Source: Candidatus Daviesbacteria bacterium (GTDB lineage Bacteria; Patescibacteriota; Microgenomatia; Daviesbacterales; UBA10151). From it: DNA of 49,803 nt. Shown here in pieces: positions 1-49,803 of the stretch. The stretch is taken from positions 1 through 49,803 of the forward strand of contig JAKFWZ010000045.1 of the NCBI GenBank assembly GCA_021731695.1. Reading direction: 5' to 3'. The translations under genes were made by a program, and so were the position numbers. Under the pieces are notes generated by a model that saw nothing but the letters and a program-made list of their open reading frames with translations, was not told where the DNA came from and ran no database searches. Each line of letters begins with the position of its first letter. Positions within the stretch are counted from its first letter, which is position 1.

Positions 1-77
1 AGATTCTGACCAAAAACAATTCTCCTTAACTGTTTCTTGATTTGTGCCTCAGAAGGTATTTGATTTAGTCGATACAT
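1..77 (-). CDS. Partial N-terminus, possible zinc-ribbon transposase
   Basis: On the minus strand an ATG at 77 opens a frame that runs off the window edge after 25 full codons (it reads MYRLNQIPSEAQIKKQLRRI and continues). The opening resembles, from memory, the N-terminus of IS1595/ISXO2-type transposases of Patescibacteria, which start with a short helical segment before a CxxC zinc ribbon. No cysteine is reached before the edge, so the family cannot be confirmed. No clear Shine-Dalgarno sequence lies upstream. It diverges from the thioredoxin gene. Confidence 0.4.
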   Translation of the reverse strand, partial: MYRLNQIPSEAQIKKQLRRIVFGQN

Positions 78-234
78 AATTTAATTTAACAACTATTTGC
101 CGTTAATTTGTACCAACTGCTTTAGATTACCCACCGGTAACTACTTTACAAAACTAAAATTAGGGGGTAGTATGATTATCCGATGAATAAAAGAAGTTGC
201 CGTCTTTTTTATTCAGAAAAGGATAACTAATTGT

Positions 235-501
235 ATGAATAATAAAATAACTTTAATTGATTTTTGGGCACCTTGGTGCGGACCCTGCAAAATAATGAAT
301 CCGATTATCGACGAGCTCGAAAAAGAAATGGGCGAGAAACTTTCGGTTGAAAGAGTAAATGTTGATGAGGATCAGGAAAAATCTTCCAAATTCGGTGTGA
401 TGAGTATTCCAACCTACGTTATTATGAAAGACGGCAAAGAAGTCGGACGAAAAATCGGCGTTACTCCAAAAGCTGAACTTGTAAAATTGTTAGCAGCATA
501 A
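235..501 (+). CDS. trxA: Thioredoxin (short form)
   Basis: Small cytosolic dithiol-disulfide oxidoreductase of 88 residues. The active site WCGPCK lies at residues 14-19 (C15 and C18) and the conserved cis-proline is P59 in SIPTY. The family is usually about 105 residues; this protein starts directly at the beta strand before the active site and so lacks the usual first strand and helix. The start is supported by AAAAGGA at 217-223, 11 nt upstream. It stands alone. Whether it serves a reductase, or MsrA encoded near the other end of the window, cannot be told from sequence. Confidence 0.9.
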   Translation: MNNKITLIDFWAPWCGPCKIMNPIIDELEKEMGEKLSVERVNVDEDQEKSSKFGVMSIPTYVIMKDGKEVGRKIGVTPKAELVKLLAA

Positions 502-540
502 TTGCTTCATTGCTCAACCGCGAAGTCGGGAGATTCGCTC

Positions 541-587
541 ATTGTTTCATTGCTGAAAAAATAATAACAATGTAACCATGAAACAAT
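541..587 (+). repeat. Inverted repeat covering a start codon
   Basis: ATTGTTTCAT (541-550) is perfectly complementary to ATGAAACAAT (578-587), which is the start codon and first codons of the next gene. If transcribed, the hairpin would place the start codon in a stem. The 76-bp gap after thioredoxin contains further partial copies of the CATTG motif (502-550) and looks like a small palindromic element. Confidence 0.5.
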
Positions 588-916
588 CTAATAACTTTTC
601 CCTTAATGTAGTCGAGATAATCAAAAAAATCCCATCTGGTAAGGTAACAACATATGGTACAGTGGCTCTTTTAGCTGGTTCACCGAGAGCTGCCCGCGAA
701 GTTGGATACCTCCTTCATTCTTTAACTGAAAAACATAATCTTCCATGGCAAAGAGTGATAAACAAAAAGGGTTATATTTCAATTAGAGGCGGGGATATCA
801 ATTTGAAAAATATGCAAAAATTATTGCTTGAAAAAGAAGGTGTGGAAGTCTCAGAAGACTTCATGGTAGACTTGGAAAAGTATGGATGGTTCGGAGACAG
901 CTCTCGTAAAACCTGA
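578..916 (+). CDS. Alkyltransferase-like protein (ATL), MGMT-fold DNA repair protein
   Basis: 112-residue protein of the O6-alkylguanine-DNA alkyltransferase DNA-binding domain family. The catalytic PCHRV motif of true methyltransferases reads PWQRV here (P56-W57), so the acceptor cysteine is replaced by tryptophan. That is the hallmark of ATL proteins, which bind O6-alkylguanine without removing the alkyl group and hand the lesion to nucleotide excision repair (known for the family). The base-flipping tyrosine (TYG, Y26) and the arginine finger (AAREVG, R40) are present. There is no N-terminal MGMT domain. No Shine-Dalgarno sequence is visible; the start codon lies in an inverted repeat. Confidence 0.88.
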   Translation: MKQSNNFSLNVVEIIKKIPSGKVTTYGTVALLAGSPRAAREVGYLLHSLTEKHNLPWQRVINKKGYISIRGGDINLKNMQKLLLEKEGVEVSEDFMVDLEKYGWFGDSSRKT

Positions 917-921
917 TCGAG

Positions 922-949
922 ATCCTGAGCTCGCTTCGCTCCTCAGGAT
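922..949. repeat. Dispersed palindromic element
   Basis: ATCCTGAG (922-929) and CTCAGGAT (942-949) form a perfect 8-bp stem around a GC-rich CTCGCTTCGCT-type loop. This is the common palindromic intergenic repeat type seen in many genomes (ATCCTGAG/CGAAGCG class; family knowledge, not searched here). Confidence 0.6.
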
Positions 950-953
950 GACA

Positions 954-979
954 AAACCGGTTTAAAATTTTACCGGTTT
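954..979. repeat. Hairpin before tpiA
   Basis: AAACCGGT (954-961) and ACCGGTTT (972-979) form a perfect 8-bp stem with a 10-nt AT loop, 12 nt before the tpiA start. No U-run follows, so an intrinsic terminator is unlikely. It may be a second small palindromic element or a leader hairpin. Confidence 0.5.
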
Positions 980-991
980 CGTCAAATTAAA

Positions 992-1681
992 ATGAAAACC
1001 CTCTGGATTATTGCAAACTGGAAAAGTAACAAAACCATATCTGAAGCGCTGGATTGGTTAAATATTGTCGGGCCAAAACTTCAGAATAGTGAAAACCTGT
1101 CTGCCGACAGGCAGGATATTAAAGTAATAGTTTGTCCTCCTTTTTCAGACTTAGCCGAACTTAAAAAAGAAATTCAAGTTAATAACTATTCTATTTTTTT
1201 AGGATCTCAGGATATTTCACCTTTTGGGATTGGGGCTTATACAGGCGAAGAACCAGCAGAAATTTTAAAGGATCTGGTTTCTTATTCAATAATCGGTCAT
1301 TCGGAAAGAAGAGAAAATTTTGCAGAGACTGATGAAATGGTTGCAGATAAATTTAATAAAGCTAAAGAAACAGGAGCTGAAGGAGTGGTTTGTGTTCAGG
1401 GAGCTGAAACTCCAATTCCTGAAGGCTGCAATATAATTGCTTATGAACCGATTTTTGCAATTGGAACCGGAACACCAGATACTCCGGAAAATGCCCAGAA
1501 GGTTGCAGAACAAATTAAATCAGAAAAACCGGATGTAAATGTTTTATACGGCGGAAGCGTGACTGATCAAAATTGCAATGCATTTATCTCTCAGAAAGAT
1601 ATTAACGGTCTTTTAATCGGAAAAGCATCATTAGATGCTGAAGAATTTTTGAAAATTGTGGAGAGTTGCGGTACAGTCTAG
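992..1681 (+). CDS. tpiA: Triosephosphate isomerase
   Basis: Interconverts dihydroxyacetone phosphate and glyceraldehyde 3-phosphate in cytosolic glycolysis. 229 residues, shorter than the usual ~250. Catalytic residues are visible: NWK with K11, IGHSERR with H103, YEPIFAIGTG with E152 and the flexible loop 6, and the phosphate-binding YGGSV near G187-G188. Residues 35-42 (ENLSADRQ region) are encoded by a near-perfect palindrome at 1096-1115 that resembles an intergenic element at 19382-19400, so a small in-frame insertion is likely. The LCP gene follows after 4 nt. Confidence 0.95.
   Translation: MKTLWIIANWKSNKTISEALDWLNIVGPKLQNSENLSADRQDIKVIVCPPFSDLAELKKEIQVNNYSIFLGSQDISPFGIGAYTGEEPAEILKDLVSYSIIGHSERRENFAETDEMVADKFNKAKETGAEGVVCVQGAETPIPEGCNIIAYEPIFAIGTGTPDTPENAQKVAEQIKSEKPDVNVLYGGSVTDQNCNAFISQKDINGLLIGKASLDAEEFLKIVESCGTV
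1096..1115. repeat. Palindromic element inside tpiA
   Basis: CCTGTCTGCCGACAGGCAGG can fold as CCTGTC/GACAGG or CTGCC/GGCAG. It differs at one base from the intergenic stretch at 19382-19400. It is translated in frame inside tpiA, in the loop region before the strand that reads VIVCPPF. Confidence 0.65.
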
Positions 1682-1685
1682 CTTC

Positions 1686-2885
1686 ATGGAAAATAATCTA
1701 ACACATCATAACAACGGTAATTCGCGCGGTCAAAAGCAAAGCGCTTTTGCAAAAATTGCGATTCTATTGATCGTTTTTGCCGTCGCTCTTTATGCTGTCT
1801 GGTGGTTTTTTACGCAATCAGGCAGTTCTGCGTTTGATATGGTCTTCAATCAAAACCCTTTGAAAAAAGAAGAGGGCAGGGTTAGTGTTTTGCTTCTTGG
1901 AAATGCCGGAGGAACTCATGCGGGAGCGTCATTAACTGATTCAATAATTGTGGCCTCTTATGATTTAAAAACCAATAAAGCAATTCTATTTTCAATTCCC
2001 CGCGATCTTTGGATTGATAATGCTGATGCAAAAGTAAATACACTTTATCAAGTTGGTAAAAAAGAAACTGGCAACGGTCTTAAGTATTCTGAGGAAAAAA
2101 TTGGAGAGATTTTAGGTCTGCCTATTCAGTATGGAGTCAGATTAGATTTTAATGGGTTTTCAAAAGCAATTGATTTGGTTGAAGGAATTGATGTTGAAGT
2201 GCCGAAAACTTTTGATGATTATGTTTATCCTATTGAAGGAAAAGAGGAAGATACCTGTGGGTTAACTGAAAAAGATATTGAGCTAACTCAGGAGGAGTTT
2301 AATGCTTTTAAATTTGAAGCAAGGATTCCTTCGGAACCCAGTGCGGACGGGAAAAGAAAATATAAACTATTGGTTGGCGAGAATGATAAGATCGCAACCA
2401 ATTCCGCAGATTTTGCCTGCAGGTTTGAACATATCCATTTTGATCAGGGTAAGATGCATATGGACGGTACAACTGCACTCAAGTTTGTTAGAAGTAGACA
2501 CGGAACAAGCGGGGAAGGATCTGATTTTGCCCGATCGAGAAGACAACAGTATGTTTTAGAGGCATTTCGCGCAAAACTTTTATCAACGGAAACTTTACTT
2601 GATCCAAAGAAAATATACGGATTAATACAAACCTTTGGAGCAAGTTTTGAAACAGATATAGAACAATCAAAGTTTTTGGATTTTTACAATTTATCCAAAA
2701 AACTTGAAAGTAGTGAGCATATTGTATTGGGAGATTTAGGGAAAGGTGAATCTGTTTTTGTAGTCGGGGCACCAAATAAATATGGAGCATTTGTTTTAGT
2801 CCCTAAAAACGAGGACTGGACAACTATCACAACTTTTGTAAAATCAAAGTTGGAAGCAACACCCTCTGCCTCTATTGCACCATGA
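1686..2885 (+). CDS. LytR-CpsA-Psr (LCP) family protein
   Basis: Membrane-anchored protein of 399 residues. Known LCP enzymes transfer undecaprenyl-phosphate-linked glycopolymers to the cell wall. A transmembrane segment spans about residues 21-42. LCP signatures follow: TDSIIVAS at 84-91, SIPRDLW at 103-109, KVNTLY at 116-121, and the late arginine-rich block (FVRSRH, then FARSRRQQ). An in-frame GTG at 1656 exists, but the ATG at 1686 puts the membrane anchor close to the N-terminus and avoids overlap with tpiA. The stop is TGA at 2883-2885 and holA starts 1 nt later, so the two are probably cotranscribed. Confidence 0.9.
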   Translation: MENNLTHHNNGNSRGQKQSAFAKIAILLIVFAVALYAVWWFFTQSGSSAFDMVFNQNPLKKEEGRVSVLLLGNAGGTHAGASLTDSIIVASYDLKTNKAILFSIPRDLWIDNADAKVNTLYQVGKKETGNGLKYSEEKIGEILGLPIQYGVRLDFNGFSKAIDLVEGIDVEVPKTFDDYVYPIEGKEEDTCGLTEKDIELTQEEFNAFKFEARIPSEPSADGKRKYKLLVGENDKIATNSADFACRFEHIHFDQGKMHMDGTTALKFVRSRHGTSGEGSDFARSRRQQYVLEAFRAKLLSTETLLDPKKIYGLIQTFGASFETDIEQSKFLDFYNLSKKLESSEHIVLGDLGKGESVFVVGAPNKYGAFVLVPKNEDWTTITTFVKSKLEATPSASIAP

Positions 2886-2886
2886 G

Positions 2887-3573
2887 ATGAAAATCATATT
2901 AATTCACGGTAGTTTGCAGGAGCTGGTTTCAAAAAAGGTAAGTGAGATCAAAAATAATTTTGATTTGCTCGGGATAAGTGAATCGGACGGAAGCAATATT
3001 TCATTGAGTTCTCCAAGTTTGTTTTCTGAAAAAAGATTACTTATCTTAAATGATCCGGATATGGCAGTTGTTGAAAATGTCTTAGAAAAGAACGTCTTGG
3101 CAGATAAAGATCCGGAACTTACAATTATTTTAAGATTTTCAAAAACTTTAGAAAAATCCTCACCAATTTTAAAAAAACTAACCGAAGTAAAAACTGAAAC
3201 TTTTGCTTTTATTGATCCTCATCGGGAAAATATTTTTCCGTTACTGGATATGATTGGAAATAAGCAGAGCTTGCGATCTGACGATCTAAAAAATAATTCT
3301 GCGTTTAGGGAACTGGAGCAAAATTATGATGAATTTAGCGGACAATATGTTCTGGTAATGATGGGATACTTCTTAAGAAGAATGATTGCAAAACCAAAAT
3401 CAGGAGGGTCAGCTTTTATGGCGCAAAAGATTGAGGCGCAAAAAAGGAATTTTAATAGAGAAAAAATTGAGCAAAGTTATAAGGATTTAATTGAAACTGA
3501 TTTTAAAATAAAGCAAGGATTACTGGATGAAAAAATGGGAGTGAGTATGCTTTTGCAAAAGTTTTTAAGTTAA
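2887..3573 (+). CDS. holA: DNA polymerase III delta subunit-like protein
   Basis: 228 residues, much shorter than the usual ~340-residue HolA, the clamp-loader subunit. Sequence identity is weak. The C-terminal stretch DFKIKQGLLDEKMGVSMLLQ matches the closing helices of HolA (pattern D-x-K-I-K-x-G). An N-terminal Rossmann-like start (IILIHG) and a middle FAFIDP segment fit the degenerate AAA fold without a Walker A motif. HolA is often encoded next to rpsT in bacteria, and rpsT lies 2.5 kb away here beyond the pilus operon. The ATG at 2887 is preferred over an in-frame TTG at 2875. Its stop overlaps the convergent gene. Confidence 0.6.
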   Translation: MKIILIHGSLQELVSKKVSEIKNNFDLLGISESDGSNISLSSPSLFSEKRLLILNDPDMAVVENVLEKNVLADKDPELTIILRFSKTLEKSSPILKKLTEVKTETFAFIDPHRENIFPLLDMIGNKQSLRSDDLKNNSAFRELEQNYDEFSGQYVLVMMGYFLRRMIAKPKSGGSAFMAQKIEAQKRNFNREKIEQSYKDLIETDFKIKQGLLDEKMGVSMLLQKFLS

Positions 3574-4523
3574 TTTCCGCTGTTTAAAATAGTTGTTGAA
3601 AACTGGCTGACATCCTTCCGATCGACTAAGCCGTCTGAATTCAAATCATAAGTTGCTCTTTCTTCGGCCGTCAAAGAGGAGGACGCGCCGGCCTTGCTTC
3701 TTAAAATTGCTAAATCTAAAGAGTTAACTGTTCCATCTCTATTGTAATCTAGTCCGCCTGTTGGTTGAGCCCCGATGATAATTGGCAAAATTTCATTATG
3801 TTTATATTTTGATAAATCCAAATTCGAACCAATTGTTACTGGGGGAAGATTTACATTTGAATCAGAAATTAAAACTTTAACTCTTGATTGTATCTTTCCT
3901 TTTTTAAATAACAGTGTAGCGGGGGTGTTGTCGGGAACATGGAAAATTTTATTTAGCTCAGTATTTAAAACCAGTTTTAGCGGCATAACAAAATTTCCGG
4001 ATGTCGATGAGAATGTGGCCAGTTTTTGTGCACCTTCAATTTCCAAAAAGATTAAAGCCTCATCAATTGGATTAAGCGTGGTATTCAATACAGTTCCTTT
4101 AAGAGGTTTAATAAATGAAAAATCAAGATCTTCCTGAGGGGGGATATTTGCTGTAGTAAATTCAGCTGCCTGTTCCGGAGGAGAAACACCGGCATTTAAA
4201 AGCTTATAGTAGTATTTAGTATTTGGTGTGAGATTCTTGATGGTTACAAAGTGAGTAAACTTTTCTTTTGCTGCAGATAAGTCCCGATTATCAGAAGCAC
4301 TTTGTCCCAAATTTTCAGATTGGCCATAATTTACAGTTCCAACTACAGGTAAGTTAGTTTGCCAGACAACTGTCGCAGTTGTGTCAGTAATATTAACAGT
4401 CTCCATGTCACTGACTTCAATATTCACTAGAGGCTGTGGTTTCTCTTTGATAAAAAACCAATAAAAGAGTGAACCAATAAGTGAAAGGATTATTGCTATT
4501 CCGACCAGTGTTGGTATTCTCAT
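3570..4523 (-). CDS. Membrane-anchored FN3 / carboxypeptidase-regulatory / dockerin protein
   Basis: 317 residues, function not recognised. A transmembrane anchor (about 6-25) is followed by a fibronectin type III domain (about 38-126, TDTTATVVWQTN start and TKYYYKL strand), then a carboxypeptidase-regulatory-like beta domain (about 140-205). A C-terminal dockerin-like pair of calcium loops closes the protein: DYNRDGTVNSLD and DLNSDGLVDRKD. The domains should lie outside the cytoplasmic membrane. Its start overlaps the previous gene by 4 bp, so it is the last gene of the PilN-PilO operon and may be a surface or pilus-associated protein. No cohesin partner is seen in this window. Confidence 0.75.
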   Translation of the reverse strand: MRIPTLVGIAIILSLIGSLFYWFFIKEKPQPLVNIEVSDMETVNITDTTATVVWQTNLPVVGTVNYGQSENLGQSASDNRDLSAAKEKFTHFVTIKNLTPNTKYYYKLLNAGVSPPEQAAEFTTANIPPQEDLDFSFIKPLKGTVLNTTLNPIDEALIFLEIEGAQKLATFSSTSGNFVMPLKLVLNTELNKIFHVPDNTPATLLFKKGKIQSRVKVLISDSNVNLPPVTIGSNLDLSKYKHNEILPIIIGAQPTGGLDYNRDGTVNSLDLAILRSKAGASSSLTAEERATYDLNSDGLVDRKDVSQFSTTILNSGN

Positions 4524-4894
4524 GGATTTATAGCTCCTGACGTTGCAACAAGCGGCTGGGATGGTAAAGCTAAGGGTGAAGGAGAAATCAAAGGTGATGG
4601 AAACAATGATGGTAATGGAGAAGATGAAGATAGAGGAATAGGTGCAGTAGAAGCTACAGGTGCAGAAATAGCATCACGAAGTGCCGGTGTGGTTAGGTTG
4701 GTTTCGGTTACATCCTTATCGATTGAATCCAGAAGTCTTTGATTGAAAGTTGGGTTCACAGGCGAAAGCAGAGTTTCGAGTTTTTCGCTGACAGGAACGC
4801 TAGCTTTTGTATTAAAAATTATATCAGAGATAAGCCAGACCATTCCGACGATAAAAGTTATTATAACTAGTGTTGCAAATTGTTTTCCGGTCAT
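4520..4894 (-). CDS. Small membrane protein with Pro/Ser-rich tail
   Basis: 124 residues, no family recognised. One transmembrane segment (about 5-27, rich in V, I and F), a short soluble stretch, then a low-complexity tail of P, S and L repeats (about 80-118). It sits 1 nt after PilO and overlaps the dockerin protein by 4 bp, so translation is probably coupled. Its position would suit a PilP-like lipoprotein partner, but no PilP similarity or lipobox is visible. Confidence 0.7.
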   Translation of the reverse strand: MTGKQFATLVIITFIVGMVWLISDIIFNTKASVPVSEKLETLLSPVNPTFNQRLLDSIDKDVTETNLTTPALRDAISAPVASTAPIPLSSSSPLPSLFPSPLISPSPLALPSQPLVATSGAINP

Positions 4895-4895
4895 G

Positions 4896-5498
4896 TTAGT
4901 TTTTCATATAATAAGCCTTAGCTGTAAGAGACATGATAAGCGAGGAATCCTGAGGCTGGACAAAATTTATCGAATTAATAGTTATCAATCGGTTTGATTT
5001 CTTTATTTCAGTGAGCATGTTCATTAGATCTGAAAAACTGCCCTGTGCATTCAGTGTAAATTCCACCGGTAAAATGGCGGCATCTTTATTTAGAAGTGTT
5101 TGTTTAGGTTCAACTTCTACAGTTTGGAATTGAAGACCGGATATGGTTGCATCTGATTGATCAGCAATATAATTAATGCTGTTTATAAGTTGGGGTAGAG
5201 AAGGATTGTCAGGAATTAAGTTGTTTATCTTGTTTTTCAGTCGGTTATCAATATTCTCGTAGTTTTGTTTTCCCTGAGTTAAATTTTTTGACTTTTCCTG
5301 AACACGATTTAATATATCAGTTTGTTCGTCAATACTTTTTTGTAGCGATAAAATTGTAGTTATAGTTGGACGAAGAGCATAAAATGAAAAAATTGCTATT
5401 GTGATCAGACTGAAGATTAAAGGACTATAAGTCCGAACTACTTTATTTCGGAAAACCGGTCTGACATATGTATAGTATCTTGATGTTTTCGGGTTCAT
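4896..5498 (-). CDS. pilO: Type IV pilus inner-membrane protein PilO-like
   Basis: 200 residues. One transmembrane segment (about 24-42), a coiled coil (about 45-85 with heptad-like S/L/E spacing) and a ferredoxin-like periplasmic domain (about 100-198) match PilO. In type IV pilus machines PilO dimerises with PilN and links the cytoplasmic PilM ring to the outer parts. The gene overlaps pilN by 4 bp (ATGA). A separate pilM gene is not next to it; an actin-like domain elsewhere in the window (40103-42280) might substitute. Confidence 0.75.
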   Translation of the reverse strand: MNPKTSRYYTYVRPVFRNKVVRTYSPLIFSLITIAIFSFYALRPTITTILSLQKSIDEQTDILNRVQEKSKNLTQGKQNYENIDNRLKNKINNLIPDNPSLPQLINSINYIADQSDATISGLQFQTVEVEPKQTLLNKDAAILPVEFTLNAQGSFSDLMNMLTEIKKSNRLITINSINFVQPQDSSLIMSLTAKAYYMKN

Positions 5499-6067
5499 AG
5501 TTCTGAACTAGCTCCTGTTATAGTAAAAACGATCTGGTTATCTTCGAAGGCGATATTGGTTAAATTTATTTCGCTTAATGTATCCTGACCCCTTAAATTA
5601 TTAAGAAAAATTCCAAGGTCTGTATTAGATAAGGTTGAACCGTTAACTCTAAAAATCACACTTTTCTCGTCTTTGTCCTCAAGTGAAAGACCAATAAAGA
5701 CAATTGATTTTGGGGTTAGGGTTGCAAGAAGCAGTGTTGTGGATTGCCAACGATCATAAGAAAGATAAGTTTTATCAATTAATGCCAGTTTATTTTGAGT
5801 TTGGTCGATTAAGGCTTCATCAGTAGCTTGTTCCTCGATGTAGGGAAGATCTGCATTGATATCTTTTTTAAGCTGGTCAAGATCCGCATCGTATTTGAAG
5901 CGCGCAACAAAAGCAGAGACTACGATAATTTCTACGAAAATTACAATGAACCGGCCATAAGTTACAAGCCACTTGATGAATTTTTCGCCTAAACGGGTTT
6001 GAAGCTCCTTGGGGTGAAGAAGGTTAAGATTTATGCGCAATTTTGTTTCCGGAGCAGAATTCGGCAT
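5495..6067 (-). CDS. pilN: Type IV pilus assembly protein PilN-like
   Basis: 190 residues. The cytoplasmic N-terminus carries INLNLLHPKE (residues 12-21), which corresponds to the PilM-binding INLLP-type motif of PilN. A transmembrane segment (about 36-57) and a coiled-coil stalk with a small periplasmic domain follow. First gene of a four-gene operon with 4-bp overlaps. A -10 (TAGAAT, 6074-6079) lies exactly 6 nt before the ATG and a GTGACA -35 lies 17 bp further upstream, so the transcript is probably leaderless. Confidence 0.75.
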   Translation of the reverse strand: MPNSAPETKLRINLNLLHPKELQTRLGEKFIKWLVTYGRFIVIFVEIIVVSAFVARFKYDADLDQLKKDINADLPYIEEQATDEALIDQTQNKLALIDKTYLSYDRWQSTTLLLATLTPKSIVFIGLSLEDKDEKSVIFRVNGSTLSNTDLGIFLNNLRGQDTLSEINLTNIAFEDNQIVFTITGASSEL

Positions 6068-6073
6068 AATAAT

Positions 6074-6102
6074 ATTCTACTTTGTTTGTGGGAGTCTGTC
6101 AC
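6074..6102 (-). promoter_or_regulatory. Pilus operon promoter, leaderless type
   Basis: Read on the minus strand: GTGACA (6097-6102), 17-bp spacer, TAGAAT (6074-6079), then 6 nt to the pilN ATG at 6067. With normal initiation the first transcribed base would be the A of the ATG. Confidence 0.55.
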
Positions 6103-6124
6103 TGCCGAATCAGGCAGTAAAGGA

Positions 6125-6361
6125 TTATTTGCTGAGGGTTTTAGAAAGTCGGCTTTTGAGCCTGTTAGCCTTGTTTTTGTGAATTAAATGAGTTTTAACA
6201 GCTTTGTCTAAAGCACTGAAAACAGGAGTGAGGTTTTTAGCGCTCGGCACTTTTCTCATCTGTTTGACCATCTTTTTTAAGGCTATTTTTTTCTTTGAAT
6301 TGAATGCTGTGATCCTTCGATCATGGCGCATTTTTTTCTTTGCTTGTTTTAGTAACGGCAT
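6125..6361 (-). CDS. rpsT: Ribosomal protein S20
   Basis: 78-residue, lysine- and arginine-rich protein with the S20 pattern: an N-terminal basic stretch (MPLLKQAKKKMRHDRR), long helices and the closing HKNKANRLKSRLSK motif. It binds 16S rRNA in the 30S body. It lies upstream of the pilus operon on the same strand with a 57-bp gap. A TAATAT -10 (6371-6376, with TGT before it) lies 9 nt before the start and TTGCTT (6395-6400) lies 18 bp further upstream, giving at most a very short leader. No Shine-Dalgarno sequence is seen. Confidence 0.93.
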   Translation of the reverse strand: MPLLKQAKKKMRHDRRITAFNSKKKIALKKMVKQMRKVPSAKNLTPVFSALDKAVKTHLIHKNKANRLKSRLSKTLSK

Positions 6362-6411
6362 AACTGAGGAATATTAACATAAGATGAGGCTGTGAAGCAA
6401 CCTGTTAAAGA

Positions 6412-6553
6412 CACAAGTAACAAGATACAAGTATTCCAAACAATGATCAATATTTAATACTCAAATTCCAAATTTTTGATTATTTGAATTTTGGTTTTGA
6501 GATTTGTTTGTTTCTTGTAACTTGTAACTTGTAACTTGTATCTTGTAACTTGG
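6412..6553 (-). repeat. CAAG-type palindromic element, copy 1
   Basis: Long imperfect inverted repeat between rpsT and murJ. The ends CAAGTAACAAGATACAAG (from 6414) and the complementary CTTGTATCTTGTAACTTG (to 6552) pair. The right part contains five tandem heptads of the CTTGTAA type (about 6513-6552). Positions 6474-6524, read on the minus strand, are identical over 51 bp to 8607-8657 inside lepA. Read on minus, the element has the same orientation towards rpsT as the other copies have towards their downstream genes. Confidence 0.85.
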
Positions 6554-6611
6554 TTATTTCTACTAAAATGCTTCTTTAAAAAATTCCGAACCTAAACTAA
6601 TATGTAGGGTA

Positions 6612-8255
6612 ATGGTTAAGTCCCTGTTAAACCTGTTGTCTATACGCCAAAGTAGCATTTTATCAGGAGCCACAGTTTTAATGGTGGCTGTCTTCGCCTC
6701 CAGATTTTTAGGCTTAATTCGCGACAGGCTTTTAGTGCAAAGCTTTGACACCTCTCAGGCTGCAATCTTTTTTGCAGCTTTTAGATTGCCCGATCTTTTA
6801 TTTCAGATCTTAATCTTCGGTTCTTTATCAGTGGCCTTTATTCCTATTTTTACAGATTACCTTCATAAACAGGATAATGAGGAGGAAGCTTTTAAGTTTG
6901 CATCAAGCATCTTAAATCTTTCACTTTTGGTGTTTGGGGTTGTGGTTTTCCTTTCGGCCATCTTTGTAAGCCAAATAAATTCACTAGTAGTTCCGGGTTT
7001 CTCAGGTGAGCAAAAAATTCTGACTGACCGTTTAACTCAGGTTATTTTATTTGCCCAAATGTTTTTGGTAGTTGGGACATTTTTCTTTGGGATTGCACAC
7101 ACCTACCAAAGGTTTATTATCCCGGCTCTGGCACCGATTTTTTATAACTTTGGAATAATTTTAGGAATTGTATTTTTCGCTCCATTATTCGGCATCATGG
7201 GTTTGGGATTGGGTGTTGTTTTGGGTGCAATGTTGCATGTTTTAGTTCAGGTGCCGTTAATCCGTTCTATTGGATTTAGATATAAACTTACATTTGATTT
7301 TTTAAATAGCGGGGTAAAAGAAGTATTTAAGTTAATGAGTGTGCGGAACATTGGGCTTGTTGCCGAGCAGGTTAATGAAGTTGTTGGAGTGGCGCTTGCC
7401 TCAATTATCTCTTATTCATCAGTAACTTTGCTGACATTTGCAACTCATTTATTCGCCGTTCCAATAGGATTATTCGGTGCAACTATTGCTCAGGCTGCTT
7501 TACCTGTTTTATCTAAAGAATTTTCCAAAGGGGATATGGAATCTTTTAAAAGAACACTTTTAACAACCATGCATCAAATCTTATTTCTAACTTTACCGGC
7601 CGCTGCAATTTTAATAGTTCTCCGGATTCCGGTGGTCAGGCTTGTTTTTGGAGCTGACTTATTTTCTTGGGAGGATACGGTTTTAACCGGAAGAACAGTA
7701 GCCTTCTTTTCGGTTGGTCTTGCAGCTCAATCAGTAGTTCTTCTCTTGGTCCGCTCGTTTTATGCGATGAAAGATACGAAGACGCCGGTTATGGTTTCGT
7801 TGGTTAGCATAACTTTGAACATTCTTCTTAGTGTCACGTTTGTCTTAGGTTTGCAGATGGGGGTTTGGTCAATTGGTTTGGCATTTGCAATTTCAATTAA
7901 TATCGGAACTGCCTTGCTCGTTTATTTCCTGAACAAAAAGCTCAATGGATTTAGTAATAAAGAATTAGTTATGCCTGCATTCAAGATGTTTGTAGCGGCT
8001 GTTGCCGCCGCCTTTGCGTTATATATTCCAATGAAGGGACTTGACCAGTTAATTTTTGATACAACGAAAACTGTGAACTTAATAATGCTTACGGGAATTG
8101 CCTCAAGCTTTGGTTTAGCAATTTATATTTTACTTGTTTGGCTTTTAAATGTTAAAGAATTAACTACATTTATTGATTTCTTTAGGAAAATTGGTCAGAC
8201 AAAAGTCAGCCTGCAGTCAGAGGAAATTCCAAAGGATACCGGCAGCTTTAGTTAA
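6612..8255 (+). CDS. murJ: Lipid II flippase MurJ
   Basis: 547 residues, polytopic with about 14 transmembrane segments, MATE/MVF fold. MurJ exports lipid-linked peptidoglycan precursor across the cytoplasmic membrane. The family opening is clear: a membrane segment followed by SRFLGLIRDRLLVQSF and the AAFRLPDLLF stretch. A MATE-like repeat appears in the second half (RSFYAMKDTKTPV). The ATG at 6612 has TAATAT (6598-6603) 8 nt before it and only a weak GTAGGG in between. Presence of MurJ and LCP proteins suggests a peptidoglycan wall. Confidence 0.92.
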   Translation: MVKSLLNLLSIRQSSILSGATVLMVAVFASRFLGLIRDRLLVQSFDTSQAAIFFAAFRLPDLLFQILIFGSLSVAFIPIFTDYLHKQDNEEEAFKFASSILNLSLLVFGVVVFLSAIFVSQINSLVVPGFSGEQKILTDRLTQVILFAQMFLVVGTFFFGIAHTYQRFIIPALAPIFYNFGIILGIVFFAPLFGIMGLGLGVVLGAMLHVLVQVPLIRSIGFRYKLTFDFLNSGVKEVFKLMSVRNIGLVAEQVNEVVGVALASIISYSSVTLLTFATHLFAVPIGLFGATIAQAALPVLSKEFSKGDMESFKRTLLTTMHQILFLTLPAAAILIVLRIPVVRLVFGADLFSWEDTVLTGRTVAFFSVGLAAQSVVLLLVRSFYAMKDTKTPVMVSLVSITLNILLSVTFVLGLQMGVWSIGLAFAISINIGTALLVYFLNKKLNGFSNKELVMPAFKMFVAAVAAAFALYIPMKGLDQLIFDTTKTVNLIMLTGIASSFGLAIYILLVWLLNVKELTTFIDFFRKIGQTKVSLQSEEIPKDTGSFS

Positions 8256-8261
8256 GGTGAT

Positions 8262-8392
8262 AGTTATGGTTATTGGGTAAAGAGGCTGGTATGGTTTAGA
8301 GTTATTGGGTTTTTGTCTTTCGCCATCTTCCAAACCCTTCTTCAATACCAGCATCCTAACCGTATAACTCTTTACCCCTGCCTCAATCTCAA
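8262..8392 (+). repeat. Imperfect inverted repeat upstream of lepA
   Basis: The 151-bp gap between murJ and lepA has a G/T-rich left half and a C/A-rich right half that pair imperfectly: GGGTAAAGAG with CTCTTTACCC, and GCTGGTAT with ATACCAGC. It resembles the other long hairpin elements in layout, though not in sequence. The lepA -35 lies within its right arm. Confidence 0.6.
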
Positions 8393-8399
8393 CTACAAT
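8371..8399 (+). promoter_or_regulatory. lepA promoter, leaderless type
   Basis: TTTACC (8371-8376), 17-bp spacer, TACAAT (8394-8399), then 7 nt to the ATG at 8407. There is no Shine-Dalgarno sequence between them. Confidence 0.45.
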
Positions 8400-8406
8400 A
8401 CACCTC

Positions 8407-10260
8407 ATGAACATTCGTAATTTTAGTATCATCGCCCATGTTGATCATGGCAAATCAACTTTAGCTGACAGGTTACTTGAAGTGACCGGCACTGTGGTGG
8501 GCAGTAAAATGCAGGATCAGATATTGGATTCGCTTGCTTTAGAACGTGAAAGAGGAATTACAATTAAGCTTGCGCCAGTGCGGCTGCATTATAAGTATCC
8601 AAGTAACAAGTTACAAGAAACAAACAAATCTCAAAACCAAAATTCAAATAATCAAAATGATTTGTCTCTTGTATCTTCGAATTTGGAAGCTTCAGATTCA
8701 GAAGAATACATTCTGAATCTGATAGATACTCCGGGTCATGTTGATTTTTCATACGAAGTTTCAAGAGCCTTAGCTGCTGTTGAAGGTGCGATAATTTTAG
8801 TGGATGCAACTCAGGGGATTCAGGCTCAAACTTTATCCCATGGTTTAGCTGCTCTTGAGCAAAATTTAACACTGATACCGGTGTTAAATAAAGTCGATCT
8901 GCCAAATGCAGACACTGAAAAATATACAAAACAATTAGTCGATACATTCGGTTTTCTTGAATCAGAAATAATTTTAGCTTCAGGAAAATCAGGAATTGGA
9001 GTCGAAGAAATTTTAAAAGCTATAATAGAAAGAATTCCGGCGCCAAAACAGGAAATTGAAAAGCCTTTAAAAGCCTTGATCTTTGACTCGTACTTCGATG
9101 ACTATAAAGGAGTGGTGGCGCAAGTGAGAATTGTCGAAGGAAAGGTCGGTCCTTTGCAATCCAAAATAGTTTTTCTTGGCACAAAATCAGAAGGTCAGGT
9201 TTTGGAAAAAGGATATTTTGCGCCCCAGCTTAAAGAGGTGGAGAATTTAGAAGCCGGAGAAATCGGATATATAGCAACCGGAATAAAAGTTTCAGATACG
9301 GTTAGGGTTGGAGATACGATCTCCACTTCTTTTGAAACCGCACAACTGCCGGGTTATAAAGAAGTGAAGCCGATGGTTTATGTCGGGCTTTATCCCATTG
9401 ATTCTTCGGAATATTTTGAACTGAAAGAAGCTTTGTCTAAATTTAAATTAAATGATCCGGCGTTTTCTTACGAGATGGAACAATCTGCAGCTTTAGGTTC
9501 AGGATTTAGATGCGGTTTCTTAGGACTTTTGCATGCCGAAGTTGTGCAAGAAAGATTGTCCGGAGAATTCGGAGTTGATCTTTTAGCCACTGCGCCTTCC
9601 GTTGAATATTTAGTTAACGGCGAATTAATTCATAATCCGGCTGATTTAGATTTATCTCAAATGAAAACAATTGATGAACCCTGGATAAAGCTGCAGATGT
9701 TTTCGCCTCAAGAATATATCGGAGCGGTTATGGAATTAGTTCAGGAAAAAAGAGGGAAGTTTGTGAACATGATTCATTATGGTACTCAGGTTGAATTAAT
9801 TTATGAGATGCCTTTGGCTGATATGATTACTGATTTTTACGATAAATTAAAATCAGTTTCTTCAGGTTTTGCTTCGCTCGATTGGGATTTTATAGATTTT
9901 CGTCCGGTTGAAGCTGTTAAAGTAGATATTTTAGTAGGAGGGGAAAAAGTAGATGCACTAACTTTTGTGGCAGTCCGTTCGAAATCTGAAGCCATGGGTA
10001 GAAGAATGGTGAGCAAGCTTAAAGATGTTTTGCCCCGTCAAAATTTTGCAATCGCTTTACAAGCTGCAATTGGAGGCACAGTTATTGCCAGAGAAACAAT
10101 CTCTCCGTTTAGAAAAGATGTTACAGTGGGATTATATGGGGGAGATAGAACCAGAAAAGATAAGCTTCTTGATAAACAAAAGAAGGGTAAGGCGAAAATG
10201 AAAATGGTTGGTAGGGTTGAAATCCCACAGGAAGCGTTCCTCTCCATACTCAAAAGTTAG
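8407..10260 (+). CDS. lepA: Elongation factor 4 (LepA) with in-frame insertion
   Basis: 617-residue translational GTPase that acts on stalled or mispositioned ribosomes. G1 is AHVDHGKS (10-17), G3 is DTPGH (107-111) and the NKVD motif follows; EF-G-like domains II, III, V and the LepA C-terminal domain are complete to the usual KMKMVGRVEIPQEAF ending. Residues about 64-92 (rich in N, Q and S) are an insertion in the turn between the G2 and G3 strands, where homologues have only a few residues. Its DNA is a copy of the CAAG-type intergenic element. The frame is intact, so the protein is probably functional. Confidence 0.95.
   Translation: MNIRNFSIIAHVDHGKSTLADRLLEVTGTVVGSKMQDQILDSLALERERGITIKLAPVRLHYKYPSNKLQETNKSQNQNSNNQNDLSLVSSNLEASDSEEYILNLIDTPGHVDFSYEVSRALAAVEGAIILVDATQGIQAQTLSHGLAALEQNLTLIPVLNKVDLPNADTEKYTKQLVDTFGFLESEIILASGKSGIGVEEILKAIIERIPAPKQEIEKPLKALIFDSYFDDYKGVVAQVRIVEGKVGPLQSKIVFLGTKSEGQVLEKGYFAPQLKEVENLEAGEIGYIATGIKVSDTVRVGDTISTSFETAQLPGYKEVKPMVYVGLYPIDSSEYFELKEALSKFKLNDPAFSYEMEQSAALGSGFRCGFLGLLHAEVVQERLSGEFGVDLLATAPSVEYLVNGELIHNPADLDLSQMKTIDEPWIKLQMFSPQEYIGAVMELVQEKRGKFVNMIHYGTQVELIYEMPLADMITDFYDKLKSVSSGFASLDWDFIDFRPVEAVKVDILVGGEKVDALTFVAVRSKSEAMGRRMVSKLKDVLPRQNFAIALQAAIGGTVIARETISPFRKDVTVGLYGGDRTRKDKLLDKQKKGKAKMKMVGRVEIPQEAFLSILKS
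8598..8680 (+). repeat. CAAG-type palindromic element, copy 2, inside lepA
   Basis: Positions 8607-8657 equal the reverse complement of 6474-6524 without a mismatch (51 bp). The left end CCAAGTAACAAGTTACAAG and right end CTCTTGTATCTT match the element ends elsewhere. It is translated in frame as an N/Q/S-rich loop of LepA, residues about 64-92. Confidence 0.88.
8692..8722 (+). repeat. Perfect 12-bp inverted repeat in lepA
   Basis: TCAGATTCAGAA (8692-8703) and TTCTGAATCTGA (8711-8722) with a 7-nt loop, directly after the element copy and just before the G3 codons. It encodes SDSEEYILNLI. It could be a second small insertion or a coincidental hairpin. Confidence 0.6.
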
Positions 10261-10294
10261 TATTCGCATTTATTACGGTTTTATTATATTATTC

Positions 10295-10343
10295 TTGTCT
10301 AGTTGATTGTATTTATTATGTAAAGTACTATTAACTAAGGAGG
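10295..10343 (+). promoter_or_regulatory. Possible promoter and Shine-Dalgarno site of the toxin-antitoxin operon
   Basis: TTGTCT (10295-10300), 16-bp spacer and TATGTA (10317-10322) form a weak promoter. AAGGAGG (10337-10343) is a strong Shine-Dalgarno sequence 7 nt before the antitoxin ATG. Strong sites are rare in this window, so the operon has its own translation style. The promoter call is tentative. Confidence 0.4.
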
Positions 10344-10350
10344 AAATAAA

Positions 10351-10905
10351 ATGAATAATTTTAAATTTACTATCGAAGACTACATCCTCTATCTTCTTAA
10401 TAAGCTTCAAGGTGGCAAAGCAGACAAGATTAAGCTAAATAAAGTCGCTTTTTTTACAGAATTTGGCTATATATTTAAAAACCAAAGTGAGTTATCTGAG
10501 GCTGATTATGCTGCGATTGATAAAGGTCCTATAATAGATAACTATTCTCAGATTTTGGAGTCAATGGAAAAAAAGGGATTAATCAAAATTGATTCTGACG
10601 GCTATACTATAAGAGCCCTAACTGTGCCTAGCGTTGTAATCCCTAAAAAGGTCTCACTGGTAATTGATCCTATAATAGGTAAATATTCTCAATTAACAGA
10701 TCAAGAACTTATTTCTTTGTCGCATGATACCGATTCTTATAAAATCACTACCGATAATGAGAAGATGATGGGGAATAAAATCGATAAAGATTTAGCATCA
10801 CTTGAAACTTTTTTTGTTGATGAAGATGTAAATATCACTGAGGATGAGGAGCGGCTTCCCGTTATAGATAAAACGAAGCTTGTTGAATATGAGTTTGGAC
10901 AATAA
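10351..10905 (+). CDS. Panacea-domain (DUF4065/SocA-like) antitoxin
   Basis: 184 residues. The Panacea domain is seen as an N-terminal helical block with KLNKVAFFTEFGYIF (about 27-41), the segment AAIDKGPI, the MEKKGLI helix end and a late SHDTDSYK stretch. Panacea domains are promiscuous antitoxin domains that neutralise many unrelated toxins (known for the PanA family). The downstream gene overlaps by 17 bp and encodes a RelE-like protein, so a type II toxin-antitoxin pair is inferred. A strong AAGGAGG precedes the start. The pair lies after lepA and faces a metallopeptidase gene. Confidence 0.8.
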   Translation: MNNFKFTIEDYILYLLNKLQGGKADKIKLNKVAFFTEFGYIFKNQSELSEADYAAIDKGPIIDNYSQILESMEKKGLIKIDSDGYTIRALTVPSVVIPKKVSLVIDPIIGKYSQLTDQELISLSHDTDSYKITTDNEKMMGNKIDKDLASLETFFVDEDVNITEDEERLPVIDKTKLVEYEFGQ

Positions 10906-11206
10906 ATATAAGGTTCTAACTCATCCAGATCTTCAGAAGAGCATAGATAAAAACTTACCATCAAATCTAAGAAAAGTATTCGATAAAAAAGTTAAATACC
11001 TATCTAGCAATATTAAACACCCGAGTCTAAACACGAAACCCTATCATGTTAGTGAGCAAAAGTTAAAGCAATTAGGAGTAGATAAAGTTTTTGAATTTTA
11101 TATCAATATGAGTTTTAGATGTATGTTTTATGTTCAAAACGACGAAAAGCAAATTATCTTAACTTTTGTGGGTAATCACAAACAAGTTAAAACAAAGTAT
11201 TCCTAG
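10889..11206 (+). CDS. RelE/ParE-superfamily toxin-like protein
   Basis: 105 residues. The C-terminal half has the RelE-fold strand pattern: VDKVFEFYINMSFRCMFYV followed by IILTFVGNH and a basic end, as in HigB/YafQ-type mRNA interferases (x-R-x-x-F core, GNH strand end). Family toxins cut mRNA on the ribosome; activity here is inferred. The ATG at 10889 lies inside the antitoxin gene (17-bp overlap), giving coupled translation; an in-frame TTG at 10880 is less likely. Its stop is 4 nt from the stop of the convergent peptidase gene. Confidence 0.7.
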   Translation: MSLDNKYKVLTHPDLQKSIDKNLPSNLRKVFDKKVKYLSSNIKHPSLNTKPYHVSEQKLKQLGVDKVFEFYINMSFRCMFYVQNDEKQIILTFVGNHKQVKTKYS

Positions 11207-11210
11207 CTAT

Positions 11211-11588
11211 CTATAAATATTTCTTTGCAAACTCATCTGCTTCATCTTCCTGCTTTTTAATTTCACTCTTTGACTGAGTATATTGAATTGAGTTTTTATG
11301 ATTTAAAGCTATATGACCGATTTCATGCAAAATTGTATACATAATCTGATGTTCACTTTCTTTAAACAAAACATCCGCTAAAAAGATTAAATGTTGATCT
11401 TTTAAATCATTGCCGTTAAAGGCATAACCGAAAGAATCTTTATCAGAAGAAAAAAACCAGCATTCACTAATAATTTTTTCGGCAATTTCTTCTGGTAATT
11501 TTACAATTGCCCGAACAATATAATTTTTGACGGATTCATCTGCAACTAATCTTCCGCCCATTTCTTCTTTGATTTCTTTTAAAGTCAT
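11211..11588 (-). CDS. ImmA/IrrE-like metallopeptidase
   Basis: 125 residues. The zinc-peptidase motif HEIGH is at 88-92, extended as HEIGHIALNH, and a downstream EDEADEFAKKYL provides the third metal ligand (E116). This is the ImmA/IrrE (peptidase M78) pattern. Family members cleave repressors or antitoxins in mobile elements and stress responses. There is no HTH domain, so the target must be encoded elsewhere. It converges on the toxin gene with a 4-bp gap, which makes a shared defence or stress locus plausible but unproven. Confidence 0.75.
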   Translation of the reverse strand: MTLKEIKEEMGGRLVADESVKNYIVRAIVKLPEEIAEKIISECWFFSSDKDSFGYAFNGNDLKDQHLIFLADVLFKESEHQIMYTILHEIGHIALNHKNSIQYTQSKSEIKKQEDEADEFAKKYL

Positions 11589-11655
11589 TTAGCAGGTAGT
11601 ATAACTCGTCCCCGTCATGGCGAGATTAACGCCTGTCGTTGCGAACAAAAATCCA

Positions 11656-11793
11656 CCTCTCCTCTTCGAGCCTGAGCCTCAGAGCCGAAGGGCCTAGCCC
11701 TCGAGGGGTCCAACCCGTTGAAGCAAGGCAGCTTGCTTCAACCCTCAAAGGAGAGGGGAATCGTTTATAATCCTCTCTCCCTTAGGGAGAGAG
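11656..11793. repeat. Composite palindromic repeat region before hrcA
   Basis: The ~240 bp between the peptidase and the hrcA promoter hold nested palindromes and no credible gene. CCTCTCCT (11656-11663) pairs with AGGAGAGG (11749-11756). Inside them is the perfect 11-bp stem GTTGAAGCAAG/CTTGCTTCAAC (11717-11727, 11732-11742). A separate perfect 9-bp hairpin CTCTCTCCC-TTA-GGGAGAGAG lies at 11773-11793, of the CCCTCTCCC/GGGAGAGGG repeat type common in many bacteria. A frame of 92 codons across this region is not convincing. Confidence 0.75.
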
Positions 11794-11828
11794 TTAGAGT
11801 GAGGGGTATGAATGACATAAAATATCTC

Positions 11829-11865
11829 TTGACAAAAACTAGCAGTCGTTGTATATTAGTGCTAA
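11829..11865 (+). promoter_or_regulatory. Heat-shock promoter overlapped by a CIRCE operator
   Basis: TTGACA (11829-11834), 17-bp spacer and TATATT (11852-11857) form a strong sigma70-type promoter. CTAGCAGTC-N9-TAGTGCTAA (11839-11865) matches the CIRCE consensus TTAGCACTC-N9-GAGTGCTAA at 15 of 18 arm positions and spans the spacer and -10. HrcA bound here would block the polymerase, so the cluster is autoregulated by HrcA as in Firmicutes. Confidence 0.85.
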
Positions 11866-11887
11866 ACCGGTCCAGAAATAAAAGTCC

Positions 11888-12613
11888 ATGGAATTGTCTG
11901 ACAGACAGAAAGAATTGCTTAAAGCAATTGTTGAATTGCACGTTAAAAACGGAGAGTCCGTCGGTTCAGAGACTGTTGAAAAGGAAACTAATTTAGGCGT
12001 TTCCCCGGCAACAATCAGAAACGAAATGGTGCGTTTGACTGAGATGGGCTATTTAAAACAGCCTCATACTTCAGCCGGACGGGTTCCGACATCAATGGGA
12101 TTTAGGGTTTATGTTCAGGAATTGATGAAGGAAAAGGAAATGCCTGTTTCAGCTGAAGTTTCAATGAAACAAAGCATCTGGCAAAAACGCCACACCAGCA
12201 ATCTGGTTGTAAAAGAAGCAGTCAGGGCATTAGCGGAAAGGTTGCGTATGTTATCTTTGGCAATTAATGAAGATGACGAAATACTTTTTTCAGGGGCTTA
12301 TCATATTTTGGATTTCCCTGAATTTGAAGATATTGATGTAGCGAGGTTTGTTTTATCACTATTTGATGAAAACCCTCAGCTAAGATCGATTATCGGAAGA
12401 GCAGTAGGTCCTGATCCAATGCATATTTTATTTGGTGAGGATCTTGGAATTGAACATCTAAGTACTTGCGGATTTGTTTTTAGTAGATTTGAAGGAGCTG
12501 GCAAAGGCGGTATAATAGGCGTAATCGGCCCGGCAAGGATGAACTTTCCGGTGATATTGCCTTATGTCCGGTACACGAGTAACTTGATTGACCAGGCAGT
12601 AAAGAGTTATTAA
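11888..12613 (+). CDS. hrcA: Heat-inducible transcription repressor HrcA
   Basis: 241 residues, shorter than the typical ~340. The N-terminal winged helix (1-70) is clear: MELSDRQKELLKAIVE, then VSPATIRNEMVRLTEMGYL and PHTSAGRVPT. The C-terminal part keeps the GAF-like end, IGVIGPARMNFPVILPYVRYTS. The usual insertion domain is largely reduced. HrcA binds CIRCE, and a CIRCE element overlaps the promoter 23 nt upstream of this gene. First gene of the heat-shock cluster. Confidence 0.93.
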   Translation: MELSDRQKELLKAIVELHVKNGESVGSETVEKETNLGVSPATIRNEMVRLTEMGYLKQPHTSAGRVPTSMGFRVYVQELMKEKEMPVSAEVSMKQSIWQKRHTSNLVVKEAVRALAERLRMLSLAINEDDEILFSGAYHILDFPEFEDIDVARFVLSLFDENPQLRSIIGRAVGPDPMHILFGEDLGIEHLSTCGFVFSRFEGAGKGGIIGVIGPARMNFPVILPYVRYTSNLIDQAVKSY

Positions 12614-12621
12614 AGTAATGA

Positions 12622-12793
12622 CCAAGTGTCCAAGAAACAAGTAACAAACAAATTACAAATTCTAAATTAAAATAACCAAAATATTTGGAATTTGAATATT
12701 AAATATTGGTTATCATTTATGAGAGCGTTTGCTCATTGTTTGGAAAACTTGTATCTTAAGAGCACGAGCTCGCAAGCTTTGCTTATTACTTGG
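12622..12793 (+). repeat. CAAG-type palindromic element, copy 3
   Basis: Fills the gap between hrcA and grpE. It starts with CCAAG and an AACAAGTAACAAACAAATT stretch, has an AT core, and ends with GTTTGGAAAACTTGTATCTT, a GC-rich GAGCTCGCAAGC module, and ATTACTTGG. The right half is nearly the same as in the copy at 30797-30939. Its last bases form part of the GGAGG (12792-12796) that lies 11 nt before the grpE start. Confidence 0.8.
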
Positions 12794-12807
12794 AGGTTTA
12801 GATAATT

Positions 12808-13347
12808 ATGGGAAAAAAACAAGACGATGACATTATAAAAGGAAAAAGTGCGGATGATATTCCTGATTTAACTCAGGCAATAAAAGATCTTGAGGAAGCC
12901 CGGGAGGAGCTTGATCAGATAAGATCGACGCAGGAGGATTTGAAAAATCAATTAAAAAGGGCAGTGGCTGATTATCAAAATCTGGAAAAGAGAGTAGCTG
13001 AGGGAAGGCAGGAGATTAACAGTTGGGCAGTAACTAATTTGATGAGGCAAATTGCGCAGGTAATGCATTATTTTGATCAGGCATTTAAGGGCGTATCGGA
13101 GGAAGAGCAGAAATCGAATTGGTTTAAAGGAGTAAAGATGGCTAATTTACAGCTTGCGCAAGTTTTGCAAAATGAAGGGCTGGAGGAAATTGAGACAGAC
13201 GGACAATTTGATCCCGCCCTTCATGAAGCTGTAGACACAAGGGACGGAGAAAATGATAGAATCTTGGAAGTCGTTGAAAAAGGGTATAGGTTAAATGGTA
13301 AAATATTGAAACCGGCGAAAGTTGTTGTAGGAAAAAAACTTGATTAA
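12808..13347 (+). CDS. grpE: Nucleotide exchange factor GrpE
   Basis: 179 residues. A long N-terminal coiled coil (about 20-70, rich in E, L and Q) is followed by the family signature ADYQNLEKRV and the C-terminal beta domain with ALHEAVDTRDG and GYRLNGKILKPAKVVV. GrpE releases ADP from DnaK. The Shine-Dalgarno GGAGG at 12792-12796 is 11 nt upstream and is formed partly by the end of a repeat element. It lies between hrcA and dnaK. Confidence 0.95.
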   Translation: MGKKQDDDIIKGKSADDIPDLTQAIKDLEEAREELDQIRSTQEDLKNQLKRAVADYQNLEKRVAEGRQEINSWAVTNLMRQIAQVMHYFDQAFKGVSEEEQKSNWFKGVKMANLQLAQVLQNEGLEEIETDGQFDPALHEAVDTRDGENDRILEVVEKGYRLNGKILKPAKVVVGKKLD

Positions 13348-13408
13348 AGATTGATGATTGAAGATTAATGATTTTTATTCTTTAATCCTTAATCATTATT
13401 CGTTAATC
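13346..13408 (+). repeat. Short inverted repeat between grpE and dnaK
   Basis: GATTAATGAT-type left arm (13363-13372) and TTAATCATTATTCGTTAATC-type right arm (13388-13408) can pair imperfectly. The gap is made of ATTAAAGATT/AATCTTTAAT variants. AAAGGA (13411-13416) after it is the dnaK ribosome-binding site. Confidence 0.5.
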
Positions 13409-13421
13409 AGAAAGGAAATTT

Positions 13422-15410
13422 ATGGCAAAGATTATTGGAATTGATTTAGGAACTACAAATAGCTGTATTGCAGTAATGGAGGGTGGTAAGCCTAAAGTTA
13501 TACACAGTGCAGAAGGAGCAAACACAATCCCTTCGGTTGTGAATCCGGTTAAAAGCATTGTCGGTACTCCGGCAAAAAGACAGGCAATAGTAAATCCTAA
13601 AGAAACTATTTTCTCAGTAAAACGTTTAATGGGCCGAAAATTCAATGATCCTGAAGTTAAAAGAGATATGGAATGGCTTCCGTATGAAGTGAAGTCCGGT
13701 AAAAATGGAATGGCAGTTGTGGTTGTTAATGGTAAAGAATACACACCTCAGGAAATTTCAGCGATGATTTTGCAAAAAATCAAAGTTGATGCAGAGGCTT
13801 ATTTAGGCGAAAAAGTCACTGATGCGGTTATTACAGTTCCTGCATATTTTGATGATTCCCAGCGCCAGGCGACGAAACAGGCCGGAGAAATTGCCGGACT
13901 TAATGTTCAAAGAATTATTAATGAACCAACTGCCGCGGCTCTCGCATATGGACTGGAAAAAGCTAACTCCCATACAATCGCAGTTTATGATCTTGGAGGA
14001 GGAACTTTTGATATTTCGATCCTGGATTTGGGAGACGGGGTATTCGAAGTTAAATCCACAAACGGAGACACTCATTTAGGCGGAGACGATTTTGATCAGA
14101 AAATTATTGATTTTCTTGCAGAAGAATTTAAAAAAGCAGAAGGAATTGATTTGAAGAATGATAAACAGGCTCTGCAAAGATTAAGAGATGCAGCTGAGAA
14201 AGCTAAAATTGAACTTTCTTCTTCTCAGGAAACTGACATTTCAATCCCATTCGTTACAGCTGATGCAACTGGTCCGAAGCATTTAGAGATAAAACTCTCC
14301 AGAGCAAAGCTTGAATCTTTGGTCCAGGAATTAATTGATAAATCTTTTGAGGCAGTAAAATCTGCAATGAAAGATGCGAAAGTCGAGTCAAAAGATATCG
14401 GCGAAGTGGTTTTGGTGGGGGGAATGACCAGAATGCCTGCAGTTCAGGTGGCTGTTGAAAAATTCTTCGGCAAAGAACCTCATAAAGGAATTAATCCGGA
14501 TGAAGTTGTAGCAATCGGAGCTGCAATTCAGGGAGGAGTGTTAGGCGGAGAAGTTAAAGATGTTTTGCTTTTGGACGTTACCCCATTAACATTAGGAATT
14601 GAAACTTTAGGTTCGGTTTCAACTCCTCTAATCCCAAGAAACACCACAATTCCAAGCTCAAAATCAGAAACTTTCTCAACGGCTGCAGATAATCAAACTT
14701 CAGTTGAAATTAATGTTTTGCAGGGTGAGCGTCCAATGGCTTCGGATAATAAATCTTTAGGCAGATTCATCTTAGACGGAATTCCGCCGGCACCAAGAGG
14801 TGTTCCACAAGTTGAAGTGACTTTTGATATTGATGCTAATGGAATCTTAAACGTTAGCGCAAAAGATAAAGCTTCAGGCAAAGAACAAAAGATTACAATC
14901 ACCGGTTCAACAGGTTTGGATAAAGATGAAGTTGAAAAAATGACTAAAGAAGCAGAAGCTAACGCTGAGGCTGATAAGGCTAAAAAAGAGGAAATTGAGG
15001 CTAGAAATCATGCAGATACTTTAGTTTATACAGCTGAAAAATCATTAAAAGATGCGGGCGATAAAGTTCCCGCAGATATTAAAACAGAAGTAGAGGAAAA
15101 GATTAAAGCAGTTAAAGATGCTCAGGGTGGAGCTTTGGATGAACTTAAAACAAAAGCTGATGCCTTAGCTGAGTCATTACAGAAGATTGGTGCTGCAATG
15201 TATGCGGATAAGGGTACAGGGGATAGCGGACAGGGCACAGAAGCGCAGGAAGAACAAAAAACAGAAGGTGATAGTGCTTCAGCCGCCTCCGCTGATAGCT
15301 CCGGCCCGGCTTCGCAAAGCTCCAGCGAGGCGAGCGAGCCAGGGGAAGGTCAGACAGTAGAGGGAGAAGTTGTCGAAGAAGCACCAAAAGATGAAAAGAA
15401 GGAAGAATAG
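13422..15410 (+). CDS. dnaK: Chaperone DnaK (Hsp70)
   Basis: 662 residues. ATPase domain 1-~375 with [14 protein letters not shown], the [15 protein letters not shown] segment and DLGGGTFD; linker [13 protein letters not shown]; substrate-binding domain to ~500; helical lid to ~605. The last ~55 residues are low-complexity (S, A, E, G rich) and encode a GC-rich patch at about 15295-15345 (GGCTTCGC and GCGAGCGAGCC arms), which may be another repeat-derived insertion. It refolds proteins with DnaJ and GrpE. AAAGGA lies 5 nt before the ATG. An intrinsic terminator follows. Confidence 0.97.
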
Positions 15411-15438
15411 ATAGGTAAGCAAAAAGGATTGCAAAATC

Positions 15439-15463
15439 AAAACCCCGTTAATCGGGGTTTTTT
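15439..15463 (+). terminator. Intrinsic terminator after dnaK
   Basis: AAAACCCCG (15439-15447), loop TTAAT, CGGGGTTTT (15453-15461) and a T-run to 15463. It ends the hrcA-grpE-dnaK transcript and separates it from dinD-dnaJ. Confidence 0.9.
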
Positions 15464-15465
15464 AA

Positions 15466-15471
15466 TATAAT
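15466..15471 (+). promoter_or_regulatory. -10 element of dinD, leaderless type
   Basis: A consensus TATAAT lies exactly 6 nt before the dinD ATG. No -35 is visible because the expected place is inside the terminator stem. No LexA-type box (CTGT-N8-ACAG or GAAC-N4-GTTC) is seen nearby. Confidence 0.5.
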
Positions 15472-15477
15472 ACCGAC

Positions 15478-16305
15478 ATGACAAGTAAGTTAGCTGGATT
15501 ACATAGAGACTTTGAGAGCATCAAGAAGATTGATGAAAATGGTTCCGAGTATTGGGAGGCTAGGGAGTTAATGCCTCTTCTGGACTATTCAAGATGGGAA
15601 AATTTTGATATCGCGGTAGAGCGTGCAAAAGAGGCTTGTAATAATAGTAGACAAATTGTTCAAGATCATTTTCGTGATATCACGAAAATGATAATTATAG
15701 CGTCAGGAACACCTAAAGAGACTGAGCGGGGTGTTAACGATTATAAGCTTTCTCGATACGGCTGTTATCTTATAGCGCAGAATGGTGATCCATCTAAACC
15801 TGCAATAGCACGGGCTCAGACTTATTTTGCTATTCAAACTCGACAACAGGAAATTCTTGGTAACTTAAGTGAGAATCAACAAAGACTGTTCCTTAGAGGA
15901 AAAGTAAAAACACAAAATAAAGTTTTAAGCGCAACAGCTTCTAATGCAGGGGTACGGAATTTTGGTAAGTTTAATAATGCGGGTTATGTCGGTTTATATG
16001 GGATGAATAAAAAGAGTGTGCAAACCAGAAAACGAATTGGAAGTGACGATGTACTAGATAGAGCTGGTGCCACCGAGCTTGCAGCCAACCTATTCCGTAT
16101 TACTCAAACCGACGAGAAAATTAAAAGAGAGAATATTAAGGGTGAAGGTAAAGCTACTTTTACTCATATAGTAGTTGGTCAAAAAGTTAGGGAATCAATA
16201 AAAAGTATAGGTGGTACTATGCCTGAGGATTTACCTGTAGAAACTAATATAAAAGAATTAGAAAGACAACAAAAAAAACTTCTGAAGGGTAATACTCAGA
16301 AATAG
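15478..16305 (+). CDS. dinD: DNA-damage-inducible protein D (DinD) homologue
   Basis: 275 residues, close to E. coli DinD over its full length as I recall it: [24 protein letters not shown], the [15 protein letters not shown] stretch, [37 protein letters not shown], and GGTMPEDLP near the end. The N-terminal half belongs to the BRO/KilA-N-associated class. In E. coli the protein inhibits RecA strand exchange (known for that homologue). It sits between dnaK and dnaJ, behind the dnaK terminator, and dnaJ starts 13 nt after it, so dnaJ may be read from the dinD promoter. It is probably acquired. Confidence 0.9.
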
Positions 16306-16318
16306 TGAAAAATTAATT

Positions 16319-17257
16319 ATGGCAGCAAAGAAAGATTTTTACGAAGTATTAGGAATAAATAAATCAGCCTCTGAAGCAGAGATTAAATCTGCGTACAGAA
16401 AATTAGCCAGACAACATCATCCGGATATTGATAAGTCTTCGGGGGCTGCAGAAAAATTTAAAGAAATATCCGAGGCATACCAGGTTTTATCTGATGCAAA
16501 TAAAAAGAAAACCTACGATCAATTCGGTCATGCAGCTTTCGATAGGAACGGAGGAATGGGCGGAGGGAATCCGTTTAACGGCGGAGGATTCGATCCTTTT
16601 GCGGGCGGTCAGGGCCAGGGAAATCCGTTTGGCGGGTTTTCATATTCATGGTCTTCAAACGGTGGAGATGCAAATTTCGAAGACCCCTTTGATTTATTCA
16701 ATCAAATCTTTGGTATGGCTGGAGGCGGTTCGCCGTTTGGCGCAGGGACGAGACGCCGCCCGACATATTCTCTGAGCCTGACTTTTGATGAGGCGATTAA
16801 AGGAGTTGAGAAAGAAATAGAGATAGAAACTCAAACAGAAAAAGGCAGAACAGAGAGAAAAAGAATGAAAATTAAGATTCCTGCAGGAGTTGATGATGGA
16901 ACCAGAATGCGTTTTAACGATATAGATATGGTTTTTCGGGTTACAAGATCGGATAAATTTATGAGAGAGGGAGCAGATATTTTCACCGATATCACTCTTT
17001 CAATTCCTCAAATTGTTTTGGGAGATACGATAGAAATTGAGACTATCAATGGTTCGGTCAAAGTTAAAGTACCACCATCAACTCAACCAAATTCTTTGAT
17101 TAGAATTAAGGCTAAGGGAGTCGCAAATTTAAGAGGCGGATTTGGTGATCACTATGTCAGAGTCAAACTTGGTATGCCGAAAACTTTAAGCAATGATGAG
17201 AAAAAGCTTTATGAGGGGTTAAGAGCAATTCAGGGAAAGAAAAAGGGCTGGTTTTAA
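16319..17257 (+). CDS. dnaJ: DnaJ-class chaperone without zinc finger (CbpA-like)
   Basis: 312 residues. J domain 4-70 with HPD at 34-36, a Gly/Phe-rich linker (about 77-145), then the two beta C-terminal domains (about 150-305). The four CxxCxGxG zinc motifs of canonical DnaJ are absent, so it is a class B co-chaperone like CbpA. It stimulates DnaK ATPase. It follows dinD by 13 nt and has no Shine-Dalgarno sequence. It stops 2 nt before the stop of the convergent gene. Confidence 0.9.
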
Positions 17258-17259
17258 TT

Positions 17260-17565
17260 TTAGGGGTGTCTGAGTGGTGGATGGGGTTGTTGTGTTATCC
17301 AGAGAAATATATAGGCAGGAGTGCGTTCTTCTGGTTTGTTTAGAATTCTGCGATATATTTCTATAGCCTCTCTTCCAAAACTAGTCCTCCCTTTTAGGTG
17401 TTGGTAAAATTCTAAAGGTGTGCAGGAGGTTTGTCCATTCCAGCTTGTGACATTACCTCTAAAAAAAGGAGCACCCAAAGCTACTTTTAAAGCTCCAGTG
17501 AGGACTCTTGCAAATTCCCTGCCATGAGTTGGGCGGTCAAGATAAGATTCTGGTGTAGTTGCCAT
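17260..17565 (-). CDS. Hypothetical protein
   Basis: 101 residues, no recognised family. It has an ordinary mixed composition (GREFARVLTGALKVALG helix, then C- and W-containing stretch, then FGREAIEIYRRILNKP helix), no signal peptide and no membrane segment. TAAATT lies 6 nt and TGTTAAAAT about 11 nt before the ATG (minus strand), so it may have its own leaderless promoter. It converges on dnaJ. Coding is likely but not certain. Confidence 0.5.
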   Translation of the reverse strand: MATTPESYLDRPTHGREFARVLTGALKVALGAPFFRGNVTSWNGQTSCTPLEFYQHLKGRTSFGREAIEIYRRILNKPEERTPAYIFLWITQQPHPPLRHP

Positions 17566-17621
17566 TTTGAGAATTTATTTTAACACAGATTATTTTAGCT
17601 AAGAAAAAAGGCTGGTTTTAG

Positions 17622-17819
17622 CTATTTGCTCTGATTTGCTTTTGACAGATAAAAAAAGCCAATTATTATAAGGAAAATTGGTAAGAAAAAATCAGTAAGC
17701 TCGTTAAGCGTTAAATTGCCTAAATTTCTGTTGCTGTACTGCATACTATCTATGATAAGTACGATTATGCTCGGAAAAATTATGAAGAAAGAAAGATATT
17801 TTAATCTTTTGGGGCTCAT
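17622..17819 (-). CDS. Small hypothetical membrane protein
   Basis: 65 residues with two transmembrane segments (about 8-24 and 43-60) and basic ends. It overlaps the upstream membrane protein gene by 4 bp (ATGA), which supports coupled translation and a shared role. No family is recognised. Confidence 0.6.
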   Translation of the reverse strand: MSPKRLKYLSFFIIFPSIIVLIIDSMQYSNRNLGNLTLNELTDFFLPIFLIIIGFFYLSKANQSK

Positions 17820-18466
17820 GACTTCTTTAAATTGAAGTAGTAGGCAACTGCGACATATCCAAAATAAATTGATAAAATTCCGGATAAAATTGACATTAAG
17901 AATCCCCCGACTAGACTGTCCTGACCGCCTATTAGGCCTACAACAGATGAAAGCACTATACTAACGACAATAGCAATAACAAACAGTGCAAAAGTTTTCC
18001 ACCAGTGCCCTTTAATCAGCTCTTTGCTCTTTTTAAGTGCTGACATACCGGAAAGTCCCTGATCTAAAACTGAATAGCTTGAGAGATACCAATAGACACC
18101 AAAGAATATTGCCACCGGAATGCCGATTATCGTAACCGTTAAAAGCAGTATAAAAATAAAGATAAGAAGATAAGTTAAAAATAGCCGCCATAGTTTATCT
18201 TTTAAACCTGAATCATTTAAATCTAAAACTTTTGCATAATCAAACTTATCAATTGGTGAACGATAGGTTTTAAGGAGTGCAATTTGACTAAATAAAACCA
18301 CAGGGATCATGAAAATGTTTAAGATATCTACGTTCGTTAAGTAGGCCAGTAAAAATATAGCTGCTTCAAGGCCGACAAAAAGTGGCACAACAGAACTGGA
18401 ATTTTTCTTGAAAGACTCAAGCGCCGTTGTTAAAAGTTGTCCAATTGTAAGTTCTGACGATGGCAT
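17816..18466 (-). CDS. Integral membrane protein, GPDPase-membrane-domain-like
   Basis: 216 residues, about six hydrophobic segments. The pattern of an amphipathic start (LTIGQLLTTALESFKKN), TM pairs and the SALKKSKELIKGHWWKTF motif is that of the membrane domain found next to glycerophosphodiester phosphodiesterases and in many stand-alone integral membrane proteins. It probably affects membrane or lipid homeostasis, but no enzyme motif is present. It lies 9 nt after the DUF1189 gene and overlaps the next gene by 4 bp, forming an operon. Confidence 0.65.
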   Translation of the reverse strand: MPSSELTIGQLLTTALESFKKNSSSVVPLFVGLEAAIFLLAYLTNVDILNIFMIPVVLFSQIALLKTYRSPIDKFDYAKVLDLNDSGLKDKLWRLFLTYLLIFIFILLLTVTIIGIPVAIFFGVYWYLSSYSVLDQGLSGMSALKKSKELIKGHWWKTFALFVIAIVVSIVLSSVVGLIGGQDSLVGGFLMSILSGILSIYFGYVAVAYYFNLKKS

Positions 18467-18475
18467 AACCTGATA

Positions 18476-19312
18476 TTAAACCCTTCTCGGTGAATTTTGC
18501 AAGTTAACAGTTGCAACACAGAGAGTAATCAGAGTAAAAAGGAACGGAAAACCTGTAAATCCGGTATATGTTGAGGTTGCTATTACCGCAGTATCCATAA
18601 AAAGCCCTAAAGTTGCGGCATAGATTGCAGTTATGTAAGAAGTTTTATAAGTTAACTCCCATTTAAAAACTGCGGATAAAATAAAAATTAAAGCAGCCAG
18701 AATAAAGAAATAAAGCAATTTAAAAGTAAGTCCAATAAAAAAAACGAGGAACATGAAGATCATGAGTAATGGTCCGACTGCATTTAGCCAAGGGCTTGCT
18801 TTTGAAACCCATTCGTTAACAAGGTCCTTATTTAAGATGAAATTTCCTATTTCAGTTAAAGCCATTGATCTTTGCTCGTTGTTGTTATTGCTTTGATAAA
18901 AAAACGAATCGCGGGTTAGCCATCCAACCGTTTTATATTGAGTAAATTGAGCGGCGGAATAAGGGGTTTTGGTATCGATTACGATTAAATTATTGTAACC
19001 TTCTGAAGCCTCCTGATCAGTAGCGGGGAAGGGCACAAAGAATGGTTCCTCGGCATTTGTTGAAACAATGCCGTTATTTATCTCAACAACCAAATCTGAT
19101 GGATATGAAGTAACCGCCTGGTTAATAAAAACCTTAAGATCCTGCGGAATCTGAACTAAAAGGCTATAAGAAAGGAGCAAAACGTTCAAAAGAGTGACAA
19201 TTAAAATTAGTAAAAAGAAATATTTTATAGTTGAACCAAGAGACTTCTTTTTTAAGCTTTCGTAAAACTGCGGATTATAAACCGATGATTTTATGGTCTG
19301 TAAAAAGTTCAT
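18476..19312 (-). CDS. DUF1189 family membrane protein
   Basis: 278 residues. N-terminal FLQTIKSSVYNPQFYESLKKKS stretch, a transmembrane segment (about 30-52), an extracytoplasmic domain (about 55-180) and four C-terminal membrane segments match DUF1189, a family of unknown function widespread in Firmicutes and Patescibacteria. It leads a three-gene minus-strand operon. The promoter on the minus strand is TTGACA-17-TAACAT with only 7 nt to the ATG. Confidence 0.75.
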   Translation of the reverse strand: MNFLQTIKSSVYNPQFYESLKKKSLGSTIKYFFLLILIVTLLNVLLLSYSLLVQIPQDLKVFINQAVTSYPSDLVVEINNGIVSTNAEEPFFVPFPATDQEASEGYNNLIVIDTKTPYSAAQFTQYKTVGWLTRDSFFYQSNNNNEQRSMALTEIGNFILNKDLVNEWVSKASPWLNAVGPLLMIFMFLVFFIGLTFKLLYFFILAALIFILSAVFKWELTYKTSYITAIYAATLGLFMDTAVIATSTYTGFTGFPFLFTLITLCVATVNLQNSPRRV

Positions 19313-19319
19313 CTTTTAA

Positions 19320-19348
19320 ATGTTACCTGCAGGAAGTAAGGCTGTCAA
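19320..19348 (-). promoter_or_regulatory. Promoter of the DUF1189 operon, leaderless type
   Basis: Minus strand: consensus TTGACA (19343-19348), 17-bp spacer, TAACAT (19320-19325), 7 nt to the ATG at 19312. Confidence 0.65.
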
Positions 19349-19381
19349 ACAGAAGGTAGGTTTATTTTATGGATCCCCGTC

Positions 19382-19400
19382 TGTCTGCCGTCAGGCAGGC
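19382..19400. repeat. GC-rich palindrome, intergenic
   Basis: TGTCTGCCGTCAGGCAGGC differs at one base from the palindrome inside tpiA (1096-1115). It folds as CTGCC/GGCAG or TGCCTG-type alternatives. Confidence 0.65.
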
Positions 19401-19449
19401 ATTCGCGAGGATGACAAGCCAAATTTTTAATTATATTCGGCTTGTCAGC

Positions 19450-19478
19450 TTGACTTATCTACCCGTTGGGATTAAAAT
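19450..19478 (+). promoter_or_regulatory. nusA operon promoter
   Basis: TTGACT (19450-19455), 17-bp spacer, TAAAAT (19473-19478). This leaves a leader of about 180 nt, unlike the many leaderless genes here. Confidence 0.6.
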
Positions 19479-19506
19479 TTACCTAAACTTGAGCGTGGTG
19501 GTTTCG

Positions 19507-19553
19507 AAGGTGGGCTTGTCCCACCTTTATTTAAATCTGAGCCCAGATTTAAA
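19507..19553 (+). promoter_or_regulatory. Tandem leader hairpins upstream of nusA
   Basis: AAGGTGGG/CCCACCTT (19507-19514 and 19520-19527, loop CTTGT) is followed 2 nt later by TTTAAATCTG/CAGATTTAAA (19530-19539 and 19544-19553, loop AGCC). Both stems are perfect. The first has a partly U-rich 3' side (TTTATTTAAAT) and might act as an attenuator, with NusA itself a plausible effector (inference). Confidence 0.55.
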
Positions 19554-19558
19554 AAGGA

Positions 19559-19640
19559 CCAAGTAGCAAGATACAAGAAACAAAAATTTTGATTTTTGAA
19601 AATTGGAATTTGTTTGGAAAACTTGTTATTTGTCTCTTGG
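19559..19640 (+). repeat. CAAG-type palindromic element, copy 4
   Basis: Short copy: starts CCAAGTAGCAAGATACAAG with AAACAAAAATTTT, has a short AT core and ends GTTTGGAAAACTTG and CTCTTGG. Same orientation towards nusA as the copies before grpE and the RNase J gene. Confidence 0.75.
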
Positions 19641-19664
19641 AAATTACGACTAAAAGGAGTCTTT

Positions 19665-21089
19665 ATGCCGATACAAGCAAGAACAGAATTTGCAGCTGCG
19701 ATAAATCAAATAGCCTCTGAAAAAGGGGTTGATGTTGAAGTGGTTTTAGATGCCATCAGACAGGCAGCCTTAGCCGCTTACAGAAAAGATCTGTCTTTCA
19801 GAAACGAATCAATCCCTGATGATTTTGAGGAACTAGAAGCTAAACTTGATGGCTCAACCGGCGAAATCTCAATCTGGCGAGGTGAAACCAACATTACGCC
19901 TCCAGGATTTGCAAGGATTGCTGCACAAACTGCTAAACAGGTTATTACTCAAAAACTTCACGAGGCTGAAAAAGGTGCGATTATAAATGAATACGAGCAA
20001 AAGGTTGGAACAGTTATTTCGGGTGCAATTCAGAGACAGGAAGGCAATACTTATTTTGTTGATCTTGGAAGGGCAGAAGGGTTGTTGCCTCCGCCTGAGC
20101 AGTCAAGAGACGAATTTTATACCCAAAACCAAAGATTAAAGTTTTACATTAAGGAGATCAGAGAAACCTCGAGGGGACCCGAAGTTATTGTTTCAAGAAC
20201 TGATCCGGGATTAGTTAAGGGATTATTTGCAATGGAAGTTCCGGAAATTCAATCCGGTGTTGTTGAAATTAAGGAAATCGCGCGTGAAGCCGGGGGCAGA
20301 TGCAAAGTAGCAGTTGTTTCAAATCAGGATGGTGTTGATCCTGTAGGCAGTATGGTTGGACAAAAAGGAGTAAGAGTTCAGGCAGTAATTAACGAATTAG
20401 GTGAGGAAAAGATTGACATTATCATGTATTCAGACGAGCCTAAAAAGTTTATTGCTTCATCTTTATCTCCGGCAAAAGATGTTGAAGTTTCACTTGACGA
20501 AGAAAATAAAGTGGCAACTGTTAGAATCCCTGACGCGCAGCTTTCTCTCGCAATCGGAAAAGGCGGACAAAACGTTAGACTCGCGGCTAAATTAACTGGT
20601 TGGAAAATAGATATTGTCGGTTTGGGAGATACACCTAAAGAAGAAGAACCAACACACCCCTCCGAAGGAGGCAAAACTACTGAAGAAGTTGCGGCAGAAG
20701 AAGAAGCATCAAAAGCTAAAGAAACGACGGAGGTGACTGAGGAGACGAAGGAGGCTGAGGTAAAGCCAGAAGAAACAGTTGAAGCGCCAGCTGAAGAGGT
20801 AAAAGAGCCTGAGGAAGAAGTAACTGAGGTGACTGAGGAAACGAAGGACACTGAGGGAAGCACAGAAGAAGCAAAAGCCGCAGAAGAGTCTGCTGAAACT
20901 GAATCAACTGAGCCTGCTGTATCTGAAGAATCTGCGGCACCATCTGAATCTGCAGATGCAACAGAGGGTGTAGCTGAAGAATCTGAGTTTGAAAAAGTTG
21001 AAGAGGAAAAAATTTCAAAAGAAGAAGCCGGGGAAAAAGAAGAGGAAGTAAAAGAAGTTGAAAATCAGGATAGCGACGATGGAAAATAG
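19665..21089 (+). CDS. nusA: Transcription termination/antitermination factor NusA
   Basis: 474 residues. N-terminal RNA-polymerase-binding domain (1-~125), S1 domain (about 130-200), KH1 and KH2 domains including VGSMVGQKGVRVQAV and LAIGKGGQNVRLAAKLTGWKI. From about residue 322 to the end the protein is an acidic low-complexity tail of E, T, A, V repeats instead of ordered domains. The ATG at 19665 has AAAAGGAG 5 nt upstream; a longer in-frame start at 19596 lies inside a repeat element and is rejected. A 13-bp palindrome (20659-20671) is translated at the start of the tail. Confidence 0.95.
   Translation: MPIQARTEFAAAINQIASEKGVDVEVVLDAIRQAALAAYRKDLSFRNESIPDDFEELEAKLDGSTGEISIWRGETNITPPGFARIAAQTAKQVITQKLHEAEKGAIINEYEQKVGTVISGAIQRQEGNTYFVDLGRAEGLLPPPEQSRDEFYTQNQRLKFYIKEIRETSRGPEVIVSRTDPGLVKGLFAMEVPEIQSGVVEIKEIAREAGGRCKVAVVSNQDGVDPVGSMVGQKGVRVQAVINELGEEKIDIIMYSDEPKKFIASSLSPAKDVEVSLDEENKVATVRIPDAQLSLAIGKGGQNVRLAAKLTGWKIDIVGLGDTPKEEEPTHPSEGGKTTEEVAAEEEASKAKETTEVTEETKEAEVKPEETVEAPAEEVKEPEEEVTEVTEETKDTEGSTEEAKAAEESAETESTEPAVSEESAAPSESADATEGVAEESEFEKVEEEKISKEEAGEKEEEVKEVENQDSDDGK
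20659..20671. repeat. Short palindrome inside nusA
   Basis: CCTCC-GAA-GGAGG, preceded by ACACACC, is translated as HPSEGG at the junction between the KH domains and the acidic tail. It may be a remnant of a palindromic element, but it is short. Confidence 0.45.
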
Positions 21090-21091
21090 AT

Positions 21092-21200
21092 TATGGAAGA
21101 TGGTATTTTGATGATTGAAAATGAAAGATAGAAATTTTCTAACCTCAATCTTCTAACTTTCTACCACTACCTTCAACCCTCCACTCTCTATCCTCAATAA
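21092..21200 (+). repeat. Purine/pyrimidine inverted element between nusA and infB
   Basis: The 116-bp gap has a purine-rich left half (GGAAGATGGT, GATGATTGAAAATGAAAGATAGAAA) and a pyrimidine-rich right half (CTTCTAACTTTCTACC, CCTCCACTCTCTATCCTC) that pair imperfectly. The layout is like that of the elements before lepA and dnaK. No Shine-Dalgarno sequence precedes infB. Confidence 0.5.
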
Positions 21201-21205
21201 TAAAT

Positions 21206-22717
21206 ATGGAACAAAAACGACCACCGATTATAACTATTTTAGGCCATGTTGATCATGGTAAGACTTCCTTGCTCGATTTTATCCGAAAAGAAGCGGTAGC
21301 TGCGAGTGAGCATGGTGGAATTACGCAAGCTATTGGTGCATACCAAATAGAAGTAGGTGATGGGGGGCAGGTTATAGGTGATAGTGAAGACAAAAAAAAT
21401 AACCTAAAACCTACAACCAATAACCTAATAACCTTCATCGATACTCCCGGGCATGCGGCTTTTGAAAAAATGCGCTCAAGAGGAGCGAAAGTTGCAGATA
21501 TCGCAGTTTTAGTTGTAGCGATTGACGACGGTTTAATGCCGCAGACAATTGAGGCGATAAAACATATTTTAGCGGCTAAAGTTGCGATGATTGTAGCTGT
21601 AAACAAGATCGATTTGCCGGGAATTAATAAAGTTGCTCAAATGGAAAAGATTAAAAAACAGCTGTCCGATCGGGAAGTTTTAGTTGAGGAATACGGCGGA
21701 GATGTGCCTATTGTTGAGGTTTCTGCTAAAACCGGACTTGGTGTGGATAAATTACTTGAAATTATCCAGTTAGTTGCTGAAGTTAACGAATTTAAAGGTG
21801 ATCCCTCTGCTCCCGCAACAGGTGTGGTTGTTGAATCAAAACTGGATAAAAATAAAGGGCCAATTGCGACCGTAATAATTCAAAACGGAACTTTAAAAAA
21901 AGGAGAAGCAGTGGTTATTGGAGGAGTGATAGGAAAAGTCCGTGGCTTAATTGACTATTTAGGAAAGCAATTAGATAGTGCAGGTCCATCAACTCCGATT
22001 GAAATTCTAGGGCTAGAGGGTGTGCCTGATGTCGGAGCAGAATTGGGTAAAACAACCTCAACAAAAGAAGAGAAAAAAGCAGTTGTCACAAGCATTTTAG
22101 ACAGGCTCAAAAAAGATGATACTTCTGTTCTTAAAGTAGTTATCCGGGCTGATGTTGCAGGCTCTCTTGAGGCTATCGAGGATGCTCTGGAAAAGTTTAA
22201 TGAAGAAGCTGAACATATAAAGATAATTGCTGCAACGACCGGTGATTTAACTGAAAATGATGTTAAATTAGCTTCATCAACAGGTGCAATAGTCGTCGGA
22301 TTTAATGTTAAAGTCTTAAACCAGATTTTAAAAATCGCCGAAACAGAAGGGGTTTTGCTTCGCTCGTATAACATTATTTATGAATTAATTGAGGAAATCG
22401 ATGCGGTCGTTGAGGAGATGTTAAAGGTCGGTGCGCTTGAGGAAATTTACGGCACAGCCCAAATTATTGCTGAATTCCCTTATGGTAAAAATGAAAAAAT
22501 CGCAGGTTGTAAGGTTTTAGACGGTTTTATAACTAAGGGTCCTAAGGTGAAGATCATTAGAGGTGAGGAGATAATTGGAGAAACTAAGATTAAATCGCTT
22601 AAAAAAGTGAAAGATGAGGTTACCAGAGTTGAGAAAAGTGATGAATGCGGAATGATGTTTGAGCCTAAAATTGACTTTGCAGCAGGTGATTTAATCCAAT
22701 CCTTCAGAACAATATAA
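21206..22717 (+). CDS. infB: Translation initiation factor IF-2 (minimal form) with in-frame insertion
   Basis: 503 residues; it begins right at the G domain (G1 GHVDHGKT at 13-20), so the N-terminal domains of the usual 700-900-residue IF2 are missing. G3 is DTPGH (79-83) and G4 is NKID. Domains II, III and the fMet-tRNA-binding C2 domain are present. Residues about 51-73 are an insertion between QIEV and LITFIDTPGH, where homologues have a turn of a few residues. It is encoded by an inverted repeat (21352-21434). The position is equivalent to that of the insertion in LepA. Confidence 0.95.
   Translation: MEQKRPPIITILGHVDHGKTSLLDFIRKEAVAASEHGGITQAIGAYQIEVGDGGQVIGDSEDKKNNLKPTTNNLITFIDTPGHAAFEKMRSRGAKVADIAVLVVAIDDGLMPQTIEAIKHILAAKVAMIVAVNKIDLPGINKVAQMEKIKKQLSDREVLVEEYGGDVPIVEVSAKTGLGVDKLLEIIQLVAEVNEFKGDPSAPATGVVVESKLDKNKGPIATVIIQNGTLKKGEAVVIGGVIGKVRGLIDYLGKQLDSAGPSTPIEILGLEGVPDVGAELGKTTSTKEEKKAVVTSILDRLKKDDTSVLKVVIRADVAGSLEAIEDALEKFNEEAEHIKIIAATTGDLTENDVKLASSTGAIVVGFNVKVLNQILKIAETEGVLLRSYNIIYELIEEIDAVVEEMLKVGALEEIYGTAQIIAEFPYGKNEKIAGCKVLDGFITKGPKVKIIRGEEIIGETKIKSLKKVKDEVTRVEKSDECGMMFEPKIDFAAGDLIQSFRTI
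21352..21434 (+). repeat. Hairpin-type insertion inside infB
   Basis: A G-rich left arm (GTAGGT at 21354-21359, GGTTATAGGT at 21370-21379) and a C-rich right arm (AACCTAAAACCTAC from 21401, ACCTAATAACC at 21423-21433) are complementary around an A-rich loop. It is translated in frame as residues about 51-73 of IF2. The sequence is unrelated to the CAAG-type element. Confidence 0.75.
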
Positions 22718-22720
22718 ACA

Positions 22721-23140
22721 ATGGCAAGCTCTGAAGAAATAAATTTTGATACGAGAAGATTATCTGCTTTGAGAGCCGCTGCGCAAAGAGCGAGAATAGA
22801 GGAGAGAGCTGAACAGGCAGATCCGACAGAGCAAATGGGGGCAAAAATGGAAATTGCAGGGGTTTTAGAAACTATGACTTTTGGGTTGAGAAGAGGGGAG
22901 GTTGTTCATATTGAAGAAAATTCAGAAGATGAGGAAATGGGGTTGCAAGTTAGAGTTGCAAATGTAATACATATTCTAAGTCGAGAGGTTACTATTAATA
23001 CTCTTTCTGCGTTACTTTTTCCAAGGGCACCTGAGACCGAGTTGAGGCAGCGTTTATTAGAAGGACATTCAGTTTTAGTTAATCCTCCTCAGCCTCCATC
23101 AGGACCGGCTCGAATACTCGCTTTTCGCCCCAGAACATAA
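22721..23140 (+). CDS. Hypothetical protein in the rbfA position
   Basis: 139 residues, starting 3 nt after infB. No family recognised. The first ~45 residues are helical and charged (RLSALRAAAQRARIEERAEQ), followed by a compact mixed domain (GVLETMTFGLRRGEVVHIEE, VRVANVIHILSREVTINTLSALLFP) and a proline-rich end. In many bacteria rbfA follows infB, but no RbfA KH-fold signature is visible, so I do not assign it. Confidence 0.6.
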   Translation: MASSEEINFDTRRLSALRAAAQRARIEERAEQADPTEQMGAKMEIAGVLETMTFGLRRGEVVHIEENSEDEEMGLQVRVANVIHILSREVTINTLSALLFPRAPETELRQRLLEGHSVLVNPPQPPSGPARILAFRPRT

Positions 23141-23150
23141 GCCTATAGAT

Positions 23151-23179
23151 TTGCATTCTGTGCGTAACTTTGATATAAT
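23151..23179 (+). promoter_or_regulatory. Promoter of the DHH-like gene
   Basis: TTGCAT (23151-23156), 17-bp spacer ending in TGA, TATAAT (23174-23179). A leader of about 70 nt follows. In it CTTGGGG (23188-23193 region) is complementary to CCTCCAAG around the AAGGA at 23244-23248, so the ribosome-binding site may be sequestered. Confidence 0.65.
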
Positions 23180-23254
23180 TTGACATCTTGGGGTTGCTTT
23201 TTCAGGCTCAATCTATTAGTCTAGGCCTAAACTGCTAGCCTCCAAGGAATGCTC

Positions 23255-24736
23255 ATGCTTAAATACGATCACCAATTAACCGAAGTTAAAACCAGGCTCC
23301 CTTCTGCGCAACGAATATTAATAGTTTTGCCTCAAAATTTAACTATCGATAATTTAGCTGCAGGACTCACTTTGTTCCTCAGCTTAAGAAATGCAGGTAA
23401 AAGTGTTGATATTATTTCAACCGGAACTCCGCTTGTTTCGCAAAGTAATTTGTACGGAATTGGCGATGTTAAAAATGAGATCTCTAAAGCAGGTGCAGGT
23501 AATTTTGTTATTTCGCTTGATGGGGTAGTTGATACAACCGGTACTCTTCAGCAAGTGCCCGCCTTGGAAAACATTGATTGGTATCCGGAAAATGGAAAAT
23601 TAAATGTAGTATTTCACATAGTTCCGGGACAAAGATTTGAGCCTAAGAATATTACCTCAAAACACGAACAATCAGGCTATGATATGACTTTTGTTGTCGG
23701 CTGCCAAAGCTTAAATGAGCTGGGAAATTTATTTGCCTCAAATAGTGAATATTTCACTCAGGGTCAGGTTGTAAATATTGATACTAATCCATTAAATGCA
23801 TATTTTGGCTTTGCCAACGCAGTTGATCCGCAGGCCTCATCTCTATCTGAAATAGTGGCGCATATTTTGCCTTCGTTAACTTTAAGTATAGATAGTGATA
23901 TCGCATCAAATATTATTGCCGGTATTTATTCAGCCACAAATAATCTAACCCGAAATGTTAATCCGGACACCTTTATGGCAGTTTCCCAAGCCGTTCAGGT
24001 TGGGGGAATATTGCCTAACATAAGCGAAATTCAATCTCCATCGCAGCCTGAAGTGAAGATTGATTATGCTCCTCAACCAGTTGTAGCTCAGCAGGTTACT
24101 GCGCAGCAGCCTCCAGTTCAAGAGTTAGTACAGCAGGAACCTCAGCCATTCGTTGCTCCGGTTCAAATTGTAAGTGAGCCTGTTACTCAGCAACCAGTTA
24201 TTGAACAGCCTCAAGTAAATGTTCCAGTTCAGAATTTTGCTCAGGACAATAGCGCATCTTTACAGTCATCTCCGTTTATTGTTCCACCGCAGGATATTTA
24301 CATTCCGCAATCACCGATAACTCCTGAGCCTCAAATGCCTTTATATAATCAGACTCCGCAAATGGATTTTAATCAGCCGGTTATGCAGTCAGAGCCCATC
24401 CAGGCTCCTACTATACCGCAGGGGAATGCTCAGGGGTTTGATTTAAGACAGATTTTCCAGATTCCGCAAATGGCTTCAGGTTCAATTCCTTCCACTGCTA
24501 ATAATAATCCACCTGCAATTAATCCTGCGCCAATGAATACGCCTATTCAACAGCCGCAGCCTCAATATACAGGCGGAAATCCTGAAAATCATTTTGAACA
24601 ACCTGCACAGGTTTATTCATCTCCTGAGGAAAAACCGACTGGGGAAGCGGTTAAAGGTCAGTCGCCTGAAATAGAGTCAACACCAACTCCAGATTGGTTA
24701 GTTCCAAAAATTTTTAAGGGAGGAAATCTTGGATAA
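23255..24736 (+). CDS. Degenerate DHH-family (NrnA-like) protein with Pro/Gln-rich tail
   Basis: 493 residues. The N-terminal ~245 residues follow the DHH/DHHA1 phosphoesterase layout of NrnA: an ILIVLPQNLTIDNLAAGL start like the ILIVTHENPDGDALGS motif, ASSLSEIVAHIL like the ASSTAEIV segment, and a DIASNIIAGIYSATNNL stretch. The metal-binding NxDGDA and DHH residues are not conserved, so nanoRNase or pAp-phosphatase activity is doubtful. The rest is P, Q, V-rich low complexity. AAGGA (23244-23248) fits the ATG at 23255 better than the one at 23249. In many bacteria nrnA lies in this infB-rbfA neighbourhood. Confidence 0.65.
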   Translation: MLKYDHQLTEVKTRLPSAQRILIVLPQNLTIDNLAAGLTLFLSLRNAGKSVDIISTGTPLVSQSNLYGIGDVKNEISKAGAGNFVISLDGVVDTTGTLQQVPALENIDWYPENGKLNVVFHIVPGQRFEPKNITSKHEQSGYDMTFVVGCQSLNELGNLFASNSEYFTQGQVVNIDTNPLNAYFGFANAVDPQASSLSEIVAHILPSLTLSIDSDIASNIIAGIYSATNNLTRNVNPDTFMAVSQAVQVGGILPNISEIQSPSQPEVKIDYAPQPVVAQQVTAQQPPVQELVQQEPQPFVAPVQIVSEPVTQQPVIEQPQVNVPVQNFAQDNSASLQSSPFIVPPQDIYIPQSPITPEPQMPLYNQTPQMDFNQPVMQSEPIQAPTIPQGNAQGFDLRQIFQIPQMASGSIPSTANNNPPAINPAPMNTPIQQPQPQYTGGNPENHFEQPAQVYSSPEEKPTGEAVKGQSPEIESTPTPDWLVPKIFKGGNLG

Positions 24737-25125
24737 TGATTATTGAAATAGCGAGAGTTATAGACCGGAGAATAACAAATGTTTTTGCTAGCGTTGCTGC
24801 TGTGAGTGACTTTAGAGTCAAAATGATGGAGCTTACTGAGCAGAGAATGAGGGATAGAGAAAGAGAAAATCCATGGCTCAAAAGCGATAAAACATTGGAA
24901 AGCAGGATGGGGGAGCTTATTGTATCAATAAGTGAGAGGCCTGGTTATCAAAAAGCTGGTAGCGATGCGGCTTCAGTGGCTGAAATTATTGCGGGTAATT
25001 TGTTATTAGTATCATCGCAACTTACTCGTGGTAGATGGAGATTAGGTTTAGGTATGGGAGGTATGGTTGTTTTAGGAGCAGTTGCGATAAAAGAAAATAA
25101 TAAGAGGGCAAAAGGTTTAGGTTAG
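24736..25125 (+). CDS. Hypothetical protein with C-terminal membrane segment
   Basis: 129 residues; its ATG shares one base with the stop of the preceding gene (TAATG), so translation is coupled. The first ~100 residues are helical and charged; a glycine-rich hydrophobic segment (LGLGMGGMVVLGAVAI, about 102-118) is a possible membrane helix followed by a basic end. No family recognised. Confidence 0.6.
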   Translation: MIIEIARVIDRRITNVFASVAAVSDFRVKMMELTEQRMRDRERENPWLKSDKTLESRMGELIVSISERPGYQKAGSDAASVAEIIAGNLLLVSSQLTRGRWRLGLGMGGMVVLGAVAIKENNKRAKGLG

Positions 25126-25131
25126 TCCATG

Positions 25132-25159
25132 TTGACACTTAAAGGTTGCGGTTTATATA
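25132..25159 (+). promoter_or_regulatory. rpsO promoter
   Basis: Consensus TTGACA (25132-25137), 16-bp spacer, TATATA (25154-25159). It gives a leader of about 100 nt. Confidence 0.7.
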
Positions 25160-25198
25160 AGTTTCTGTTAAAATTCTAAAACTAATTGGAATTACTTC

Positions 25199-25268
25199 TT
25201 TCCACCGAAGTTTTTACCAATCAAAAGAAAGGATGGAAAGGTTTGAAACAAATCGAACCTGCAACATA
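25199..25268 (+). promoter_or_regulatory. Structured rpsO leader
   Basis: CTTTCCA (25198-25204) pairs with TGGAAAG (25234-25240). AGGTTTG (25239-25245) pairs with CGAACCT (25254-25260) just before the ATG, with one G-U pair. S15 represses its own mRNA through leader structures in several bacteria; the same is inferred here, without a match to a named motif. Confidence 0.45.
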
Positions 25269-25269
25269 A

Positions 25270-25539
25270 ATGCCATTAGACCCTAAAAGAAAGCAACAGA
25301 TAATAGAAGAGTTCGCTACCCACAAGGGCGATACCGGTTCACCTGAAGTTCAGGCTGCGCTGCTTTCAGAGCAAATCAAAAATCTAACAGACCATTTAAA
25401 GGAGCATCCGCACGATATTCATTCAAGACGCGGACTTTTATCAATGGTTAACAGACGTAGAAGACTCCTTCAATATCTTTTGAAAAAAGATGCAGACCGC
25501 TACAAATCTGTTATCGAAAAACTCGGTTTGGCTAAGTAA
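25270..25539 (+). CDS. rpsO: Ribosomal protein S15
   Basis: 89 residues, the exact family length. Signatures: [27 protein letters not shown], then [12 protein letters not shown] and [12 protein letters not shown]15 binds the central domain of 16S rRNA early in 30S assembly. It has its own promoter and a structured leader. The usual rpsO-pnp neighbourhood is kept, with a phosphoribosyltransferase gene in between. Confidence 0.97.
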
Positions 25540-25555
25540 CTTCTTTCTTTGATTC

Positions 25556-25672
25556 TTGTTTGTCATTGCGGCTCCGCGAAACGGAGGGTGTGTTGACCAC
25601 GAAGTGGCCTGGCAATCTTGATCTGTTTTTTAATCAAGATCACTACGTCGCTACCACTCCTCGTGATGACCT
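25556..25672. repeat. Intergenic palindromic repeat (GTCATTGCG class)
   Basis: Between rpsO and the PRT gene. It has outer GTCATTGCGG and CGTGATGACC-type ends, an inner perfect 8-bp stem ATCTTGAT/ATCAAGAT (25615-25622 and 25633-25640) and GC-rich arms. This is a widespread type of composite palindromic repeat in bacteria. Confidence 0.6.
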
Positions 25673-25714
25673 CATTACTTGACATCAGGCATACAATTAT
25701 TAGTGAGGCAAAAC

Positions 25715-26323
25715 ATGATCTTTAAGAAAATTAGCTTTAATGGTGGTAAAACTTTTTTTATAGCTCCGACCTGGGAACAGTTGGGTCATCTTTGTTTTAA
25801 ACTGGCAAAAAGAATAAATCTCGCCGGTAGAAAATACGACAAAATTGTGGTTATAGCCAATGGAGGATTAACCTGGTCAAGAGCTTTGGCGGATTATTTA
25901 AATATCGACAATATTGATCCGGTGAGGGTCAGGCTTTATAGGGGGATTAACCACACCTTTAAAAAACCTGAGATATTACAGAATTTAAGTTCCGGTGTTA
26001 AAAAGGAGAAAATTCTTTTATTTGATGATGTTGCGGATTCAGGACAAACTTTGGATTTTGTTAAAGAATTGCTTTTAAAGCAGGGAGCGAAGAATGTTGA
26101 TACTGCAACTCTTTTTTATAAATCTTCATCTAAAACAGTTCCGGATTTTTTTGATCATCAAACAGACGCCTGGATTGTTTTTCCGCACGAACTAAGAGAG
26201 TTTATTGAAGAAACAAGTAAAGATTGGCTGGAAAAAGGACTCTCAAAGAAGCAATCTGCTCAGAGATATTTAAAGTTAGGGCTGCCTGAGGATCAGATAA
26301 AATACTTTCTTGGATTGGTTTGA
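25715..26323 (+). CDS. Purine-type phosphoribosyltransferase
   Basis: 202 residues. The PRPP-binding signature ILLFDDVADSGQT lies at 100-112 with D104 and D105. An upstream VVIANGGLTWSRALADYL segment is the first PRT strand-loop. This layout fits the xanthine/guanine or hypoxanthine PRT class, which salvages bases with PRPP; the substrate cannot be fixed. A C-terminal extension (about 150-202) ends in a helical KKQSAQRYLKLGLPEDQIKYF tail. The ATG at 25715 with GTGAGG upstream is chosen over an in-frame start at 25679 that overlaps the repeat. Confidence 0.75.
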   Translation: MIFKKISFNGGKTFFIAPTWEQLGHLCFKLAKRINLAGRKYDKIVVIANGGLTWSRALADYLNIDNIDPVRVRLYRGINHTFKKPEILQNLSSGVKKEKILLFDDVADSGQTLDFVKELLLKQGAKNVDTATLFYKSSSKTVPDFFDHQTDAWIVFPHELREFIEETSKDWLEKGLSKKQSAQRYLKLGLPEDQIKYFLGLV

Positions 26324-26358
26324 GATCCTTCGCTTCTTTTGAGTAAAGCTTGTGTCAT

Positions 26359-26387
26359 TTGCAATGATACGGTATATAGTGTAGAAT
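26359..26387 (+). promoter_or_regulatory. pnp promoter
   Basis: TTGCAA (26359-26364), 17-bp spacer, TAGAAT (26382-26387). It leaves a leader of about 165 nt. Confidence 0.65.
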
Positions 26388-26399
26388 ACTTTTTAGGAA

Positions 26400-26460
26400 G
26401 ATTGGGAATTGCAAATTGCAGACGATTTTAAATTGTCTCCAGTTATACAGTTTCCTAATC
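26400..26460 (+). promoter_or_regulatory. Long hairpin in the pnp leader
   Basis: GATTGGGAA (26400-26408) pairs with TTCCTAATC (26452-26460), and an inner stem GACGATTT/AAATTGTC lies at 26421-26437. In E. coli the pnp leader forms a long stem cut by RNase III and used for autoregulation; an analogous role is inferred here. Confidence 0.5.
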
Positions 26461-26469
26461 TCCATTAAA

Positions 26470-26551
26470 AGTTATTGGTTATTAGTTCGTCGTTCATAGA
26501 AAAAAATCCACGAACCATGAACTAAAGGCGCGAAGCGCCGTAAGAATAACC
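26470..26551 (+). repeat. Palindromic element before pnp
   Basis: GTTATTGGTTATTAGTTCG on the left, then a CGAACCATGAACTAA arm complementary to TTAGTTCGTCGTTCAT, a perfect GGCGC-GAA-GCGCC hairpin (26527-26539) and an AATAACC end. The ends resemble those of the element at 29634-29717 (GGTTATT and AATAACC, GTTCAT and ATGAAC). Confidence 0.6.
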
Positions 26552-26560
26552 CTCAAGAGA

Positions 26561-28912
26561 ATGCAAAAAGTAATAACTAAAACAATAGATTTAAACGGTA
26601 CAAAATTTACACTTGAAACCGGTAAATTAGCTCTACAAGCTGACGCGGCAGTTATGGCAACTCTCGGCGAAACTGTAGTGCTTGCAACCGTTGCAACAAA
26701 GCCTTTAACAGAAGACAAGGGTTATTTCCCTTTGTCTGTTGAATATGTTGAAAAGCATTACGCTGCAGGCAGAATCACTCCTCAAAAATTCATTAAAAGA
26801 GAAGGCAGGCCTTCTGAAAAATCAATTCTTTCAGGTCGTGCGATCGATCGATCGATTAGGCCTTTATTCCCTAAAGATTTCCAGGACAGCGAAGTTCAGG
26901 TAATTATCACAGTTTTGTCTTTTGATGGAGTAAATGATCCTGTACTGCTCGCAATGAATGCCGCTTCTGCAGCTTTGGCAATTTCTTCAGTACCCTGGGC
27001 AGGACCTTTGGCTGGAGTCAGAATTGGTGAACTTGAAGAAAAATTAGTTGTAAGTCCTGCAATGACTGATTTTGAAAATTTGAGCCTGGAGGTAATAGTT
27101 TCCTCAACCGAGAAATTGGTGACAATGATCGAAGCTAAAGGTAAACAGATTAAAGATGAAGTTGTTTTTGAAGCGATCAAACAGGGTCACGCAGAAGCTC
27201 AGCCTATTTTGAAATTGATAAATGAATTAGTAAAAGAAGCCGGCAAAGAAAAAATGACCTACAAATCAAACCTTGATGGTAGTGACGAGGCACTTCTTAA
27301 AACTGTTAAAGAAGATATTCAGACAAGAATTGAAAAAGCTTTATTTGACACTGAAAACACCTGGCATGATACGACAGCTCAGTTAATCAAAGCTGAAGTT
27401 ACTGAAGTTTATCTTGAGCAATTAACAGCAAATCAAATCTCCGCAATTTTTGACAAAATCGCCAAACAAATAATGTCAGATACTATTTTGACAAAAGGTA
27501 AAAGAGTTGATGGCAGGAAGATGGAAGAAGTTCGCGAAATCACTATGGAAGTTGGTCTTTTGCCAAGAGCCCACGGTAGCGCACTTTTCCAAAGAGGAGC
27601 ATCCCAGTCATTATCAATTGCTACACTTGGGCCGCTTTCAGTGTCCCAAACTTTAGAGGGAATGGAAGGTGAAGGCACAAAGAGATTTATGCATTATTAC
27701 AATATGAGCATTAATCCTTTTTCTTCAGGTGAAGTTAAGAGGCTGGGAAGCCCGAACAGAAGAGATATTGGTCATGGTAATTTAGGAGAAATTTCTTTAG
27801 CTCCGGTTTTGCCTTCTGAAGCTGATTTTCCTTATGCTATTCGTGTAGTTTCAGAAATTTTAGGAGCGAATGCTTCTACTTCACAGGCAGCTATCAGCGG
27901 GTCGACTTTAGCGATGCTTGACGCAGGTGTACCGATTGAGCCAGTTACCGGAATTGCTTTAGGGCTGATTACTGATCATAAGGACGAAACAAAATTCCAG
28001 GTCATTACTGACATGCAGGCCACAGAAGATTTCTATGGAGAAATGGATTTCAAAGTAGCGGGAACAATGAATGGTATTACCGGAATTCAGATGGATACAA
28101 AACTCTTAGGTCTGACTTTTGAAATTATCGAAGAAGCATTAAGACAGGGAAAACAAGCAAGAGAAGGTATTTTGGCAAAGATGAAAGAAATTATGCCAAA
28201 AGCTAACCCGCTTTCCCCGTACGCTCCAAAAATTGAGATAACTCATATTCAACCTGAAGAAATCGGAATGTTGATTGGGCCTGGTGGTAAAAATATCAAC
28301 GGAATTATTGCCCGAACTGGTGCGCAAATCGATATTGAAGATGACGGAACAGTTATGGTTTCATCAATGGATGATGAATCAATCAAGAAAGCTCTCTCAG
28401 AAATTGAAGGCATGTTTAAAAAAGTTAATCCTGGTGAAGAATACGAAGGAAAAGTAGTCAGACTCGCTCCATTTGGTGCTTTTGTTGAAATTTTACCGGG
28501 CAAAGATGGTTTAGTTCATGTTTCTCAAATGGCTCCGGGCAGAGTTGAAAATCCTGAAGATATAGTTTCTGAAGGTCAAGTTGTTAAAGTCAGAGTTATT
28601 GATGTTGATGCGATGGGTAAAATTTCTCTTTCTATGTTATTTGGTGATGATAGAAAACCAGAGTCTGAAGGACGTCCAAGAGGTGGCGGCGGAGGAGGAT
28701 TCGGTGGCGGTGGAGATCGCGGAGGTTATAGACCAGGTGGTAGTGGCGGAAGCAGAGAAGGCGGTGGAAGCCGTGGTGGATTTGGTGGTGGCAGAGGTGG
28801 TTCAGGCGGTGGAACAAGAAGAGATTTTGGCGGCGGCAGAAGAGATGATCGTGGTGGACGAGGTGGCGGTGGATCACGTGGTGGAAGCCGTGGTGGTGGA
28901 TTCAGCAGATAA
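26561..28912 (+). CDS. pnp: Polynucleotide phosphorylase with RGG-rich tail
   Basis: 783 residues. 3'-5' phosphorolytic exoribonuclease of the degradosome class. Two RNase PH domains (about 1-210 and 295-545), with FFSSGEVKRLGSPNRRDIGHG-type active-site segments in the second, KH domain with IGPGGKNINGII (about 570-582) and S1 domain (about 625-695). Residues 698-783 are an arginine/glycine-rich tail with repeated RGG and GGG units, 86 residues long, which typical bacterial PNPases lack. RGG boxes bind RNA in other proteins. The GC content rises over the tail. Confidence 0.96.
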   Translation: MQKVITKTIDLNGTKFTLETGKLALQADAAVMATLGETVVLATVATKPLTEDKGYFPLSVEYVEKHYAAGRITPQKFIKREGRPSEKSILSGRAIDRSIRPLFPKDFQDSEVQVIITVLSFDGVNDPVLLAMNAASAALAISSVPWAGPLAGVRIGELEEKLVVSPAMTDFENLSLEVIVSSTEKLVTMIEAKGKQIKDEVVFEAIKQGHAEAQPILKLINELVKEAGKEKMTYKSNLDGSDEALLKTVKEDIQTRIEKALFDTENTWHDTTAQLIKAEVTEVYLEQLTANQISAIFDKIAKQIMSDTILTKGKRVDGRKMEEVREITMEVGLLPRAHGSALFQRGASQSLSIATLGPLSVSQTLEGMEGEGTKRFMHYYNMSINPFSSGEVKRLGSPNRRDIGHGNLGEISLAPVLPSEADFPYAIRVVSEILGANASTSQAAISGSTLAMLDAGVPIEPVTGIALGLITDHKDETKFQVITDMQATEDFYGEMDFKVAGTMNGITGIQMDTKLLGLTFEIIEEALRQGKQAREGILAKMKEIMPKANPLSPYAPKIEITHIQPEEIGMLIGPGGKNINGIIARTGAQIDIEDDGTVMVSSMDDESIKKALSEIEGMFKKVNPGEEYEGKVVRLAPFGAFVEILPGKDGLVHVSQMAPGRVENPEDIVSEGQVVKVRVIDVDAMGKISLSMLFGDDRKPESEGRPRGGGGGGFGGGGDRGGYRPGGSGGSREGGGSRGGFGGGRGGSGGGTRRDFGGGRRDDRGGRGGGGSRGGSRGGGFSR

Positions 28913-28957
28913 ATTTATCTTCAGTTTGTTAATGTAATCTCCAGAGCATAGTTGTGT

Positions 28958-28963
28958 TAAAAT
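28958..28963 (+). promoter_or_regulatory. -10 element upstream of the gene at 28974
   Basis: TGT-TAAAAT (extended -10, hexamer 28958-28963) lies 10 nt before the ATG, implying a leader of only a few nucleotides. No convincing -35 is seen. Confidence 0.4.
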
Positions 28964-28973
28964 TTCTCAAATT

Positions 28974-29633
28974 ATGAACCTTAAATCTAAAAAGTGGGTT
29001 ATTCCTCTACTTGTGTTGCTTATTTTTATTTCAGTCGCAATTTTTATTCAGTTTAGTTTAGGATTTGGATATTTTCGGAATACACAAATCGGAATCTTTT
29101 TAAATTCATTTTCCAAAAATCCTTTTACCAAACAAAGCTCGGTTAATATTTCTAATTCCGGAGATAAGTTAAATATTAAATTTAATTTAACTCCGGAAGA
29201 TAGGCCGATTTTTAATAGTTTTGTTAATAATTGGTTCGGAACAAATAAGTCCATAAATACAATAGATTTGGAAATTGATCAAAATACTTTGAATTTTCTG
29301 GAACCTATTATGCCAGTTGATCTGGATTTAACAATAGCTGAGAAATCTATTGAATTTAAGAATCAATCAGCGCCTCTTTTGCAGAATGCTTTAATTAAAA
29401 ATGATTTTGAGTTTGCATCAGGCTCAGGAAAAATTAATGTGATTTATACAGATAATTCAAAATATCAGATGAATATTGAAAATCCGGCTGATTTGGTTGA
29501 TTACGCAACTTCATCAGGCACGCTGACGATTTCAAATAAACTCGATAGCTTATTTAAAAGTCTGCCTCAAGTCGCTACAATAGAGTTGAACGTAAACGGA
29601 AAGAACATTTCCGGGAAAATAATGTTGAAATAA
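28974..29633 (+). CDS. Hypothetical membrane-anchored protein
   Basis: 219 residues. One N-terminal transmembrane segment (about 9-30) and a soluble, probably extracytoplasmic domain rich in N, S and I with beta-strand-like alternation (VNISNSGDKLNIKFNLT, TIELNVNGKNISGKIMLK). No family recognised and no catalytic motif seen. It lies between pnp and the Lon-like gene, on the same strand. Confidence 0.65.
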   Translation: MNLKSKKWVIPLLVLLIFISVAIFIQFSLGFGYFRNTQIGIFLNSFSKNPFTKQSSVNISNSGDKLNIKFNLTPEDRPIFNSFVNNWFGTNKSINTIDLEIDQNTLNFLEPIMPVDLDLTIAEKSIEFKNQSAPLLQNALIKNDFEFASGSGKINVIYTDNSKYQMNIENPADLVDYATSSGTLTISNKLDSLFKSLPQVATIELNVNGKNISGKIMLK

Positions 29634-29717
29634 GTTCATCGTACGCTCACTTGCGTTCGCTTTCGTTCACAGTTAGTTCGCAAGCGATGAACGATGAACC
29701 AACTAACGAATAACCAA
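29634..29717 (+). repeat. Palindromic element before the Lon-like gene
   Basis: GTTCATCG (29634-29641) pairs with CGATGAAC (29685-29692), and an inner CTTGCG/CGCAAG stem extends it. GATGAACCAACTAACGAATAACC follows up to the start codon. The same end motifs, in inverted order, occur before pnp. Confidence 0.6.
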
Positions 29718-29718
29718 A

Positions 29719-30789
29719 ATGGATCCTATTGCCCAAAATAACAATACGGTTGCTCCGACTGAAACAAATAACACTGCAGCTTTAAAGCAAAAGATTGCGT
29801 TGTCTCAGCTTCCACCTGATGTGGCGGAAAAGTTGCAGGATGAGTTATCGAGAATTGAACTGGTTTTTAAGACAGGTCAATTTACACCAGAGTTAGATAG
29901 ACAGGTTAATTATATAAACTTTGTAACCGATTTACCCTGGAATAAAGCCGGTCAGGATATTTTGGATTTGAATCGGGCTAAGCAGGTTTTGGATAAAAAC
30001 CATTTTGGTTTAGAACCAATTAAAGCGAGGATTTTGGAATATTTGTCCATTATGATTTTAAATCATATGAAAGGGCAGATTGCTAAGCAGCCGATCTTAG
30101 CTTTTGTCGGTTTAGTTGGATCAGGAAAAACATCTCTGGCTTATTCAATTGCTGAAGCATTGGGACGTCCTTTAATCCGTATTCCATTCGGAGGTTTAGG
30201 TTCAGCACTTCAGTTAAGAGGAGAATCACGAGTAAGAACAGAGGCTGAGCCGGGGCTTATTATGCGGGCGTTAAAACGCGCACAGGTCAAGAATCCGGTT
30301 GTACTTCTTGATGAGTTGGATCGTGTAACAGAAACAGCGAGAGCGGATATCATGGGAGTTTTGGTTGAGCTTTTGGATCCTGAACAAAACATGGCGTTTT
30401 TAGATCATTACGTAAATTTTCCGTTTGATTTAAGCCAGGTTTTATTTGTAGCAACAGCCAACAACACCGGTAATATTGCCACCGCGGTTATGGATAGACT
30501 TGAGTTGATTGAGATGCCGTTCTATACTGACGAACAGAAAGTGGTTATTGGTAGAGATTATATAATGCCTGATGCGTTAAAGAGCGCAGCGATTGATCCG
30601 AGGTTAGTTCAAATTGATCCGAAGGTCTGGGAAAATATTGTCAGACCGTTAGGATTTGATGGAGGTATTAGGTCTTTAAAACGTAATATTACAAATCTGG
30701 CTGGTAAAATAGCCAGAATGATAGTTGAAGGACAGAAAGGTCCGTTTGTGATTAATGAAACAAATGTTAAACAGTATATGGGATTATAA
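29719..30789 (+). CDS. Lon-type AAA+ ATPase without protease domain
   Basis: 356 residues. Residues about 85-355 align with the Lon ATPase module: Walker A GLVGSGKTS (131-139), LRGESRVR, Walker B VVLLDELD (194-201), LLDPEQN and FLDHYVNFPFDLSQVLFVATANN (sensor 1), arginine finger in MDR (R260) and the sensor-2 GIRSLKRNI segment. The N-terminal LAN domain is reduced to ~80 residues and the Ser-Lys protease domain is absent; the stop follows directly after the ATPase lid. It may unfold proteins for another partner or act as a chaperone (inference). A palindromic element lies just upstream and there is no Shine-Dalgarno sequence. Confidence 0.85.
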   Translation: MDPIAQNNNTVAPTETNNTAALKQKIALSQLPPDVAEKLQDELSRIELVFKTGQFTPELDRQVNYINFVTDLPWNKAGQDILDLNRAKQVLDKNHFGLEPIKARILEYLSIMILNHMKGQIAKQPILAFVGLVGSGKTSLAYSIAEALGRPLIRIPFGGLGSALQLRGESRVRTEAEPGLIMRALKRAQVKNPVVLLDELDRVTETARADIMGVLVELLDPEQNMAFLDHYVNFPFDLSQVLFVATANNTGNIATAVMDRLELIEMPFYTDEQKVVIGRDYIMPDALKSAAIDPRLVQIDPKVWENIVRPLGFDGGIRSLKRNITNLAGKIARMIVEGQKGPFVINETNVKQYMGL

Positions 30790-30796
30790 AAAATAA

Positions 30797-30939
30797 CCAA
30801 GATGCAAGAAACAAACAAATTTTAATATCTAAATCTAAATTTTCAAAAATATTTTAGAATTTGAAATTTAGTAGTTGGATATTGTTTGGAATACTTGTAT
30901 CTTCAGAGCGTTAGCTCGCAAGCTCTGCTCATTACTTGG
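30797..30939 (+). repeat. CAAG-type palindromic element, copy 5
   Basis: Fills the gap before the RNase J gene. It starts CCAAGATGCAAGAAACAAAC, has an AT core and ends GTTTGGAATACTTGTATCTT, a TTAGCTCGCAAGCTCTGCTC module and ATTACTTGG. It shares its right half closely with the copy before grpE. Confidence 0.82.
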
Positions 30940-30952
30940 AAAACTTAAAAAT

Positions 30953-32656
30953 ATGATGAAATCTTTTAAACCAAAATTTGAATTTAATCCGCCAAAAGGT
31001 GGAGGTAAATCCATAAAAATTATTCCGCTTGGCGGTGTGGGTGATGTGACTAAAAATATGTACGCCTACGAATACGGCGACGATATTATCATTATTGATT
31101 GCGGTGTTTCATTTCCGGACACAGAAATGCGCGGAGTTGACCTCGTTATCCCAGATATAAATTATCTTAAAGACAAAAAAAATAAAGTTAAGGCGATTTT
31201 AATTACGCACGGACACGATGACCATTACGGAGCTTTACCTTACATCTGGCCGGAATTAAATGTACCGATTTATTCCCAAAAGCTAACCTGCGGACTTATT
31301 GGCCGTAAATTTGAAGAACATAGATTAGATAAAAAAGCGATTCATGAATTAAAAATTACCGATACGTTAACTTTAGGGGTTTTTAAAGTCTCTTTCTATC
31401 AGGTATCTCACTCTGTTCCGGATTCAACCGGAATAGTTTTAGAAACGCCCGTTGGCACAATTATTCATCAATCTGATTTTAAAATTGACTGGACTCCGGT
31501 TAATGGGCAAAAAACTGATGTTGGGAGAGTGGCGGAACTTGGAAATAAAGGGGTTTTGCTGATGGCGATTGATTGTCTCGGTTCTAATAAACCCGGCTAT
31601 ACGGTTTCTGAGAAAAAAATTGAACCTAATTTTGCCAAAATAGAGGAGGAGACTCAGGGTAAATTAATAATCACTTTAATAACCTCAAATATCACCAGAA
31701 TTCAACAAGCTTTAAATGTGGCTGTAAAATCCGGCAGAAAAGTGGCTTTGGTCGGACGTTCCATAGAAAATAATTTTCAGGTAGCCCGTGAATTGGGTTA
31801 TCTAAATGTTCCTCCAGGAATAGTAATTGCACAGGAAGAAGTGAAAAGGTTTGCCCCCGAGAAATTAATGATTTTAATTTCCGGAGCTTTTGGTCAGCCG
31901 GGTTCTGCATTATCCAGAGTTGCAAGCGGCGAGCATAAATTTATTCAACTGGTTAAAAACGATACAGTTATAGTCAGTGCCGATCCGATGCCTGCGGCTG
32001 AGGAAGCGCAAAGTGTATTAATTGATAGTCTCTCAAGATTTGGCTGCAAAATATACTATTCGGCATCCGACCCCGGTTTGCATGTTTCAGGACATGCGGC
32101 TAGCGAAGAGTTAAAGTTAATGATCAACTTAGCCAAACCGAAGTATCTTTTGCCGATTGGTGGAGGATTTAAACATATCAGGGCATTTTCGAGAATGTGC
32201 CAGGATCTAGGCTACAAAGAAAATGAGGTTATAACTTTAACTGAAGTGCAACCAATCGAGCTCTCTCAGGATAAATATAAAATCTTACCCCCAATTCCTT
32301 CTCAAAATATTTATGTTGACGGCTTAGGAGTTGGAGACGTTGGAAGCATAGTTTTGCGCGACAGAGAGCATATGAGCGAAGAAGGAGTTGTTGTGGTAGT
32401 TGTGCCGATTGATCCGAAAGAGGGTAAATTTTCAGGCGAACCGGATATAATCTCAAGAGGATTCGTGTTTGGTGATGATGCCAACGATTTACTGGATGCA
32501 GGCAAAGAAATTGTTAAGTCCCTTTTTAATGATCATCACGAAGGCAGGATGGATATGAGATATATCCGTAACGAAATAGAGAATCATCTGCAGAGATTTT
32601 TCTATGAAGAAACAAAAAGGAGGCCGTTGATTCTTACTGTTGTTTTCGAAGTATGA
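30953..32656 (+). CDS. rnj: Ribonuclease J
   Basis: 567 residues. Metallo-beta-lactamase/beta-CASP nuclease that processes and degrades RNA (5'-3' exo and endo activity in the family). The metal motif THGHDDH is at 85-91 (H86, H88, D90, H91). The beta-CASP part carries ITSNITRIQQALNVA, LISGAFGQPGSAL and, near the end, the LHVSGHAASEELKLM segment, followed by the C-terminal domain. An in-frame start at 30875 lies within a repeat element and is rejected; the double ATG at 30953/30956 is preferred. With pnp nearby, this locus encodes the main mRNA decay enzymes. Confidence 0.94.
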   Translation: MMKSFKPKFEFNPPKGGGKSIKIIPLGGVGDVTKNMYAYEYGDDIIIIDCGVSFPDTEMRGVDLVIPDINYLKDKKNKVKAILITHGHDDHYGALPYIWPELNVPIYSQKLTCGLIGRKFEEHRLDKKAIHELKITDTLTLGVFKVSFYQVSHSVPDSTGIVLETPVGTIIHQSDFKIDWTPVNGQKTDVGRVAELGNKGVLLMAIDCLGSNKPGYTVSEKKIEPNFAKIEEETQGKLIITLITSNITRIQQALNVAVKSGRKVALVGRSIENNFQVARELGYLNVPPGIVIAQEEVKRFAPEKLMILISGAFGQPGSALSRVASGEHKFIQLVKNDTVIVSADPMPAAEEAQSVLIDSLSRFGCKIYYSASDPGLHVSGHAASEELKLMINLAKPKYLLPIGGGFKHIRAFSRMCQDLGYKENEVITLTEVQPIELSQDKYKILPPIPSQNIYVDGLGVGDVGSIVLRDREHMSEEGVVVVVVPIDPKEGKFSGEPDIISRGFVFGDDANDLLDAGKEIVKSLFNDHHEGRMDMRYIRNEIENHLQRFFYEETKRRPLILTVVFEV

Positions 32657-32674
32657 TCTGCCCCATAGTTTATG

Positions 32675-32683
32675 TGTTATAAT
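32675..32683 (+). promoter_or_regulatory. Extended -10 promoter of ftsK
   Basis: TGT-TATAAT, a full extended -10 with consensus hexamer at 32678-32683. No -35 is evident, as expected for extended -10 promoters. The leader would be about 115 nt. Confidence 0.6.
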
Positions 32684-32703
32684 AATATTTCAGTTTTTAA
32701 AAA

Positions 32704-32803
32704 CCCCTGTCAATCAGCTACTGGCTGACACAGGCGATCCCACCGCTGGATCGTAAAATTAAGCAAAGCTTGCCAGCTGCGCTGATAAGAAAGCGGTTTA
32801 GAT
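32704..32803 (+). promoter_or_regulatory. Structured ftsK leader, possible pseudoknot
   Basis: Hairpin 1: CTGT...TCAGC (32707-32718) with GCTGA...ACAG (32724-32733). Hairpin 2: CGATCC/GGATCG (32735-32740 and 32748-32753) with loop CACCGCT. The loop bases ACCGCT (32742-32747) are complementary to AGCGGT (32792-32797), 6 nt before the ATG, so a pseudoknot touching the initiation region can form. No known riboswitch class is recognised. Confidence 0.45.
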
Positions 32804-34948
32804 ATGCCCAGGAAAAAGTCGATTTACTCACTACCTAAACTCAAGCTTAAGCAAAAAACAATAATTACTGTTGCGACTTTCGTTTCGTTTATCTTAGCTG
32901 GTGTTTCTGTGGTTGCGCTACTCACAAAAACTCCTTATTTAACTTTTTGGCGGCAATATTTAATTGAAAATCTCGGTTTCACCGCTGTGTTAACCCCAGT
33001 TGTTTTTGCACTTTCAGGTTTGGTTTTACAAAGAGTAAAGTGGGCTTTTGCTCAGCTAAATGTTTTACTCGGACTTTTAATCATGATGATTTCTCTAATG
33101 GGGCTTTTAGCGGGGATTGGTGATACGCCGGGAGGTATAGGCGGTGCGTTTGTCTGGACTCAACTTAAAGAAGTTGTAACGCCGGTAGGATCTGTTTTCG
33201 TTTTAATTTGTTTGTTTACCATCGGACTTGTAGTTTTTCTTAATACGAATCTGGAACAAATGATGGCGTTTTTTGGCAGTGTTTTCTCCGGAGTTGGCAC
33301 TGCAGCAAAAGCTACAACTAAAGTTGGAAAAGTATTCAAACGGGATGAAAATTTTGATGCTAATGCCGGAAGAATGAAGTTGTCAGGTATTGACGAAAAG
33401 GGCAAGACCGGAAAAACAGCCCAGCCGCCCTCGAAGAATGATGCTGTAATTGCCGAAACATTAGTCCAAAATGTTGCCGGTCAGTCAAGGGTTTGGAGAT
33501 ATCCTCCGCTCAATTTATTAAATGATAAAGGAGGTGCACCAGCAGACAGAGGAGATGTTAAGAAAAATGCGTCCATAATCGAAAGAACTCTTGAGTCTTT
33601 TGGAATTCAGGCTCGGGTTGCTGAGGTTAACGGTGGTCCTGCAGTTACCCAATACGCGCTCGAGATTGCAGCTGGAACAAAAATTACCAAAATTGCGAAT
33701 CTGCAGCATGATATTGCTTTAGCTCTCGCAACACGCACCGGAACAGTCAGGATTGAAGCACCGATTCCTGGTAAATCACTTGTTGGTATTGAAGTGCCGA
33801 ACCACACACTTGAAGTTGTAAATATGAGATCAGTTTTGTCTTCGGATGAGATGAAAAAACATAAATCAAAGCTGGCTATAACCTTAGGAAAAGATACAGG
33901 TTCGCACGCAATTATTTTGGACATCGACAGAATGCCACATATTTTAATTGCAGGAACCACCGGATCAGGAAAATCAATCTTAATGCATTCGATATTAACC
34001 TCCCTTTTATTCAGAAACTCTCCTGATGAATTGAAACTCATATTGATCGATCCTAAAAGAGTGGAAATGGTTAATTACAATAATATTCCTCATCTGTTAA
34101 CTCCCGTTATTGTTGAGCCGGAAAAGATTTTATCAGCGCTTAAATGGGCAATGGCAGAAATGGACCGTCGCTACAAGCTTTTCCAACAAGTTGGCGTAAG
34201 AAATATTCAGGGTTATAACGAGATGTCAGGGTTTCAGGCTTTACCTTATATTGTTATCTTCATCGATGAACTTGCAGATTTAATGATGTTTGCACCTGTT
34301 GAAGTTGAGGATGCGATTACCCGTTTGGCGCAACTGGCGCGTGCTACAGGAATCCATCTTGTGATCGCAACTCAAAGACCATCAGTTGATGTTATTACAG
34401 GTTTAATGAAAGCAAATATCCCGTGTAGAATTGCCTTTAATGTGGCCTCCCTGATTGACTCAAGAGTTATTTTAGATACTCAAGGTGCAGAAAAATTATT
34501 AGGTCGTGGAGACATGTTGTTCCTGCCGCCTGATGCTGCAAAACCAATGCGTATCCAAGGTGTTTTAGTTACAGATCCTGAGATTAATTCGCTAGTAAGC
34601 TATTTACGTGAACTGGGAATTGCGCCACAATACTCCGAAGAAATTACTCAGATGCCGATTGGTAAAGTCGGTAAAGGCGGGGGTAGAGATAGCGGAGGTG
34701 GAGGAGATAGGGATGATTTATTTGATGAAGCTGTTAGAACAGTTTGTCAGTATGATCGCGCTTCTGCCTCATTACTGCAGCGAAGGTTAAAAGTAGGGTA
34801 TGCGCGTGCGGCTAGAATTATTGATGAACTGGAAGAGGCAGGAGTGATTGGGCCTGGAGATGGATCAAAACCAAGGGATGTAATAGTTAGAAATGCGGAT
34901 GAGTTTTTAAATGGCGGAGTTCCAGCTGAGCCTCAATCGCAATTTTAA
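32804..34948 (+). CDS. ftsK: DNA translocase FtsK/SpoIIIE
   Basis: 714 residues. Four transmembrane segments (about 19-145), a short linker, and the motor domain with Walker A GTTGSGKS (384-391) and Walker B IVIFIDELADLMM. The C-terminal winged-helix gamma domain (about 645-700; LLQRRLKVGYARAARIIDELEEAGVIGP) recognises KOPS-like DNA in the family. It pumps chromosome DNA through the division septum. A Gly-rich linker precedes the gamma domain. Its end overlaps the convergent HxlR gene by 4 bp. Confidence 0.96.
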   Translation: MPRKKSIYSLPKLKLKQKTIITVATFVSFILAGVSVVALLTKTPYLTFWRQYLIENLGFTAVLTPVVFALSGLVLQRVKWAFAQLNVLLGLLIMMISLMGLLAGIGDTPGGIGGAFVWTQLKEVVTPVGSVFVLICLFTIGLVVFLNTNLEQMMAFFGSVFSGVGTAAKATTKVGKVFKRDENFDANAGRMKLSGIDEKGKTGKTAQPPSKNDAVIAETLVQNVAGQSRVWRYPPLNLLNDKGGAPADRGDVKKNASIIERTLESFGIQARVAEVNGGPAVTQYALEIAAGTKITKIANLQHDIALALATRTGTVRIEAPIPGKSLVGIEVPNHTLEVVNMRSVLSSDEMKKHKSKLAITLGKDTGSHAIILDIDRMPHILIAGTTGSGKSILMHSILTSLLFRNSPDELKLILIDPKRVEMVNYNNIPHLLTPVIVEPEKILSALKWAMAEMDRRYKLFQQVGVRNIQGYNEMSGFQALPYIVIFIDELADLMMFAPVEVEDAITRLAQLARATGIHLVIATQRPSVDVITGLMKANIPCRIAFNVASLIDSRVILDTQGAEKLLGRGDMLFLPPDAAKPMRIQGVLVTDPEINSLVSYLRELGIAPQYSEEITQMPIGKVGKGGGRDSGGGGDRDDLFDEAVRTVCQYDRASASLLQRRLKVGYARAARIIDELEEAGVIGPGDGSKPRDVIVRNADEFLNGGVPAEPQSQF

Positions 34949-35274
34949 TGTTCTTTTCCCCAAGATTCTAAGTCTCTAAAAATTTTTCTTAAAGAATTTC
35001 CTTTAGGTGTTAGATAATATTCAACATGAAGAGGAATTTCTGTAAAAATCTTTTTTTCAATAATTCCTGTTTCCTCAAGTTCATCGAGTCTTTGGGATAA
35101 AGTTTTAGGAGAGATTGATCCGAGAGATCTTTGGAGTTCGCCGAATCTTTTTTTGTCTTCAAACAAATTATGCAAAATCATCATTGTCCACTTTGACCCG
35201 ATAACTTTTAAAGTTTTGGCAACATAACAATTCGGGTCTTTTGTGCAATCAGTTAGCTTTCTCTCGTGTAACAT
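34945..35274 (-). CDS. HxlR-family transcriptional regulator
   Basis: 109 residues, a single winged-helix domain with the HxlR signature: C-terminal of CxxxxxC (C10, C16), KVIGSKWTMMILHNLFEDKKRFGELQRSLGSISPKTLSQRLDELEETGII and a YYLTPKG wing. Family members sense redox or reactive aldehydes, often through the N-terminal cysteine, and regulate adjacent genes. It is divergent from an MFS exporter, which is its likely target. TGA-TATACT lies 6 nt before the ATG, so the mRNA is probably leaderless. Confidence 0.85.
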   Translation of the reverse strand: MLHERKLTDCTKDPNCYVAKTLKVIGSKWTMMILHNLFEDKKRFGELQRSLGSISPKTLSQRLDELEETGIIEKKIFTEIPLHVEYYLTPKGNSLRKIFRDLESWGKEH

Positions 35275-35277
35275 GCG

Positions 35278-35344
35278 GCTAGTATATCACAAACGCTATA
35301 TATTGGGAACTAGCTTTACAAAAGGAAGTATGGGGTGTTAATAT
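35278..35344. promoter_or_regulatory. Divergent hxlR / MFS promoter region with inverted repeat
   Basis: Minus strand: extended -10 TGA-TATACT (hexamer 35281-35286), 6 nt from the hxlR ATG. Plus strand: TTTACA (35315-35320), 18-bp spacer, TGT-TAATAT (35339-35344), 8 nt from the GTG at 35353. GCTAGT (35278-35283) and ACTAGC (35309-35314) are inverted half sites that touch both promoters and are a candidate operator for the HxlR protein. Confidence 0.55.
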
Positions 35345-35352
35345 GAATAACT

Positions 35353-36591
35353 GTGCTGAAAATTGTAATTTTAACCATTTTTCTGGATGCGCTGGGGTTT
35401 GCCATTCTTGTCCCGATAGTTCCCCAGCTTTTTGCCAATCCAGGTTCAAATTTTTATATTTTGCCAGCAGATTGGTCAGTTGATACCGGCTACCTGTTGC
35501 TCGGGGCAATGCTTGGACTTTTCCCTCTAATGCAATTTTTCTCAACTGCAATATTAGGGCAATTATCTGATAAATTTGGCAGACAAAAGATTTTAATCTA
35601 CACAATAGCCGGAACTTCGCTTTCGTATATATTATTCGCAATCGGAATATTAACAAAAACAATCCCCCTTTTATTTTTTGCCAGAGCTTTAGCCGGAATA
35701 ACTACAGGTAATTTATCAGTTGCACAAGCCGCGATAGCTGACATAACAGAGCCGAAAGACCGGGCAAAAAACTTCGGACTAGTTGGCGCCGCTTTCGGGA
35801 TAGGTTTTATAATCGGTCCTTTTATTGGAAGTATTTTATCCGATCCTTCGGTGATTTCCTGGTTCAATCCATCAACACCATTTTGGTTTGCGGCAATTAT
35901 GAGTGCAATTAACGTTATATCTGTAAAGTTTAATTTCAAAGAAACTAATAAGCTAAAGACCAATCATCCGCATATAAAAATCACACAATCAGTAACCAAT
36001 ATTATTAAAGTATTTAAGCTTAAAAATTTAAGGCTTTTATATCTAACAAACTTTTTATTCTTTTCAGGATTCACATTTTTTGTAACTTTTATCGGAGTTG
36101 TATTAATCGATAAGTTTAAATTTACCCAGCTCCAAATGGGGTATTTCTTCTCGTTTATGGGAATTTGTTTTGCTTTGTCTCAGGCAGTTGGTACCAGAAT
36201 TGTTGCCAGGTATTTTCCTGAGAGAAAAGTACTAAGATTCAGTATGATTTTAGGAGGATTAGCTGTATTTCTGATATTCTTAACCAGTCAGTGGCAGTTT
36301 TTACTTATTTTAGCCCCAATTCTCTCTCTGGCAAACGGACTGTCAATGTCAAATATCTTAGGTCTTATCTCGCGATCTTCTGATCAAACAATACAGGGAG
36401 AGATTTTAGGAATTAATTTTTCTGTTCAGGCTTTGGGTCAGTTGATTCCACCAATATTATCAGGTTTCATTGCCGCTTCTTTTACGCCTGAAACCCCGCT
36501 TTTGGTTTCGTCGATTGTGATGTTTATATCAGGAATAGTTTTTATATTGTTTTACCGGGGACATTCAGTTGAGGCAAAACACAGAACCTAA
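35353..36591 (+). CDS. MFS transporter, TetA-like multidrug efflux
   Basis: 412 residues, about 12 transmembrane segments. Motif A (GQLSDKFGRQKI, 69-80) between TM2 and TM3 and the motif C-like GAAFGIGFIIGPFIGSIL place it in the DHA1 drug:proton antiporter family, near TetA. The start is GTG at 35353, 8 nt after TAATAT, so it appears leaderless; an ATG at 35343 is in another frame. Likely controlled by the divergent HxlR regulator. The substrate cannot be told. The stop overlaps the convergent gene by 4 bp. Confidence 0.87.
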   Translation: MLKIVILTIFLDALGFAILVPIVPQLFANPGSNFYILPADWSVDTGYLLLGAMLGLFPLMQFFSTAILGQLSDKFGRQKILIYTIAGTSLSYILFAIGILTKTIPLLFFARALAGITTGNLSVAQAAIADITEPKDRAKNFGLVGAAFGIGFIIGPFIGSILSDPSVISWFNPSTPFWFAAIMSAINVISVKFNFKETNKLKTNHPHIKITQSVTNIIKVFKLKNLRLLYLTNFLFFSGFTFFVTFIGVVLIDKFKFTQLQMGYFFSFMGICFALSQAVGTRIVARYFPERKVLRFSMILGGLAVFLIFLTSQWQFLLILAPILSLANGLSMSNILGLISRSSDQTIQGEILGINFSVQALGQLIPPILSGFIAASFTPETPLLVSSIVMFISGIVFILFYRGHSVEAKHRT

Positions 36592-37097
36592 AAGTCGTTA
36601 TTTGAAAAATTTAATACTGGTTTCTCAAATGACTTTGCTGGATCAGGTACTGAATCCTTTCCTTCGGAAGCTTCGCCTAAGATATCTTCAATTGGTTTTA
36701 TAGCCTCATTAAATCTTTTTTCCTCCTCAACCCTTCTTCGTTCTTCAATATCTCTGTCGGCTACAATTTTAAATTTACTAAACTGTGAATCAGTTAAATA
36801 AATATAAGCCAGAATTGCTTTCCCGCCACCGGCTTGTGACAAATTACCCAGATTATTAAAAATCATGACATATGAATGTTTTCCTGTATCCTGATGAGTA
36901 CTATGGCTAATTTCGATTTGGTATTCTTTCAGATTTATTGTGTAGTGATTTTGAAGATAAGTGGGATCAAATTTTCTCAAATCTGTTTTACTAGTCTCAA
37001 TTTTTTTGCGATTTAGTAAATCAACCAATTGATTTACATACTTTTCAGCTTTTTCTATATCGCCTTTTGGAGGAGTATTATCGGCAGTATCAGACAT
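36588..37097 (-). CDS. Hypothetical protein
   Basis: 169 residues, soluble, no recognised family. The central part (about 45-115) looks like a compact alpha/beta domain (YTINLKEYQIEISHS, SYVMIFNNLGNLSQAGGGKAILAYIYLTDSQF); the end is a charged helix (RDIEERRRVEEEKRFNEAI) and a disordered tail. It has its own near-consensus promoter with the -10 exactly 6 nt before the ATG and is divergent from the RodZ-like gene. Confidence 0.65.
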   Translation of the reverse strand: MSDTADNTPPKGDIEKAEKYVNQLVDLLNRKKIETSKTDLRKFDPTYLQNHYTINLKEYQIEISHSTHQDTGKHSYVMIFNNLGNLSQAGGGKAILAYIYLTDSQFSKFKIVADRDIEERRRVEEEKRFNEAIKPIEDILGEASEGKDSVPDPAKSFEKPVLNFSNNDF

Positions 37098-37103
37098 GAA
37101 CGA

Positions 37104-37151
37104 ATTATATACAGACAGATTTTGTCAGACAAGTCAGCTTAAGAGTATAAT
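37104..37151. promoter_or_regulatory. Back-to-back leaderless promoters sharing a -35 palindrome
   Basis: Plus: TTGTCA (37122-37127), 18 bp, TATAAT (37146-37151), 8 nt to the ATG at 37160. Minus: TTGTCT (37127-37132 read on minus), 17 bp, TATAAT (37104-37109), 6 nt to the ATG at 37097. The two -35 hexamers share base 37127 within TTGTCAGACAA, so polymerase can bind only one side at a time. Confidence 0.75.
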
Positions 37152-37159
37152 AATGCATC

Positions 37160-37798
37160 ATGAGGACTGTTGGACAATTACTTAAAGAAACACGGGAAGC
37201 AAAGTTTTATACACTTGAAGAAATAGAGAAACACACAAAGATTCGTCGGGAGATGCTTAAGGCTTTGGAAGAGGATGATTATGATAAATTGCCTCCACTA
37301 ACTTTCATTCAGGGATTCGTTAAAAACTACGGAAAATTTTTAGGAATTGATTCTCAAAAATTAATGGCAATCTTAAGGCGGGATTTTGAGGCAAAAAAAC
37401 ATCCACCAGTAGTAATGGAAAGTTTTTCAAAACCGATGACTCATAAAAAGTTTTTTATCACACCCTCAAGATTGATTGGAATCGTAGTGGCTGTAATAAT
37501 CATTGGTTTCTTTGCATATCTTTGGATTGAATATCGTCAATTCGTCGGCGGACCAAAACTGGATCTTGCCAGTCCACAAAATGGTCAGAGTGTTGAAATG
37601 ACGTCTGTATTTGTTGAAGGATCAACAGATCCTGAAACAAAAATCACAGTTAACGAACAGGAAGTTGGAACTGATAGCAGTGGTTATTTTAAAGAAGAAG
37701 TTAAATTGTCTTCCTCAGTGAATGTTATAACAGTGACAGCAACTTCGAAATTTGGTCAATCGACAAAAGAAGAAAGAACTGTTTATATTAAGAAGTGA
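37160..37798 (+). CDS. RodZ-like HTH membrane protein with Ig-like domain
   Basis: 212 residues. N-terminal HTH_25 domain (about 3-72: TVGQLLKETREAKFYTLEEIE, KIRREMLKALEEDDYDKLP, FIQGFVKNYGKFLGID) typical of RodZ, which links MreB to the membrane and cell-wall machinery. A transmembrane segment (about 104-124) follows, and an extracytoplasmic Ig-like or glucodextranase-B-like domain (about 133-211) replaces the usual RodZ C-terminus. Leaderless promoter; divergent from the hypothetical gene at 36588. No mreB in this window. Confidence 0.8.
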   Translation: MRTVGQLLKETREAKFYTLEEIEKHTKIRREMLKALEEDDYDKLPPLTFIQGFVKNYGKFLGIDSQKLMAILRRDFEAKKHPPVVMESFSKPMTHKKFFITPSRLIGIVVAVIIIGFFAYLWIEYRQFVGGPKLDLASPQNGQSVEMTSVFVEGSTDPETKITVNEQEVGTDSSGYFKEEVKLSSSVNVITVTATSKFGQSTKEERTVYIKK

Positions 37799-37864
37799 CC
37801 TCCTAAATGCCTTACTAGGATCATCAGGCACAAAATTAACCATTTTGTAGTATACTATACACTT

Positions 37865-38134
37865 ATGACAGGACTTGAGATTATTTTAATTATTCTAATA
37901 GCTATATGGTCGGTTATCTTTTTGGTAATCGGTATTATGCTGGTGATGGTATTTTTTCAGGTCAAACGGGCTATTTCTAAAGCAAATTCGATTTTAGATA
38001 AAACTGCTTTGATTGCAGATAAAGCTGATTTGCCATCAAAAGTGGTTACCGCCTCGATTATTGCTTTTATGGCGAAAAATTCATTTGGCCCTTTAAAGAA
38101 AATTTTAACTACGATTTTATCTAAAAGATCTTAG
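37865..38134 (+). CDS. Small membrane protein, DUF948-like
   Basis: 89 residues: a single N-terminal transmembrane segment (about 4-30) followed by an amphipathic helix (QVKRAISKANSILDKTALIADKADLP) and a second hydrophobic helix. It resembles DUF948-type general stress proteins, but similarity is limited. TATACT (37851-37856) lies 8 nt before the ATG, again leaderless. alaS follows after 37 bp. Confidence 0.6.
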   Translation: MTGLEIILIILIAIWSVIFLVIGIMLVMVFFQVKRAISKANSILDKTALIADKADLPSKVVTASIIAFMAKNSFGPLKKILTTILSKRS

Positions 38135-38135
38135 C

Positions 38136-38164
38136 TTCAAAAAACTTCTCAGCTTTGGTATCAT
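38136..38164 (+). promoter_or_regulatory. Possible alaS promoter, leaderless type
   Basis: TTCAAA (38136-38141), 17-bp spacer, TATCAT (38159-38164), then 7 nt to the ATG. The hexamers are weak, so this is tentative. Confidence 0.35.
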
Positions 38165-38171
38165 TCAACCC

Positions 38172-40022
38172 ATGAAGAGTTCGGAAATCAGAAAAAAATA
38201 TATTGAGTTCTTTGTGGAGCGTGGCCATAAAGAAATTGAACCTGCGAAAATCGTACTTGAGGGCGACTCCACCACCCTTTTTACTTCATCCGGAATGCAG
38301 CCCTTAGTTTCTTATTTATTAGGTGAAAAACATCCTAAAGGCAAAAGGCTGGTGGATTCTCAGCCATCATTCCGCGCTGTTGATATTGAAGAAGTTGGAG
38401 ATGCCAGTCATACGACATTTTTTGAAATGTTAGGTAATTGGAGTCTTGGGGATTATTTTAAGGAAGATCAGTCGAAATGGATCTGGGAATTTTTAACTGA
38501 AGTTGTAGGTCTGGATAGAGAAAAATTGCATGTCACTATTTTTGAAGGAAATAATATTGTCCCGAAAGATATTGAGTCTTTTGAAATTTGGAAAAAGCTT
38601 GGTGTTGCAGAAGATCATATTCACGAATACGGCGTTGAAAAAAACTGGTGGTCTCGTTCTGGCACTCCGGACTTAATGCCTGTAGGGGAGATAGGCGGAC
38701 CTGATTCTGAAATTTTTTATGAATTTACTCAAATTGAACATAGATTGGAGTTCGGTGAAAAATGCCATCCAAATTGTGATTGCGGCAGATTTTTTGAGAT
38801 AGGTAACTCTGTTTTTATCGAGTATCGAAAAACAGGGGATGGGGAGTTTGAAAAACTGCCTCAACAAAATGTTGATTTTGGTGGAGGGCTTGAACGGTTT
38901 ACAGCGGCCTCTAATAATGAACCTGATGTTTTTAAAACTGATTTACACTGGCCGTTAATTCAACTCGTAGAAAAATTCACAAATAAAAAATATTCAGAAG
39001 AACCAAAACAAATGAGGATTATTGCAGATCATATAAAGGCCGCGACTTTCCTGATCGTTGCCGGAGTTATTCCTGCCAATAAAATGCAGGGATACGTCTT
39101 ACGAAGATTAATCAGAAGAATCGCGGTTAAAATGTATGAACTCAGAGGCAATCCTAAAAAAGATGAGATTCCGACGGATGCATTTGAAGCAGTTTGTTCG
39201 GAAGCTGTACTTTTAATGTATAACGGGCTTTTTGAAATTCGCGAAAAAGAGCAAAGGGAAAAAGTAGTCCGGGTTATTGTTGAAGAGATGGATAAATTCG
39301 GAAAATCTTTAGAAAAAGGTCTTAAGGAAATTACAAGAATTGAAAAAATTGACGGAAAAATTGCCTTTGACCTTTATCAAACATATGGTTTTCCACTTGA
39401 AATAACTTTGGAGCTGGTTAAGAAAAAAGGCCAGTCAATTGATTTAAAAGAATTTGAATCTGAATTTAAAAAGCATCAGGAACTTTCCCGCAGTGCTTCT
39501 GCCGGAAAATTTTCCGGAGGACTTGCCGGACATTCTGAAATTGAAACTAAATATCACACCGCCACCCATCTTTTGCATCAGGTTTTACGTGATATTTTGG
39601 GCGACACTGTATTCCAAAAAGGATCAAATATTACAACAGAAAGATTAAGATTTGATTTTTCATACGACAAAAAAATGACAAATGAAGAAATTAAAGAAGC
39701 TGAGGATTTAGTGAACGCAAAAATAAAAGAGGATTTTAAAGTTGACCGGAAATTTATGACTTATGATCAAGCAAAAACTCTAAACGCAATTGGACTCTTT
39801 GATGATAAGTATGACAAATCAAACGTTTCCATTTATTTAATGGGTCCGGATTATAAATTAGATCCTAAAACTAAAGATCAACGGTCTCGTGGGGGTTATT
39901 ATTCTGTGGAGTTTTGTGGTGGTCCGCACGTTGAACACACCGGTGTGATTGGCGGTATAAAAATTCTTAAAGAAGAAGCGGTGGCTGAAGGCGTGCGTAG
40001 GATTCGGGCAGTTCTCTCCTAG
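38172..40022 (+). CDS. alaS: Alanyl-tRNA synthetase, short form
   Basis: 616 residues against about 875 in most bacteria. Class II catalytic domain with TLFTSSGMQPLVSYLLGEKHP, the HTTFFEMLGNWSLGDYF segment and motif 3 FGGGLERF, then the tRNA-recognition part, then the editing domain with HTATHLLHQVL (HxxxH zinc site) and FCGGPHVEHTG (the other metal ligands). The coiled coil and C-Ala domain are absent; the protein stops after RRIRAVL. It charges tRNA-Ala and should still clear Ser- or Gly-tRNA-Ala. Confidence 0.95.
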   Translation: MKSSEIRKKYIEFFVERGHKEIEPAKIVLEGDSTTLFTSSGMQPLVSYLLGEKHPKGKRLVDSQPSFRAVDIEEVGDASHTTFFEMLGNWSLGDYFKEDQSKWIWEFLTEVVGLDREKLHVTIFEGNNIVPKDIESFEIWKKLGVAEDHIHEYGVEKNWWSRSGTPDLMPVGEIGGPDSEIFYEFTQIEHRLEFGEKCHPNCDCGRFFEIGNSVFIEYRKTGDGEFEKLPQQNVDFGGGLERFTAASNNEPDVFKTDLHWPLIQLVEKFTNKKYSEEPKQMRIIADHIKAATFLIVAGVIPANKMQGYVLRRLIRRIAVKMYELRGNPKKDEIPTDAFEAVCSEAVLLMYNGLFEIREKEQREKVVRVIVEEMDKFGKSLEKGLKEITRIEKIDGKIAFDLYQTYGFPLEITLELVKKKGQSIDLKEFESEFKKHQELSRSASAGKFSGGLAGHSEIETKYHTATHLLHQVLRDILGDTVFQKGSNITTERLRFDFSYDKKMTNEEIKEAEDLVNAKIKEDFKVDRKFMTYDQAKTLNAIGLFDDKYDKSNVSIYLMGPDYKLDPKTKDQRSRGGYYSVEFCGGPHVEHTGVIGGIKILKEEAVAEGVRRIRAVLS

Positions 40023-40042
40023 ATTTATCCTAAGGATCAGCT

Positions 40043-40092
40043 TTGCACAGGCTGTAATCTGTGCTAATATTAGTTTTGATCCTCTTAAGGGA
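40043..40092 (+). promoter_or_regulatory. Promoter and ribosome-binding site of the actin-like/baseplate-J gene
   Basis: TTGCAC (40043-40048), 16-bp spacer, TAATAT (40065-40070), then AAGGGA (40087-40092) 10 nt before the ATG at 40103. Confidence 0.45.
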
Positions 40093-40102
40093 AAGATTGC
40101 AT

Positions 40103-42280
40103 ATGGCATTGTTTGATTTTCTGTCCAAAATTATCCCACAAAAAAATACTCATCAATCGGAATATTTCTTCGCATTAGATATAAAAAATGATTTTGTTAC
40201 AGGCTCGGTTTGGGGTTTGGAAAGTAATAAATTACGAATAATCTCTCTTGTTAATAGAAAATTTAATCCGGAACCTACATTTCCTGAAAGCTCACATACT
40301 TTAACTGAAGCAGCAAATATTGCGCTTGATGAGGCTTTGGCGGATTTTCAGCCTGAGCCTGAAAAGATTCTTTTTGGTGTACCTGATTCCTGGTTGACTG
40401 ATGATGAATTAAAGCAGAAATATGCGACTGCTTTAAAAAGATTAATCAAGGAAATTGATGTTTTGCCTATCGCGTATGTATCATCGACTCACGCAATCTG
40501 TCACTATCTGCAGCGCCAGGAGGGTGTTCCGACTACAGCGATTTTGGTCGAAATTGGGGAAAGCTTAAATGTTTCAGTAGTTAAAGCCGGTAAAGTTTTA
40601 GCTTCAAAAGAAGTTACTCGGGGAGAGAATATAGCCCGCGATATTGAAAAGATTTTACTATCCTTTCCTGATATAGAAGTTTTGCCCGCGAAAATTTTAA
40701 TATACGGCAAAGGCAAGATGGGGCATTTAAAAGAGGAGCTCACTTCTTTTAACTGGATGGCTCAATTACCATTTTTGCATTTGCCTAAGGTAGAGGAATT
40801 GGAGGGCGAGATAGGAATTAAAAGTTTAACATTCGCCGGTGCCTCAGAAATAAATCCTAACGTTCATTTGGAGCATCAGACAGTGCCAATTAATCCTGCG
40901 CCTGCAAAAGTTCAGCCTATGCCAAAAACTATCAGTGAAGATGTTTATGGAACAGCTTTTGTGGAGGGTGACATCGCGAGCGTAAAGACCGGCGATAAGG
41001 AGACTCAACAGTCTGTAGATTTATATGAGAGAAGTTCCATTCCAGGTAGCAAAGATTTACTCTCGCAAAAAAAGAATGGACTTATGGATAAAATTTCAAT
41101 GCCTTCGATACCGAAAGGTATGCCTGACTTTGGTAGGCTACTTAGCGGATCGGGTTTTATATTTACTATTGTTGGAATTATTCTTGCAGTTTTGGTTGTT
41201 GGTTATATCTTTTTCCCCAAAGCGGAAGTAACTGTTTTTGTTGACCCGAGAATTTTAGAAAAAGAGACACAGATCGTAGCTGATCCCAAGCTTACCACCT
41301 CCGATGAAGCAAACAAGCAAATCGCGGGCAAAGTAGTCGAAACTACGGTTGACGGAACTGCAAAAGCGCAGGCAACTGGCAAGAAACCTGTGGGAGATCC
41401 TGCAAAAGGAACAGTCGTAATTTATAACAAAACTGCTTCTTCGAAATCTTTTCCCAGTGGTACGGTTTTAAATGGGCCAAACAATTTAAGTTTTGTTTTG
41501 GACAATAGCGTTACTGTTGCTTCACAGTCAGCTGTGGAAGGCGGTATATCTTTTGGAAAAGCCTCCGCTAATGCTACAGCATCGACTATCGGACCGGACG
41601 GGAATTTGGCCGCAGGAAAGGACCTAACTTTGAAGGGGCTTTCAGAAAGTGAAGTTAGCGCTAAAGTTGATACTGCATTTTCCGGTGGTGTATCGAAAGA
41701 TGTAATCGTGGTTACGTCAGAAGATCAGAAAAAACTTCTTGCTTCTTTAACGGCAGATTTAAAGAAAAAAGCTCAGGAAGAGCTGCAGGGTAAATTAACA
41801 GGAGATATGAAAATACTCGAGGAAACTTTTGTTGAAAAAGTTCTAAAACAGGCCTTCACGAAAAATGTTGGCGATCAGGCTTCTGAATTATCCCTTACTC
41901 TTAACGTAAATCTCAAAGGAACGGCGTATTCAGATACTGAGCTTAAATCGATTGTTGGAAAATTAGTTGAAACAAATGTTCCAGACGGTTTTGAGTTGGA
42001 TTTGGCCAGAACCGAAACACAGGCCTCAGTTGCTAAGGTAGAAAAAGACGGAAAGATTATTTTTACTGCAAAATATAAAGCAAAGTTAATGCCCAAACTG
42101 GATTTAGATAAGATAAAATCAGAGATTAAATTCAAAGCTCCGGATGAAGTTGAACAAATCCTGAAGTCTTATCCGAATGTTATAGGTGCTGATATAAAAT
42201 CCGTTCCGGAACTACCTTCGCCACTCTTAAGACTGCCGATACTTCCACAAAATATTAATATTGTAATTAACTCCAACTAA
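40103..42280 (+). CDS. Actin-like (PilM/FtsA-type) domain fused to a baseplate-J-like domain
   Basis: 725 residues. Residues about 18-250 look like an actin-like ATPase fold of the PilM/FtsA class: YFFALDIKNDFVTGSV first strand pair, FGVPDSWLTD, and TTAILVEIGESLNVSVVKAGK as phosphate-2. A linker, one transmembrane segment (about 351-371) and a large C-terminal part follow. That part (about 375-725) has the baseplate-J-like pattern known in CPR proteins: KGTVVIYNKTASSKSFPSGTVL, FVLDNSVTVASQSA, and later beta domains. So a cytoplasmic actin-like part is tied to an external part. The ATG at 40103 has AAGGGA upstream; a start at 40061 is rejected. Confidence 0.72.
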   Translation: MALFDFLSKIIPQKNTHQSEYFFALDIKNDFVTGSVWGLESNKLRIISLVNRKFNPEPTFPESSHTLTEAANIALDEALADFQPEPEKILFGVPDSWLTDDELKQKYATALKRLIKEIDVLPIAYVSSTHAICHYLQRQEGVPTTAILVEIGESLNVSVVKAGKVLASKEVTRGENIARDIEKILLSFPDIEVLPAKILIYGKGKMGHLKEELTSFNWMAQLPFLHLPKVEELEGEIGIKSLTFAGASEINPNVHLEHQTVPINPAPAKVQPMPKTISEDVYGTAFVEGDIASVKTGDKETQQSVDLYERSSIPGSKDLLSQKKNGLMDKISMPSIPKGMPDFGRLLSGSGFIFTIVGIILAVLVVGYIFFPKAEVTVFVDPRILEKETQIVADPKLTTSDEANKQIAGKVVETTVDGTAKAQATGKKPVGDPAKGTVVIYNKTASSKSFPSGTVLNGPNNLSFVLDNSVTVASQSAVEGGISFGKASANATASTIGPDGNLAAGKDLTLKGLSESEVSAKVDTAFSGGVSKDVIVVTSEDQKKLLASLTADLKKKAQEELQGKLTGDMKILEETFVEKVLKQAFTKNVGDQASELSLTLNVNLKGTAYSDTELKSIVGKLVETNVPDGFELDLARTETQASVAKVEKDGKIIFTAKYKAKLMPKLDLDKIKSEIKFKAPDEVEQILKSYPNVIGADIKSVPELPSPLLRLPILPQNINIVINSN

Positions 42281-42285
42281 ATCTT

Positions 42286-44283
42286 TTGAACGCAAAAACT
42301 AGCCTAATTAGTCTAAAAAATATCCCCTCATGGTTAATCTTTTCGTTGATACTGGTTGTGGTTTTCTTTGTAATTTATAATTCCAGACAAATCTTTTTCT
42401 TTAAATATGAGAGCGAATATTATGAAAATCTTTACTATCATTCGCAGTGGAATGTTGCCGGAAGTCCACGAGGCATCTCGGATGGTAATCTTTATAAGTT
42501 CGTAGGTTACAGATTAGTTCAGGGCGAAAATCCATTTGATCTAAATTTCGAAGCACCACCATTTGGGAAATATTTATATGGACTTTCTGAATATTTCACA
42601 GGTAATCCTTATTGGGTCAGTTTGCTTCTTTATCTCACTTGTCTGATCACATTTTATTATTTCACAAAGCTACTATTTCAAGATAAAAAATATGCGCTTT
42701 TAGTTTTACTGCTGTTTGTAGTAAATCCTTTTATAGCGACTCAAATTAAGGATACAATGCTTGATTTGCCTCTTACTACTTTTTTCCTTCTTCAGACCTT
42801 TTTTCTTGTTAAGTATTTTGATAAAACAAAGACTTCAGACCTGATTTTATCAGGAATTTTTCTGGGATTGGCTACGGGAACGAAAATAGGTGTCTATACT
42901 CCGATAGTATTTTTGATCAGTCTTCTCATGATTTTTTGGGCTGGCAAAAAATTTGTTCATTTATTAATTTACCCCGCTGCCATTTTTGCAGGATATATTA
43001 TTTCATATACAGCTTATTTTATGCATCACAAAAATCCTGTTCCTTGGATTAAATTGCACGAAAAACAGTTTGATTTTTACCTAGGACCGCAGGGAACAGT
43101 TGATCATTTAAATCAGTGGAGGGGAATTTTCTTAAATACTTATCAGGGATGGTGGGGAATAGATAAAGGCACCTTTGGAGACTGGTCGCCGGTTTTGCCT
43201 CTTGGTGTAATCGCTGCGGTTATTGTTTTGATTATAGCGATTAGGAAAAAGCAAAAGGCTTGGATCTACTTGTCTGCAATGACGTTAAGTTTTTTAATAA
43301 TTAATTCTTTTTTATCATTTTATCCAAGATATTTAATGCCGGCAGTTCCGGGATTTATTTTGTTAATTGCCTATTTTACGAAAAAATATTGGTGGATTCT
43401 TGTCATTTTAACAATTATGACTGTGCCATTTCTCTGGAGCAGTATGATTGTAAAAAATTATAATGGAGCTGCAGAAGGAATCGGAAATTTTATTTCCAAA
43501 AGGGCATATCGGGAACTTTATAGAAGTATAAATCCGGAACAGAGAAAAACAATTGATGAACAAAAATTTATCACAACTCTTGAGAATTTTTACCAGACTT
43601 TGGGGACTGAAAAAATTGATGTTAAAGTTGAGAGACTAAAAAGGAATGAAGAAAAAACGAACGTTGTTTATGAAACAAAGTATCAAACAGAATACGGAGA
43701 GATTGTTTTTTATCCTGAATTTGTATTTGAAGATATTAACAATCAGATGGTTCTTGATTGGAAATGGGATTATGTCTGGCCAAATTATTCACCGGAAAAG
43801 GAAATAAAAATTGAGGAAAAGGGTATGCAACTTGAAGCTATCCGAAGAGGAGGAATAGTTGTTGCGAGGAATAGTCCAGGAAGAAAAGTTTATATCATTA
43901 CAAGGCATGTAAAATGGAATGAGACTCTGGATCAATTATTAGAACTTACTGGCAAGCTTTGGGGCACGCCGTTAACAATTGCAGCCCAGATCAGGCTGGC
44001 AATACCAGATGATTTCCCGAGGTACATTGGAATTTTGGATGAAAATTTACCTGATGCTGAGAAAAAAGCTAGTGAGGTAACTGGCTTAAAACTTAAGGAA
44101 TTTAATTATTTAAGCCCTGTTGCAGGCTCAAGCATTAAAGATATCAATGAGTTAATTAGAAGAACATATGAAAGAAATCCAGAGCTATTTTATACAAATG
44201 CTGATATATATTTTGAAACAGAAAATGGTAGAGAGTATATACTTCATTCAAATAATAAAGAAAGGGTGATTTTAGATCTTTGA
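42286..44283 (+). CDS. Membrane glycosyltransferase, PMT/ArnT-like
   Basis: 665 residues. About 10 transmembrane segments in the first ~390 residues and a soluble C-terminal part. The first loop has GRE-like GENPFDLNFEAPPFGKYLYGL, where PMT-family (GT39/GT83) enzymes carry the acidic catalytic residue and the HPP/PPFGKY motif. Later come GIFLGLATGTKIGVYTP and YPRYLMPAVPGF. Such enzymes transfer a sugar from a polyprenyl-phosphate donor to surface substrates. The start is TTG at 42286, 5 nt after the previous gene. It overlaps the SGNH gene by 4 bp. Confidence 0.8.
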   Translation: MNAKTSLISLKNIPSWLIFSLILVVVFFVIYNSRQIFFFKYESEYYENLYYHSQWNVAGSPRGISDGNLYKFVGYRLVQGENPFDLNFEAPPFGKYLYGLSEYFTGNPYWVSLLLYLTCLITFYYFTKLLFQDKKYALLVLLLFVVNPFIATQIKDTMLDLPLTTFFLLQTFFLVKYFDKTKTSDLILSGIFLGLATGTKIGVYTPIVFLISLLMIFWAGKKFVHLLIYPAAIFAGYIISYTAYFMHHKNPVPWIKLHEKQFDFYLGPQGTVDHLNQWRGIFLNTYQGWWGIDKGTFGDWSPVLPLGVIAAVIVLIIAIRKKQKAWIYLSAMTLSFLIINSFLSFYPRYLMPAVPGFILLIAYFTKKYWWILVILTIMTVPFLWSSMIVKNYNGAAEGIGNFISKRAYRELYRSINPEQRKTIDEQKFITTLENFYQTLGTEKIDVKVERLKRNEEKTNVVYETKYQTEYGEIVFYPEFVFEDINNQMVLDWKWDYVWPNYSPEKEIKIEEKGMQLEAIRRGGIVVARNSPGRKVYIITRHVKWNETLDQLLELTGKLWGTPLTIAAQIRLAIPDDFPRYIGILDENLPDAEKKASEVTGLKLKEFNYLSPVAGSSIKDINELIRRTYERNPELFYTNADIYFETENGREYILHSNNKERVILDL

Positions 44284-45185
44284 GAAATTGGGGAAGCGTA
44301 AATTCAGCAAAATTTAGAAAAAGAAAACCTGCAGCCAGGTTTGTATTGGTTATTTTAATATTTTTTAGTCTAGGTGCATTTTTGCTATTGATGGTTTTTC
44401 CTAAAAAACCTGCAGCTACTCCTGTTCCAAAGCCTGAAATTTTAACTGAAACCAGAACAACTGTTGTTCTTTCGCCGACTCCTATGCCGAGTCCTTCTGC
44501 TTCACCAAGTCCAACTCCAAAGGTCGATCCAAAGCCCAGTCCGAATAAGTCTTCATACGTAGTTGCTGCCTTTGGCGATTCGATGGTTGATACAATGGGA
44601 GAGAATCTGGACTACTTAGATAAGGCTTTAATGGCAAGATACCCAACAACAAAATTCAAATTTTATAATTATGGAATTGGATCACAAAACGTTATTGATG
44701 CAATTAAAAGATTTAACGATCCTTTAATTTACAAAGACAGGGATTATTTACCAATAACGCAAATTGAAGCAGATGTAATTATTGTTTCATCGTTTGCATA
44801 TAATCCGCTCGAGCCTTATGACAGGACTCTTTATCTTGAATCTTTGAGGGGACTGATTAATAAATCAAAATCAACAGGTGCAAAGGTTTATTTGCTTGCA
44901 GAAATTGCGCCGATAAAAACCGGATTTGGAAAAGGAGTGGGCGGTGTAAATTGGGATGAGGAAAAAGTTGCAACTCATGTAGCACATATTTTTTCCAATC
45001 TTGATGGCGCAGTTGGTCTGGCTGCGCGGACAAAAACTCCGTTAATTAATGCCTATAAGAAATCTCAGACAGATGGAAAATATGGAGATCAAAGATATGT
45101 AGGAACTCACGATGGCATTCATCCATCAATCGAAGGTGAGGTTTTTATGGCTGATGTAATTGCTGATTCAATTGATCTGCCGTAA
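44280..45185 (+). CDS. SGNH/GDSL-type hydrolase, membrane-anchored
   Basis: 301 residues. Transmembrane anchor (about 21-40), Pro/Ser/Thr-rich linker with PSP repeats (about 48-92), then an SGNH domain: AAFGDSMVD with the nucleophile Ser, YNYGIGSQN, an internal IIVSSFAYN strand, and HDGIHPS providing the Asp-His pair. SGNH enzymes are esterases or acyltransferases acting on lipids, glycans or peptidoglycan; the external location and the adjacent glycosyltransferase suggest cell-surface glycan modification (inference). TTG start within the TTGA overlap. Its 3' end overlaps otsB by 18 bp, convergently. Confidence 0.8.
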   Translation: MRNWGSVNSAKFRKRKPAARFVLVILIFFSLGAFLLLMVFPKKPAATPVPKPEILTETRTTVVLSPTPMPSPSASPSPTPKVDPKPSPNKSSYVVAAFGDSMVDTMGENLDYLDKALMARYPTTKFKFYNYGIGSQNVIDAIKRFNDPLIYKDRDYLPITQIEADVIIVSSFAYNPLEPYDRTLYLESLRGLINKSKSTGAKVYLLAEIAPIKTGFGKGVGGVNWDEEKVATHVAHIFSNLDGAVGLAARTKTPLINAYKKSQTDGKYGDQRYVGTHDGIHPSIEGEVFMADVIADSIDLP

Positions 45186-45974
45186 AGAGTGATGCTCTTC
45201 AATCCAACATAGGAATTTATAAACATCACTGCTGTTTTTTAAATAATGATTTGCCAGAGTTTTCTTTTTTCTGCCTACGCGAATGTTTATTCCTTTTTTA
45301 AGAATTAAAAAAGCACTTTCGTCTGTTGAGTCATCACCGATAAAAATTGTTGCGATATTTTCCTTTGTGGTTTTGCTGAATAAGTTTACAATCTGCTGCG
45401 CAAAATGACCTTTGCTCCAATCGAAATCAGGGATTACATCAAACACTTTTTTTCCGGCGATAATTTTTAAAGAATGGCTTTTGCGGTAAGTTTTGATTAT
45501 CCCTGAAAAATCAGATTTAATTAAATTAAAATTACACCGGTCGATGCCTCTATAGTGAAAGCTAAAAGAAATGTTTTTATCTTCTATAAAAGAGCCGGGA
45601 TATAAAAGAGAGAGTTGTAGCAGTCTTTCCTTTACCTCATTTAATTTTGTATTCAATTTAATAATCAGCGGGTGAGTTCCGCGTTTGCTGTTTATTTCAC
45701 TTTCTAGACCATGATTACCGCTATAAATTAAATTAGAAATACCAATCCTTTTTTTTAAATCATCAAGTTGCCTGCCACTAACAATAATTAAAGAGAGATT
45801 TTTTTTATCAGACAATCTCATTAACAAATTTTTAGTTCTGGCTGATAACTTAGCTTTATCAGGATGTTTTTGGATAGGGGAAAGAGTGCCGTCAAAGTCC
45901 AGAAAAATCAGCAGTATTGAATGTCTCTCGAGGTATTTTTTGAGTTCATCAATGTCATTCCACAAATATTTCAT
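45168..45974 (-). CDS. otsB: Trehalose-6-phosphate phosphatase
   Basis: 268 residues, HAD superfamily. Motif I FLDFDGTLSPI with D26 and D28; the SGRQLDDLKKRIG and GNHGLE segments of the OtsB family follow, then KGHFAQQIV and motif IV IFIGDDSTDESAF. It dephosphorylates trehalose 6-phosphate to trehalose. Its ATG shares one base with the otsA stop (TAATG), so the pair is one operon. Trehalose is a compatible solute and stress protectant. Confidence 0.92.
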   Translation of the reverse strand: MKYLWNDIDELKKYLERHSILLIFLDFDGTLSPIQKHPDKAKLSARTKNLLMRLSDKKNLSLIIVSGRQLDDLKKRIGISNLIYSGNHGLESEINSKRGTHPLIIKLNTKLNEVKERLLQLSLLYPGSFIEDKNISFSFHYRGIDRCNFNLIKSDFSGIIKTYRKSHSLKIIAGKKVFDVIPDFDWSKGHFAQQIVNLFSKTTKENIATIFIGDDSTDESAFLILKKGINIRVGRKKKTLANHYLKNSSDVYKFLCWIEEHHSLRQIN

Positions 45975-48202
45975 TACAAATTGGCCATGGCTTTCAATAA
46001 TTCAGCCGACCATCTGTAAACATTATTACTTGAGAGGGTCTCGCGTAAATTATGCATTCTTCTAATTTGTTCTGAAGGTTTCATATCAACAGCCTGTTTA
46101 ATTGCATCAGCTGTTTGTTCGCCGTTGTAAGGATTGATAATTAAGGCGTCTTTAAGTTCTCTGGAAGCCCCTGTATATTGACTCAAAATTAAAACCCCCC
46201 GCTCATCGTCTCTGGCCGCAATAAATTCTTTGGAAACTAAATTCATACCATCATGCAAAGAAGTAACAAGACAAACGTTTGCCATTTTATATAAAGTCTG
46301 AATTTCTTCGTGATTATGATGGCGAATAATCAAAAGAATAGGGGTGATGCCATTTTTCTTGTAGATATTATTAATTCTTTCAACCTCATTTTTTACATCC
46401 TCTGAAAATTCCTGATACTTTTTAACCTTAGTACGACTTGGGGCGGCAATTTGGATAAAAGTAAAATTACCCTGATACTCGGGATTTTTATTTAAAAATA
46501 TTTCTACTGCTTTAAGCCGTTCAATAATCCCTTTTGTGTAATCCATCCGGTCAATTCCGAGACCAATATATTTTGTTTTGATACCATATTGTTTTTTAAA
46601 TTTTTCTGCCGCGAGTTTATAATCAAAATTTGCAGTTGAAATTCCGTTTGGAAAAGCAATACTAATAGGGAAGGGTTTAACAAAACTTGTGTGGTTATTG
46701 CGGGTTATAGTAAATTGTTCAAAATCAATTAATGACTCAAGTTCCCGTCCTACTGTTTCTATGAAATTATTACAATGAAGTTGAGTATGAAAACCTAATA
46801 AATCTGCACCTAACATACCATTAAGGATTTCTTTTTTCCATGGACAAATACTGAATGATTCAGGATTAGGCCAGGGAATATGCCAGAAAATACCAATAGT
46901 AGCTGAAGGCTTTTGGGATTTTACCATTCTGGGAACCAGTGCTAAATGAAAATCCTGAATTAAAACAACCGGCTTTTCGTGATGCTTTATTTCCTCTAAA
47001 ACAGTATCTGCATATTTTTGATTTACTTTAAGATACTGGTCCCAATCCTCTTTTCTAAATGTTGGACGGGTATGAGCATTATGACAAAGTGGCCAAAGCC
47101 CTTCGTTTGAAAACCCATCGTAAAATCCTTTTTCTTCCTCTTCTGTTAGCCAGACTCTTCGTAAAGTATATTTTGGTTCATCTGGCGGAACCCTAACATG
47201 ATCTTTTTTATCAACTACCAGCCTATCAGCATCGCCTGCGCCGTGTGCTATCCAAATTCCGCCTGCTGCCTGCATCACAGGTTCGATTGCAGTTGCCATT
47301 CCGCTGGCTGGAAAATAGTAACTTATTTTATTTCCGTTTTTTGTGTGTATATAAGGTTCCCTGTTTGAAACCATAAAAATGGTTCGTCCCTTAAGCGTGT
47401 CTTTGATAAATTCCTCAAGCCGTTTAGCAGTCCATGGGGAATCAATTTTTTGCAATCTTAGTCTTGCTTCCTGACTTGCGGAGAGTCGCGCCTCAGTCAA
47501 ACTAGCTCTTATATTTGTAATCTCATTAATTAACGGCCCGAATAAAAATGAATTAGTTAAGCCTTTGGTATTTTTTCTGTTACTTCCTGAGCGGGCAGAT
47601 TTTAAATTTTCAACAATTACTTTGATTGGTGCATAAATTATCCAACGCAAAATCATCAAAATAGCAATTGTTAAAAGCGAAGCCTGAACTGCAAGTCTGA
47701 TTAAATTGGTTCGCCATATTTCCTCGAGTCTTTCACTAATATAACCGGCATTTTGAATTATCATTAAAGATCCGACAACGCTTTGATCCTGATGTAAGGG
47801 AACAGCGAGAACATAAAGGGGCTTTCTATTTACAGTCATAAAATCGCCATTTGCTTTATCAGAATCCATAGCATTCGTGGCAACCACTTGGGCGGAAATA
47901 GTTGAATCAGGCACCGTTGAGGATAGAGCGATAACCTGACCCTTATTATCATAAATTCCCAAGCCTGCAAACCGTTCTTTGTCTGTAAATCTTGTAACAA
48001 TACTCTGAAGATATGACTCTGACCTATTAATAAAATTAGGTTCAACCGTTTCTTTGAGGCTTTCAGCCAGAAGAATTGAGCGAAACTGAAGGTCGCTTTT
48101 AAGCTGTTGTTCTTCCTGATTTACCTGATTAACCGTGAAGGAAATTACGATGAGAGTGATAACTGCAACTATCACAAGGAGACTTAATATGATTTGTTTC
48201 AT
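45974..48202 (-). CDS. otsA: Trehalose-6-phosphate synthase fused to a membrane sensor module
   Basis: 742 residues. A transmembrane helix (about 4-24), an extracytoplasmic Cache/PAS-like region (about 25-162, with RFAGLGIYDNKGQVIALSS), a second helix (about 168-190) and a HAMP-like helical linker (about 191-250) precede a full GT20 domain (about 273-742). In it are WHIPWPNPESF, LGFHTQLHCNNFIE, GIDRMDYTKGI and DGMNLVSKEF, which bind glucose 6-phosphate and the nucleotide-sugar. Ordinary OtsA has ~470 residues and is cytosolic. A signal from outside may set synthesis rate (inference). AAAGGAG sits 17 nt upstream, better placed for a short overlapping frame. Confidence 0.9.
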   Translation of the reverse strand: MKQIILSLLVIVAVITLIVISFTVNQVNQEEQQLKSDLQFRSILLAESLKETVEPNFINRSESYLQSIVTRFTDKERFAGLGIYDNKGQVIALSSTVPDSTISAQVVATNAMDSDKANGDFMTVNRKPLYVLAVPLHQDQSVVGSLMIIQNAGYISERLEEIWRTNLIRLAVQASLLTIAILMILRWIIYAPIKVIVENLKSARSGSNRKNTKGLTNSFLFGPLINEITNIRASLTEARLSASQEARLRLQKIDSPWTAKRLEEFIKDTLKGRTIFMVSNREPYIHTKNGNKISYYFPASGMATAIEPVMQAAGGIWIAHGAGDADRLVVDKKDHVRVPPDEPKYTLRRVWLTEEEEKGFYDGFSNEGLWPLCHNAHTRPTFRKEDWDQYLKVNQKYADTVLEEIKHHEKPVVLIQDFHLALVPRMVKSQKPSATIGIFWHIPWPNPESFSICPWKKEILNGMLGADLLGFHTQLHCNNFIETVGRELESLIDFEQFTITRNNHTSFVKPFPISIAFPNGISTANFDYKLAAEKFKKQYGIKTKYIGLGIDRMDYTKGIIERLKAVEIFLNKNPEYQGNFTFIQIAAPSRTKVKKYQEFSEDVKNEVERINNIYKKNGITPILLIIRHHNHEEIQTLYKMANVCLVTSLHDGMNLVSKEFIAARDDERGVLILSQYTGASRELKDALIINPYNGEQTADAIKQAVDMKPSEQIRRMHNLRETLSSNNVYRWSAELLKAMANL

Positions 48203-48277
48203 TTAGCTTCATATTTTACTCCTTTCCACGTCATAAAGGAAATCTGACTGAACAATTTTAGGAATAGGAGGGTGTTG

Positions 48278-48802
48278 TTATTTTGTTAGACTTTTAAAGT
48301 CTTTGTAGAGTTTCGTAATTTTAGGATCGATAATGAGTCTGCAATAAGGATTAGAGTTTCTGTTTTGTTCATAATAATCCTGGTGATAGTCTTCGGCTCT
48401 AAAAAACTCTTTAAATGGTGTAATTTCAGTAACAATAGGATCTTCATATTTATCCTCAAATATCCTCATTTCTTTTTCAGCAATTTCTTTTTGAGTTTCA
48501 GAGTGATAAAAAATTACTGATCTGTATTGTTCGCCAACATCATTGCCCTGACGATTTTCTGTTGTTGGATCATGTAATGCAAAAAATACTTCAACAAGTT
48601 TTTGATAAGAAATAATATTTGGATCATAAGTTATTTGAACTGCTTCAGCATGTCCGGTATTTCCTGATGAAACCTCCTCATAATTTGGATTATTCGTTTT
48701 TCCTCCAGCATACCCGGAGACAGCACTTTCAACACCTTTAATTCTTTTAAAAACAGCTTCAAAACACCAAAAACATCCGCCAGCAAAAGTTGCAACTTCC
48801 AT
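48278..48802 (-). CDS. msrA: Peptide methionine sulfoxide reductase A
   Basis: 174 residues. The catalytic motif AGGCFWCFEAVF lies at residues 7-18, followed by SAVSGYAGG, the GHAEAVQITYDP stretch, RQGNDVGEQYRS and the late YHQDYYEQN. It reduces methionine-S-sulfoxide in proteins using thioredoxin. The ATG at 48802 is chosen over an in-frame TTG at 48820 because TATAAT (48809-48814) lies exactly 6 nt before it, giving a leaderless mRNA; the TTG would lie upstream of the start point. Confidence 0.95.
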   Translation of the reverse strand: MEVATFAGGCFWCFEAVFKRIKGVESAVSGYAGGKTNNPNYEEVSSGNTGHAEAVQITYDPNIISYQKLVEVFFALHDPTTENRQGNDVGEQYRSVIFYHSETQKEIAEKEMRIFEDKYEDPIVTEITPFKEFFRAEDYHQDYYEQNRNSNPYCRLIIDPKITKLYKDFKSLTK

Positions 48803-48808
48803 ATTTAC

Positions 48809-48814
48809 ATTATA
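48809..48814 (-). promoter_or_regulatory. -10 element of msrA, leaderless type
   Basis: Consensus TATAAT on the minus strand, 6 nt from the msrA ATG. The -35 region is AT-rich without a clear hexamer. Confidence 0.55.
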
Positions 48815-48840
48815 TTCCAAAAGAATTTTTTCGTATATAT

Positions 48841-48869
48841 TTGCAATTTGAATCTAGGCGCGGTATTCT
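48841..48869 (+). promoter_or_regulatory. Promoter of the YtxH-like gene
   Basis: TTGCAA (48841-48846), 17-bp spacer, TATTCT (48864-48869). A leader of about 100 nt follows. Confidence 0.5.
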
Positions 48870-48890
48870 CTGATGTGTCTACCCCTTGTC

Positions 48891-48970
48891 AAAAATATCA
48901 TTTAGATATTTTTGCAAGCGATCTCCTCGCTTCGGATCGTAATATATTGAAGCGAGTCCGATAGGAGGTG
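48891..48970 (+). promoter_or_regulatory. Switch-like leader of the YtxH-like gene
   Basis: AAAAATATC/GATATTTTT (48891-48899 and 48905-48913) is a perfect hairpin. CGATC/GATCG (48919-48923 and 48935-48939) and CTCGCTTC/GAAGCGAG (48926-48933 and 48949-48956) are mutually exclusive, and CTCCT (48923-48927) can pair with the AGGAG of the perfect Shine-Dalgarno sequence AGGAGGTG (48963-48970). The layout allows a translation switch. No known class is recognised. Confidence 0.5.
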
Positions 48971-48976
48971 AAATAA

Positions 48977-49285
48977 ATGGCAAGTGCAAAAGAAGAAAAT
49001 AAAGGAAGCTCTGCAGCAATGATTGCAAGTTTAGCAGGGGCTGCAGTAGGAGCTGCTGTTGGAGCAGGTGCAATTATTTTGTCGGATAAAAAAAACCGCA
49101 AAAAACTTGAAGAAGCTTTAGAGGGTTTAAAGAAACAGGGTTTTGATGTTCTGGATATTGTTTCGAGGGAAGCAGAAACAGTTAAATCAAGATTTGAAGC
49201 AGCTAAGGAAGCAACCGAAAAAAAAGCGGAAAAGGCTGAGAAGAAAGTAAAAGCTAAAGTAAAGAAAAAAGCGAAAGCAAAATAA
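48977..49285 (+). CDS. YtxH-like small protein with lysine-rich tail
   Basis: 102 residues. A glycine/alanine-rich hydrophobic helix (about 14-36; LAGAAVGAAVGAGAIILS) and a charged helix (KKNRKKLEEALEGLKKQ) follow the YtxH general-stress pattern; the end is a repetitive K/A/E-rich tail (AEKAEKKVKAKVKKKAKAK) that may bind nucleic acid or acidic surfaces. It has the strongest Shine-Dalgarno sequence of the window (AGGAGGTG, 6 nt before ATG) and a structured leader, so high but controlled expression is likely. Confidence 0.75.
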   Translation: MASAKEENKGSSAAMIASLAGAAVGAAVGAGAIILSDKKNRKKLEEALEGLKKQGFDVLDIVSREAETVKSRFEAAKEATEKKAEKAEKKVKAKVKKKAKAK

Positions 49286-49311
49286 AGCTTTATTTCCGAA
49301 GGCTCTTAAAG

Positions 49312-49340
49312 TTGAAATAGTTTCTAAATAAAACTAAAAT
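49312..49340 (+). promoter_or_regulatory. Promoter of the nucleotidyltransferase gene, leaderless type
   Basis: TTGAAA (49312-49317), 17-bp spacer, TAAAAT (49335-49340), then exactly 6 nt to the ATG at 49347. Confidence 0.65.
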
Positions 49341-49346
49341 TCCCGC

Positions 49347-49803
49347 ATGGGAAAGATTTTAAACGTCCCCGCGTCTTTAAGAGAAATAAAAAAACTTAAG
49401 GATGAAGGGAAAAAGATTGTACTTGTCGGAGGTTGTTTTGATATTTTACATGTTGGACACATAAGTTTTTTGGAAAAGGCAAAAAGACAAGGAGATGTTT
49501 TAGTTGTACTTCTTGAATCGGATTTAACTATTAAAAACTTAAAAGGTAAAAACAGGCCGGTCAATTTAAGTTTAAATAGAGTAAAAGTTTTATCAGTTGT
49601 CTCTTCAGTCGATATCATAATTCCTCTGGAAAAAGTTTTTCAAAATTCAGATTATGATGATTTAATTTTTAGAATTTCGCCTGATATCATTGCCGTTACG
49701 AGTGGAGATCAGAACATTGCGCAAAAAAAGCTTCAGGCGAAAAAATCAGGAGGAGTTGTGAGGACCGTTATTAAAAATCTTCCGGAATATTCAACAACAA
49801 AAC
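49347..49803 (+). CDS. Cytidylyltransferase-like (RfaE2/HldE-type) nucleotidyltransferase, partial
   Basis: Runs off the window after 152 codons. The HxGH nucleotidyltransferase core is clear: VLVGGCFDILHVGHISFLEK with H35 and H38, then a Rossmann strand (DVLVVLLESD). It resembles the ADP-heptose-synthesis domain RfaE2 and related glycerol-3-phosphate cytidylyltransferases, which activate sugar or polyol phosphates for surface polymers. The R/T-x-x-R-S/T late motif is not where expected, so the substrate is open. The leaderless promoter supports this start. An antisense frame here is a shadow. Confidence 0.8.
   Translation, partial: MGKILNVPASLREIKKLKDEGKKIVLVGGCFDILHVGHISFLEKAKRQGDVLVVLLESDLTIKNLKGKNRPVNLSLNRVKVLSVVSSVDIIIPLEKVFQNSDYDDLIFRISPDIIAVTSGDQNIAQKKLQAKKSGGVVRTVIKNLPEYSTTK

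Follow-up and report, generated by a model that had tools for sequence, protein, structure and literature searches.

A fusion of an actin-like half and a baseplate-J-type half in Microgenomatia and its two-gene counterpart in other Patescibacteria

The window, that is, the whole stretch of 49,803 nucleotides of Candidatus Daviesbacteria DNA analysed here (contig JAKFWZ010000045.1), carries on its forward strand a gene (40103..42280, +) encoding a protein of 725 aa followed by a stop codon. Its reading frame is open throughout positions 40061-42280 (+), and the ATG at 40103 agrees with the start of the homologues (alignment A1). The protein consists of an actin-like domain, a linker, a membrane helix and an outer half, and its two halves are joined by one membrane helix within a single 725-aa ORF. 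The AlphaFold2 model of the fusion, for which 37 homologues formed the input alignment, showed a mean pLDDT of 81, with residues 20-255 and 348-725 mostly above 80-90. Residues 1-261 (40103..40885, +) form a minimal actin-like (ASKHA) domain, which is assigned below to a family called ACT on the basis of the model, Foldseek, hhalign and a tree; it bears a W-x3-LPF-x3-PK motif (residues 218-229; 40754..40789, +) that is near-invariant in alignment A1. It is followed by a disordered and variable linker (residues 262-347; 40886..41143, +), recognizable by gaps in the alignment and by pLDDT values below 50 at about 261-347, and by a single transmembrane helix (residues 351-370; 41153..41212, +) that was found both in the model and in a hydropathy scan, the latter giving one membrane segment at 345-378; the inner half is predicted to be cytoplasmic. 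The outer half contains a beta barrel of the baseplate-J/GlxA type (residues 431-530; 41393..41692, +) and a conserved C-terminal part of helix-strand domains (residues 539-725; 41717..42277, +), the latter recognized from the models and its phylum-wide presence. An earlier note on this DNA had imagined a membrane-spanning machine, and the inner actin-like half, the helix and the outer half agree with that idea.

Upstream of the fusion gene lie a gene for a RodZ-like membrane protein with an HTH_25 domain (37160..37798, +; HTH_25 77.9 bits), which belongs to the conserved Daviesbacteria neighbourhood and was found in 35 of 42 loci, and alaS (38172..40022, +), found in 40 of the 42. The gene order in Daviesbacteria is ftsK, RodZ-like protein, alaS, fusion, sortase, ruvX and mltG. 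Downstream of the fusion in the window are genes for a PMT-type glycosyltransferase and an SGNH hydrolase (42286-45185, +). The earlier note was right that these two genes adjoin the fusion here, but relatives have sortase, ruvX and mltG in that place; this set is absent at the fusion locus in the window genome and in a relative of the same genus (L063).

In a phylum-wide draw, the outer half was matched in 254 of 287 genomes. All 24 matching genomes of the class Microgenomatia, several of them single-contig, encoded the full-length fusion as one ORF of 699-798 aa, which excludes chance or an assembly error as its source, and 36 of 38 closer relatives carried the fusion in whole or in part. 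The fusion protein is a genuine, conserved and unusual one. Beyond the class, matches were confined to the outer half: among the matches listed, the alignment begins from residue ~240 onward, and the ORFs are mostly of 420-720 aa. In a sample of 60 non-class loci, drawn from genomes of about 60 families, the gene for this half, here called BpJ, stands alone. A profile made only from the fused inner halves detected an ORF directly upstream of BpJ on the same strand in 51 of these 60 loci, with a median gap of about 11 bp. A second profile, built from these upstream ORFs (here called ACT), added L113, where the copy is divergent, and L116, where its frame is broken, giving 53 of 60, and in one genome where BpJ lies at a contig end with no ACT alongside (L143), ACT was found elsewhere (6e-170). 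No match of ACT strength was obtained in 11 genomes without BpJ. The inner half of the fusion is homologous to ACT and the outer half to BpJ, and we define the two as the ACT-BpJ module. What is new here is the separate ACT gene directly upstream of a stand-alone BpJ across non-class families. Because of this adjacency, the inner and outer genes are likely partners, which are fused in Microgenomatia. The fusion and the adjacency also suggest a direct contact between ACT and BpJ in the separate form. The distance matrices of ACT and BpJ (simple distances) correlate beyond alaS (partial r 0.52, 0 of 2000 permutations), in agreement with such a contact and with the envelope role proposed below.

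The module is not uniform across the sample. Six lineages (L125, L128, L136, L141, L152 and L163) encode BpJ while their genomes lack an ACT gene, so that BpJ can work alone there; ribosomal-protein genes follow BpJ in five of the six. In a Peregrinibacteria genome (L104, genome G315), ACT and BpJ are unlinked on different contigs, and a sortase gene adjoins ACT.

An actin-like fold is present in residues 1-260 according to AlphaFold2 and Foldseek, as the earlier note had expected; it is confidently modelled, and its top match in the PDB is PilM of P. aeruginosa (5eoy, E 5.5e-9). The identification of the inner half as PilM did not hold. Pfam detected no actin family in the fusion and no PilM_2 (PF11104) match at E up to 1, and NCBIfam gave no match. 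By hhalign, the fused inner half scored 99.8% (E 9e-29) against the separate ACT, compared with 84% against PilM and 9% against FtsA. A maximum-likelihood tree (quick search, SH-aLRT support only, unrooted) placed the fused halves and ACT together across a branch with an SH-aLRT of 98, apart from PilM, FtsA and MreB; the PilM branch has a support of 100, and the fused halves side with ACT instead. A paralogue of FtsA or PilM is rejected by this tree. Since the tree is unrooted, fission of an ancestral fusion, instead of fusion, may have been the origin of the two forms. Furthermore, the W-x3-LPF-x3-PK motif is common to fused and separate ACT, which align in this region, and is absent from the aligned parts of PilM and FtsA. 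On these sequence comparisons, the inner half belongs with ACT, an actin-like family distinct from PilM, FtsA and MreB.

By profile, the typical separate ACT is nearest to FtsA, before PilM or MreB (TIGR01174, 107 bits; FtsA in the PDB, E 5e-30), and the ACT-BpJ module resembles the divisome pair FtsA-FtsN in combining an actin-like protein with a single-pass partner. However, the TIGR01174 score lies under the FtsA cut-off of 175.85, ACT fell below each of the curated NCBIfam cut-offs tried, and it has its own branch in the tree. It also lacks the SHS2 domain: a search with SHS2 (PF02491) showed that each of 70 genomes has its own SHS2-bearing FtsA (one match per genome, two in G299), with no match at the ACT or fusion position. 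A likeness of BpJ to FtsN was reported by none of the libraries used.

The fused halves also differ from the separate ACT in their motifs and size. The phosphate-2 (P2) ATP motif was detected in 44 of 51 separate ACT sequences versus 0 of 28 fused halves, and the adenosine motif in 45 of 51 versus 1 of 28; with these strict patterns CPR PilM also scores low, so that the motif loss weighs less against PilM membership. Relative to ACT, the fused half has a deletion of about 95 aa at the position of the IC subdomain, which is present in FtsA and PilM, and of about 40 aa in IIB; in the alignment with PilM, the part corresponding to the IC subdomain is also missing. We propose by analogy that the fused form, without ATP motifs, may serve as a pseudo-actin anchor in the manner of the type II secretion protein GspL, a single bitopic chain with an actin-like cytoplasmic domain that is seen as a natural PilM-PilN fusion. 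Like GspL, the fusion is bitopic with an actin-like cytoplasmic half, but its outer half comprises a baseplate-J-type barrel and other domains and has no PilN-like outer domain. Type II secretion neighbours of the fusion were found at none of the loci examined, where alaS, sortase, ruvX and mltG occur instead.

The earlier note held that the pil operon of the window has no PilM and that the fusion might be a hybrid pilus machine whose inner half binds PilN. PilN and PilO are indeed encoded in the window without an adjoining pilM (4520-6067, −), together with a small membrane protein and an fn3/dockerin protein and next to murJ. This pair was matched in 15 of 15 family genomes searched, and none of the 11 family loci searched has a pilM alongside, as would suit an inner half that substitutes for PilM and provides a hybrid pilus platform. 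The pair is, however, a second one, since contig C5 of the same genome carries a canonical pilM-pilN-pilO operon together with several prepilins (PilM_2 160 bits); on contig C50 there is an FtsQ-FtsA pair. A genome with two sets of PilN/PilO is not surprising, because Saccharibacteria have been described to possess two pilus systems with a separate pilM for each (PMC12206443). FtsA and PilM receive the short cytoplasmic tails of the single-pass proteins FtsN and PilN, respectively, in their IA-IC cleft (PMC7613929), and the IC subdomain, which supplies half of this cleft for PilN, is absent from the inner half; this argues against PilN binding.

The alignment complex of the type IV pilus, PilM-PilN, is likewise an inner actin with a bitopic partner, and PilM is the best solved fold for the inner half. 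The inner half differs in having no PilM_2 match, IC subdomain or ATP motifs and in its separate branch, with pilM found elsewhere. In one non-class family, two genomes (L060/L108 and L061) have a PilN/PilO-like pair convergent with ACT-BpJ, but such a pair lies near ACT-BpJ in just 1 of the 60 non-class loci. There is no PilN/PilO-like match in the Daviesbacteria fusion loci, and the fusion gene lies about 34 kb away from the second pilN and pilO in the window. In addition, a single-contig, 99% complete genome (G061) retains ACT-BpJ although neither canonical PilM nor PilO could be detected in it. Among 12 genomes without canonical PilM, in which a divergent and a missing PilM are indistinguishable, PilO was found in 7 and the T2SSE ATPase in 12. 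With a separate pilMNO in the genome and the IC subdomain missing, the pilus interpretation of the fusion is not supported, and a PilM substitute is very unlikely.

Regarding the outer half, its best PDB match by Foldseek within the full fusion model was the baseplate of phage XM1 (7kh1, E 1.7e-7). Folded alone, it matched the baseplate proteins of XM1, phi812, A-1(L) and Mu as well as the GlxA barrel, and baseplate J proteins were also matched in a viral library. Together with a match of the phrog_6 baseplate wedge to one non-class BpJ homologue (E 9e-9), these results would fit an outer half that belongs to a contractile injection or phage-derived apparatus, with the actin-like domain as its anchor. 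However, what the outer half has in common with the Baseplate J family (PF04865; phage Mu, XM1 and phi812) is a barrel of about 110 residues, which the enzyme GlxA has too. Over long alignments, the whole-domain TM score is about 0.2 and the rmsd above 20 Å, and therefore only the barrel is common with baseplate proteins. The Pfam Baseplate_J score of the window protein (19.0, residues 431-530) is under the gathering cut-off of 21.1; the homologue L119 is just above it, at 22.0. Of the baseplate-J-like outer half proposed in the earlier note, the barrel thus stands, and the likeness ends there. Unlike these phage proteins, the outer half is membrane anchored and stands apart from tail genes: no tail, sheath, tube or baseplate gene was found beside the gene in the neighbourhoods of 42 + 60 loci, where the neighbours are housekeeping and wall genes. 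By sequence, no phage homologue was found in 50,697 phage records, nor was a plasmid match found for a non-class homologue. As the gene is also retained across most of the phylum sample, an injection apparatus is extremely improbable. The non-class BpJ has a feature absent from the fused form, namely a conserved cytoplasmic N-terminal domain of about 82 aa (residues ~1-82) ahead of its single membrane pass; a Pfam scan of this domain in two members gave no match.

Outside the class, the usual gene order is alaS-ACT-BpJ-ruvX-mltG, sometimes followed by mreB-mreC-pbp2. Among the 60 non-class loci, alaS lies at most 4.5 kb upstream in 47, and ruvX was found directly after BpJ in 37, mltG in 32, mreB and mreC in 12 and pbp2 in 10; the neighbours ruvX, mltG, mreB, mreC, pbp2 and sortase were confirmed by Pfam. 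The order alaS-ruvX-mltG is common in other bacteria too, and therefore the nearness to mltG may be an inherited position rather than a matter of function. The module is similar to the MreB/RodZ/MreC elongation system in that both combine an actin with a bitopic protein, and their neighbours overlap (RodZ-like protein, mltG, mreB, mreC and pbp2), but in the 12 loci mreB stands as a gene of its own near ACT, and MreB has its own branch in the tree. A different role, that of a surface adhesin or host-contact anchor, would have BpJ display an outer attachment structure of these likely epibionts, with the actin-like part just positioning it. The large outer half, the sortase adjoining the fusion in many Daviesbacteria loci, and the glycosyltransferase and SGNH hydrolase in the window genome are in line with this role, but sortase is outside the conserved set in non-class loci. 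Moreover, the family shows strong conservation of the outer half (mean column identity 60%, alignment A4), unlike what one would expect of a host-facing adhesin, and the separate ACT retains ATP motifs that a plain anchor would not need. We therefore consider such an anchor unlikely.

Because the two halves are neighbouring genes beside cell-wall genes in most of the other CPR lineages examined, they point to an inside-to-outside envelope machine and not to a missing pilus part. The fusion is probably the Microgenomatia form of a two-part Patescibacteria module, ACT and BpJ, that serves as a membrane-spanning actin-like envelope scaffold on the plan of FtsA-FtsN, PilM-PilN or GspL, although it belongs to none of these; the putative envelope role follows from gene order. 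Outside the class, ACT, with its ATP motifs intact, would lie beneath the membrane and grip the cytoplasmic part of BpJ, a hold modelled on FtsA-FtsN and PilM-PilN. BpJ would span the membrane, and its outer half would touch the wall or a surface layer, so that the module could link an inner scaffold with the growth of the wall or with a structure on the surface. The position of the module between alaS and ruvX-mltG, in some lineages with mreB-mreC-pbp2, is consistent with such a tie. In Microgenomatia, a covalent link would replace docking, making the IC subdomain of ACT and the ~82-aa cytoplasmic domain of BpJ dispensable, and both are absent from the fused form; with the loss of the ATP motifs as well, a pseudo-actin anchor would be left. 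More tentatively, ACT could be a further Patescibacteria actin family, besides FtsA, MreB and PilM, that serves a transmembrane envelope machine with a baseplate-type barrel and that became a one-chain, ATP-independent form in Microgenomatia.

Our search of the literature on baseplate J or on actin-like/FtsA proteins in CPR/Patescibacteria found nothing on this protein, and the main text of the S. epibionticum Tn-seq paper makes no mention of baseplate, FtsA or MreB (PMC10633639). How the CPR envelope is built and organized is poorly known. From a pair retained across most of the phylum sample and joined into one gene in a single class, working partners can be predicted strongly and cheaply, and this predicted partnership sits in a gene cluster with wall-growth genes. 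Since the IC subdomain is lost where the partner is covalently attached, the module also offers a natural test of whether this subdomain of FtsA/PilM relatives exists to hold a bitopic partner. Overall, a misleading 'baseplate' label gives way to a testable envelope role, and the machine, if real, would take part in growing the wall or assembling the surface of these ultrasmall cells.
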